Virus record (IMG/VR): IMGVR_UViG_3300045885_000307
Span: 1-40,037 of that record
Length of the DNA stretch: 40,037 nucleotides
Strand: one strand, 5' to 3'
DNA from: a virus
The first letter of the stretch is position 1. Each line of letters starts with the position of its first letter. A program made the position numbers and the translations under genes. This document shows, one piece after another, positions 1 to 40,037 of this stretch. Below the pieces are notes generated by a model. It had not been told where the DNA came from. It saw only the letters and a program-made list of their open reading frames with translations, and made no database searches.

Positions 1-127
1 AAAAAAAACGACACTGCTGGCAAAGCTACGGTGTGCCGCAATCACGCCTAGGTAACTAAAGTTACTGCCACTAGGATTTTTGTCTAGACATGCCCATGTC
101 CAGTTTATCGGAGGATCTCTCAGGGCT
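1..127. repeat. Terminal direct repeat, left copy
   Basis: These 127 bases are identical to the last 127 bases of the window. The simplest reading is an assembly overlap from a circular molecule, since 127 is a common assembler k-mer, giving a unit length of 39,910 bp. A real short terminal redundancy of a linear virion genome would look the same. The repeat lies inside the structured non-coding region. Confidence 0.95.
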
Positions 128-185
128 ACCTCCTCTAGTCGGGATATCTCCGACAGCTTGTTAACGACCACCGCCACGTCGTCAA
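1..185 (-). ncRNA. Putative structured GC-rich RNA or control region
   Basis: No ORF, and visibly more GC-rich than the AT-rich genome. It is packed with inverted repeats: 164-168 with 178-182 (ACGAC/GTCGT); 138-142 with 150-154 (GTCGG/CCGAC); 110-114 with 129-133 (GGAGG/CCTCC); 87-92 with 95-100 (GACATG/CATGTC); and 47-56 with 61-75 (CCTAG-GTAAC paired to GTTAC-5nt-CTAGG, loop TAAA). Read on the minus strand, the last weak hairpin runs into eight U residues at 8-1, like an intrinsic terminator. This fits a small RNA or long 3' UTR made from the minus strand; an origin, packaging or attachment site is an alternative. No known RNA family was recognised. Confidence 0.4.
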
Positions 186-192
186 TTGAAAT

Positions 193-450
193 TTAGTAAC
201 AATTAGATCTTGGTTTTTCGTTTTTGCAAATGACGAAAGGACCAGGACTAAAGTGTAGTTCGGTATCTCCGAATGCTGATTTTAAGTATTCATTAGCATC
301 AGATTCTAAAGCAAATGTTTTGTGTATATGATAATCGCCGTCAACGCCATCAAAGAATACGCCAAATCCATTAGTAACATCTGCTACATAAAATCTGATG
401 ATGTGATCAATATTATGCCACTCATCGTCAAAAGTTTTAACCCATCCCAT
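193..450 (-). CDS. Hypothetical protein, 85 aa
   Basis: I do not recognise a family. The start is the second in-frame Met (MGWVKTFDDEW), because a strong GGAAGAGGAG Shine-Dalgarno lies 7 bases before it; the upstream Met would put that site inside the coding sequence. The protein is acidic to neutral, rich in aromatic residues and Gly-Asp turns, with no membrane segment, so probably a small soluble globular protein. It overlaps the 53-aa gene upstream by 14 bases and is followed by the structured intergenic region. Real gene likely from its start signal; function unknown. Confidence 0.6.
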   Translation of the reverse strand: MGWVKTFDDEWHNIDHIIRFYVADVTNGFGVFFDGVDGDYHIHKTFALESDANEYLKSAFGDTELHFSPGPFVICKNEKPRSNCY

Positions 451-598
451 TTTTTTTCTCCTCTTCCTTTTTTTTGATGCACTCAAAATTTAATATGTCG
501 GCCAAGATTTTGCAGCACCAATTGCATGTTTTTTGGTTTTGTTTTGGAGGTGGTTTTTGAAATTCTTTGATAAAAGAGTCAGTAGGTTTTACGTTCAT
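437..598 (-). CDS. Small CxxCC protein, 53 aa
   Basis: A short minus-strand ORF starting MNVKPTDSFIKEF and ending NGMG. It contains a proline/glutamine stretch, a CNWCC cysteine cluster near residue 25 and a lysine/glutamate-rich tail. Its 3' end contains the Shine-Dalgarno of the next gene (start 450), which suggests a coupled pair. No strong ribosome site is seen before its own ATG, and a possible promoter lies at 629-657. It fills a stretch otherwise without a gene. Function unknown; it could be a chance ORF. Confidence 0.4.
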   Translation of the reverse strand: MNVKPTDSFIKEFQKPPPKQNQKTCNWCCKILADILNFECIKKKEEEKKNGMG

Positions 599-628
599 TT
601 TGTGCGTCTTGGGAATATTTTAAGAAGA

Positions 629-657
629 TAATTATCAAAAAATGAATTTTCCTACAA
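629..657 (-). promoter_or_regulatory. Possible promoter for the 598-193 gene pair
   Basis: Minus strand: TTGTAG (657-652) as -35 and TAATTA (634-629) as -10, 17 bases apart, just upstream of the 53-aa gene and downstream of the terminator at 694-709. The -10 is a poor match, so this is tentative. Confidence 0.25.
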
Positions 658-693
658 TGGAATATGTGAAGAAGTGTAATAAAAAAAAGTAAA

Positions 694-709
694 GGGGGAA
701 AAGTCCCCC
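694..709 (-). terminator. Rho-independent terminator
   Basis: Read on the minus strand: stem GGGGGA, loop CTTT, stem TCCCCC, then a U-rich run including eight consecutive T (TTTACTTTTTTTT). It lies downstream of the 1448-802 zinc-ribbon gene group and probably ends that transcript. Confidence 0.75.
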
Positions 710-740
710 AAAGAGCACGCAATTGAAATTTCATATTACC

Positions 741-811
741 ATATGCCGATATTTTTGTAAATTTTCGGCATATTTATTTGATATGCCGATTTTTAGATGA
801 TTTATCGGCAT
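741..811. repeat. Two adjacent inverted repeats of TGCCGAT
   Basis: Four related half-sites: ATATGCCGA at 741-749, TCGGCATAT at 765-773, ATATGCCGAT at 781-790, ATCGGCAT at 804-811. Segments 1/2 and 3/4 can form hairpins, and 2/3 can pair instead, an arrangement seen in attenuators; two dimeric protein-binding sites are the alternative. The last segment overlaps the stop codon of the 802-999 gene, and the terminator at 694-709 follows on the minus strand. Confidence 0.6.
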
Positions 812-999
812 TTTTTAGGAAAACATCCCGGGCATTGCATGACGCCGTTGATTACTTCGCATTGCTCTTTGGGAAATTCATTTTTGCATAACCAGCAGCA
901 GAAGGGATGATCGGATATACTATGTCTTACAATCTTTTTTACGATAATACAAATACAATCTAGACAATGCTCCCCGCATTTTTCGCATTCACCGCTCAT
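802..999 (-). CDS. Cysteine-rich zinc-binding-like protein, 65 aa
   Basis: Chosen start is the Met of MSGECEKCGEHC; it overlaps the stop of the upstream gene as ATGA, the classic coupled arrangement, whereas the longer ORF lacks a ribosome site. About a dozen cysteines occur in CxxC-type pairs (CEKCGEHCLDCIC, CCWLC, CPGC), pointing to two or three structural zinc sites. No membrane segment. It is the last gene of a three-gene group of small zinc-ribbon-like proteins. Exact function unknown. Confidence 0.6.
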   Translation of the reverse strand: MSGECEKCGEHCLDCICIIVKKIVRHSISDHPFCCWLCKNEFPKEQCEVINGVMQCPGCFPKKCR

Positions 1000-1250
1000 T
1001 TCTTGCCTATCTGCCTGCAGGGAACAGAGCAATATGCCTTTTCAGATGTTGTTCGAACTGGTAATGATATCTTACATCTTGCGCATACCTTACGAGCGGT
1101 TTGATAATAAGTGAACTTAAGTTCGTTTTCGGTCAATTCTTGAATTTGAGCGGGTTCAAATATTGGCTCTTTTTCTAGCCAAGGGACATTGTATCCGCAT
1201 GCGACTAAGGGATGTATTAGGTCTTGGGTTGTTGATCTAGGTATGGTCAT
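996..1250 (-). CDS. Small protein with C-terminal zinc ribbon, 84 aa
   Basis: ATG preceded by AAGGAAG at good spacing. The N-terminal part is polar and unrecognised; the C-terminal third has CARC and YCSVPC, a four-cysteine treble-clef or zinc-ribbon pattern. It is coupled to the next gene by an ATGA overlap and lies 9 bases after the FmdB-like gene. Likely a small nucleic-acid- or protein-binding accessory protein; no specific role can be assigned. Confidence 0.6.
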   Translation of the reverse strand: MTIPRSTTQDLIHPLVACGYNVPWLEKEPIFEPAQIQELTENELKFTYYQTARKVCARCKISLPVRTTSEKAYCSVPCRQIGKK

Positions 1251-1259
1251 TAGTCTTCC

Positions 1260-1448
1260 TTATTTTCCTTTGTAATCCGTTTCATAGAATCCAGAGCCCT
1301 TGAAATGCACGCCTAGTCCTGCTGAGGGTTTTTTAAGCATAAATGTCTCAGTGCAATAAGGACAAAAGAATTCCCATTCAACATTAATAGAGTGGGTTAC
1401 TTCATTTGTATATTCGCATTTAGGGCATCGGTATTCGTATGTCGGCAT
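1260..1448 (-). CDS. FmdB-type zinc ribbon protein, 62 aa
   Basis: Starting at the internal Met gives MPTYEYRCPKCEYTNEV, the hallmark start of the FmdB putative regulatory family, followed by a second CPYC pair; together they form one zinc ribbon. The longer ORF adds 18 hydrophobic residues atypical for the family. The tail contains a Gly-rich segment ending in FYETDYKGK, also usual in FmdB proteins. The ribosome site before this Met is weak, so the start rests on family resemblance. Regulatory function of the family is only presumed. Confidence 0.7.
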   Translation of the reverse strand: MPTYEYRCPKCEYTNEVTHSINVEWEFFCPYCTETFMLKKPSAGLGVHFKGSGFYETDYKGK

Positions 1449-1537
1449 GCTTAAAATATACCCTAAAAGAATAATCTCAGGTAGACAAAAATCTTCGAAC
1501 ATTTTATGGTTCTTGAAAACTCACATAAGGATGTCAT

Positions 1538-2281
1538 ATGGATCAAGTTCAACAAACCAAAGATTACACAAAATTTAAGTTCTTAACGGGAAATAGACCT
1601 CTTGATAGATTCCACATAAAGAAGTTAAAACAGTCTATCGAGAAGAATAATCGCCTCAATCTTCATCCTATCATAGTGAATCAAAATTTTGAGATTATTG
1701 ATGGTCAGCATAGATATGAAGCTGCGCGTCAACTTGATTTGGAGATTTTCTTCATTAAGTCAGATACCATTAATGATGAGCATCTTATTGAATGTAACGT
1801 TAACCAAAAATCGTTCGAGGTTGAAAATTACATAGATTTCTTTGCTGTGAAAGAGAAAAAGCCAGAATATATTCAACTTAAAGATATGCTGAAATCTTCA
1901 GGTCTCAAGCCTAAAGCTTTGATGACTCTATTGCTTGGCGTTGTGAGTGCTAGTCTCTTGGAATTTTTAAAGACTGGTAAGTTTAAGTTTCCTATGAATG
2001 AAGAGCCATTGGAAGTTTTGAATTTCTTCTTTGACTTTAGCGCGTATGTGAAAGACAAAAGAATCAAACCTTTTAGTATGTTTTCCAATCACAACTTCAC
2101 ACGTGCTTTGAGATGGTTATTTAAAACTGCTGGTTTCCAGTCTGATATTTTCTTTAAGAAGCTTGATTTAAGATGGTTTGATCTTAAGCCACAAAGAACA
2201 TCTGAAGATTGGTACACCCTTTTAATTTCTATTTATAACTTTAAGAATCACAATAGGATAGATGAAGAATATGGAAAGTGA
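1538..2281 (+). CDS. ParB/sulfiredoxin-fold protein, 247 aa
   Basis: An AAGGAT site precedes the ATG. The N-terminal ~70 residues carry the ParB-N/Srx pattern: a helix (residues 24-36) followed by HPIIVNQNFEIIDGQHRYEA, whose GQHRY box is the nucleotide-binding motif of ParB-like domains. The remainder (about 90-247) is mostly helical and unrecognised, and I see no clear ParB HTH. No ParA partner was found, so plasmid-style partitioning is not supported; phages often carry such domains as CTPase- or nuclease-like accessory proteins. It is transcribed divergently from the FmdB-like gene and overlaps the next gene by 20 bases. Confidence 0.7.
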   Translation: MDQVQQTKDYTKFKFLTGNRPLDRFHIKKLKQSIEKNNRLNLHPIIVNQNFEIIDGQHRYEAARQLDLEIFFIKSDTINDEHLIECNVNQKSFEVENYIDFFAVKEKKPEYIQLKDMLKSSGLKPKALMTLLLGVVSASLLEFLKTGKFKFPMNEEPLEVLNFFFDFSAYVKDKRIKPFSMFSNHNFTRALRWLFKTAGFQSDIFFKKLDLRWFDLKPQRTSEDWYTLLISIYNFKNHNRIDEEYGK

Positions 2282-3056
2282 AGATATAGTGGGAAAACAC
2301 TTTTTTGATTGGGAAGTTTTGTCATTATGTGAAAAAAGAGATTCTAGTGGAAATAAATTGTATGAATGCAGATGTAAATGCGGAATTATAAAAATTAAAA
2401 CTAAAAATGCGGTAAGTAGTGGAAACTCAAAAAGATGTATCTCTTGTTCTAATGAAAAAACAATACAAGATAAACTTGAAACAAAAAGAAAGAAATATAT
2501 TGGAAAAGTTTATGGTACTTGGACAATAAAAGATTATTCTAGAAAAAACAACAAATGTTTCTTTATTGTTGAATGCGTTTGCGGAAATCAAAAAAAAGAT
2601 TCATCTTTAGCAAGTATTAGAAGATTTTTGAATGGTTGTTTCAAATGTAGAAAAACAAAACTTACAAATGAACAGCTACTTAAGAGAAGAAAAAATCATA
2701 TTGAAAAAGCAAAAGAAAAGATTGGAAAAGATGTAGGATCATTCAAAATATTGAAAATAGCATATGTAAAAAATTCATTGATTCATTTTGTATGCAAATG
2801 TTTTTTTTGTAAAAAAAATACCATCATACCTAATGGATCAATTCCTTTTCGGGAATCTTGCGGATGTTTAAGGGAAAAACATAAAGCACGTGGATCTAAA
2901 CAACATGCTTCAAAATTAAATGAAATTGAAGCGGCATCCATAAGAGATCTTTATGAATCTGGTTATTTTTCATTGACTGAGCTTTCAAAACAATTCGAAG
3001 TAACGATCGGTACCATTTCCGCAATAATAAAAAAGGAAACTTGGAAACATGTGTGA
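2262..3056 (+). CDS. Protein with three Cys-rich modules and C-terminal HTH, 264 aa
   Basis: Three tandem related modules at about residues 11-62, 80-129 and 155-202, each starting G-K-x(3)-W/F-x-I/V-L and ending in a CxC(G)...CxxC or CxC pattern, probably zinc-binding. The C-terminus (about 213-264) holds a SKLNEIEAASIRDLYESG-type segment and HTH ending in ETWKHV, the DNA-binding tail common in homing-endonuclease families. No HNH or GIY-YIG catalytic motif is visible, so it may be a nuclease-less relic or DNA-binding regulator. More AT-rich than its neighbours, consistent with transfer. A start at 2271 (second Met) is equally possible. Confidence 0.7.
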   Translation: MKNMESEDIVGKHFFDWEVLSLCEKRDSSGNKLYECRCKCGIIKIKTKNAVSSGNSKRCISCSNEKTIQDKLETKRKKYIGKVYGTWTIKDYSRKNNKCFFIVECVCGNQKKDSSLASIRRFLNGCFKCRKTKLTNEQLLKRRKNHIEKAKEKIGKDVGSFKILKIAYVKNSLIHFVCKCFFCKKNTIIPNGSIPFRESCGCLREKHKARGSKQHASKLNEIEAASIRDLYESGYFSLTELSKQFEVTIGTISAIIKKETWKHV

Positions 3057-3111
3057 TTTTCTTCATTCAATGTCCTGATAATTTTTTTAGGACCCTATAA
3101 TATCCATTATG

Positions 3112-3390
3112 TTAATTTGCCGTTTTTGCAAAGTGTTCGTGTTCATAGAGTTTCGTCATCTTGCGATAAACTCGTTTGAGTGGTGCCCTGACAGCCGGCT
3201 GAAAACGGGTGCGTTTTGTGTTTTCAACACGCTTCCTATATTCTTCGTTTGTCGACTTTGCTAAATGTTCAGCTTCCTCAATTGAGAGTTTAAGTTTCAT
3301 GGATAGCAAAATGGAAGAGACTCCTTTATGTTCCCGCGCTAAGTCGAGGGCTTTTCGTTTTAGGTTCACTTTCTTTTCCATCATATACAT
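3112..3390 (-). CDS. Small helical protein, FtsK-gamma-like pattern, 92 aa
   Basis: Basic protein following the recombinase gene on the same strand with a 48-base gap. Residues 13-48 (ALDLAREHKGVSSILLSMKL and the next helix) follow the hydrophobic pattern of the FtsK gamma winged-helix domain, which in bacteria binds KOPS DNA and activates XerD. This is recognition by eye and could equally be another HTH. The C-terminal half is Arg/Lys-rich and unrecognised. Location beside an Xer-type recombinase makes a recombination-directionality or activator role attractive but inferred. The first Met lacks a strong ribosome site; Met at position 3 or 4 is possible. Confidence 0.55.
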   Translation of the reverse strand: MYMMEKKVNLKRKALDLAREHKGVSSILLSMKLKLSIEEAEHLAKSTNEEYRKRVENTKRTRFQPAVRAPLKRVYRKMTKLYEHEHFAKTAN

Positions 3391-3438
3391 ATTGCTTCTT
3401 TGTTTTTAGTGGCTTCATTCTTCGGATCTTTTTCTTTT

Positions 3439-4311
3439 TCATCCTTTATACCTTGGGTGACAGGCTTTGAAGGCTTTCATAATTTTATTCCTACATAAAT
3501 GTAGATATCTTTCTGTGCTAAGAACGCTTTCATGACCTAGGAGATCTTGGATTACTCTAAGATCGGCACCATTTTCTAAGAGATGAGAAGCAAAAGAATG
3601 CCTCAAGCTATGGGGTGAAACATTCTTTTGTATCTTAGCACGTTTTAGGTAGTATTTTATGATTCTCCATATTTCATGTCTATTCAACTGTTTATTTCTT
3701 AAACTTAAGAAAACCCATTCTCCTTTATGACATGCTCTTAGTTTAAGATATGTTTGAAGAGCATATATTGCCCTAGAATAAACAGGGATGACGCGGGTTT
3801 TATTTCCTTTACCTAAAATTCTTATAGAATCGTGATTGATATTCCATAATTTAAGGTCGCATATTTCACTCACACGTATTCCAGTTGCATAGATGAGCTT
3901 CATAATAGCTAAATCACGAACTCCTTTTAAGGTGCTAATATCGGGCTGAGAAAAAAGCTTTTGAATTTCCTTTGTTGTTAAAATATCAGGTATCTTGTTC
4001 CAAACTCTTGGAAGAGGGAAATCAATAAAAGGGTTATACGTAATAAGTTTCTCTTTTTTGAGAAATCTGTAGAACTGTTTGATGCTAATGATGACCTTAT
4101 AAATTGTCGAACATGTATATTTTTGTGATTGAAGGTGTTTGTAAAAGATGAAAATGTCAGACACATCAACCTGTCCTAGAGGCTTTTTGAGATGTTTAAT
4201 AAAAGAAGAGATATCATAAAAATATGACCTTACGGTATTGTGAGACAGCATTTTTTCCGTTTGAATATAAATAATAAATGAATGGAATAAATTTTTATTG
4301 TGCTGAGGCAT
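3439..4311 (-). CDS. XerC/XerD-type tyrosine recombinase, 290 aa
   Basis: Full length for an Xer recombinase. Residues ~1-90 form the SAM-like core-binding domain; residues ~110-290 form the catalytic domain with R146 (GIRVSE), K168/K171 (GKGNK), H234-x-x-R237 (HSLRHSF), H260 (LGHES) and nucleophile Y269 (STERYLHL). All catalytic positions are present, so it should be active. Lacking a large arm-binding domain, it resembles host XerC/D more than lambda integrases. It could integrate the genome at a host dif-like site or resolve multimers. Divergent from the 4426 gene across a control region with an inverted repeat. Confidence 0.9.
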   Translation of the reverse strand: MPQHNKNLFHSFIIYIQTEKMLSHNTVRSYFYDISSFIKHLKKPLGQVDVSDIFIFYKHLQSQKYTCSTIYKVIISIKQFYRFLKKEKLITYNPFIDFPLPRVWNKIPDILTTKEIQKLFSQPDISTLKGVRDLAIMKLIYATGIRVSEICDLKLWNINHDSIRILGKGNKTRVIPVYSRAIYALQTYLKLRACHKGEWVFLSLRNKQLNRHEIWRIIKYYLKRAKIQKNVSPHSLRHSFASHLLENGADLRVIQDLLGHESVLSTERYLHLCRNKIMKAFKACHPRYKG

Positions 4312-4348
4312 CTTATCTATGTTGTGCGATTTTAATCGAAGGTTGCAT

Positions 4349-4390
4349 ATGAATTTTTTTAAGTCTAGAGCAGTTGACTTAAAGTTTCAT
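4349..4390. promoter_or_regulatory. Extended inverted repeat between divergent genes
   Basis: Perfect arms TTTAAGTC (4358-4365) and GACTTAAA (4376-4383) with a 10-base spacer, flanked by ATGAA (4349-4353) and TTCAT (4386-4390). It sits midway between the recombinase and the 4426 gene, and its right arm overlaps the -35 of the plus-strand promoter, as expected for an operator. A recombinase core site is an alternative, but Xer sites normally have 11-bp arms and a 6-8-bp spacer. Confidence 0.6.
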
Positions 4391-4402
4391 AAACAGAATA
4401 AT
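4374..4402 (+). promoter_or_regulatory. Sigma-70-like promoter
   Basis: TTGACT at 4374-4379 (5 of 6 to consensus), a 17-base spacer, and AATAAT at 4397-4402 (5 of 6). Directed at the 4426 coiled-coil gene. The -35 lies in the inverted repeat described above. Confidence 0.7.
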
Positions 4403-4425
4403 AGTAAGACGTTTGGAGGAAAAAT

Positions 4426-4629
4426 ATGGCTATACAATTAGATATCTTTGAAGATATGTCAGATATGGCAATCCTAAAGAGAAAAGTTGATCAAATGGCT
4501 GATTCACAAGAGAAGGTAAGAAAAAAGCAGTTCGCTGAATTACAACTGCTTTCTAAGATTTGCTTTGCTCAAAACGAGAAGATTGCGGAACTCGAAAAAC
4601 TTATACAGGGTAAAATCGAGGTAAGTTAA
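4426..4629 (+). CDS. Small coiled-coil protein, 67 aa
   Basis: Strong TTTGGAGGA ribosome site and a good promoter upstream. Almost entirely helical, with heptad-like Ile/Leu/Met spacing (MAILKRKVDQMADSQEKV, then LQLLSKICFAQNEKIAELEK), so probably a dimeric coiled coil. No DNA-binding motif is seen. Its 3' end overlaps the convergent zinc-finger gene by 29 bases. Function unknown; position suggests a small regulator or partner of the recombinase. Confidence 0.65.
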   Translation: MAIQLDIFEDMSDMAILKRKVDQMADSQEKVRKKQFAELQLLSKICFAQNEKIAELEKLIQGKIEVS

Positions 4630-4870
4630 GACGTCGCTCTTTTTGTCTAGCATCGAAGCAAAGTACGCATTGCGATATCTGCTTATTGCGCGCTCTATCA
4701 CGTCGAAAACTATAAAGAGGCTTTTCTTCTTTACAGATCGTGCATTTCTTCATGCCGCTTGCTTGGGGAAATTCGCATGCAACACAAAGTTTTGACTTAG
4801 GCATAAATTGAGTGCAAAATTTCTCTATCTCGCATTGCTTGCATTTTATTTTCAGTAAGACAAATTCCAT
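4601..4870 (-). CDS. Two-zinc-finger protein, 89 aa
   Basis: Two Cys-rich halves: CKQC...CVAC (about residues 10-33) and CTICKEEK...CVLC (about 43-71), the second with the E/K-rich spacing and SQCVLCFDARQKERR ending often found in small phage zinc fingers and the metal knuckle of HNH proteins. No nuclease residues are present. It begins inside the 3' end of the RusA gene (74-base overlap), with an AGAGGA about 11 bases before the ATG. Probably a DNA-binding accessory factor of the replication and recombination block. Confidence 0.6.
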   Translation of the reverse strand: MEFVLLKIKCKQCEIEKFCTQFMPKSKLCVACEFPQASGMKKCTICKEEKPLYSFRRDRARNKQISQCVLCFDARQKERRLNLPRFYPV

Positions 4871-5315
4871 AATGGTTTAAATCCTCTGTTGTTAAAGCAA
4901 TATTTTTGGGAAATATTCTAATAACAGTTTGAGGCTCAGTATAATCAGGGTGTATGATCTTGATGCTGTATTTGATCACGACGGATGAATCCCGATCGAA
5001 GAATAGATCTTCCATGCAATCCATATAAAATTTCGAAAGATTATCGCTATCAGGCTTTTGTATGTGGAAACAAATATTTTCTTGATAAAATAATCGATCC
5101 TTTTTAGATAAACGACTAGGAGGCGGAAAAAAGAAGATGAAGCCAAGCTCAGAAACTTCTGGTTTCTGGTAATTTCTGGCGAAAGGCAAAAACATTTGCC
5201 GAACTACTCTTTTTTCGTTTTTACGTGGATCATAAGTTTGGGAGAAGCCCCTAGCAAACGTATGCCGGGGCCTTGCGTATGGGATGGAGGGTCCTGGAAG
5301 TACAATCTCTAAAAT
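4797..5315 (-). CDS. rusA: RusA-family Holliday junction resolvase, 172 aa, ATT start
   Basis: RusA enzymes are dimeric, metal-dependent junction nucleases. The signature KPDSDNLSKFYMD followed by FFDRDSSVV supplies the acidic cluster (D89, D91, D107/D109). The first ATG (5195) would remove 40 residues that carry the conserved family N-terminus, LEIVLPGPSIPYARPR. That segment is in frame and starts at an ATT codon (5315-5313) placed 6 bases after AGAGGA and overlapping the stop of the SSB-like gene, so I start here. It lies between SSB-like and zinc-finger genes in the replication operon, where it would process recombination or replication junctions before packaging. Confidence 0.85.
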   Translation of the reverse strand: MLEIVLPGPSIPYARPRHTFARGFSQTYDPRKNEKRVVRQMFLPFARNYQKPEVSELGFIFFFPPPSRLSKKDRLFYQENICFHIQKPDSDNLSKFYMDCMEDLFFDRDSSVVIKYSIKIIHPDYTEPQTVIRIFPKNIALTTEDLNHYGICLTENKMQAMRDREILHSIYA

Positions 5316-5653
5316 GGTACGTCCTCTTGCTGAGCGTCTTGTGTTTGTTTATTTTCTTGGGTAACTTGTTGGTAGTTATCCAAGTTTTTAAGTAATGCGT
5401 ATTCAAATTTGTCTTTACCACCAAAATGATTATAAGGGAAATATTTTTTTTCACCGTCCTTGTCATATGCTTCAGAGGGTAAAGAGATGAATTTCTTGCC
5501 GTATTTGTTTTTGTAAATCTTGATTTTGTTTATAGTGAAAACGTCTTCGATCCATTCGTTTTCGCTCGCCATATAGCGAATTTTCATTCGCATATTGACG
5601 GAACCTTGGAAGGATCCATCTTGTTTTGCTGGGTTGAATCTCAGAATTTCCAT
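5309..5653 (-). CDS. Probable ssDNA-binding-like protein, 114 aa
   Basis: Start chosen at Met with AAGGAG 5 bases upstream; the longer frame has no signal. The body is beta-rich (MRMKIRYM, DVFTINKIKIYKNKYGKKFI, SLPSEAYDKDGEKKYFPY). The last residues, after a polar Gln-rich linker, are acidic then aromatic (QQEDVPF), like the DDIPF tip by which bacterial SSBs bind partners. The core is also reminiscent of SpoVG-like folds. Its stop overlaps the start of rusA, supporting a recombination or replication role. ssDNA binding is inferred, not shown. Confidence 0.55.
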   Translation of the reverse strand: MEILRFNPAKQDGSFQGSVNMRMKIRYMASENEWIEDVFTINKIKIYKNKYGKKFISLPSEAYDKDGEKKYFPYNHFGGKDKFEYALLKNLDNYQQVTQENKQTQDAQQEDVPF

Positions 5654-5761
5654 GTCTACTCCTTGTGTTTTATGTATCAAAAATTTGGCCGTTTACTTCG
5701 CTTGTGGGGCGGCTTAAGTTAAAAACGTGTATTTTCTCATTGCAGGGGATGATCGCCTTTC

Positions 5762-6112
5762 CTATCCAAAATTAGAGGCATTCTTACTGCCTTCGAAATT
5801 GTTCGCATCAAAATTGAAAAGATTTTCTTTTGCCATTTGTGCATGTATTTCGTAAACCATTTTGGCCTCATCTCTGAATTTTTCGTGAGTTTGATTTAGA
5901 ATGACTGGATAACTGGAAGGCCCTATTTTCCATTTCATTGCAGGCTTAAAACCTATCCAAAAAATTATAGGCTCTCGATGGTAATTGCGACCTAAAAGCA
6001 TGCTGATATGATGCATGAAATCAGGAATCATCAATTTCGCAAGTACTTCTTTTTCATGTTTATCAATGTATTTTTGTGCTAAAAGAATGTTTTTTTCTTT
6101 ATCGTTATGCAC
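5762..6112 (-). CDS. Hypothetical protein, 116 aa
   Basis: Not recognised. Soluble, helical at both ends, with a central Trp/Pro-rich segment (REPIIFWIGFKPAMKWKIGPS). It overlaps the 3' end of the replication initiator gene by 8 bases, so it is translated from the same message and may assist replication initiation, for example as a loader-type partner, but no ATPase motif is visible. The 97 bases between it and the SSB-like gene contain no ATG ORF of note. Confidence 0.6.
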   Translation of the reverse strand: MHNDKEKNILLAQKYIDKHEKEVLAKLMIPDFMHHISMLLGRNYHREPIIFWIGFKPAMKWKIGPSSYPVILNQTHEKFRDEAKMVYEIHAQMAKENLFNFDANNFEGSKNASNFG

Positions 6113-7361
6113 AAATACCGAATCTTCTTAAAGTATTCTCTAACTGATCGTTAAAGCCTTTCTCGATGAATTTAACTGAGACATGGGTCATTCCTCGCTG
6201 AAAAGCAATCCCATAATCGTCGATGAAACATTCTGCTCCATTATAGAATTTTCCATTAGTAAATCTTTTAGATACAACATCTTTTAGACTTTCCTTTTGT
6301 TTTTTGTCAGGCGGCAACATTCTGCTCCAAAGGTCTTCAAATTTCTCTCTAAGCTTCTCTGTGCATCGTACATTTCGCCTCCAAAAATCATCATTTTCTA
6401 GCCAATCTAAAAGTTTAAGTATTTCTTCTTCAGATATTTCATCAATTTTTTGCATATCATTCACATGCTTACACCAGGTTTGCCAATTTGGCTCTTTCTT
6501 CTTGGGAAACAGCTTTTTAGCCATCACAAACATGCGTTTCGAAATCCTATATTCGAAAGAGTCCTCTGAATATTTAGTTTGATTTTTGTTTGATTTTTTT
6601 GTTTTTAATTCTTCTGATTGTTCGGAATGCGAATTTTTGTTTGCTTCGAGTATATTTTCAGAACCGTTATATAAATTATCAGACGTTAGCTCGGGTGAGG
6701 CGAAGCCGATTTCCGAGCTAACAATATATTTATCGTTAGATAAATATTCTTCTTTACTTCTTATATTATTATGGTGCACTTGGGCTTGCGGTTGGCTTGC
6801 GGTTAGCTTGCGGTTAAGTCGCGGTTGGTTTAGCGGTTGGCTTTGTTCTTCATTTATATCATAAATGCTTTTATCTGTTAATTTTATATATAGGAATCTT
6901 CCGGTTGACCTAGTGGTTAGGAATGAAAGAGCTTTGAGAAAATTCAAAATAGTCCTTACATTTTGTCTAGTGAGACTCCTTTCATGTGGTAGATCTTCGA
7001 ATTCGCAACAATTGAATTCGCATTCACAAAAATCTAAATGTTGATTGAATCGGGTTTCTTCCCTTTTTGCTCTAAGTGCGATAACTTGTAAAAGCCATGC
7101 AGCAAGAGGATATGTTAATGCTAATTCTAGAGCTTCGCGACTGAGTTTGATGAATCCGTTTTTCATATCGTCACCGTAATTTTTATGTTGTGTCAATATT
7201 ACGGATGCCGATATACTCGGAGATAACAAATCAGATCCGAGTGATGTTTCAGCATCCAAATGAAAGTGCCGAGTTAGCTGCTCGGCATTTTTGCTTTCTA
7301 CGCTACCATTATTTTCTTTATTTTGTGAAGTAGTTTCATCAAACATGATTATGTCGTTCAT
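6105..7361 (-). CDS. Replication initiator with internal iterons, 418 aa
   Basis: Built like lambda-O-type initiators: a polar N-terminal region (1-65), a helical/winged-helix-like DNA-binding region (about 66-165, KLSREALELALTYPLAAWLL to STGRFLYIKL), a low-complexity Gln/Asn/Ser linker (about 170-265), and a C-terminal helical region (about 268-370) with WQTWCKHVNDM and LLDWLENDDFWRRNV, a pattern common in phage replisome-organiser proteins. The linker DNA contains five 11-bp iterons and an AT-rich tract, i.e. a probable origin. The start overlaps the upstream stop as ATGA. No helicase motif; it must recruit a host helicase. Confidence 0.75.
   Translation of the reverse strand: MNDIIMFDETTSQNKENNGSVESKNAEQLTRHFHLDAETSLGSDLLSPSISASVILTQHKNYGDDMKNGFIKLSREALELALTYPLAAWLLQVIALRAKREETRFNQHLDFCECEFNCCEFEDLPHERSLTRQNVRTILNFLKALSFLTTRSTGRFLYIKLTDKSIYDINEEQSQPLNQPRLNRKLTASQPQAQVHHNNIRSKEEYLSNDKYIVSSEIGFASPELTSDNLYNGSENILEANKNSHSEQSEELKTKKSNKNQTKYSEDSFEYRISKRMFVMAKKLFPKKKEPNWQTWCKHVNDMQKIDEISEEEILKLLDWLENDDFWRRNVRCTEKLREKFEDLWSRMLPPDKKQKESLKDVVSKRFTNGKFYNGAECFIDDYGIAFQRGMTHVSVKFIEKGFNDQLENTLRRFGICA
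6685..6722. repeat. 10-bp inverted repeat beside the origin
   Basis: GTTAGCTCGG (6685-6694) and CCGAGCTAAC (6713-6722) are perfect complements around an 18-base loop that itself contains GGC-GAA-GCC. It abuts the AT-rich tract of the proposed origin and is translated in frame, recalling small palindromic elements that insert into coding sequence. Confidence 0.75.
6721..6840. other. Putative replication origin: AT-rich tract plus five iterons
   Basis: GCGGTT cores start at 6788, 6799, 6810, 6821 and 6833, i.e. spacing 11, 11, 11 and 12 bp, within units of the form CTTGCGGTTGG. This is one site per helical turn on the same DNA face. Next to them, 6721-6780 is strongly AT-rich (ATATATTTATCGTTAG..., TTATATTATTATG), a likely unwinding element. 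Iterons inside the initiator gene followed by AT-rich DNA is the known lambda and lambdoid arrangement. Confidence 0.75.
7215..7242. repeat. Inverted repeat ACTCGGA/TCCGAGT
   Basis: Perfect 7-bp arms at 7215-7221 and 7236-7242 with a 14-base loop, in the N-terminal coding part of the initiator. Shares the CTCGG/CCGAG core with the repeats at 6685 and 7267. Confidence 0.5.
7267..7287. repeat. Inverted repeat TGCCGAG/CTCGGCA
   Basis: Perfect 7-bp arms around TTAGCTG, followed on the plus strand by TTTTTG. It lies inside the initiator gene and repeats the TGCCGA core of the 741-811 element. Possible autoregulatory or replication-protein site; a plus-strand terminator is conceivable but no plus-strand gene precedes it nearby. 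Confidence 0.5.
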
Positions 7362-7654
7362 GCGTTACCTACTGAATGCAGCCAGCTTGATAAGCAAAAA
7401 TAATGTCCATAATCTTCATCAAAGTTATATCCTCTGACATGGACTTTTAAAAAATCCTCGAATTCCTCCTCGTGGGTTACGATGTAGCCAGATATCTCAA
7501 GAAACTTTATTTCTTCCTCGAAAAGGTTGAATATTTCAAATATTCCATCTTTATCGATGGCTCTGGTACATAAGATCACCCAAAGAGTAAAAACTTTCTC
7601 TGATTGATTTCTAAGGTGGTCTGCGCAATATTCACAAAGTAATATATTCGGCAT
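7358..7654 (-). CDS. Hypothetical winged-helix-like protein, 98 aa
   Basis: Begins MPNILLCEYCADHLRNQSEK and ends coupled to the initiator by ATGA. The middle pattern (AIDKDGIFEIFNLFEEEIKF followed by a strand-like IVTHEEEFEDF) resembles the helix-helix-wing order of small winged-helix proteins and echoes the next upstream gene. A CEYC pair is present near the N-terminus. Likely an accessory to replication initiation; family not identified. Confidence 0.55.
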   Translation of the reverse strand: MPNILLCEYCADHLRNQSEKVFTLWVILCTRAIDKDGIFEIFNLFEEEIKFLEISGYIVTHEEEFEDFLKVHVRGYNFDEDYGHYFCLSSWLHSVGNA

Positions 7655-7657
7655 GTA

Positions 7658-7915
7658 TCACTCGGGGGTAAGTTTAATGTGAATGACCTTCCCATCGTCG
7701 TGAAAATCTAATAGCGCAAAACAAGTTAGATCATCTAGTTCATCCAGAATCATTTTTCTGGTCCTTCCTAGATATTTAAGATCTTTGTAGGAATACTGTA
7801 CGTATCCTTCTTCGTCACAGTCTTTGCAGATGCTCATGTATAGACAATGAGCATGTGGATTGCTCTTAAGCAATTTCTCCAAATTTGAAAATTGAACAGA
7901 TAAAGTCATAGGCAA
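7658..7915 (-). CDS. Hypothetical winged-helix-like protein, 85 aa
   Basis: Helical N-terminus, then CDEEGYVQYSYKDLKYLGR, a helix (RKMILDELDDLTCFAL) and a strand pair (LLDFHDDGKVIHIKL): the order expected for a compact winged helix. It lies 3 bases before the 98-aa gene, which has a comparable layout, so the two may be distant paralogues. First gene of the tight run leading into the initiator. DNA binding is inferred. Confidence 0.5.
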   Translation of the reverse strand: MPMTLSVQFSNLEKLLKSNPHAHCLYMSICKDCDEEGYVQYSYKDLKYLGRTRKMILDELDDLTCFALLDFHDDGKVIHIKLTPE

Positions 7916-7997
7916 ATATCTTCTTGTAAAAAATGGGATCTTGAGTGAAAAATAGATGATACATAAGTATAAACATTTTATTGCTGAGTGTCTTATC

Positions 7998-8017
7998 GGG
8001 CGGCGTGTCTACCGCCC
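7998..8017. terminator. GC-rich stem-loop between 7915 and 8024
   Basis: GGGCGG (7998-8003), loop CGTGTCTA, CCGCCC (8012-8017). It separates the SpoVG-like gene from the 85-aa gene on the minus strand. No good U-run follows on the minus strand, so it may be an attenuator or RNA-stabilising hairpin rather than a full terminator. Confidence 0.4.
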
Positions 8018-8023
8018 TTTACC

Positions 8024-8371
8024 TTATCTACGTTCGAAACGAGATTTTGAACGTGCTTTTTGCATATCTTTTTTTGGATTACATGTCAATATTTCTGGTG
8101 AAAATAAATATTCATGCTTAAGCTTAAGCTCCTTCTTGATGGTGTCTTGAAGGCTATCTGATAGCTCCTTATTTTTCACATGAAAGAGATTAAAAGACTT
8201 GTTTTTGGTTAATGTCTTTGATGGCATTTTGATCCAAATGTCATTGAAATTGCCCGTGATTCTGACCTGGCAATTGATGTCGAATTTATCCTCATAGGAT
8301 ATGATAACATAGCCTAATAATTTATCATTCCCCTTCCTCTTTTTTAACTTAAATGATTCTAGTTTAAACAT
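8024..8371 (-). CDS. SpoVG-like protein, 115 aa
   Basis: The segment GNDKLLGYVIISYEDKFDIN, followed by a strand, WIKMPSKTL and a helix (DSLQDTIKKEL), follows the SpoVG plan: strand with conserved Gly-Tyr, variable loop, MPS-K motif and C-terminal helix. SpoVG proteins bind nucleic acids and act as regulators. The final ~25 residues are very basic (KKDMQKARSKSRFERR), supporting nucleic-acid binding. Divergent from the small membrane-protein gene at 8433. Confidence 0.5.
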   Translation of the reverse strand: MFKLESFKLKKRKGNDKLLGYVIISYEDKFDINCQVRITGNFNDIWIKMPSKTLTKNKSFNLFHVKNKELSDSLQDTIKKELKLKHEYLFSPEILTCNPKKDMQKARSKSRFERR

Positions 8372-8387
8372 ATATATGCGTCCTTGG

Positions 8388-8416
8388 TTGATATCTTGAG
8401 AAATTGCTAGTATGTG
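8388..8416 (+). promoter_or_regulatory. Possible promoter for the 39-aa membrane protein
   Basis: TTGATA (8388-8393), 17-base spacer, TATGTG (8411-8416). The -35 is good, the -10 weak. Confidence 0.3.
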
Positions 8417-8432
8417 AAAAAAAGGAAATTAA

Positions 8433-8552
8433 ATGAAAGAAGTATGGAACGAAATTTTAGCAGGACTAGGAAATCCAAGAAGATTGGTTCCCCTATCATT
8501 AATCATCGTTTTTTTTATGATGCTCGTGGGTCTAATATGGGCCCTGATTTAG
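8433..8552 (+). CDS. Small membrane protein, 39 aa
   Basis: MKEVWNEILAGLGNPRRLVP followed by a ~19-residue hydrophobic helix (LSLIIVFFMMLVGLIWALI) ending at the C-terminus. An AAGGA site sits 6 bases before the ATG. The charge pattern (acidic N-terminus, RR before the helix) predicts a single-span inner-membrane protein. This frame is a better coding candidate than the longer overlapping frame from 8414, which lacks a ribosome site and has a random-looking composition. Could be holin-like or an anti-superinfection peptide; unknown. Confidence 0.55.
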   Translation: MKEVWNEILAGLGNPRRLVPLSLIIVFFMMLVGLIWALI

Positions 8553-8570
8553 ATCCAGAGCCCTCAAAGA

Positions 8571-8810
8571 TTATTGAGACTTTTTTGATGCTTTTGCTTT
8601 CTGCTTCTTTTTTATTGATTTCTCATCAATGAACATATCGCGACATTTCACCTTTCCCTCTGTTGCATCTTCAATCTCTACAGCAAGTTTGAGAGAAGGA
8701 TTTCTCTTTTCTGATGCAAAATCCAAAATGGTTCGATAGACAAACCCATGTTCTTCAGAAAACATTTTCATATTCACAGAATATTTCTTAAAATACTCAG
8801 ACAATTTCAT
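8571..8810 (-). CDS. Cro/CI-like HTH repressor, 79 aa
   Basis: Start at MKLSEYFKKY, where GGAG lies 6 bases upstream. Residues ~3-60 fit a lambda-Cro/XRE HTH: helix (LSEYFKKYSVN), helix (MKMFSEEHG), recognition helix (YRTILDFASEKRN) and PSLKLAVEIEDATEGKV, the usual follow-on helix. The Lys-rich tail (KKKQKAKASKKSQ) is extra. Faces the early operon across a spacer with palindromic operators overlapping the early promoter, so it probably controls the lysis/persistence switch. No cleavable LexA-type domain. Confidence 0.75.
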   Translation of the reverse strand: MKLSEYFKKYSVNMKMFSEEHGFVYRTILDFASEKRNPSLKLAVEIEDATEGKVKCRDMFIDEKSIKKKQKAKASKKSQ

Positions 8811-8854
8811 TTTTTTCTCCAGTATATTTGCACAAAATCTGTCATAAAAAGTGA

Positions 8855-8889
8855 AACATGTTGCACTAAAAGATGACATGTTATAACAT
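8855..8889. promoter_or_regulatory. Operator palindromes AACATGTT and ATGTTATAACAT
   Basis: AACATGTT (8855-8862) and ATGTTATAACAT (8878-8889) are perfect palindromes sharing the ATGTT half-site. The second lies in the spacer of the early promoter. They are probable binding sites for the adjacent Cro-like repressor. Confidence 0.65.
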
Positions 8890-8901
8890 AAGAAGTATAA
8901 T
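8873..8901 (+). promoter_or_regulatory. Early promoter
   Basis: ATGACA (8873-8878), exactly 17 bases, then a perfect TATAAT (8896-8901). Drives the 8957-10681 genes; overlapped by the 12-bp operator palindrome. Confidence 0.8.
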
Positions 8902-8956
8902 GGTTACGCATAAAATATGCTAGCCTTATCACAACACTCAGCAAAAAGGAAAACAT

Positions 8957-9340
8957 ATGATGGACGCATACGCAGCAGCCGAAGCTTACTTCTCCGAAGA
9001 AGGTCTTGCAATTGAAAGAGAAAACTACATCAAAAGATGTATGAAAGAAGACAAAGAGGAAGCTTTAAGAAAAATATCGGAATATATGGATCTGGATCTT
9101 ACTTATGGAAAACTGATTCTCTTATCGAGGATATTATCTTATTCAGTCAATCATGGTTTTGAAGATTCTGAGAAGCTTGTTGATGATATGGGGCTTTCTG
9201 AAAAGCATCTCACAGCCCTAATTGATAACTATACTGGTTATGAAAAAGAAATCACATATGAGGAAGAAAGCCGCATATCTGAGAGAGAAAGATCATACCA
9301 AGAAGATAGGGAGTATTTTCGTGAATGCTACGGATATTGA
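8957..9340 (+). CDS. Early hypothetical protein, 127 aa
   Basis: AAAAAGGAAAACAT leads into tandem ATG ATG; the second (8960) is equally usable. Mostly helical and acidic, with Glu-rich ends and a central hydrophobic stretch (TYGKLILLSRILSYSVNH). No known motif. First gene of the early operon under the repressor, overlapping the nuclease gene by 20 bases. Position suggests a regulator of the recombination module or a host-takeover protein. Confidence 0.7.
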   Translation: MMDAYAAAEAYFSEEGLAIERENYIKRCMKEDKEEALRKISEYMDLDLTYGKLILLSRILSYSVNHGFEDSEKLVDDMGLSEKHLTALIDNYTGYEKEITYEEESRISERERSYQEDREYFRECYGY

Positions 9341-9860
9341 TTGTTATGACAGGGTGACTGCCATCCTATCAGCGTTTACTCGCTATGATCACATACCTGA
9401 AGAAATCTTAAGGAAAAAGGCGGATATAGGAACAAGGGTTCACGCTTCTATTGAAGCCTATAATAACAATCTTGGCATGATTATAGAAAATGATGAAATC
9501 GCGCCATACCTAGAATCATTTTTGAAATGGCATCATCTTGATAAAAAGGTTGTAGTGGCAGAACAAAGGTTCTGTTGCAAAGAACTTAAAATCACCGGTC
9601 AAATTGATATGATTATGGACATTGAGGGTGAGAATGTTTTATTTGATGTGAAAACATCCTCGAGTGTGCATAAGCACTACCAATTACAACTAAGCGCATA
9701 TCGCTATCTTGCTGGTAAGAACGGTATACGCATAGATAAACAAGCCATCCTTCTCTTAAACAAAGAAGGAAAAGAGCCTCAGGAATTTTACGTAGAAGAT
9801 CAGCTACCGATGTTCTTGAGCTGTTTAGATGTTTACAGGTTTTTTTTCCTGTATATGTGA
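9321..9860 (+). CDS. PD-(D/E)XK exonuclease-like protein, 179 aa, GTG start
   Basis: Upstream of residue 1 the frame continues but reads as a shadow of the 127-aa gene; GTG at 9321 has GGGAG 7 bases upstream. The Cas4/RecB-type motifs are present: E81 (AEQRF), D96 (TGQIDMI), D109-x-K111 (LFDVKTSSS) and QLQLSAYRYL (Q121, Y127). Such phage nucleases resect dsDNA ends for the partner annealing protein, here the ERF gene directly downstream. It ends after a run of eight T inside a TACAGG/CCTGTA hairpin, so the natural C-terminus deserves checking. Confidence 0.8.
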   Translation: MNATDIDCYDRVTAILSAFTRYDHIPEEILRKKADIGTRVHASIEAYNNNLGMIIENDEIAPYLESFLKWHHLDKKVVVAEQRFCCKELKITGQIDMIMDIEGENVLFDVKTSSSVHKHYQLQLSAYRYLAGKNGIRIDKQAILLLNKEGKEPQEFYVEDQLPMFLSCLDVYRFFFLYM

Positions 9861-9867
9861 AGGTGAA

Positions 9868-9892
9868 GCCCTCTACCTCATAAATAGAGGGC
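9868..9892. terminator. Stem-loop between nuclease and ERF genes
   Basis: Perfect 8-bp stem GCCCTCTA (9868-9875) / TAGAGGGC (9885-9892), 9-base loop, then a moderately T-rich stretch. Possibly a partial terminator or RNA-stability element setting the relative levels of nuclease and annealing protein. Confidence 0.45.
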
Positions 9893-9943
9893 CAATTCCA
9901 TTAATTTATTTTACCCAGCTGAAAATATAAAGGAGTCAAACTT

Positions 9944-10681
9944 ATGACACAAGCCCCTTCTCAAAGCGAAAGTATTAATGAACTATTAACTGCCTTAAGC
10001 AAAGCGCAAAGCAAAATCCAATGTGCGATAAAGAACAATAAAAGCTCATTCTTTAAAGATCATTCCTATGCAGATTTAAATAGTGTATGGGAGGCTTGCA
10101 GAGATCAACTAACGTCAAATGGTCTTTCTGTGATTCAATCTACTGAAGGCACAAGAGAAACTCTATGTCTAGTTACGACTTTAGGACATTCAAGCGGTCA
10201 ATGGATTAAAAGCTATTTACCTTTAATGCTTACAAAATTTGATCCTCAAGCTTTAGGTTCTGCAATGACTTATGCAAAACGCTATGCTTTATCTGCAATG
10301 GTCGGCGTTTGTGCGGATGAAGATGATGATGGGGAAAGGGCTATGAATCGCATATCTGAGGAAAATGTAAGAAAATCTTATACACCAAAACAGGAAAATG
10401 TAAAAAAATCCAACATTCCGCTTCCATCTCCCCCACCTAAAGTAGAAGATCTTCCCTACCTAACTGACGAAGAAATGGAAGTTTATGACAAATTCATTTA
10501 TCTAATACCAGAAAATGATCGTGAAAATGCAAAGAAATATATAGATGCAGTCTCTAAGACCAAAAAAATGAGAGTCATCGATGTAGTAGCTTATGCCAAC
10601 AAAAATATGGAGAAATTTAAAGAGAATCTCATAAAATATAAGGCTGATGAGAAAGAAGCTTCTTTAAAGAAAGCTGTTTAG
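9944..10681 (+). CDS. erf: ERF-family single-strand annealing protein, 245 aa
   Basis: ERF proteins (type P22 Erf) are ring-forming ssDNA-annealing recombinases that mediate phage recombination and circularisation. Diagnostic sequence: HSYADLNSVWEACRDQLTSN (residues 40-59) and DPQALGSAMTYAKRYALSAM then GVCADEDDDGE (100-131). After a proline-rich linker (about 160-172), the C-terminal part is helical and variable, as usual. An AAGGAG site lies 8 bases upstream. Paired with the upstream PD-(D/E)XK nuclease it forms a two-component recombination system. Confidence 0.92.
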   Translation: MTQAPSQSESINELLTALSKAQSKIQCAIKNNKSSFFKDHSYADLNSVWEACRDQLTSNGLSVIQSTEGTRETLCLVTTLGHSSGQWIKSYLPLMLTKFDPQALGSAMTYAKRYALSAMVGVCADEDDDGERAMNRISEENVRKSYTPKQENVKKSNIPLPSPPPKVEDLPYLTDEEMEVYDKFIYLIPENDRENAKKYIDAVSKTKKMRVIDVVAYANKNMEKFKENLIKYKADEKEASLKKAV

Positions 10682-10693
10682 GTAAAGGCATTT

Positions 10694-10713
10694 CCCCCCT
10701 TTTTTAAGGGGGG
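10694..10713. terminator. GC stem-loop after the ERF gene
   Basis: CCCCCCTT, loop TTTT, AAGGGGGG. It follows the ERF stop by 13 bases and also lies beyond the stop of the convergent lipoprotein gene (10735), so it could serve both directions. No clear U-run follows. Confidence 0.5.
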
Positions 10714-10734
10714 GAAGGAGTAACAATGAAAAAA

Positions 10735-10926
10735 CTACTGATTTGGAGATTTATTAACGACGTCTATCAAGATATGGACGTCTGTATCTTTTTTAATAGC
10801 ATCACGATCGACTTTTAATACTATCGCGTCATCAGTTGCGATGCTTTCTACACTTTTAGCAATTGCCGGTACTTCTGAGCAGGATGTCAATAAAAGGAAA
10901 AAAAAAATAGGAAAAAACTTCGTCAT
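10735..10926 (-). CDS. Small lipoprotein, 63 aa; o-spanin candidate
   Basis: MTKFFPIFFFLLLTSC is a textbook lipoprotein signal peptide: one Lys, a hydrophobic run and the lipobox LTSC with the acceptor Cys at 16. The mature part is short, charged and partly helical. AAGGTG lies 5 bases before the ATG. Phage o-spanins are small outer-membrane lipoproteins near an i-spanin; the single-span protein at 11039-11269 on the same strand would fit. That role is inference from size, signal and position. Confidence 0.65.
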   Translation of the reverse strand: MTKFFPIFFFLLLTSCSEVPAIAKSVESIATDDAIVLKVDRDAIKKDTDVHILIDVVNKSPNQ

Positions 10927-10935
10927 AAGTGCACC

Positions 10936-11112
10936 TTACTTTTTCTTAGGTATTTTAGCTCCCGATCTTCTTGCTTCGGACAACGCAATCGCTATGCCCT
11001 GCTTTGGATTTGTCACCAATGGGCCTTTTTTGGAGCCACTATGAAGCTTCCCAGCTTTCATCTCGCCCAATACTTTTTCTATTTTCTTTTTTGCTTTTGA
11101 CTCTCGTTTCAT
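10936..11112 (-). CDS. DUF6496-type basic protein, 58 aa
   Basis: MKRESKAKKKIEKVLGEMKA is followed by GKLHSGSKKGPLVTNPKQGI and ends AIALSEARRSGAKIPKKK. The HSGSKKGP...QAIAIALSEARxxGAKIPKKK pattern is the signature of a small, very basic protein family widespread in phages and bacteria (annotated as DUF6496). Function unknown; composition suggests nucleic-acid binding. It overlaps the membrane-protein gene at 11039-11269 by 74 bases in another frame and precedes the lipoprotein gene by 9 bases. Confidence 0.75.
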   Translation of the reverse strand: MKRESKAKKKIEKVLGEMKAGKLHSGSKKGPLVTNPKQGIAIALSEARRSGAKIPKKK

Positions 11113-11269
11113 TGTAGACCCATTTTGTTATTGACTCATCAATGACATCTTCGCAATTTTCTTGGAAATAATCATCTTCACATGTGATAAGCGCAGCACT
11201 CCAACCTATAGCCGCAGAAAAAACAATCATCACAACAATGATAACTACTGAAATCTCTCTTAAAACCAT
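11039..11269 (-). CDS. Single-span membrane protein, 76 aa; i-spanin candidate
   Basis: N-terminal hydrophobic helix (EISVVIIVVMIVFSAAIGW, residues 5-23) followed by a polar region with two cysteines (TCEDDYFQENCEDVIDE) and a basic tail. N-in/C-out topology with a charged periplasmic domain fits an i-spanin or a small antiholin, but the coiled coil is short. Its last 74 bases overlap the DUF6496 gene, and the sequence after about residue 55 looks shadow-like. Weak ribosome site. Confidence 0.45.
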   Translation of the reverse strand: MVLREISVVIIVVMIVFSAAIGWSAALITCEDDYFQENCEDVIDESITKWVYNETRVKSKKENRKSIGRDESWEAS

Positions 11270-11272
11270 GTG

Positions 11273-11398
11273 CTATTTCATCTTCTTTTTGCATTTATCC
11301 ATCTTCTTATCCATCTTGATGTCAGCTTTCTTTAGATTCTTTAAATCTTTGAGTTCTGATTTCTCTTTCTTGATGATTTTATTTATCGCGGAGTGCAT
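11273..11398 (-). CDS. Lys-rich small protein, 41 aa
   Basis: MHSAINKIIKKEKSELKDLK, then KKADIKMDKKMDKCKKKMK: an almost purely charged amphipathic helix of a kind often found beside DUF6496-like genes in related phages. AAAGG lies 6 bases before the ATG; it ends 4 bases before the 11269 gene start. First gene of a four-gene minus-strand set. Function unknown. Confidence 0.45.
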   Translation of the reverse strand: MHSAINKIIKKEKSELKDLKNLKKADIKMDKKMDKCKKKMK

Positions 11399-11426
11399 AA
11401 TATGCCTTTTGAATGATAGAGGTTAT

Positions 11427-12044
11427 ATGAATACTTGCCCTATATGTATGAAGCCTAGTGGATTTAGTAAAAAAAATAAAGAAAAAATCTTTTGCTCTTA
11501 TAAATGTTCCGGACAAAGCAAAAAAAAGGGAATATTATCTTTATGTACTTGTGGTAAAGAAATATATGTTCGTCCTTCACAACCAGAAAAAAAATTTTGT
11601 TCTCTTAAATGCATGGCAAGCACGTTAAAAACTGGATCTAAGAAAAAAAATGGCAAATACATTCCATGTTCAAAATGTGGTAAGGAAAGGTATTTTCCTT
11701 TGTGTCTAATTCATAATACAAAAAAAGGAAAAAAATATTGCTCAATTGAATGTAAAAAATCATCAATGAAAGAAGGTGAAGCAGGTTATGGATTTAAGAA
11801 AATCCCTAAAAAAACAAATTACAAAAAATATTATCCCTATAGAATAAAGACGGTTAAAGGTGTTCGCATGAAGGAGCATAGATGGGTAATGGAACAATAT
11901 CTAAAACGAAAACTAGAGTCTCATGAGTTTATTCATCATATTAATGGAGACACACGTGACAACCGGATTGAAAATTTAATGATTGTTGATAATAGCGCTC
12001 ATGGAAAAATTGAATTTCAGTCAAACGATCGTTTATATTCTTAA
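11427..12044 (+). CDS. HNH homing-type endonuclease with three zinc motifs, 205 aa
   Basis: The ATG at 11427 follows AGAGG; upstream in-frame sequence is the shadow of minus-strand genes. Three CxxC/CxxxC-like modules (C4/C7-C23/C27; C40/C42-C58/C62; C81/C84-C105/C109) precede an HNH domain: EHRWVMEQYL (H151), FIHHINGDTRDNRIENL (H170, H171, N173, D175, N179, N183), the HNH_3 pattern of free-standing phage endonucleases. Poorer in GC than its neighbours, convergent to the fibre gene, and the two stop codons share TTAA. Probably a mobile intruder that cuts genomes lacking it. Confidence 0.85.
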   Translation: MNTCPICMKPSGFSKKNKEKIFCSYKCSGQSKKKGILSLCTCGKEIYVRPSQPEKKFCSLKCMASTLKTGSKKKNGKYIPCSKCGKERYFPLCLIHNTKKGKKYCSIECKKSSMKEGEAGYGFKKIPKKTNYKKYYPYRIKTVKGVRMKEHRWVMEQYLKRKLESHEFIHHINGDTRDNRIENLMIVDNSAHGKIEFQSNDRLYS

Positions 12045-13576
12045 GTGTATTCAATTACAATAATTCTACCTGCGCCACCATCTCCACCGCGTCCAGAGTC
12101 AAAGCTTCCGGTAATACCACCGCCGCCTCCTCCACCACCGCCTCCAGGAATAGCACCATTGCCACCCCTGCCGGCATTCTGCGTTCTTGCTCCGCCACCG
12201 CCACCGCCACCAGATCCGCCCGATGGTGCACCATATGTTGTTGAGAATGAATTTCCATCTCCTCCGTTTCCTCCGTCGGCTGTGCCTGCTGATCCACCTG
12301 CATTGACGATATTACTGGTTGTTGAATTGTCAGTAATATTCCCTCCACCTCCACCAGCTCTTGCTGTTCCGGTATCGCCACCACCTCCTCCGCCACCAGT
12401 AGAGGCTTTTAAGCCGTCTGTTAGAGTGTGATTCAGTGCTGTTGCTCCTGTTGTCAGAGTTCCATTTCCTCCTCCAGAGGCTGCAGCAGTATATGATGCT
12501 GTAATATTAAATATATTAATGTCTCCCCTAGCTCCGGCTGGTCCTGAGGCATTTGTTCCACCTGATCCATTAACTCCGGCAATGGCTGTAATACTTCCAA
12601 ACGTTGAATTACCCGATCCTGTTCCAGGGTTTCCGTTAGTGTTATTTGTTGTTTGAGCGGCACCGCCTGTCCCCCCCGCTCCCACTGTAAAACTAACAGA
12701 TGAAGGAAACGAGGATGCAGGGCCTTTAGTGTAGGCAAATCCGCCACCACCTCCAGCACCACCACCAGATGAAGCTGCAGTAGTTCCCTTACGACCAGAA
12801 CCACCTCCGCCTCCACCTGCCCACATATAAACTTCAACACATTTAGTACTAGCATTGCGTGTCCAAGTTCCTGGGCTATCAGCAACATTATAGGTAGTTG
12901 ATATTACTGCTCCGGCAGGGGCTGCGCTAGTCCAGTTCGTACCATTTGATGTAAGCACATTTCCACTAGTTCCAGCAGTCGAAGGATAGGTTGCTGTGCT
13001 ATATGCAGGGTCTGCGGAAGCTCCTCCAGATTGAAGGACTTGACCTGCTGTGCCTGCTGCTAATTGTGTGATTGCTGAAGTTGTTGCCCCGACTAACACA
13101 CCATGATTCGTTAACGTCGTTCTTCCTGTTCCACCATGTGCAACATCTATCGTAGTACCATTCCATGTTCCTGTGGCTACCGTTCCAAGTGTTGTTATAG
13201 ATGTTTGACCAACATAGGTATTAGCAATATCGATAACGGGAGTTGTTCCACCTGTTGAAGTTATTCTATCTGTCGTTCCACTGACACTTTGTACAGCCGT
13301 TCCTGCTTGAGAATCTACATAAGATTTGTTGGCTGCATCATTAGCATTTGTGGGATCTCCAGCAAGCTCTAGAGTTCCTGTCATTGTTCCGCCAGAACGA
13401 AAAAGAAGATCGGAAATCTGACTTCCGGAATCGGCCAATATTAAACCTGTGTTATCTGCAAAAACAGCTATATCATTTACACCTGAACTAGCCGGACCTT
13501 GGACATAGCCACCACTTGGGCCACCATCGCTAGCGAAATCGAACTGATGTGTTAAAGGGTTGTATTTTAAAGGAAT
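12041..13576 (-). CDS. Tail fibre with Gly-rich tip, 511 aa, ATT start
   Basis: N-terminus I/M-PLKYNPLTHQFDFAS parallels MPFKFNPITHEFNIAS of the gene at 15507-16046, and in this gene it can only begin at ATT (13576-13574), 5 bases after AGGGGG; the next possible start, TTG at 13438, would delete this shared anchor. Residues ~60-230 are Ser/Thr/Gly fibre sequence (GGTMTGTLEL, AHGGTGRTTL). The C-terminal ~270 residues are full of polyglycine blocks ending GGAGRIIVIEYT, resembling phage adhesin tips built from polyglycine helices. Probable receptor-binding fibre; converges with the HNH gene. Confidence 0.8.
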   Translation of the reverse strand: MPLKYNPLTHQFDFASDGGPSGGYVQGPASSGVNDIAVFADNTGLILADSGSQISDLLFRSGGTMTGTLELAGDPTNANDAANKSYVDSQAGTAVQSVSGTTDRITSTGGTTPVIDIANTYVGQTSITTLGTVATGTWNGTTIDVAHGGTGRTTLTNHGVLVGATTSAITQLAAGTAGQVLQSGGASADPAYSTATYPSTAGTSGNVLTSNGTNWTSAAPAGAVISTTYNVADSPGTWTRNASTKCVEVYMWAGGGGGGSGRKGTTAASSGGGAGGGGGFAYTKGPASSFPSSVSFTVGAGGTGGAAQTTNNTNGNPGTGSGNSTFGSITAIAGVNGSGGTNASGPAGARGDINIFNITASYTAAASGGGNGTLTTGATALNHTLTDGLKASTGGGGGGGDTGTARAGGGGGNITDNSTTSNIVNAGGSAGTADGGNGGDGNSFSTTYGAPSGGSGGGGGGGARTQNAGRGGNGAIPGGGGGGGGGGITGSFDSGRGGDGGAGRIIVIEYT

Positions 13577-13588
13577 AATTACCCCCTA

Positions 13589-15499
13589 TTATCTCGGAGT
13601 GGTTAGGGTTTGACTACAATACATAAGATCAACTGCAACACTTGCTGAAGCAATTGTTCCTGCGGAACGAAATATATTAAAAATAGGCGCTATAGTTGCA
13701 GTTGGTATATTTGTATTTAGAGGACTATTATCAATTTCGACATCGTCTATATAATAACTAACAGATGTTGCATCAGCATTCACCACTATTTTGAAATTAT
13801 GCCAATCGGTATCAGCAGCTACTGAGCTATTGGCAGACGATCTTACTGAACTAGAAGCTGTTTTTCCCACCCAATTTCCAGAATTTACGTTGTCTGAATA
13901 CTGAAAATAACATCCATTAGCTTGATCTGCGGCAGTTGTAGCTGTATCACCTAACCCAAAGCTTAAAACATATCTATTTGTTCCATCTGATAAATTAACT
14001 ATTCTAATAACCCAATTAATCGTTATCTCTCCACCGCCTAAAACTAATGTTCTTACTACTCCTAAAGTAGTGCTTAATGTGATGGCATTAGGATTTGAAT
14101 TCCCTGTTGTAATGGTCCCATTTGTAATAATTCCTGGATGTCCGGCTTCGAGTAAAGCGCTACTAGTTACCATATTATTTTGATTATTAAACCAGCCCAT
14201 TTCTCCTACAAAGAGCGGACCAGGAGATGAACTAATAGAAAGAAATAAGGGAAAATCATCCTTCATTTGAAACACAGAATTAGGAGTAAAGCCCCCACCT
14301 GATCCAGATGCGTTGATAGTTAATGCGCCTCCAAGTGCAATCGTTGCAGGAGATGCTACGTTAAACGTTACATTTGTTCCGGCTGTGAAGGTGATAGAGT
14401 CGTTATCAAGAGCATCATTTGGTACTGTACCAAAGGATGGAACTCCCCCATTTCCTAAAAGGACTGTGTTAGCTGCGCCTTGAGCTGTTATTCCTACTGC
14501 TGAAGTTCCATTGCCATAAAGGACGCCATTAGTCGTAAGTGTCGTTTGGCCTGTGCCTCCGCCTGCTACGACTGCTGTCCCGAAAGCTGGGTCTGAAGCT
14601 GCACCTTGAGAGATTAGAGGAACGCCAGATGTTGCCGAAGGAGGTACTTTAGTTATTGTCGTTGTTCCGGCGCCTACTAAAACATTATGGTTTGTAAGAC
14701 CTGTTAATTGTGTAGTAAGGGTGCTTCCTGCTCCGGCTGTAGTAATACTTCCAGAACCTAATAGATTCCAGTTTCCGGCCGTTGGGCTAAGAGCTCCTCC
14801 GCTATCACCAGTGATCGTCTGACCAGCTCCTGTAGCATTTAGAGTAACGTTTCCAGCCACAACAGTAAAATCACCTGAATCAAATGAGGCTATGCCTTTA
14901 TTAACAGCAGAAGCATCTTCCCCGGCAATAGTTAGCGTTGTGCCGGCCCCTGAAGTGTCAATCCCCTCTCCACCTACAACCGAGAATGTATTTACAGCTG
15001 GTGTGACTGTACCTGAATCTGTACCGATAGAGGTTGGTATTGTTGGTTGTTCTGTGACATCGAAATTAAATGTCACTGTTGATCCCGCAGCTGTAGTATC
15101 AATACCATTTGAACCACCGATCAGATTGATATTATTTGCCGCAGGAGTAGCAGAACCAGCATCAGCAGTAAATGTCGTCGGTACCGCTGCACCAGCTGAA
15201 ATTGTAGGATTACCAGCTACCCCATCTCCATTCAAAATAGTAACACCAGAGCCAGCAGTTATAGTTCTTGTAGCCCATGTGCTCACTCCAGTTCTTGCAG
15301 CCATCCCAGTCGTAGCTAGTCCCTCTAAAGCAGCTAAATCATCAGCTAAAGCTAATGTAGGATTACCAGAAACGCCATTTCCATTGGATATTGTAATTCC
15401 AGCTGCTGGTGGAGTTATTGTTCTCCCTTCAAACGTACCAGCTCCATCATAAGCAACCATTCCTGCATCTGTTAGATTGACCGAATTATTTGTTGGCAT
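13589..15499 (-). CDS. Tail fibre with C-terminal lectin-like domain, 636 aa
   Basis: Long Thr/Ser/Gly/Ala-rich repeat shaft ([44 protein letters not shown]) typical of trimeric phage fibres, then from about residue 400 a compact domain ([47 protein letters not shown]) that fits a LamG/concanavalin-like jelly roll, a sugar-binding module. ATG after ATAGGT. Together with neighbouring fibre genes it probably makes the receptor-recognition apparatus. Confidence 0.75.
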
Positions 15500-15506
15500 C
15501 TAAAAC

Positions 15507-16046
15507 CTATACTATTGTTATATTTCCAATACTTCCTATAGGAGCGTTCCATTCGGTATTAGCGACGGAACAAATAAGTGTTATGCTATCCCCAATAAAG
15601 GTAGATTCGACATATCCACTTACACCTGTCGTTGATACTTGATTTCCTAGGCGTATATTTTGACCAGCACCTTGTGTAATTCTCCAACCATTTGAATTAA
15701 TGGCAGAAACAACGAAGGTATCTCCTATTACAGAAGTATTAGGAAGTTGAACTTCAACTCTACTACCACCATTGGTAAAATAACCTTCTTGTGTTATTGC
15801 CATTTGATTAGCAACAATCACAGACCACGTTAAAAAGGGGAAAACGGATCCGATCGTTAAGGTATTTGTTCCGGCATTTCCTGTTACGGTTATTGGACCC
15901 GAGCCAATAATATTAATATTATCTACACCATCCGGTCCGACCGGTCCGCCAATATCCCCTGTCAAAGTCGCAATGAATCCAGATCCCCCACCAGTAGTAG
16001 ACGCAATATTAAATTCGTGAGTGATCGGATTGAATTTAAAGGGCAT
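15507..16046 (-). CDS. Short fibre protein with shared N-terminal anchor, 179 aa
   Basis: AAGGAG precedes the ATG. MPFKFNPITHEFNIAS is the same type of N-terminal anchor as in the 12041-13576 fibre, followed by a Gly-rich spacer (GDIGGPVGPDG) and a beta-rich C-terminal domain (TWSVIVANQMAITQEGYFTN, GWRITQGAGQNI) of the kind found at the end of many phage fibres. Likely attaches to the same baseplate or hub site as its neighbours; may act as an adaptor or alternative fibre. Confidence 0.65.
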   Translation of the reverse strand: MPFKFNPITHEFNIASTTGGGSGFIATLTGDIGGPVGPDGVDNINIIGSGPITVTGNAGTNTLTIGSVFPFLTWSVIVANQMAITQEGYFTNGGSRVEVQLPNTSVIGDTFVVSAINSNGWRITQGAGQNIRLGNQVSTTGVSGYVESTFIGDSITLICSVANTEWNAPIGSIGNITIV

Positions 16047-16057
16047 ATATTTTCTCC

Positions 16058-16357
16058 TTAAGCATAGACATATGTCGCTCTATCAGTCCACGAAAACTCA
16101 TAGTCATTACTGATTGCTCCTCTATCTGATTGAGGCCAAGTAATACTTATAGGGTTACTACTTCCATCATAGGCAATTTTTGAGATCTGCCATACATTAT
16201 CTCCTTCCCCTGCGCCAGGTCTTGCAAACCCTGCATAGATAAGATTCGTTCCACTATATTCTCCTCGAAAAGCTTCTTCGATGAAGAATTCTTGTATTAG
16301 ATCACCTTGGGCGCTGTGACGCCCTACAGGTCTATTTAAGGCAGGATTTCTACTCAT
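16058..16357 (-). CDS. Small structural protein between fibres, 99 aa
   Basis: MSRNPALNRPVGRHSAQGDL followed by a beta-rich body (NLIYAGFARPGAGEGDNVWQ, SWTDRATYVYA). AAAGGA ribosome site. Located between two fibre genes on the same strand, so probably a fibre-associated or linker protein. No family recognised. Confidence 0.6.
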   Translation of the reverse strand: MSRNPALNRPVGRHSAQGDLIQEFFIEEAFRGEYSGTNLIYAGFARPGAGEGDNVWQISKIAYDGSSNPISITWPQSDRGAISNDYEFSWTDRATYVYA

Positions 16358-16392
16358 TTTTGTCCTTTAAGAATGTTTATTAACCAATAACC

Positions 16393-18966
16393 TTAAACTA
16401 TATTTTGACCGCACCATAACGTACCGTTATAGGTAAGTATGTAGGATTCATAGGCTGTGTTAACCAGCTTAGATCCAGCAGAAGTACCAGCAGCAGCGAT
16501 ATTTTTACCGTTTCCGTCGATTGTGACGTTACCTCCGGCTGCAGCTTGTCCTGCTCCGTCATATACAATTAGTGTACGACCAGTTGCAGGAGATGCAGGC
16601 AATGTTAGGGTAAGAGCACCACCAGTAGTATCTGTCGTAATGAAATAATCTGTTCCTAAGACTGTATAAGGAGATGCAGCTGTAGCAACGCTTGTGATAG
16701 ACTGACAAATACCTGTACCGAAAGTTACGCCTGAGGTTCCTGCATCAATAGATACACCACCTGCCGCTCCGGATGCATTTATCACAATAGCGCTAGAAAT
16801 GCTTTCTGTTGCTGTGATGTTGATGCTAGATCCTGTTGCTGTGATGTCGATGTCTTCGCCTGCGGAAGCTCCTGCAGCACTAATATCAATACCTCCAACT
16901 GTGGATGTAATGACAATGCTATCAGCAGCATTTTCAGTGGCTGTAATGTTGATGCTAGATCCTGTAGCAATAATGTCGATATCTTCACCAGCGGCTGCGC
17001 CAGATGCTAGAATATCTATACCGCCAGCGCTTGAGGTAATCACGATGGAATCAGCAGCACTTTCAGTTGAAGTGATATTTACTGATGAGCCAGTCGCTAT
17101 AATATCGATATCTTCACCAGCGGCTGCGCCTGGAGCTAAGATATCTATACCCCCTGCTGCTGTGGTTAAAACGATGCTATCAGCAGCACTTTCACCAGCA
17201 GAGATTATGATACTACCAGCTGTTGAAGCAATGGTTACGTCGAAGGCTCCTGTAGCTGTTAAGTTTGTTGCACCAGCTGAATCTAAGGATAGAACTCCTG
17301 TTGAATCAACTGTGATGCCTCCAGTACCTGAATCTATGTCGATTCCACCAGCTGCGTTAGATGCAATTATTCTAACGGCTGAAGCGGCAGCTTGAGCTGA
17401 ATCTAAGTTCATTTGAAGGGCGACATCAACGTCAAGACCACCTGCAGCGGCATCGAAATTTAAGGCGTCCGCGGCCGCTTCGCCACCAGAAATGTTGATA
17501 CTTCCAGCGGTTGAACTGACTGTCACATCGAATGCGCCCGTAGCTGTAAAGTTAGATGCAGCGGCAGCGTCTAAAGAAATCGCTCCAGTTGTATCTACTA
17601 TAAACCCGGCTGTACCGGAATCTATGTCAATACCCCCAGCTGCATTAGAGGTAACTAGGTTAATGGCGTCAGCTGATGCTAAGCCCGCTGTTAATGTTAG
17701 ACCGCCAGCGGTTGAAGTTAAACCGATGCTTGCAGCGTTTGTACCTTGAGAGCAAGTTACGGTGATTCTTTCAGAAGTGCCTCCGTTTGTTCCAATGGTG
17801 ATAGCGCCAGCGTCATTTTCTGTAGCGGCGATATTCACGCTTGAGCCTGTTGCAACGATGTCGATATCTTCACCGGCGGCTGCGCCTGTAGCTGTAATAT
17901 CTATACCCCCAGCACTTGATGTAATAACAATAGAAGTAGCGGCGTTCTGAGAGGATGCAATGTTGATTGATCCAGCGGCATCAACATCTATACCTCCCGA
18001 AGAATCTACATTGATAGCATCCGCAACTGCTTCACCAGCATTAAGGTTTATACTTCCAGCAGTGTTCACGATGTCGATGTCTTCCGTGGCCGCGCCTGCG
18101 GCTAGGATGTCTATTCCCCCGGCTGTACTATTCAAGACGATAGAATCAGCGACGTTTTCTGTAGAAGAAATCACGACGCTACCACCGGTATTAGTGATAT
18201 TGATATCTTCTGTGGCAGCGCCAACAGCGTCTATGTCTATACCCCCGGCTGAGGAAACGATTCGTATCGCATCTACGGCATTCTGTGAGGAGGCTATATT
18301 AATCTGTAATGCAGCGTCAACGTCTATTCCGCCAGCTGCTGAAACAATTGTGACGGCATTGGCTGCGGCTTCTTCGCCATTTACTATTACACGACCGGCA
18401 TCACTAGAGAGAGTTAAATCAACACCTGCGCCTGTCACATCGAACAAGCTTGCGGTGTCGGATGTCATTGAAATAGCACCTGTAGAGGTGAATGTTACTG
18501 TGCCTGTAGCTGCTAAACTTGTGAATGAACCTGGAGCGTTTCCAGCAGATAATAGGTCGGCCGTCTTAAGAGGTGTCATTCCAACAGTATCATCAGATGC
18601 GGCTTGAGCTTCTGCGGTAGACGCTTTTTCTACGATACCGGGAGTTACTTCTGACCAAAGGGGAGCACCAGCGATTGCAACGAGAGCAACCTTTGCTGGA
18701 GTCATAATCGTTGTGTCATCGGTACCAGCTAAAGCTTCTGCAGCGGTTGAAATTTCGGCAATACCAGCTGAAGTTTCTGTGGCTTGAGCATTTCCACCGG
18801 TTTCCCAGGTTTGTCCATTAAAAATATATTCTGTAGGAGGATCAGCTGTCTTATCGAAATATTGTTGACCTAATACCCCTTTAAATCTAGCAGATGGTGG
18901 TCCCCTTCCTGTTAATGCGACTGGTGGAATCTCTACAAACCCCGTTAATCCGTAACCTACTGACAT
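16393..18966 (-). CDS. Long repetitive tail fibre, 857 aa
   Basis: N-terminus (1-60) anchors, with GQQYFDKTADPPTEYIFNGQ; residues 60-150 have two STAEA...D(D/T)T...MTP repeats common in phage fibres. Residues ~185-740 consist of about 13 degenerate modules built on S-A-G-G-I-D-I and G-E-D-I-D-I, full copies about 43 residues long, likely a triple-stranded beta-helix. The C-terminal ~110 residues (YFITTDTTGGALTLTLPASP, RTLIVYDGAGQA) are a conserved fibre domain. The repeats should recombine easily, so the copy number may vary. Confidence 0.75.
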   Translation of the reverse strand: MSVGYGLTGFVEIPPVALTGRGPPSARFKGVLGQQYFDKTADPPTEYIFNGQTWETGGNAQATETSAGIAEISTAAEALAGTDDTTIMTPAKVALVAIAGAPLWSEVTPGIVEKASTAEAQAASDDTVGMTPLKTADLLSAGNAPGSFTSLAATGTVTFTSTGAISMTSDTASLFDVTGAGVDLTLSSDAGRVIVNGEEAAANAVTIVSAAGGIDVDAALQINIASSQNAVDAIRIVSSAGGIDIDAVGAATEDINITNTGGSVVISSTENVADSIVLNSTAGGIDILAAGAATEDIDIVNTAGSINLNAGEAVADAINVDSSGGIDVDAAGSINIASSQNAATSIVITSSAGGIDITATGAAAGEDIDIVATGSSVNIAATENDAGAITIGTNGGTSERITVTCSQGTNAASIGLTSTAGGLTLTAGLASADAINLVTSNAAGGIDIDSGTAGFIVDTTGAISLDAAAASNFTATGAFDVTVSSTAGSINISGGEAAADALNFDAAAGGLDVDVALQMNLDSAQAAASAVRIIASNAAGGIDIDSGTGGITVDSTGVLSLDSAGATNLTATGAFDVTIASTAGSIIISAGESAADSIVLTTAAGGIDILAPGAAAGEDIDIIATGSSVNITSTESAADSIVITSSAGGIDILASGAAAGEDIDIIATGSSINITATENAADSIVITSTVGGIDISAAGASAGEDIDITATGSSINITATESISSAIVINASGAAGGVSIDAGTSGVTFGTGICQSITSVATAASPYTVLGTDYFITTDTTGGALTLTLPASPATGRTLIVYDGAGQAAAGGNVTIDGNGKNIAAAGTSAGSKLVNTAYESYILTYNGTLWCGQNIV

Positions 18967-19098
18967 ACCGAATTCTCCTTGTTTAGTTTCACGCTAGAAT
19001 CTTAACAACAATATTTCAAATTAAAATTCATGCATTTATCATTGTAAAGCAATGTTTTAAGTAGCGCTAAAATTGCTAAAACCTGTATAAAGTAGGGT

Positions 19099-19323
19099 AT
19101 GGATAAAGACTTCTACTCAATCAAAGAATTTGCAAAGAAATTGAATGTTTCCGAACATACAATTAGAAGGGCAATTAAAAGTGGGCGTATAAGTGCATTT
19201 AGAGTAGGTGCAACTGAAAAGTCAACTTTTAGAATAGCTCATAGTGAGATATCTAGATTAGGCGTAGTTGATTTGAAAAAACTGATAGATAAAGTTATTG
19301 ATGAAAGAAATCGCAATACATAA
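19099..19323 (+). CDS. Excisionase/MerR-like HTH protein, 74 aa
   Basis: DFYSIKEFAKKLNVSEHTIR then RAIKSGRISAFRVG and a FRIAHSEISRL segment: the compact winged-helix HTH of the excisionase family (SinR/AlpA-like reader of one DNA site). Such proteins steer phage recombinases or act as regulators. Starts a plus-strand group within the otherwise minus-strand structural half, divergent from the long fibre gene. The 130-bp region upstream shows no convincing consensus promoter. Confidence 0.7.
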   Translation: MDKDFYSIKEFAKKLNVSEHTIRRAIKSGRISAFRVGATEKSTFRIAHSEISRLGVVDLKKLIDKVIDERNRNT

Positions 19324-19349
19324 ACAAAAACAAAAAACGGAGTATAGAC

Positions 19350-19763
19350 ATGAGAAATTTTTTTTATTCACTAATAATCGCTAACATTTTTATAATAAGT
19401 TCTTTACATTCTTCTGAAGACCAGCCTGCTAATATAGATTTTATGAAAGATTTTATGCAAAAAGAGGTGAATGCTAGATCAGTTGCATCAGCAGCAACAG
19501 CACCTAGTGTTGAAACACATTGTATAAAATATGCTACTGCTGAAGATGGTTCACATATGCATTTTGGTATTTGGTCTGATTGTATTATCGGTACGGTAAT
19601 CGGGAATGCACCAAACATTGGAACACAAGTTATTATGTGGAATAATGGAGTAATTTTTGATGTAAGTACGAGATACAGCAAACATACAAAATATTTTACC
19701 AATAAATATAATTGGGGACATATAACTTCTTATGATTACAAACAAGTAATTAAAAATAAATAG
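19350..19763 (+). CDS. Secreted hypothetical protein, 137 aa
   Basis: GGAG before the ATG. MRNFFYSLIIANIFIISSLH is a Sec-type signal peptide with likely cleavage after about residue 20-22. The mature part (~115 residues) has two cysteines (THCIKY, WSDCII) that could form a disulfide and an aromatic, Asn-rich C-terminus. No lysozyme, amidase or peptidase motif was recognised. As a phage-encoded exported protein it might alter the host envelope or serve in lysis; unknown. Confidence 0.65.
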   Translation: MRNFFYSLIIANIFIISSLHSSEDQPANIDFMKDFMQKEVNARSVASAATAPSVETHCIKYATAEDGSHMHFGIWSDCIIGTVIGNAPNIGTQVIMWNNGVIFDVSTRYSKHTKYFTNKYNWGHITSYDYKQVIKNK

Positions 19764-19774
19764 TTTCCAAAAAT

Positions 19775-19798
19775 TAAGAGGCCCTAAAAAGCCTCTTA
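19775..19798. terminator. Stem-loop after the secreted-protein gene
   Basis: TAAGAGGC (19775-19782) / GCCTCTTA (19791-19798), perfect 8-bp stem with an 8-base loop, 12 bases after the stop. The following bases (TCTAAAGG) are not U-rich, so termination would be partial. Confidence 0.5.
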
Positions 19799-19815
19799 TC
19801 TAAAGGTAGGTAGTT

Positions 19816-19986
19816 ATGTGGGATAAGATAACTGAAAGCATGCATCAAGATTATCATAACATCGTTATGAGCTTTAATGATCCTATAATCTATAAATGGT
19901 TTATATATGTATTTATAGGTGGTCTTGCATTATGTTTTTTCTTTGAAGTTTTTTCAGAAAATGATGAAGAAGAGAGGTTTTATTAA
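19816..19986 (+). CDS. Small membrane protein, 56 aa
   Basis: MWDKITESMHQDYHNIVMSF then one hydrophobic helix (WFIYVFIGGLALCFFFEVF, residues 28-46) and an acidic tail (SENDEEERFY). AGG-rich leader (AAAGGTAGG) before the ATG. Its stop is one base before the next ATG, so the two are coupled. Single-span topology, size and pairing with a second membrane protein make a holin/antiholin-type role possible; not provable from sequence. Confidence 0.55.
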   Translation: MWDKITESMHQDYHNIVMSFNDPIIYKWFIYVFIGGLALCFFFEVFSENDEEERFY

Positions 19987-19987
19987 A

Positions 19988-20260
19988 ATGATGGAATTAT
20001 TTTGGATGTTTATAATAATTGCGATAGTTTTTGAAGTCCTTTCATGGAAAGAAAAAAGTCCTGATGAGATTTCGATGAAAGAATTGGATTGCGAACCAAC
20101 AAGACAGCTAACTTCTGATGAATTAGTTTATAAAGAAAGAAAAAGAGTAAAACAAGAAGCTTACTGGTCACGAAGAAAAGAACGTGAAGAAAAGAAAAAA
20201 ATTCAGGAATTTAGAAATGAAATCAAGGATTTTGAGAAAAGTGTTGGTATATATGAATGA
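19988..20260 (+). CDS. Small membrane protein with charged tail, 90 aa
   Basis: Start at the Met pair MMELFWMF, with GAAGAGAGG upstream; the longer frame reads through the 56-aa gene. One N-terminal membrane helix (LFWMFIIIAIVFEVL) followed by a long, highly charged, probably coiled-coil cytoplasmic or periplasmic region (KERKRVKQEAYWSRRKEREE). This layout also fits i-spanins. Its end lies 3 bases from the convergent ejection-protein gene. Confidence 0.55.
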   Translation: MMELFWMFIIIAIVFEVLSWKEKSPDEISMKELDCEPTRQLTSDELVYKERKRVKQEAYWSRRKEREEKKKIQEFRNEIKDFEKSVGIYE

Positions 20261-20263
20261 AGA

Positions 20264-22609
20264 TCATTCATTTAAGTTTGTAGGTAAAGACCTTTGTCCC
20301 TCTTCCTGTGATTGATTATTTGATTGAAGAGCTTGTGCGACGTATGGCTTAAGTCTTAAGAATGCGTTGACAAGCTCTTTTTGCGATCCTTTTTCTGATG
20401 CTAAAATCGCTTCTTCAGTTAATCGCAAAAATTCTGGATCAGACAATAATGAACCGAGTTTTCTAGCTCCCATTATGCCACCTGTAACCTTCATAAGTGG
20501 CCATGGATTACCAACTAAAAGATTAGCAATGCCGGACATACCTTGAACCAAAACGGCAGCGTCAGCAGCAACCACTCCAGATTTAGAGGCATTGTAAAAT
20601 TTGTTCACAGCATCCGCAAGTTTACCAGCATTCTTTTGAAGTCTTTCCAGCCTTTTAAATGCTGCATTACCTAAAAGCTCTTTTACAATCTCAGCATTTT
20701 TTCCTTTTTCTAAAAGTTTTGAGAATGTTCCTAATTTCACTTGTTGAGTAGAACTATCTACTAGATTCTTACCAACAACGTCTTCAAGTTTAGTCGCTTT
20801 CAATCTGTTAAATAGCGCTTTTCCTTGTGGAGATTTATTCAGTATTTTTCCTATGTTACGCATTCCCTGCACAGTATTCATCTTGTTCATGATCATTGCA
20901 GGATCTTCGGCATTCATTAGATTATTGATTGTTTTATTTCTAAAAGTCTTTGCATGTTCTGAGAATTTTTTATTGGCATTAACATAATTTTTGGCAAATG
21001 TTGGATTGTCTTTGCCATGTTGAAGTATTGCTCTATCTATTTCACTTACAATTCCTTTCAACAACTGTTTTGTGCCGCCCTGTACTTCATAATTTATAAT
21101 ATCATTTAATGCGATCTTGTTATTCATAAGTTCTTTTACGTTAGCCTGTAAAAGAGTTCCTTTAGAATCGATGATATCGCCTTTTAGCTTACCTAAAACA
21201 TTTAAAACAGCAAGTTGCTCAGTGGATTTCAAAGAACCAGGTTTCAGTTGCTTTTCAATATTGGTTATTGCATTAGCCAGTCTTTTGGATTGTACAAAAG
21301 CGTCTTTTGAAAGTGACTTTTCAGTTTCTTTATAAAGGTTTCTTGCTACCGCTAAATCCGCATCCCTAATAGCTTTAGTAGCATCTTGTAATGCAACACC
21401 TGCTTCATGTGTCGTTGCAAATTTAAGTTCACCTAAATCATGAGCTAATTCTTTGTATTCATTTCTAATCTGATTGGTGAGCGTTTCTTTAAATTCATCT
21501 AGAGATTTTCCAGCTAATCCAGATTGGGCAAGCCTTGCTTGTGTCCATTTAACAAGATTGCTATCAGTTAATGTTCCTAAATCAGCCTGAATTCCTGAAT
21601 TTCGGAAATCTTGTATAATCTCTTTTTGGAGTTTAACTTGATCTTTAGGAGTAAATTTCGCCGCTGCTTTCGCTAGAGTTTCTTTAGGTGCGGTGATTAA
21701 TTCTTTAGCGCCTTTAACTGCTGCTCCAACGCCACCTCCTAAAAGGTCACCAACTACGGCTGCTGCCATTGTTCCAACAGGTCCGAAATTACCTTGCTCA
21801 GCTAATTCTAAAGCAGCTCCAGCAGAAGCACCCCGCAATAACTCTCCTCCAGATGGCGCTATTGCTTTTATGACATCTTTGGGTTTTAAACCTACTTTGC
21901 CAAGTTCAGACAATTTTTTAGGGTTTTTAATAAAACCTGCCCATTGCGCGCCTTTTTCTAAAATCCCTTCAGGTTCAAGATCTACTCCTGTTGCTTGTTC
22001 CGCTAATCCTCTTAAACTAATATCAGTGGTTTTTACAAATTGCTCTGCTTTTTCAGGATGTTTTATTTGTTCTTGTAAATGATCCAATAATTCTTGATCT
22101 TTTTGATCCCAAACGCCTGTCTGTTTTTGTTCCATAAGACGTTCAATATCTTCCATAATGTTTTGTCTTTGGACTACAGACTGAGCCTCTTTAGAGGCTA
22201 AAGGAGATACCGCTGCTTCATATGCCATTCCAGCTGGAGTTCCTTGCAAAACTCCTAAACCAAATTGAGCACCAACTCTTGCGGATTTTTCTGCCATTCC
22301 TCGTTTTGGCTTTTGTGATTCTAAATATTCGCTAATTTCCTCGGGAGAATAACCTTCATTGATAGCACCTTCTAAATCAAAATCAGGAGCATATTTTAAC
22401 AATTTAGGATCAATTATGGGTGCTTGTTGTTGTTTCCTTCCAGTAGGATTGCCAAAATTTCTTATGAAATTACCAAAGTTTTCCTTAACATTTCCCAAAA
22501 AAGTACCAGGAGGTTTTTTATATTGGGGAATTGATGAAAGATATTCTTTTATCTCTTCAGGTGTATAACCTTCATCTAAAGCTCCTTGATAATCAAAATT
22601 TGCGCTCAT
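20264..22609 (-). CDS. Large ejection/internal virion protein, 781 aa
   Basis: Third of three consecutive genes in the place where P22-like phages encode gp7/gp20/gp16 ejection proteins. The N-terminus has a duplicated motif: FDYQGALDEGYTPEEIKEYL (5-24) and FDLEGAINEGYSPEEISEYL (76-95). Then comes a Gly/Ala-rich, possibly membrane-active region (about 108-135 and 255-300) and a long helical C-terminal half. No lytic transglycosylase motif seen. Likely ejected into the host envelope with the DNA. Confidence 0.6.
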   Translation of the reverse strand: MSANFDYQGALDEGYTPEEIKEYLSSIPQYKKPPGTFLGNVKENFGNFIRNFGNPTGRKQQQAPIIDPKLLKYAPDFDLEGAINEGYSPEEISEYLESQKPKRGMAEKSARVGAQFGLGVLQGTPAGMAYEAAVSPLASKEAQSVVQRQNIMEDIERLMEQKQTGVWDQKDQELLDHLQEQIKHPEKAEQFVKTTDISLRGLAEQATGVDLEPEGILEKGAQWAGFIKNPKKLSELGKVGLKPKDVIKAIAPSGGELLRGASAGAALELAEQGNFGPVGTMAAAVVGDLLGGGVGAAVKGAKELITAPKETLAKAAAKFTPKDQVKLQKEIIQDFRNSGIQADLGTLTDSNLVKWTQARLAQSGLAGKSLDEFKETLTNQIRNEYKELAHDLGELKFATTHEAGVALQDATKAIRDADLAVARNLYKETEKSLSKDAFVQSKRLANAITNIEKQLKPGSLKSTEQLAVLNVLGKLKGDIIDSKGTLLQANVKELMNNKIALNDIINYEVQGGTKQLLKGIVSEIDRAILQHGKDNPTFAKNYVNANKKFSEHAKTFRNKTINNLMNAEDPAMIMNKMNTVQGMRNIGKILNKSPQGKALFNRLKATKLEDVVGKNLVDSSTQQVKLGTFSKLLEKGKNAEIVKELLGNAAFKRLERLQKNAGKLADAVNKFYNASKSGVVAADAAVLVQGMSGIANLLVGNPWPLMKVTGGIMGARKLGSLLSDPEFLRLTEEAILASEKGSQKELVNAFLRLKPYVAQALQSNNQSQEEGQRSLPTNLNE

Positions 22610-22611
22610 AA

Positions 22612-23370
22612 TTACCTATGGAATGATGTTAAAGGTTTTCTTTCTTTCATTGGTGGTTGTCCTTCTGAAATTCCTGAATCTTCGCCAAAGCCTCCTAGCT
22701 GCACTCTCTGGAGGTTTCCTGATATAATTCTCTTCATAGCATTTAATATGCCGGCAGCTTCATCATCTGTAACACTTGGGTCATACAGTTTTTCAGCTAA
22801 TGTGGCGAATTCCATTTGGTTTCTGATTGGGATATTTGAAGCCAAAGAAATTAGAGATTTACCCAACTGTTCGTATTCACCTCGATCTCTTCTGGTTTCA
22901 GGACTGAACATTCCTTTATAGCTTGAACCAAAACCAAGATTTCCTTTCTTTCTAAGTTTCTCCATTTGACTAATCGTTTCTAATCCTGCTTCAAGGGGCG
23001 CAACATTTTTCTGATAATTTTCTATATCTTTAGAATGTTTTCCAGCTAATTCAGCGGCTTTTTCTTCTCTTCTTAGTCGAGATTTTTCTTGTTCTAATTG
23101 CATTTGTTGTCCAAATTCTCTTTCACCTTTTCCTTTTCCAAATTGATCTTGAAAAGCAAATTCTATAGCTTTTTTTCTAGATTCTGGGGGTAATCCTGAA
23201 AGATCAATACCTAATCTTTTTCCAGCTTCTAATTCGGCCATTTCTTGTTGTTGTTGCAATTTTTGCTGTTCTTTTTGCTGAGCAAATTGAGAAGCCATTT
23301 GGATAAATTGATCGAATTTATCGCTTTTTGTAGGTCCTTGCCTTTCAGGGGCAGCTATAACTTGTACCAT
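22612..23370 (-). CDS. Gln-rich coiled-coil ejection-type protein, 252 aa
   Basis: AGGAGG-type ribosome site. Residues ~25-45 are almost all Gln/Lys/Glu (QFAQQKEQQKLQQQQEMAEL), followed by a long charged coiled coil to about 120 and a more globular C-terminus. Its position between a Gly-zipper protein and the 781-aa protein supports an internal virion or ejection role analogous to P22 gp20. Function inferred from context. Confidence 0.55.
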   Translation of the reverse strand: MVQVIAAPERQGPTKSDKFDQFIQMASQFAQQKEQQKLQQQQEMAELEAGKRLGIDLSGLPPESRKKAIEFAFQDQFGKGKGEREFGQQMQLEQEKSRLRREEKAAELAGKHSKDIENYQKNVAPLEAGLETISQMEKLRKKGNLGFGSSYKGMFSPETRRDRGEYEQLGKSLISLASNIPIRNQMEFATLAEKLYDPSVTDDEAAGILNAMKRIISGNLQRVQLGGFGEDSGISEGQPPMKERKPLTSFHR

Positions 23371-23378
23371 ATTTCCTC

Positions 23379-23960
23379 CTAATCAAACATACTACCTAAT
23401 GAACTACCCATTTGAGCTCCTTGCATCGCTCCTACTGGACCTCCTGCAAATGCACCACCGATAGCTCCTATGCCCCCACCGATATATTTACCCCAGGGGG
23501 TTTTTTCTTTTTTCTGTTTTTCATATAAAAATCTTTCATAAGGATTTTGAGATAAAAGATTTGAACTTAATCCCATAAGATCCATAATTGCTTGTCTTTG
23601 AAGGTCTTGTCTTTTCGATGCTAAATCTTGAGCAAGACTTGAGCCTGCTTGAGTCATTGTATTTTGGAATCCACTTGAGTTTCTAGCACCCATGCCCATA
23701 CCACTAAATCTTGAAGAAAGTCCGCCTTGGAGTTCACCAAATTGTCGTAGAGCCGGAGCTTCCATTTGTTGAAACATAGATTCATCGCCCCCGGCTAGTC
23801 TAGAAAGAAAACTTCCAGGCCCAACATTTGAAAACATCTGCTGAAATAGTTGCATCTGTTCAGGAGTGAATTGCTGCAACTGCCCGGCTTTATATCCTTT
23901 CGGGATAATGTCTCCTGAAAAGTTACCAGTAGCACCTTTAGAACCTGTTAATGAAGTCAT
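23379..23960 (-). CDS. Ejection-type protein with C-terminal glycine zipper, 193 aa
   Basis: Gln/Met-rich N-terminal half (FTPEQMQLFQQMFSNVGPGS) and a C-terminal GGGIGAIGGAFAGGPVGAMQ-type glycine zipper (about 163-190), a membrane-inserting motif typical of small phage ejection proteins such as P22 gp7. AGAGAGG precedes the ATG. First of the three-gene ejection block. Confidence 0.6.
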   Translation of the reverse strand: MTSLTGSKGATGNFSGDIIPKGYKAGQLQQFTPEQMQLFQQMFSNVGPGSFLSRLAGGDESMFQQMEAPALRQFGELQGGLSSRFSGMGMGARNSSGFQNTMTQAGSSLAQDLASKRQDLQRQAIMDLMGLSSNLLSQNPYERFLYEKQKKEKTPWGKYIGGGIGAIGGAFAGGPVGAMQGAQMGSSLGSMFD

Positions 23961-23972
23961 ATTAACCTCTCT

Positions 23973-24443
23973 TTAAGGATTCGACATCCATTCTAGGACT
24001 ATCGTTCCTCTTGTTAATGCGGGGGCTCCTCCCCCACTCAAAAAAGTAATTTGGGTCGGGGTGATATAAAAGGATATCTGCCCGGCTATCGCTACATTGG
24101 ATCCAAAAATAATCCCATACCAGTTTGTACCATCCGTAAACACTCCCCAGCAGTGTGTAAACTGATCAATATTTGTTACTGTTATTCCGTGGTTTATTGC
24201 TGCGGTACTTGTGAAATTATATACTTGTCTTTGCGTTTGCTGCTTTTGAAAGCCTGTTTTATACCATGCTTCACCTGTCACCACACTACGTGCAACCGGG
24301 AATATCCCCACTGTACGTGAATTTACTGCATTCGCGATATCTATATAAGCACGATCTACTTCCACTGAAAGTTGATGGAGTTCTTCTGGAAATTCTCTCG
24401 AATTTCTAAGATATACAACCTGGTTAGCAACATTAGAACTCAT
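23973..24443 (-). CDS. Virion-associated protein, 156 aa
   Basis: N-terminal helical part with a REFPEELHQLSVEVDRAYID segment, then a beta-rich domain (AINHGITVTNIDQFTHCWGV, WYGIIFGSN, QISFYITPTQITF). Overlaps the preceding tail gene by 4 bases (ATGA), so it is made with it. The same type of protein is often found beside the tail-hub gene in short-tailed phages. Role, such as a hub or fibre-attachment component, is inferred. Confidence 0.55.
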   Translation of the reverse strand: MSSNVANQVVYLRNSREFPEELHQLSVEVDRAYIDIANAVNSRTVGIFPVARSVVTGEAWYKTGFQKQQTQRQVYNFTSTAAINHGITVTNIDQFTHCWGVFTDGTNWYGIIFGSNVAIAGQISFYITPTQITFLSGGGAPALTRGTIVLEWMSNP

Positions 24444-27400
24444 ACGAGCTCCTGGCTTTGATAGAGATCCAAAATAAATCCATGTAATTCAATCTCAGCA
24501 AATTGGTTATTAAATCCAGTGCTTTGGGCAATTCCTCCTTCGGTATAGGCAGTAAACCCAGTAGCATCAACATCAATCGTAATTTCAGTAGAAGTAGATG
24601 AAATAACAAAGTAAGTATTTCCATTGAGTTCTGTCATTCCTTCGACTTCATTAATTTGAATCAAAGTTCCTGCTGGAAACTGGCCCGCGCATGTGAGTAC
24701 ACAAGGGTCTGCTTGGGTGGCTCCTGTTATTTCAAATTCATCTCCAACGGCATCTAAAGCGAACATCTGTTCATCTGACATAGTAAACCCTAGCTGAATA
24801 GTGTCTCCTATTAGTGAAGTATTTAATCTATGCCATATTTGAGCCTGTTGAGTAGATGTAGGAGTCATTAGATTAGTATTCGCTGGCGTTAGACCTAAAT
24901 TTGTGCTTTCAGGTGCTGTGTAAAGGACGGTGCTATAGATGAGAGATTCGTTCACGCTGCCAAATTCAGGAACAATAGGACCTTCGTTATATGAGCTTGC
25001 GCCGTTTTGAGAAAGGAATATTAATAATGCAATTTGTCCAAGAGGTGTCTTAGTTAATAGGTATTTTTGAGCGCCAATCCGCGTCTTTTTAGAAAGATCC
25101 CATCCTGTCGGAAATTGTTTGGTTTGGATGAAAGGAACATACATTCTCTTGATGACGCCTCCGCCAAGATATGTTCCTGAATTTACTGAAGGGTTGATAG
25201 TAAAGGTGTTTTGGGTCACAGTTGAAATCTTAAAGATCTTTCCATTAACTTCCTGATCAAGTGTTCCATTAACACCAGATATTACAATGAAATCGCCTTG
25301 GTTTAGACAATGATCGGGTGAAGTAATAGTTGTACCCGTCATATCCTGAATAGAAAGAGAATTACCTTCGTTAGTTCCCTCTTCTCTAAAAAGGACAAAC
25401 CCTTGCTGGTTTCCACCTATGATTTCAGGTTGAAGCAGTGTTGACTCCCCTGCATCCCATGGATCATTCCATGACGACCATGTAGGATAGATTTCTCCTA
25501 TGGTTGCCCAGGTATATCCTGTTCTTCTTCTAAAATTTCCATAGGTTGTGAAAGCTTCATTGAAAATTCCCCAGGTATTGTCCCTATAGTTGTAAAATAG
25601 AGTTTGATCAGGGAAGAAATTGGTGATGCTGTTAGATTGATAAGTAAAAAAGCACCATTCGTTGATGAAGTCCCTTATAGCTGTCATGCGCTCATTTCCG
25701 TTATTTTCCAAATCCACCTGAAAGACCTGATCAGGGATATCTAAATCGACTCTTTGGGTTTGGGTTTGGCTGGAAATGACAAATCCCCTATTACCGAAAG
25801 CCATGACGCCTTGGTCAAAGTCAATGGAAGAAAATGTGCTAGCTGTGCCAAGTTCGGAATTAATCTGAAAGAAATTGAAAGGCACAATGTCATTACCCGT
25901 ATAAATAAGCCGGGTATGGAGAGTTTCAAAACCGCAAATAAGAACATCTTCATTTGCTTCTACTGTATTTAATCTTTGACTTATACCGGCTGTGATAAAT
26001 CCCCCATAACCAGTGAGATCGGACCAATAGGAATTAGGAGCGGCTGTTTGGTTGGCAGGAACAAGAAGAGCATTAAATTGAGTAGTTGCAAGGGTTGCAT
26101 TTCCAGTGAAAGAGGCTGTATAGTAGGCCGTTCCGTTTTGGCTATAGATGACTGTATCTTGAAGATAGACTTGGCTTCCTGCGGAAGATGTTTGTACTAC
26201 AGGACCAAAGAAAAGAAGTCGGTCCTTATAAGGAACAATCATCCTAGCACCAACAAGATAATATTGAGCTAAAGGCAGTTTAGCTATCGAATAAGGTAAG
26301 TTAGAAAGAGGAGGCATGAAGTTTACCCATCCCTTTCCAGTAACAAACGTTGGAGAGGTCGGATTACCATTGGTAGGATCCCCATCATACCATCTAATGC
26401 AATCAACAGTAGTATCGGATCGATTGGTTAAGTATTGAGCTAATCCAGTGGCTGTAGCACCACCTGCGCCCGTAAATGTTGCATTAGGAAAACGCACGGT
26501 AACATTATTAGGATCAACGACCACCGTCACATATCCGGTTTGCATATTGAGGCCATCAACAACAGCAGTATTGAACTCATTGAAGAAAAGGAAATCTCCA
26601 ACAACAAGCCCATGGTTTGCGATGGTAAAAGTAGCTGAAATGTCTGGTCCGCCAGCAACAAATGTAATATTGGTCACAAGCTTATATTGCATTCCAACAT
26701 TTGTGATTGTGAAAGGAATCTCAATCCCATTAGTTGCCCAGAAAGCGCCCTGATAATTTGTAGACCAAAATTGCTGATAATCTTCTCCGTTCCACCAAAG
26801 GGCAGTCCAATTTGTTTTCTGAATATATCCTGGATATCCAGTAGTACCTGTAGCTATATTCTTATAAAAACTTACATCGTAAATAGGATAAGGATTTGTT
26901 GTGCTTATATTATAAGCATATGTTGTATCAAAGGCGAGTGTCCCAGGATTTTCATTAGGATTCAGCTCTAGGTCCTCTAGACCCATTACGGGAAGTCTTG
27001 GATTATATAGAAAGGTTGCGTTAGCTACTCCTCCAGCCCTTAATGGAATTGATATTGCTCCTGTTGAATAATTAATTGTACCCTTAGGCTGTAAGAACCC
27101 ATCAAGGTACAGCTGAGCATTATTGGGCAGTCCTGTATTCGGGTCTATATCCGTATAATGAAAGGCACCTATTGGAAAAGTTAAAGAAATAGTTCCAATT
27201 ACAATTGTAGCATTAGTCTCTAGTCCAAAATTCGTTATAATATTACCATCACCATTACCATCTAAAGTTATGGTTGCAGTAGATCCATAAGTAGTATTTG
27301 TAGAATCAAAAAACCTTTGAAGACGACCTAAAAGAGATGTGCCCCGCTTTCTTTTGACTCTTCCTCTCCATTGGTATGCATTGATTAAAGTAGGAAACGA

Positions 27401-27478
27401 ATCGTTATCTATATTGAATGGGAGAACATTTGTCTTTAACCCTTTATGAAATGGTCCAACAACTAATTTAGAAGTCAT
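24440..27478 (-). CDS. Large tail hub/stabilisation protein, 1012 aa
   Basis: Start placed at MTSKLVVGPFHKGLKTNVLP because it overlaps the upstream stop as TAATG with AGG upstream. The N-terminal 50 residues (INAYQWRGRVKRKRGTSLLG) and internal motifs (YKDRLLFFGPV, FMPPLSNLPYS) match the plan of P22 gp10-like tail proteins of short-tailed phages. The C-terminal end (FAEIELHGFILDLYQSQ) is interrupted 25 residues from its end by a 66-residue module (24527-24724) also present in two other virion proteins. Two further GxxxGDFxxFxx-type beta modules occur mid-protein. Confidence 0.65.
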   Translation of the reverse strand: MTSKLVVGPFHKGLKTNVLPFNIDNDSFPTLINAYQWRGRVKRKRGTSLLGRLQRFFDSTNTTYGSTATITLDGNGDGNIITNFGLETNATIVIGTISLTFPIGAFHYTDIDPNTGLPNNAQLYLDGFLQPKGTINYSTGAISIPLRAGGVANATFLYNPRLPVMGLEDLELNPNENPGTLAFDTTYAYNISTTNPYPIYDVSFYKNIATGTTGYPGYIQKTNWTALWWNGEDYQQFWSTNYQGAFWATNGIEIPFTITNVGMQYKLVTNITFVAGGPDISATFTIANHGLVVGDFLFFNEFNTAVVDGLNMQTGYVTVVVDPNNVTVRFPNATFTGAGGATATGLAQYLTNRSDTTVDCIRWYDGDPTNGNPTSPTFVTGKGWVNFMPPLSNLPYSIAKLPLAQYYLVGARMIVPYKDRLLFFGPVVQTSSAGSQVYLQDTVIYSQNGTAYYTASFTGNATLATTQFNALLVPANQTAAPNSYWSDLTGYGGFITAGISQRLNTVEANEDVLICGFETLHTRLIYTGNDIVPFNFFQINSELGTASTFSSIDFDQGVMAFGNRGFVISSQTQTQRVDLDIPDQVFQVDLENNGNERMTAIRDFINEWCFFTYQSNSITNFFPDQTLFYNYRDNTWGIFNEAFTTYGNFRRRTGYTWATIGEIYPTWSSWNDPWDAGESTLLQPEIIGGNQQGFVLFREEGTNEGNSLSIQDMTGTTITSPDHCLNQGDFIVISGVNGTLDQEVNGKIFKISTVTQNTFTINPSVNSGTYLGGGVIKRMYVPFIQTKQFPTGWDLSKKTRIGAQKYLLTKTPLGQIALLIFLSQNGASSYNEGPIVPEFGSVNESLIYSTVLYTAPESTNLGLTPANTNLMTPTSTQQAQIWHRLNTSLIGDTIQLGFTMSDEQMFALDAVGDEFEITGATQADPCVLTCAGQFPAGTLIQINEVEGMTELNGNTYFVISSTSTEITIDVDATGFTAYTEGGIAQSTGFNNQFAEIELHGFILDLYQSQELV
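24527..24724 (-). repeat. 66-residue shuffled module, copy A
   Basis: Encodes GATQADPCVLTCAGQFPAGT ... EVEGMTELN ... IDVDATGFTAYTEGGIA. Same length, no gaps, as copies B (28630-28827) and C (30323-30520). Resembles the beta module that annotation pipelines label FCCH-like in phage structural proteins. Confidence 0.85.
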
Positions 27479-28152
27479 TAAATACCTATGGCCATCCAAA
27501 AAAATCCACGATAATCACCACTATTTGAACTAAATAACCAATTAAATCCTGTATTTGTTAAATCGAATCCTCCACCAGTGGTTTCTACGCCTACTGAAGC
27601 TGCTCCAGAAGGTGTATTAGTCCTAAAAAGTGGCGTTGTTGTTATTGTATAACAAGTTGAAGGAAATGGTATTCCTTGTGAAACTGGGCCTCTATTTTTG
27701 AATGTCACAGTGCCAGAAGCAGTGCCAGAACTGAATGAACCGGAGGAAGCGGTTGTTACTTTTCCCCATTGGATCAAAACTCCACCAATCCATTGCCAAC
27801 CATCTGTTTGTGATGAATTACCAGTCAATTGTGATACTCCCCCCCCTCCTGTTTTCGCAAACAATTGAGTATCTGCAGTCGCACCTGAAAAATTAGGTGT
27901 ATAATTCAGAGGAAAAATTTGTTCTACCGTCGCAATCGTTGCAGGGGCTCCTGTTCTTGCAACTGCGTTCCATGTGCCTTGACTAAACTGGTGTACAGTC
28001 TTGTGATAACCGCCATTATTTAGATTAAAATTTATATGATCAACAGCTAGCAAATTGTCAACCGCATTCGTATTCGTCTTCATATTCGGCTGATCAACCG
28101 AAGGGTTGTTTGGGGCATCTGGTATGTCTCTGTTATATGTCTGAAAACTCAT
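27478..28152 (-). CDS. Tail fibre/appendage protein, 224 aa
   Basis: N-terminus MSFQTYNRDIPDAPNNPSVD then QPNMKTNTNAVDNLLAVDHI is a frequent phage virion-attachment motif. Residues ~85-224 (GGVLIQWGKVTTASSGSF, FPSTCYTITTTPLF) follow the gp53-like C-terminal fibre domain, with the characteristic LIQWG. AAAGGAG ribosome site; TAATG coupling to the hub gene. A short fibre or spike carried on the hub is likely. Confidence 0.65.
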   Translation of the reverse strand: MSFQTYNRDIPDAPNNPSVDQPNMKTNTNAVDNLLAVDHINFNLNNGGYHKTVHQFSQGTWNAVARTGAPATIATVEQIFPLNYTPNFSGATADTQLFAKTGGGGVSQLTGNSSQTDGWQWIGGVLIQWGKVTTASSGSFSSGTASGTVTFKNRGPVSQGIPFPSTCYTITTTPLFRTNTPSGAASVGVETTGGGFDLTNTGFNWLFSSNSGDYRGFFWMAIGI

Positions 28153-28161
28153 ATTTCTCCT

Positions 28162-29589
28162 TTAGTTGCCAAATGAGCCTTGATTAAATCCTGTTTGAAG
28201 TGTAGGACCAGAGAATATCGTCGGCGTTCTTGTCGCTGTAAATTGTCTCTGGCTACGCTTCCAAACAAGCATTTCTTGTTCTTTGAATAAGGGTTCATAA
28301 AAATTAAATTGTTCCATATCTCCCGTATCTGCAAGGATCTTGCGAGCAGCACCACGGGCAATGTATTCACACATATAACCGAATGTTACGGCAGCAGCAG
28401 ATGAAAGATAAGCAGCAGGTGTTAGATAAGCATCCAATTCAACGACATAAGGTTTATCTGGTGGAGACCTTAAAACCAGCGTATTATTGTAATACAGGAT
28501 TGATCTTGGTAATCCAGACTGGAAGAAATAACATTGTGCGGTGATATTGGCTCCATCTGGTACAACTCCCGGAAATATAAGATTGGATACCTCTCCAGTT
28601 AGATAATTGATCATATTTCGTGTGCTAGAGGCAGTTCCTCCCGCTGAATAAGCAGTAAAACCGGTAGAATCGACATCTATCGTAACCGTGGTTGCTCCTA
28701 CTGCGACAACAGTAAAGAACCTATCATTTAACTCTGTCATTCCCACAACGTCGGTAATAAGGATTTGTTCACCCACTAAGAATGAAGAAGTACATGTCAA
28801 AACGCATTGAGTAGCTTGGGTAGCACCTGTTATTGCAAAGGAGAGTAAGTATTCTGATAAGGGAGTATTTCCATTAGGAGCATTTCCTGGCTGCATTAAT
28901 AGGCCAAGATTAATGTTACTCTCGAGAAACTGGCCGCTATCTTGTACTGTGATGTTAGACCCATCAAAAGAAGTTGCTGTGATGAAAACTTGGGAATTTA
29001 CACTTGTAACTGGAACATCTTCGATAAATGTATCACTTGCAGTGATCTCAGCAACTGATACTTGAGGAGGATCCTCATTTTGTCCTGTTGCTACAACCCC
29101 TGTAATATCAATATGTCCTCTTAAGATGCTTTGTATTGGAGGATTTAAAGGCGTTGAATTTGTTCCTGATAGAATAGGAATCTGAAGATTATAAGGTCCA
29201 GAGGTTCCATTACCCTGACCTAATATAAGAGGATTCTGAATCACATTAGGATAAAGGTTATAGAAGCTATTTCTTTCAGTAATAAACGGGACTTGCACGC
29301 CATTCACATAGGCAGGACCCATAAAACCCTGATAAACAGGGTAAAATGAAATATTTTGGCTTCCAGATTCAACTTGAATATCATAAAGGGGCATATTGTA
29401 TTTATCTACCCCAGGGGTTGTTAGGAACTGGTACTTAGTCTTAAGATCAAACAACTGAATCCTTGCGTCAACATCCATGATCCAGAATCTATTCACATAA
29501 TCGATCAATAGATCATCAGTTATTTGAGAATTCGAAGGACTTTTGATGATCCTTCGAATATACGTTAAAATGTCTTGTAATAGGTTCAT
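28162..29589 (-). CDS. Head-tail connector/adaptor-type protein, 475 aa
   Basis: N-terminal 60 residues (LLQDILTYIRRIIKSPSNSQ, DDLLIDYVNRFWIMDVDARI) follow the helical pattern of short-tail adaptor proteins that dock under the portal. The C-terminal part (LYYNNTLVLRSPPDKPYVVE, GYMCEYIARGAARKILADTG) is also typical of this phage protein group. A 66-residue module (28630-28827) is inserted centrally. AGGAG before the ATG. Probably the tail tube or adaptor ring. Confidence 0.6.
   Translation of the reverse strand: MNLLQDILTYIRRIIKSPSNSQITDDLLIDYVNRFWIMDVDARIQLFDLKTKYQFLTTPGVDKYNMPLYDIQVESGSQNISFYPVYQGFMGPAYVNGVQVPFITERNSFYNLYPNVIQNPLILGQGNGTSGPYNLQIPILSGTNSTPLNPPIQSILRGHIDITGVVATGQNEDPPQVSVAEITASDTFIEDVPVTSVNSQVFITATSFDGSNITVQDSGQFLESNINLGLLMQPGNAPNGNTPLSEYLLSFAITGATQATQCVLTCTSSFLVGEQILITDVVGMTELNDRFFTVVAVGATTVTIDVDSTGFTAYSAGGTASSTRNMINYLTGEVSNLIFPGVVPDGANITAQCYFFQSGLPRSILYYNNTLVLRSPPDKPYVVELDAYLTPAAYLSSAAAVTFGYMCEYIARGAARKILADTGDMEQFNFYEPLFKEQEMLVWKRSQRQFTATRTPTIFSGPTLQTGFNQGSFGN
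28630..28827 (-). repeat. 66-residue shuffled module, copy B
   Basis: Encodes GATQATQCVLTCTSSFLVGE ... VVGMTELN ... IDVDSTGFTAYSAGGTA inside the connector protein. Clearly homologous to copies A and C at protein level; DNA similarity is partial, so the copies are not recent. Confidence 0.85.
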
Positions 29590-29598
29590 TTATTCTCC

Positions 29599-30177
29599 TT
29601 AAAAACCACTAGCACCCATGAAGACAGATTTTCTAGAACTTACAGGACGAGCTTCAAGCCTTTGAATTGTGCTATCGACTGCCATTGATCCATAGTATTG
29701 ACCCATGCCATCACTTGAGTTAACAGTATTCTGCATCTTGAGTCTGTGGTAGTTACAACGTGAGATCTGCTCAGCTAGATATCTTGGGCCCCAAATAGGT
29801 TTATTGGTAGGAACTTCCCATAATTCTGCAGGTAATCCTGGGTAAGGTTTTGTCCAAAGTTCGATGTTTTCGCCAATGATTTCATTGTTCTCGGCTATGA
29901 ATTGGACATATTCTTTGGAGAAGTTGTACTTCTCTCTAAATCTTTCATTAAATTTCTCTCTAGAACCTATTGCTCTCTTAGGTTTTAGATAAATATCTTT
30001 TGATTTCTCAATCTCTGATTGAGATAGTTTGGTCTGCGGTTCCGTTTCTTGCTTAGGAGCCATATTCATGCGGTCTAAAGTCATCTCTTTAACTTCTGAT
30101 TCAAATTTATCTATTTGTTGTTTAGCTTTTTCTAGTTCCATTTCTCCCGCTGAATTTACTTTTGGCTTTGCAGTCAT
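29599..30177 (-). CDS. Virion protein, 192 aa
   Basis: N-terminal third is a charged helix (AKQQIDKFESEVKEMTLDRM); the rest includes WGPRYLAEQISRCNYHRLKM and a C-terminal SSDGMGQYYGSMAVDS and SVFMGASGF. The GMGxYYGS motif recurs in the 60-aa protein at 34385. AGGAT ribosome site. Located between connector genes on the late strand; likely a minor head or connector component. Family not identified. Confidence 0.55.
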   Translation of the reverse strand: MTAKPKVNSAGEMELEKAKQQIDKFESEVKEMTLDRMNMAPKQETEPQTKLSQSEIEKSKDIYLKPKRAIGSREKFNERFREKYNFSKEYVQFIAENNEIIGENIELWTKPYPGLPAELWEVPTNKPIWGPRYLAEQISRCNYHRLKMQNTVNSSDGMGQYYGSMAVDSTIQRLEARPVSSRKSVFMGASGF

Positions 30178-30184
30178 GTTTATC

Positions 30185-30832
30185 CTATTCTGGTGATATG
30201 TTTATAAAGCTTCCAGGGATTGTTGTGCCTGTTGGGCTTCTTCCACTGGAATTATTTACTCCGCTATTTACATCTCCTATGGAGATTATTTGGGGCTGCG
30301 TAAAACTTCTTAAACGAAGCGATGCTATGCCTCCTGATGAATATGCAGTAAATGCACTGGAATCGACACCTAATGTGATGGTCGTTGCAGTGCAAGCCAC
30401 TATGAGAAAGATGTTATTGTTCAGTTCGGTCATTCCGCCGACATCGGTAATTAAAACAGATTGACCGGGAACAAATGAATTATCGGCAGTAAGAACACAT
30501 TGCGAGCTTTGAGTAGCATTAGTAATATCAGCAATGAAGGGATCGGTAATGAAGGGATCATAATTCCTTGAGTCAATGTTTACTTCGACTTGATCATCAG
30601 CTGGAATAGAAGTAATCAAAGCTTGCTGACCATTGATTTGCGACATACCATAAGAAACCGGAATTAAAATCCTAACTTGCTGATTGACAACATAATCTTG
30701 CTCTTCGGTCGTCGTGATCAATGTTGTCTGACCTTTTGTGATATCGCTTATTACAAAACGCCTAGGCTGATAATAATCCGCCTGGATGGGAACATTCGCA
30801 TAAGCCGGTATGGGATATGAAATTACTGTCAT
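30185..30832 (-). CDS. Beta-rich structural protein with inserted module, 215 aa
   Basis: Start at MTVISYPIPAYANVPIQADY, with AAGGA directly upstream; the 7 extra codons of the longer frame lie in a hairpin. Residues ~25-90 and ~165-215 together form a domain paralogous to the C-terminal half of the 377-aa protein (NYDPF... and PQIISIGDVNSG versus NYTAF... and PQMIAVGDVNTG), but here it is split by the 66-residue module at 30323-30520. Probably a capsid decoration or connector protein. Confidence 0.65.
   Translation of the reverse strand: MTVISYPIPAYANVPIQADYYQPRRFVISDITKGQTTLITTTEEQDYVVNQQVRILIPVSYGMSQINGQQALITSIPADDQVEVNIDSRNYDPFITDPFIADITNATQSSQCVLTADNSFVPGQSVLITDVGGMTELNNNIFLIVACTATTITLGVDSSAFTAYSSGGIASLRLRSFTQPQIISIGDVNSGVNNSSGRSPTGTTIPGSFINISPE
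30323..30520 (-). repeat. 66-residue shuffled module, copy C
   Basis: Encodes NATQSSQCVLTADNSFVPGQ ... VGGMTELN ... LGVDSSAFTAYSSGGIA. It interrupts a domain that is continuous in the neighbouring 377-aa protein, which marks it as an insertion. Confidence 0.85.
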
Positions 30833-30842
30833 TTTATCCTTA

Positions 30843-30864
30843 AGAGGGGGCATTAACCCCCTCT
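30843..30864. terminator. Strong GC stem-loop before the 215-aa gene
   Basis: AGAGGGGG (30843-30850) / CCCCCTCT (30857-30864), 8 perfect pairs, 6-base loop, just downstream of the 377-aa stop and immediately upstream of the next ribosome site on the minus strand. No U-run, so more likely an mRNA stability or processing hairpin that separates expression levels. Confidence 0.5.
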
Positions 30865-30872
30865 AGCTATTG

Positions 30873-32006
30873 TTATGGAATAGACATATCGTGAAGATAA
30901 GCTCTCCAGTAAATCACATCGTTGGCATCTCCAACTAAAACGCCACTTGTTACAGTGGTTCCTACACCAGCTCCAATTACGAAACCTTGGCTTGTATTAT
31001 TCACAAATGCGCCTAATACAGCAGGTCCGTTAATGGTGCTTACATAGCTTGCGCTTGTAGATCCGCTTGGGAAAGTGTAAGGAGAAGGATAAAGAGGCAG
31101 GTTGGTGCCTGTTTGTCTTCCGCCAGTATTTACATCGCCAACAGCAATCATTTGCGGGAACGAAGTTCCGGACAAATCACTGACTTCAACGTTATTTGTA
31201 AATGCTGTGTAGTTAGTTGAATTGATGCTTACAACAACAGTATTATAATCCGTTACAGAAACAACATATCCATAGACTGGGGATCCTGGAGTTGTTGAAT
31301 TTGGTAAGGAATTAAGTTCGACTGTGCTGTAATCCGCAGGTATTCTGAATGCAACTTCTTGACCAACAACTAAGTTATGAGCTGTAGTTGTGTCAATAGT
31401 TGTTGTTGTGCCAGTTGTGATAGCACTAATAACAGAAACGCCTGGGAAATAAAGATATGGATACAATACTTTCTTTACAAAAGCCCCGCTTGGAGAACCA
31501 GCCAAAGCAGTATAATTACTTTGGTTAGTATTCCATGGGATTGAAAATGTGTTAGCATTTATTCTTGTAACAGTAAATGGGATACCGTCTATCTGAGGCA
31601 TACCGGTTGTGGCGGATTGATAGAGTCCTGTGAAGACAACTACATCGCCTGTTTGGTAACCGTGGCCTGTGACTTCAACAACAGCTGGGTCAGCTTTGGT
31701 AAGACTAACTACTTGCTGTCTAGCTCCATATTGGAGAGCTTGGCCAGCAGTAAAGGTACTAATACCATTAGTTGTAACTGTATCATATACTAAAGCAGAA
31801 GCTGCTGTATAAGCTTCAACTACAGCAAAGCCTTGTCCCATATTTGCATCCCATTTTGCTGAAAGAACTTGGCTAGCAGCAGCACCAGCATTTGCGTTTG
31901 TATAGTTTACAAACTCAACATAATCTGGAACGAAAGGGAGGTTAATAACTTGGGCAAAACCTGTAGAGGTAAATTTACCCTTTGCCATTCTCGAATATTC
32001 AGTCAT
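30873..32006 (-). CDS. Abundant-type structural protein next to capsid, 377 aa
   Basis: Start preceded by GGGGG. N-terminal ~90 residues (MAKGKFTSTGFAQVINLPFV, PDYVEFVNYTNANAG) then repeated beta modules: AVVEVTGHGYQTGDVVVFTG (about 110-180) and TTIDTTTAHNLVVGQEVAFR (about 205-290), the FCCH-like pattern in phage virion proteins, and an Ala/Gly-rich C-terminus. Follows the major capsid gene by 1 base, so likely a head decoration or major structural partner. Confidence 0.65.
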   Translation of the reverse strand: MTEYSRMAKGKFTSTGFAQVINLPFVPDYVEFVNYTNANAGAAASQVLSAKWDANMGQGFAVVEAYTAASALVYDTVTTNGISTFTAGQALQYGARQQVVSLTKADPAVVEVTGHGYQTGDVVVFTGLYQSATTGMPQIDGIPFTVTRINANTFSIPWNTNQSNYTALAGSPSGAFVKKVLYPYLYFPGVSVISAITTGTTTTIDTTTAHNLVVGQEVAFRIPADYSTVELNSLPNSTTPGSPVYGYVVSVTDYNTVVVSINSTNYTAFTNNVEVSDLSGTSFPQMIAVGDVNTGGRQTGTNLPLYPSPYTFPSGSTSASYVSTINGPAVLGAFVNNTSQGFVIGAGVGTTVTSGVLVGDANDVIYWRAYLHDMSIP

Positions 32007-32007
32007 A

Positions 32008-32976
32008 TTATACCCCCAATACGTTTAAACGTGTGCAAAGAAGGTTTCTAATGGCTGTATCTTGAGTGATGGCTTGCGCTTGGGCAAACTTAACAGCAAG
32101 AGTAGCATTCTGAGCTAGCATACCAGAGTAGTATGGATCACGATAAATTAGGTTCATCGAGTAACCATCTTGGTCGATATGCGTAATAGCTTGTTTACCT
32201 AATACAGTATTGTAGTAAACATCGGCACCAAGGTCAGAAGCAAGTCTAGCGACTGGAGCTTCGGAGCTTGTTAAGATCCTGATGTTGAATACAGAACCAT
32301 ATTCAGCAGGTAAAGCAGAAGTATTTGTAGGATAGTTCCACTGAGAGATAAATCCTGTTGTTGTCATTCCGTCAAAGTCGGATTGCAACTCTGTTGAGCT
32401 CAACATAAAGTAAGCTGAACGGACAGGACCAGTACCGAATCTATCCATCCCCTCGATACCGCTCATAAACTTATAAGCATTATTAGTATCAAGAGTAGTA
32501 GCAACCAAGCTAAAGTCAGTAGAGGCAAGGTTTGCTGGATTATCACCATTGCTACCGCCTCCAGCCATGATCTGGCTAGCAGCAGAAACGATGTAATCTC
32601 TTAAGATTAAATCTTCTGCTTGACGCATCGCAACAGCTAAACGCTCAGAAACCCAAGCGAGTACGCCTTCTTGGTCTTGCAAAATAACTTGTTCGTTGAT
32701 GATACAGCCAGTTCCGAAGAATGCCATCTGAGCATCAATGATATCTCTTTGCGGCACTTGTGCGGGAGGATCTATCCCGGCGTTACCCAACTGTACAGTT
32801 GGTGGTGTTAATGCGCGTGGGCGCATAAAACGGCATGTGGTACCTCCATGCGTGGGCATGGAAATTTTATCACAAACCGTGATGTAATTCATTGTGGGAG
32901 TAGGGACATAGAGCATAGCAGGCGCTAAACTCTGCAAAATCATTGGCCCCAAATTACCCGTAGTCGTAATTGACAT
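32008..32976 (-). CDS. Major capsid protein, N4-gp56 family, 322 aa
   Basis: HK97-fold capsid subunit of the N4-gp56 family. Recognised by the overall pattern: N-terminal ITTTGNLGPMILQSLAPAML, GGTTCRFMRPRALTPPTVQL, the helical spine (QEGVLAWVSERLAVAMRQAE, DLILRDYIVSAASQI), and the C-terminal MNLIYRDPYYSGMLAQNATL AVKF strand region. AAGG ribosome site 5 bases upstream. Follows the scaffold gene after a 174-bp leader that may carry its own promoter, fitting high expression. Confidence 0.85.
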   Translation of the reverse strand: MSITTTGNLGPMILQSLAPAMLYVPTPTMNYITVCDKISMPTHGGTTCRFMRPRALTPPTVQLGNAGIDPPAQVPQRDIIDAQMAFFGTGCIINEQVILQDQEGVLAWVSERLAVAMRQAEDLILRDYIVSAASQIMAGGGSNGDNPANLASTDFSLVATTLDTNNAYKFMSGIEGMDRFGTGPVRSAYFMLSSTELQSDFDGMTTTGFISQWNYPTNTSALPAEYGSVFNIRILTSSEAPVARLASDLGADVYYNTVLGKQAITHIDQDGYSMNLIYRDPYYSGMLAQNATLAVKFAQAQAITQDTAIRNLLCTRLNVLGV

Positions 32977-33094
32977 AGCAACCTTAAGTTGTATGTTAAT
33001 ATTGACATGACGATCGGTAGACGAGCCTTATTACGTCAGTTCTCGATCACATCGGATTTGTGGTTGCGGGCCACTGTACGCTGATGCATTTTAA

Positions 33095-33107
33095 CGCTAT
33101 GCTAGCG
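33095..33107. other. Small hairpin in the capsid-gene leader
   Basis: CGCTA-TGC-TAGCG, five perfect pairs with a 3-base loop, in the 174-bp untranslated leader. The leader has no ORF that I would defend. Confidence 0.4.
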
Positions 33108-33114
33108 AAACCTC

Positions 33115-33144
33115 AAAATATGAACTTATCATGCTTTATTTCAA
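33115..33144 (-). promoter_or_regulatory. Candidate promoter for the capsid gene
   Basis: Minus strand TTGAAA (33144-33139), 18-base spacer, TATTTT (33120-33115), about 140 bases before the capsid ATG. -35 5 of 6, -10 4 of 6 to sigma-70 consensus. Confidence 0.35.
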
Positions 33145-33150
33145 GCAAAT

Positions 33151-33795
33151 TTATATTCTTAACTTACTTTTTAATTCCTGCATCTTTTGATAAGCATTTT
33201 TCTGACCAGCAGTGCTGAAGTCTCCAACTGTTGAATAAGGAGCATTGGCAACTCCTGAAGGTTGGTAATAAGGAGATCTTCGGTTAGCATCGATCTTTTC
33301 TTGGATAGAGGGTTCTTTAATGGCGGGTTTATGTAGGCCTAAAGCTTTAATGTTTTTATAGACTAGCTTTTGACGATCGAAACCTTCCGGCATCTTAAGA
33401 ATAGTTTCAGCAAGTTCGGGATCTGTCTCATAGAGTTTATTGGCATGTTGCATGATGTCATAGAAATCTTTGTTGCTTTCTAGCCAAAGTTCTTGCTTAA
33501 GCTCATCTTTGGCTTTCTGCTTTGCGAGTTCCATAGCTTTACTGATTTCACTCTTGGTAGATTGATCAAACTTATTAAGAGTTTTGGACAGTTTTTTGTG
33601 ATCAACGTATGGTTCAGAATCATCTTCATCATCATGTGATTTTGAGGATAGTATTTCTTGAGCCCGTCTCTCGGCATCTTCTCTAGCTTGCCTTTCTTGC
33701 TCAAGTTGTTTTTGGTATTTCTGCTCAAGGGCACGGAAATTTAACTCTTTATCGCTTGGTTTATTTTCTGTGTTTTGATTTACTTCAGCTGACAT
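33151..33795 (-). CDS. Scaffolding protein, 214 aa
   Basis: Start at MSAEVNQNTENKPSDKEL, where GGAGAAAGG lies upstream; the 16 codons before it are leader. Gln/Glu/Arg-rich coiled coil (LEQKYQKQLEQERQAREDAE), acidic SHDDEDDSEPYVD, further helices and a basic C-terminus (AYQKMQELKSKLRI), as in coat-binding scaffolds. Lies between the portal and the capsid gene, the canonical position. Directs procapsid assembly and then leaves. Confidence 0.75.
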   Translation of the reverse strand: MSAEVNQNTENKPSDKELNFRALEQKYQKQLEQERQAREDAERRAQEILSSKSHDDEDDSEPYVDHKKLSKTLNKFDQSTKSEISKAMELAKQKAKDELKQELWLESNKDFYDIMQHANKLYETDPELAETILKMPEGFDRQKLVYKNIKALGLHKPAIKEPSIQEKIDANRRSPYYQPSGVANAPYSTVGDFSTAGQKNAYQKMQELKSKLRI

Positions 33796-33876
33796 GAAAA
33801 TCCTTTCTCCGTAACGCAGGAGTGCGGCTTTGGATTTACCCATCGTTTAATAACTTAACGTTTTAAAGGCAAGTAA

Positions 33877-34413
33877 ATGAAAGACAATGCAATAAATGTG
33901 ATGAAGTTGAATGTTCTGGATTCACATGATAGACTGCTTGAATTAAAGAAATCAGAGGCGCAAACACTCGGACAAGGTGCCGAGGACTGCCTTAAGAAAA
34001 ATCCATTGTCTCTAGCTTTACAAGAAAAATCCCCTTACATCTACATGTTTGCTCATCCAAGAACTGAAGCAGATGGGAATACAAAGAAGATGTTTTGGCA
34101 GCCAAGATTAACAAAACCACAAGCGCAAACCAATTCATACCTATTTAGAGCTATTTCAAAGTCGGATTCTATTGAAATTTGTTGGATGTTACCCTCAAGA
34201 GAAACGTGGGGACAGCATAAGAAAGGAAATATCGCAGAAAACGAGCTCGTAGAATGGTCTATAAACATGTTCTTAAATAAGAAAAAAGAGTTAGAAGAAC
34301 CCCATCCTGACGATTTACCAGAAGCTAAAATGAAAATGATCTACTATGAAGTGCTGAATTCAATAAAAGCTAAGAAATGGCAACCTAAGCTAGACGCCTT
34401 GGGGGGGTCTTAA
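33877..34413 (+). CDS. Hypothetical protein on the opposite strand of the late block, 178 aa
   Basis: Coherent globular protein: KSPYIYMFAHPRTEADGNTK, MFWQPRLTKPQAQTNSYLFR, EICWMLPSRETWGQHKKGNI, with a helical end. It reads plus while all neighbours read minus; its minus-strand shadow (34053-34268) looks random. Weak ribosome site (AAGGC). Starts 81 bases from the divergent scaffold gene and ends overlapping the 60-aa gene. Possible regulator or moron-type gene; family not recognised. Confidence 0.65.
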   Translation: MKDNAINVMKLNVLDSHDRLLELKKSEAQTLGQGAEDCLKKNPLSLALQEKSPYIYMFAHPRTEADGNTKKMFWQPRLTKPQAQTNSYLFRAISKSDSIEICWMLPSRETWGQHKKGNIAENELVEWSINMFLNKKKELEEPHPDDLPEAKMKMIYYEVLNSIKAKKWQPKLDALGGS

Positions 34414-34567
34414 GCCCCTTATTTCCAACAGGAGTTATTCCCATCCCTTCTTTAACCTTGCCCATAGGGTTTCTAACACCGCTGCCATAATAATCACCCA
34501 TGCCATAAGGTGTGTTTGCTGTGTGTGCTGTTTTTAATGCTTTATTCGATTGTTGCTTTTTCTTCAT
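34385..34567 (-). CDS. Small basic Gly-rich protein, 60 aa
   Basis: MKKKQQSNKALKTAHTANTP then YGMGDYYGSGVRNPMGKVKE and a basic end. The YGMGDYYGSG element parallels GMGQYYGS in the 192-aa virion protein and, more loosely, DYGVGVNQPIG in the 82-aa protein upstream. Overlaps the convergent plus-strand gene by 29 bases and the upstream gene by 26. Probably a small virion or DNA-packaging-associated protein; function unknown. Confidence 0.5.
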   Translation of the reverse strand: MKKKQQSNKALKTAHTANTPYGMGDYYGSGVRNPMGKVKEGMGITPVGNKGLKTPPRRLA

Positions 34568-34790
34568 TGGGATACGTCTTTAATGTGTTTACACGGCCTT
34601 TTGGGACACCTGCTGATTTGGGATCGCCAGCATGGCCTATAGGTTGATTTACTCCTACGCCATAATCAGTTCCTGCATTAACATAACAACTAGATCTTTC
34701 ATCATATTGTGGGCATTTAAAGCTCCACGGATTTTTTACAGATCTTTTTTCGTTTTTTGTCTTTAAAGGATCATTGAATCCTGTTTCCAT
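34542..34790 (-). CDS. Small hypothetical protein, 82 aa
   Basis: TAGGAGGA ribosome site gives a confident start. METGFNDPLKTKNEKRSVKN, a CPQYDERSSCYV pair, then GTDYGVGVNQPIGHAGDPKS. Soluble, basic, Gly-rich; lies between portal and scaffold genes on the late strand. Not recognised. Confidence 0.6.
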   Translation of the reverse strand: METGFNDPLKTKNEKRSVKNPWSFKCPQYDERSSCYVNAGTDYGVGVNQPIGHAGDPKSAGVPKGRVNTLKTYPNEEKATIE

Positions 34791-34802
34791 ATTCCTCCTA
34801 AA

Positions 34803-34834
34803 ATGATCGTCAAAGAGCCTTCCTTGACGATCAT
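34803..34834. terminator. Stem-loop between two small late genes
   Basis: ATGATCGTCAA (34803-34813) / TTGACGATCAT (34824-34834), 11 perfect pairs, 10-base loop. On the minus strand it precedes TTTTAGGAGG, the ribosome site of the 82-aa gene. Could reduce read-through or stabilise the upstream message. Confidence 0.6.
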
Positions 34835-34837
34835 AAA

Positions 34838-35056
34838 TTAATAACGGTGATGTGGTCTTTGAGGTAAAGAATTGATTTTTTTCTTACCCATCTCTTGCTG
34901 TGTTTTGATTGCTTCAGTGGTATCTTCATACTGCTTTAGCTCGCCAGCACCTTCTGCAGAGTTATAATCTCTTGTGTGTACACCTTCTGGAAATACACTA
35001 CCTCTAGATTTTCCACCTGCCCAAAAGCTATGATCATCTATTTTACGGCCACCCAT
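34838..35056 (-). CDS. Small hypothetical protein, 72 aa
   Basis: AGGAGG site before MGGRKIDDHSFWAGGKSRGS, followed by VFPEGVHTRDYNSAEGAGEL and a polar end. Directly downstream of portal by 8 bases. Gly/charged composition like the next two proteins; a small head-associated protein is plausible. Not recognised. Confidence 0.6.
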   Translation of the reverse strand: MGGRKIDDHSFWAGGKSRGSVFPEGVHTRDYNSAEGAGELKQYEDTTEAIKTQQEMGKKKINSLPQRPHHRY

Positions 35057-35064
35057 AGTTCCTC

Positions 35065-37167
35065 CTATTGATTTATAGCCATTTCAGGGCCTTGTTGCCC
35101 CATTATACTTTGTAAAAACTGATTTGACAATGCTGTGTTTTTAGCATCTATTTTTTCTCTATCTTCATTTTGTTCTTGTCGATAGTCGAAGGATTCGATT
35201 TGATTCATCTTAAGCATTGTTTCGACTTCACCATATTTCGCAATGACGTCGACCATCTTTTCGAGTGCTTCCATCTTCGCTTTTGTTGCCATTGCTCTAT
35301 TTTGCGTAATTTCAGATAGCCGTTCTTCAAATAAACCAATATCTGCTTCTGCTCGCCCATGTCTTTCACGAGCAGTCGCAAGGTTGGCTGCTGCCCTAGA
35401 CATAAGCTCTTTTAGTTTGGCTTCCTCAAATGCATGTTGAATATTCTGAGCTTCACCTTGTACCGCTGCTGCTTGTTGTTCTTGTTGTTGCAGGAATTGA
35501 ACGATCTCCCCTTTACCAGTGATATTAAGCTTGGGAATGATCATAGATGGGGGGAATACTTCTCTTCCGAATGTTTGGTTCATCTCAAGCATCTGTTGGG
35601 CCTGTAGGTTTTGCTGGGAAGGTGTAAGGTCGGCCTCTTCTACTATTGTTTTATACTTAGCAAATACTTTGCTGTAGAAGAATGGAGTAGGTTCCTCTCC
35701 TATAATCATGCCAACCTTTTCGGCATTCCAGTTATTTAAGACTGTTTTAAGAAGACGATCACCTAAAAGCTTATCTGCATAATCCCACTGATCGAAGTAC
35801 TTTTGGAACGTCATCAAATTAGCTGCCTGTTTTAGCATAGCCGTAAGCGTGCTTATTTGCTTGTCTTGCTGTCCTGCCCAGTTTTCTAAATCGATGCCTG
35901 CTACACGGAATATCAGATTCGCCATCTGATCAGCTAATGCAAGATCACTTTCGGGAATACCCGAAGGAATGATCTTTTCGCAATCTGTCATCTCATACCC
36001 TTCGTTGATGATGACGTCCCAGCCTTGCCCGCTTTTCTTGAGATTATCTTCATTGGCAACAGCGCCAGACTTTCGTTTCCATCCGGCATTTATAGTGGCT
36101 GCTGTAATATCGTTATTTGTTATAACCTTCCAGTTAAACAAGAATTGCGGATCTCGCATAGTCCTTACTAAGGATCTGACTCTTAAGTCGTAGTAGTTGA
36201 TGTGGGGCTCATAGTTCCAATAGTAAGGAATGAAGGGACACTCATCAAAGCCGAGTGGGTTTTCGCCTTGATACATAAGCTGATCGTTGAGTACTACAGC
36301 TAGTTTCCAAGTTTGAGCATCAACAGTAACTTGCTCTAAATCAGGAATGCCTTGAAGAATTCCATCTATTTGCTCGTTATTATTTGCAAAGTCAAAAAAT
36401 TGCTTTCTTGATCTGCTATATAGACGCTTTTTCTTTCTCTTCCACTTATACCAAACATAGCTTAATACCATTAAATCATTGCGAGCCATATTGTAGTTTT
36501 CGGGAAGGAAATAGAAAGAACCATATCTTTGAGGTGATCCAGCCATTGGTCTGATCTGCTCTAGTTTATCTGGAAATCTAGCTTCAGCTTCATGCTTACT
36601 TATGTATTCTTGACACCAAACAAACTGAGCATCAGACATATCAGGATTACGGAAGTAAGGATCGACTAGGAATGAATTATATTCCCAAATCTTGACTTTT
36701 AGCTCACCTTGGGCTGCATCTTCAGAATAATCCAAATAAGGCTGTGCAAGAACCATGCCAGAAACAGCGGCTAATTCTTTAGCCTTAGACTTTTGCTCAT
36801 GGATACCATTAATGTTAGCCTCATGGATCATTAGCTTAGTATATTGGTCAGTTGTTTGAGGATCAGAACCTTCCGTTGGCTGATAGATAAATTGCTTTCT
36901 TCGCTGTCTTTCATAACCAGTGATCATATTCACGGGCTGCTGTATGATATTGAAATAATAGGAGTTATAAGAGACATTCGGAGAAAAATTAAAATAGCGA
37001 TTAACGAAAGTCTGAGATCCGGCATAAAACAACGAATCAATGTTAGATTGATTCCATCTCGATTGTTCAATCGGTTGGAATTTACTATAAAGATTATCTA
37101 ACCATTGTCTTACATTGCCTTGATTTGGCTCTAAAGCATTGTTCCAGGTGGGGTAATAGAAACTAAT
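35065..37167 (-). CDS. Portal protein, P22-like, 700 aa, ATT start
   Basis: Forms the dodecameric DNA gate at the capsid vertex. Family sequence: FNFSPNVSYNSYYFNIIQQP then VNMITGYERQRRKQFIYQPT, central FDECPFIPYYWNYEPHINYY and VRSLVRTMRDPQFLFNWKVI, and a Gln/Glu-rich C-terminal barrel (about 560-700). The first standard start (TTG at 37032) would cut off family-like NNALEPNQGNVRQWLDNLYS and FQPIEQSRWNQSNIDSL. In frame upstream the only codon correctly placed is ATT (37167-37165), 7 bases after GAGGAGG, just after a stop. Confidence 0.88.
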   Translation of the reverse strand: MSFYYPTWNNALEPNQGNVRQWLDNLYSKFQPIEQSRWNQSNIDSLFYAGSQTFVNRYFNFSPNVSYNSYYFNIIQQPVNMITGYERQRRKQFIYQPTEGSDPQTTDQYTKLMIHEANINGIHEQKSKAKELAAVSGMVLAQPYLDYSEDAAQGELKVKIWEYNSFLVDPYFRNPDMSDAQFVWCQEYISKHEAEARFPDKLEQIRPMAGSPQRYGSFYFLPENYNMARNDLMVLSYVWYKWKRKKKRLYSRSRKQFFDFANNNEQIDGILQGIPDLEQVTVDAQTWKLAVVLNDQLMYQGENPLGFDECPFIPYYWNYEPHINYYDLRVRSLVRTMRDPQFLFNWKVITNNDITAATINAGWKRKSGAVANEDNLKKSGQGWDVIINEGYEMTDCEKIIPSGIPESDLALADQMANLIFRVAGIDLENWAGQQDKQISTLTAMLKQAANLMTFQKYFDQWDYADKLLGDRLLKTVLNNWNAEKVGMIIGEEPTPFFYSKVFAKYKTIVEEADLTPSQQNLQAQQMLEMNQTFGREVFPPSMIIPKLNITGKGEIVQFLQQQEQQAAAVQGEAQNIQHAFEEAKLKELMSRAAANLATARERHGRAEADIGLFEERLSEITQNRAMATKAKMEALEKMVDVIAKYGEVETMLKMNQIESFDYRQEQNEDREKIDAKNTALSNQFLQSIMGQQGPEMAINQ

Positions 37168-37226
37168 GACTAGTCCTCCTCTAAAATCCTGACCTTATAA
37201 TCTTAACATAATTTATTCAAGCTTAG

Positions 37227-37265
37227 TGTAAAGCCAGGAACTTTGGCGTGTAAACCGGCTTTACA
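37227..37265. promoter_or_regulatory. Long inverted repeat upstream of portal
   Basis: TGTAAAGCC (37227-37235) / GGCTTTACA (37257-37265), 9 perfect pairs; the right half itself is a TGTAAACCGGCTTTACA near-palindrome (37249-37265). Three related TGTAAA sites in 40 bases suggest a regulator-binding region at the head of the portal transcript. Confidence 0.5.
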
Positions 37266-37278
37266 AAGGAAAAGAAAC

Positions 37279-37302
37279 AGGGCGCATCACTTCGATCGCC
37301 CT
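37279..37302 (-). terminator. Terminator-like hairpin after TerL
   Basis: Minus strand AGGGCG, 12-base loop, CGCCCT, then GTTTCTTTTCC. It separates the terminase genes from the portal and following head genes. Confidence 0.6.
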
Positions 37303-37352
37303 AAAAATTTAGACGGGATCAACCTATATAACCAGGAAATTCTCACTTTAAA

Positions 37353-38636
37353 TTATCCGAATCTTCTTGTCATTTGGAATCTATTCTGCTGCCACTCTTT
37401 AACTCTTTGGGCATCTTCATAGGGATCGTATGTTGTTACTTTGTGGGTGTTTATGACATACCTTAATGCATCGACAGCATGATCCCCTTTCTTGACCGGG
37501 GCATCCTCTCCCCTTTTGGATTTGGATTCGTCCCAAACATAGTTTTCTATCTCTTTGATCGTATGTTTACATTCTTGGCATACGAAGAGATTTCCCTTAC
37601 CCATCTCGGAGGTCATGTTTTCAATTCCTTGGATCACATCATTATTAGCTTCAATAACATGTAGTCCTCGTCTCTGAAGTTCAAGCTTCATAGACAAAGC
37701 TGATGGGTCAATGTATATCTGTTTGACAGCATAAGGCTCGATAAATCTCTGGATATCATCAGCAAACTCGCTATTGATCTTCTGTCTACCCTTCTCTTTG
37801 CAATCCCAATAATATTCTTTTTCGACCCATAAGCATTTACCCGTTTGGGTATATTTACCCGTAGAAACGCCGATTAATACACAAGCGAAAGCGTTGCTAA
37901 CTCCATAGTCAATGCCGGCTACCCAGTAATCTGCTGCTCTTGGTGGATTTTTAACCACGTGAATGCTTCGGTCGAAGAAATCAAAGATCGCACCTTCTGC
38001 CATGCACCAAAGACCAAGATAATTGCGCTTATAAAAGAGTCCGCTTGTACTATGTTTCAGGCCTTCTTTATATTCTTTGCTTACATATGGGTTGTCTTCT
38101 AGGGTAAAATGTAAGCTATAAAACTTTTTATATCCTTCTTCGCCTTGATCTATCCATTGCTTAATCTTGTGAGTGGGAGAGGAAGGGTTGCATGTGGCTA
38201 TAGCCATACTATAATCTCTACTAAGACGGCTATCTATCATATCAATTATAGACTCAGGATAAAGTGTAATCTCATCACAATATATTAAAGAGGCTGTTAA
38301 CCCTTGAAAATTACCAACTGCACCTTCATCTTTAGCTCCTAGGATAGTGATTGTCTTATCTCTAAAGTAAAGCTTTTTACCTGACCATGAACAAAAAGGA
38401 CGGAATATTGCTAATTCCTTAGACTCCATAACAGGCCTGACAACGTTTCTAAATGCAGTGTCGAAAGTCCTACCAACAATATATATATCGCTATCAGGGC
38501 ATTTACTTGCCTCTTGAAAGAATCGAAATGATCCTGCAATAGTTTTACCTGTTCTAACGCTTCCGTGAGCTATATTCCATTTCCTTACCGAATTTAGAAT
38601 AAACTCTAGTTGCTTTGTTGATAGTGGATCAGCCAT
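37353..38636 (-). CDS. terL: Terminase large subunit, 427 aa
   Basis: Packaging ATPase and nuclease. Walker A GSVRTGKT (residues 25-32, K31), Walker B SLIYCDE (D121, E122), coupling motif ATCNPSS (147-153). RNase-H-like nuclease acidic residues: D243 in GIDYG, D310 in YIDPSA, D385/D389 in KGDHAVDALRY. Complete, PBSX/T4-like architecture. Follows TerS; works with the portal at 35065-37167. Confidence 0.95.
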   Translation of the reverse strand: MADPLSTKQLEFILNSVRKWNIAHGSVRTGKTIAGSFRFFQEASKCPDSDIYIVGRTFDTAFRNVVRPVMESKELAIFRPFCSWSGKKLYFRDKTITILGAKDEGAVGNFQGLTASLIYCDEITLYPESIIDMIDSRLSRDYSMAIATCNPSSPTHKIKQWIDQGEEGYKKFYSLHFTLEDNPYVSKEYKEGLKHSTSGLFYKRNYLGLWCMAEGAIFDFFDRSIHVVKNPPRAADYWVAGIDYGVSNAFACVLIGVSTGKYTQTGKCLWVEKEYYWDCKEKGRQKINSEFADDIQRFIEPYAVKQIYIDPSALSMKLELQRRGLHVIEANNDVIQGIENMTSEMGKGNLFVCQECKHTIKEIENYVWDESKSKRGEDAPVKKGDHAVDALRYVINTHKVTTYDPYEDAQRVKEWQQNRFQMTRRFG

Positions 38637-38665
38637 AATGCTCTTATATATATTGGAGGGTTTGA

Positions 38666-38839
38666 ATGGAAGAGAAACTCACTAAAAAAGAAATGCTCAA
38701 GATGCTTGATGAAATGATTAAAAGCTTTGACAATCTGCCGCAACATGCCATGTTATCATTTGTAACTCAATCTGAGCTTTGTTCTGTTTTAATGTTGCTG
38801 TCAGCTATCTTACGATCGGATTGTATTGATGAAAGTTGA
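38666..38839 (+). CDS. Small plus-strand protein, 57 aa
   Basis: MEEKLTKKEMLKMLDEMIKS, FDNLPQHAMLSFVTQSELCS, VLMLLSAILRSDCIDES: two amphipathic helices with a sensible hydrophobic pattern, and TTGGAGGG 5 bases before the ATG. It lies in the gap between TerL and TerS and overlaps the 3' end of TerS by 73 bases on the opposite strand. Possibly a regulator of late expression; function unknown. Confidence 0.5.
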   Translation: MEEKLTKKEMLKMLDEMIKSFDNLPQHAMLSFVTQSELCSVLMLLSAILRSDCIDES

Positions 38840-39207
38840 TCTACAAAGTCTGTGAAGGTTGCAACAATTTGCTCGTTTGTTTCAAAGTTTTTCCTGTCTT
38901 GTTCCAAATAAATTTCACCTAAACGTAACAGCATCTGTATGTTGCCTTCCATAGCTTTATGATATTGCTTGGCTCTTAAAAGGCATTTTCCCTTACTGCG
39001 CATTCTTACAGCATAATTAGTGAAATCTTCGCCATGTTTATCTTTAAATTTATTGCCAAAATTTACAGGATGCATACCAACGTTTCCTGCAATTTCATTC
39101 ATTGTGCATTGAGCCATGATAAGCTTGTCGACATTATCCCAATCAACGAATATTTCAGGTCTTCCGACTTTTCCTATTTCTTTTTCTTCTTTAGTTTTTG
39201 ATTGCAT
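38767..39207 (-). CDS. Putative terminase small subunit, 146 aa
   Basis: Lies immediately upstream of TerL. Contains an N-terminal HTH-like segment GRPEIFVDWDNVDKLIMAQC then TMNEIAGNVGMHPVNFGNKF, as in DNA-recognising TerS proteins, followed by helices for oligomerisation (YHKAMEGNIQMLLRLGEIYL). ATAGGTG before the ATG, overlapping the ParB-like gene by 34 bases. Would recognise the packaging site. Family assigned by position and HTH; sequence identity to known TerS not tested. Confidence 0.65.
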   Translation of the reverse strand: MQSKTKEEKEIGKVGRPEIFVDWDNVDKLIMAQCTMNEIAGNVGMHPVNFGNKFKDKHGEDFTNYAVRMRSKGKCLLRAKQYHKAMEGNIQMLLRLGEIYLEQDRKNFETNEQIVATFTDFVDQLSSIQSDRKIADSNIKTEQSSD

Positions 39208-39632
39208 TCAGTGCACCTATCGCATTCTTCTTCTATTTTAGGAACATCATCAAAACATCCAGTCAGTTCCTTTACACTAAATCCCCATTCCACCAAGTCT
39301 CTCATATCCCAATCATTTGCTAGGATGTCAAAATCCCAAGAGCCTGTGTTTTTGTTGAGCCGAATGTTAAGTTCGTCAACTTCTTGCTCAGTTAACAAAC
39401 TGTCAGGCACCCAGCAATTGACTTCAGATTCACCTTCATCCTTTAGGATTGAAATGCGCTGATGACCACCTATGATTGTATTGTCATTATTGATTATGGG
39501 TACATCTATGAGGCCGAATTTAGTGATAGAAGTTTTGAGTTGTTTTGCCTGATCTTTGTTAAGATAGCGTGGATTTTTGGAATGAGGAATTAAGTCTTTG
39601 ATGAGTCTTTTTTCTAAGCGCCATTCGATCAT
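39174..39632 (-). CDS. ParB/sulfiredoxin-fold protein, 152 aa
   Basis: WRLEKRLIKDLIPHSKNPRY and the box VPIINNDNTIIGGHQRISIL (residues 44-63) are the ParB-N/Srx pattern; phages often place this domain next to terminase, sometimes fused to a DNA methylase, which is absent here. The C-terminus has CDRCTEC and poly-Lys, maybe a zinc knuckle. First gene of the terminase transcript. A role in DNA modification or packaging control is possible, unproven. Confidence 0.7.
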   Translation of the reverse strand: MIEWRLEKRLIKDLIPHSKNPRYLNKDQAKQLKTSITKFGLIDVPIINNDNTIIGGHQRISILKDEGESEVNCWVPDSLLTEQEVDELNIRLNKNTGSWDFDILANDWDMRDLVEWGFSVKELTGCFDDVPKIEEECDRCTECNQKLKKKKK

Positions 39633-39659
39633 TGATATCCAGTTGTTTTTGCTTGACTG

Positions 39660-39799
39660 AATAACAATTTCGCAGATTTTTTGTCTAAGTGCTAAAAAGA
39701 AAGGGCTCTAGTCAATCACTCTAGAGCCAAAGAAGCCATCGCACAAAACTTTATATTGGAGACTTTACGACCCCTTAATAACAATTTCGCAGGATTTTT
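39660..39799. repeat. Direct repeat of AATAACAATTTCGCAG
   Basis: Copies start at 39660 and 39777 (117 bp apart); both are followed by (A/G)ATTTTT. They flank the hairpin at 39704-39728 in the region upstream of the ParB-like/terminase genes, so may be binding sites or phage-specific promoter elements for the late transcript. Confidence 0.6.
39704..39728 (-). terminator. Rho-independent terminator
   Basis: Minus strand GGCTCTAG, 9-base loop, CTAGAGCC, then CTTTCTTTTT. Would end any transcript coming through the structured region at 185-1 before it reaches the terminase genes. Confidence 0.7.
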
Positions 39800-39910
39800 G
39801 GAAAGATAAAGAGGGATATTTTAGGTAATACCCCTCAAAAGGATAACAGACAAATTTGAAAAAAAGGATAAATGAACAATGTAAGGATAAATTAAGAGAC
39901 AATAAAAAGC

Positions 39911-40037
39911 AAAAAAAACGACACTGCTGGCAAAGCTACGGTGTGCCGCAATCACGCCTAGGTAACTAAAGTTACTGCCACTAGGATTTTTGTCTAGACA
40001 TGCCCATGTCCAGTTTATCGGAGGATCTCTCAGGGCT
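39911..40037. repeat. Terminal direct repeat, right copy
   Basis: Exact copy of bases 1-127. It shows that the stretch after 39632 and the stretch before 193 are one continuous intergenic region of roughly 470 bp. Confidence 0.95.

Follow-up and report, generated by a model that had tools for sequence, protein, structure and literature searches.

Near-cognate start codons are known in bacteria from a handful of cellular genes. In E. coli, infC and pcnB start with AUU codons that limit their expression (cited in PMC9845219 and PMC13009471). In S. aureus, cvfC1 and ccpN start with AUU and AUA, respectively, behind extended Shine-Dalgarno sequences (SDs), and their output was roughly 10% of that of AUG (PMC13009471). 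The Streptomyces gene sigR has a GTC start and is repressed by IF3 (PMC5472188). We investigated AUU starts in a phage DNA of 40,037 nucleotides (IMG/VR record IMGVR_UViG_3300045885_000307), the whole of which is referred to as the window. An earlier note on this DNA had counted three AUU starts in the 40-kb genome, and this count was borne out; they belong to a fibre gene (position 13576), the portal gene (37167) and a RusA-like gene (5315), and the ATT codons of the portal and RusA genes recurred in other assemblies (L004, L005). At a single phage gene, that of the portal, near-cognate starts, ACG included, were found in most members of a clade.

With infC, pcnB and cvfC1 the portal gene shares a start codon that is one base off AUG and is neither GUG nor UUG, a strong SD, and a non-AUG state that is kept in relatives. 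As in infC and pcnB, an AUU start is predicted to limit the expression of one gene; however, these are single cellular genes, whereas the portal gene is a phage structural gene in which AUU, AUC, ACG and UUG exchange across a clade. cvfC1 (AUU) and ccpN (AUA) likewise combine a near-cognate codon with an unusually strong SD and are conserved in relatives, but their output was measured, and the accessible part of that report describes no tree-wide trade-off between codon and SD (PMC13009471). The likeness to sigR lies in a non-canonical start that serves translational control, as that of the portal would; sigR is a stress regulator in a cultured host, and its dependence on IF3 was shown (PMC5472188). 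Nothing relevant on non-AUG starts of phage or portal genes was found in a literature search of partial coverage, and none were found reported for the portal family PF16510 in the literature searched. Attenuating non-canonical starts as such are already known; what would be new is a portal gene in which, throughout a clade, near-cognate codons replace one another and are offset by the strength of the SD.

The portal protein of the window (700 aa; positions 35065 to 37167, minus strand) belongs to the P22-like portal proteins by its profile score (PF16510 P22_portal, 180.6 bits against a curated cut-off of 26.1, residues 69-592; PHROG 156), and no cultured phage was found to match it above ~26% identity. 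Its AUU start codon (37165 to 37167, minus strand) lies 7 nt behind the SD AGGAGG (37175 to 37180, minus strand; -12.0 kcal/mol) in the context TTTTAGAGGAGGACTAGTC-ATT-AGTTTCTATTACCCC, which was identical in L004 and L005; ATT was also present in the diverged L006. The N-terminal peptide predicted from this start is SFYYPTWNNALEPNQ..., with the Met either removed or retained. Gene callers restricted to ATG, GTG and TTG would shorten the portal proteins of the clade by ~45 conserved residues; in the window, the start would be moved to TTG 37032 with a loss of 45 conserved residues.

Four IMG/VR scans with portal queries, together with other fetched loci, yielded 130 non-redundant loci. The start column was set by the conserved N-terminus S-F-Y-Y-P-P-W-N-N and the SD was not used. 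The 97 distinct contexts fixed in this way started with ATT (28), TTG (24), ATG (14), ACG (14), ATC (13) and GTG (4); i.e. 83/97 had a non-AUG start and 55/97 had AUU, AUC or ACG, while CUG, AUA, AAG and AGG did not occur (0/97). The start was located 7 codons ahead of a conserved W in 94/97 contexts, and with a strict, unselected anchor 85/88 starts fell into the same codon set, the three exceptions having a shifted start. In 42 of the 55 near-cognate portals, the stretch from the upstream in-frame stop to the start codon contained no ATG, GTG or TTG, and in most of the others the sole canonical codon was the TTG within the SD (TTGGAGG). Codons 2-24 were periodic, with differences of 0.23/0.12/0.53 by codon position, and the stretch 60-24 nt upstream showed no coding periodicity (0.67 throughout), indicating that translation starts at this codon. 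Residue 2 was S, A, T or G in 94/97, a choice that would fit removal of the initiator Met. On the portal tree, comprising 94 sequences, the start codon had changed at least 50 times. The same start was also recovered from separate assemblies (ATT in L004, L005 and the window; ATT in L009, L010 and L011; ATC in L024, L025 and L027). We take the AUU to be a genuine but weak start codon.

The strength of the SD varied with the start codon. Computed with the canonical anti-SD tail, which was assumed and may not be that of the host, the mean anti-SD energy at the portal was -9.0 kcal/mol for ATT/ATC/ACG, -7.3 for TTG/GTG and -5.3 for ATG (Mann-Whitney p 2.6e-7); the SD spacing of near-cognate portals was typically 4-5 nt. 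PGLS gave a difference in SD energy of -3.6 to -4.0 kcal/mol, with p<1e-7 at lambda values of 0, 0.5 and 1. When phylogenetically independent pairs of non-AUG and AUG portals were compared, the SD of the non-AUG member was stronger in 6.1/9 and weaker in 0.0/9, the sign tests reaching p 0.03-0.04 only. The same direction was seen in close pairs, such as L038 (ATT, -11.8) versus L016 (ATG, -4.9) and L029 (ATC, -7.1) versus L012 (ATG, -3.7). SD strength compensates for codon strength at the portal, and this survives correction for relatedness. The clade constitutes a natural series of start-codon/SD combinations in which it can be tested how initiation strength is set.

The reading that we prefer, with a probability of about 0.7, is that the portal is under stabilising selection for low translation initiation, reached either with a near-cognate codon and a strong SD or with AUG and a weak SD. 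A strong SD would hold the 30S subunit at the portal start long enough for a weak codon; fMet-tRNA would pair imperfectly with AUU, AUC or ACG, the rate of decoding would be reduced and few initiation complexes would proceed to elongation. The same low rate might be reached by a near-cognate codon, or the milder UUG, with a strong SD, or by AUG with a weak SD, and portal output would stay far below that of the capsid protein from the same gene cluster. The portal forms one dodecamer, i.e. ~12 copies per virion. The weak start codon probably keeps the portal protein scarce, which offers a hypothesis for the low portal copy number in phages. Deliberate low-level initiation, which the earlier note had suggested for the AUU starts, has gained strong comparative support at the portal from the 83/97 non-AUG starts, the 55/97 AUU, AUC or ACG starts and the compensation by the SD, but not at the fibre gene. 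We lean slightly towards the wider proposal that, across this clade of tailed phages, weak start codons set the stoichiometry of the portal, the unique vertex protein; AUU, AUC, ACG and UUG would be exchangeable and balanced against the SD, as an evolved translational rheostat that might also operate at the tail/neck gene g29589.

Neighbouring genes were used as controls. The major capsid protein (MCP; 32008 to 32976, minus strand; PHROG 1357) had kept its ATG in 31/31 intact N-termini, and the gene g32006 (30873 to 32006, minus strand) in 60/61, here with strong SDs (mean -10.3). The SD at the ATG of the MCP (-5.5) was no stronger than those of AUG portals; as the MCP must be abundant, SD and start codon alone do not set the protein level. 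Relatives of the terminase large subunit gene (38636 in the window) had also kept ATG, with the SD nearly absent (mean -1.7 kcal/mol). This could be a second route to weak initiation; initiation seems weak at the two genes of the packaging motor, owing to the SD at the terminase and to the codon at the portal. The tail/neck gene g29589 (28162 to 29589, minus strand) starts with ATG in the window, and near-cognate starts were recurrent among its relatives (ATG 33, ATC 5, TTG 5, ATT 2, GTG 2, ATA 1). AUC, AUU or AUA was present in 8/48, with SDs stronger than those of the AUG versions, a portal-like trait in weaker form. The predicted structure of the g29589 protein of the window was of medium confidence (pLDDT 73), and its Foldseek matches mainly concerned an inserted FCCH-like domain. 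A column-based survey of 950 gene-family members of 31 genomes gave no further family in which non-canonical starts were systematic, but it chose internal Met columns for some families, the portal included; since start columns had been misplaced in this way, the base rate rests on hand-checked families. A genome-wide homology search upstream of the first canonical start was set aside, as local alignments ran into non-coding DNA.

Because the MCP and g32006 keep ATG, the near-cognate starts appear to belong mainly to one gene and not to host ribosomes in general. A host with generally relaxed start-codon selection, in which AUU would be equivalent to AUG for this phage, might explain three AUU starts in one genome and the near-cognate starts of g29589, and a host accepting AUU widely had been among the suggestions of the earlier note; with ATG kept in the MCP, in g32006 and in nearly every other conserved gene, and with no second family of this kind among the 950 members surveyed, the suggestion gained no support and we regard such a host as very doubtful. 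Relaxed constraint on the portal itself is unlikely, though less so. Here, the portal would need little initiation and its codon would drift among those near-cognates that a strong SD can rescue; strong SDs could then be needed merely for the rescue of drifted codons. The share of AUG (14%) is indeed close to an even share among acceptable codons, and the many codon changes on the tree are in keeping with drift, but the lack of CUG, AUA, AAG and AGG is not, and g32006 has equally strong SDs and yet retains ATG. Codon drift alone also does not predict weak SDs at AUG portals, whereas a low set point of initiation predicts the trade-off between codon and SD. A near-cognate start might also act as a sensor, depending on IF3 level or growth state and timing portal synthesis in the manner of infC autoregulation or sigR. 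IF3-linked non-canonical starts are known from the AUU starts of infC and pcnB (cited in PMC9845219 and PMC13009471) and from the GTC start of sigR (PMC5472188). At the portal, however, AUG and UUG alternate with AUU and ACG in close relatives, which would lose such control, and no regulator was identified near the gene; we therefore consider a sensor rather improbable.

The fibre gene encodes a glycine-rich protein of 511 aa counted from AUU (12041 to 13576, minus strand), recognised by PF21722 and a weak PHROG tail fibre match. On the minus strand its start region reads TAA TAG GGG GTA ATT(13579) ATT(13576) CCT TTA AAA TAC AAC CCT. The frame opens at 13585, right behind an in-frame TAG at 13588, and the first ATG, GTG or TTG is TTG 13438, which lies 49 codons from the opening of the frame and 46 past the ATT. 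The SD AGGGGG (13582 to 13587, minus strand; duplex energy -10.7 kcal/mol) precedes the AUU codon at 13574 to 13576 (minus strand) by 5 nt. A gene nearby (15507 to 16046, minus strand), with a normal ATG start behind AAGGAG (-9.2 kcal/mol), is an N-terminal paralogue. As the earlier note had claimed for this pair, the homology begins exactly at the ATT codon: fibre I/M-PLKYNPLTHQFDFASDGGPSGGYV and paralogue MPFKFNPITHEFNIASTTGGGSGFI align from residue 1 of both proteins, with 11/25 residues identical and 18/25 similar (pairwise E 8e-9). In a regex scan of the loci examined, this N-terminal block occurred as a plausible gene start only in the fibre gene and the 16046 gene; a wider search revealed an independent viral contig (L254/L255) carrying MPFKFNPITGNLDLVNNQGGDVFGPASS, with ATG at the codon equivalent to the fibre ATT. 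The second ATT (13576) is a better start than the first (13579), since its distance from the SD is 5 nt and it falls on the M of the paralogue in the alignment, while the first is only 2 nt away. Given the match from residue 1 and the ATG-started relative, the fibre protein most likely begins at ATT 13576, with a predicted N-terminal peptide of PLKYNPLTHQFDFAS... Readthrough from the upstream gene was ruled out by the tandem stops TAA TAG and by the SD between the stops and the start.

Unlike that of the portal, the non-AUG start of the fibre gene was not kept in relatives. As both the paralogue and L254 carry ATG at the same codon, the fibre AUU is an isolated, sporadic case and is less certain than the portal start. 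A search at the level of the fibre gave two partial matches without the N-terminus, 50 related records yielded nothing convincing, and the viral contigs searched did not contain the fibre start a second time. The ATT is covered by one assembly only, i.e. the window, so a base error is possible there, and an ATG misread as ATT during sequencing or assembly would also fit the ATG of the paralogue and of L254. A G-to-T mistake exactly on a start codon is, however, improbable, and the portal and RusA ATT codons of the same genome were confirmed in other assemblies; such an error is therefore most improbable.

The third AUU codon (5313 to 5315, minus strand) starts a RusA-like Holliday junction resolvase (4797 to 5315, minus strand; PF05866, 44.1 bits against a curated cut-off of 22.8) in the context CAAGAGGACGTACC-ATT-TTAGAGATT, and it overlaps the stop of the upstream gene. 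The region was identical in L005, and RusA relatives have ATG near this position. The RusA start is a single, less certain instance and might represent sporadic use of a permissive codon/SD combination in one genome. The upstream gene (5309-5680) ends with QEDVPF, resembling the acidic tail of single-stranded DNA-binding proteins; PHROG and Pfam profile searches gave no family match for it. L005, from another assembly, runs across the two ends of the window, which overlap by 127 bases (1-127 / 39911-40037), indicating a circular or terminally redundant molecule, and the window represents a phage genome that is complete or nearly so. A search for the host by portal alignment to genome contigs returned just three uncertain MAG contigs, and the integrase, as a hint to the host, matched only a generic XerD (~37%). 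Phage tRNAs as a cause of the non-AUG starts were absent from the window and merely scattered in relatives. Most relatives had zero or one tRNA gene, often tRNA-Asn(gtt); in L244 (record G028), ten phage tRNA genes lay clustered at 5076-8645, and L245 had two more.

In relatives, the capsid and portal genes were found interrupted by inserts; none of these was present in the window. The capsid gene was affected in 38/68 relatives (L010, L078, L097, L016, L065, L079 and others), with 60 insertions in all, some genes holding several, and the portal gene was affected in 9/128 (among them L022, L051, L039, L070, L167, L148 and L161). An Rfam search gave no intron match for one insert under permissive settings and none at the gathering threshold for five loci. 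The aligned inserts were ~205-250 nt long and shared the core CTGATTGACTYGGA ... GAACGACTGAGTGAGAGG ... GCGACAGTCTGAAC ... GTAACAG, and their 5' part was able to form a pairing with the 5' exon that resembles P1 of a group I intron. The inserts have the appearance of group I-like introns of very small size.
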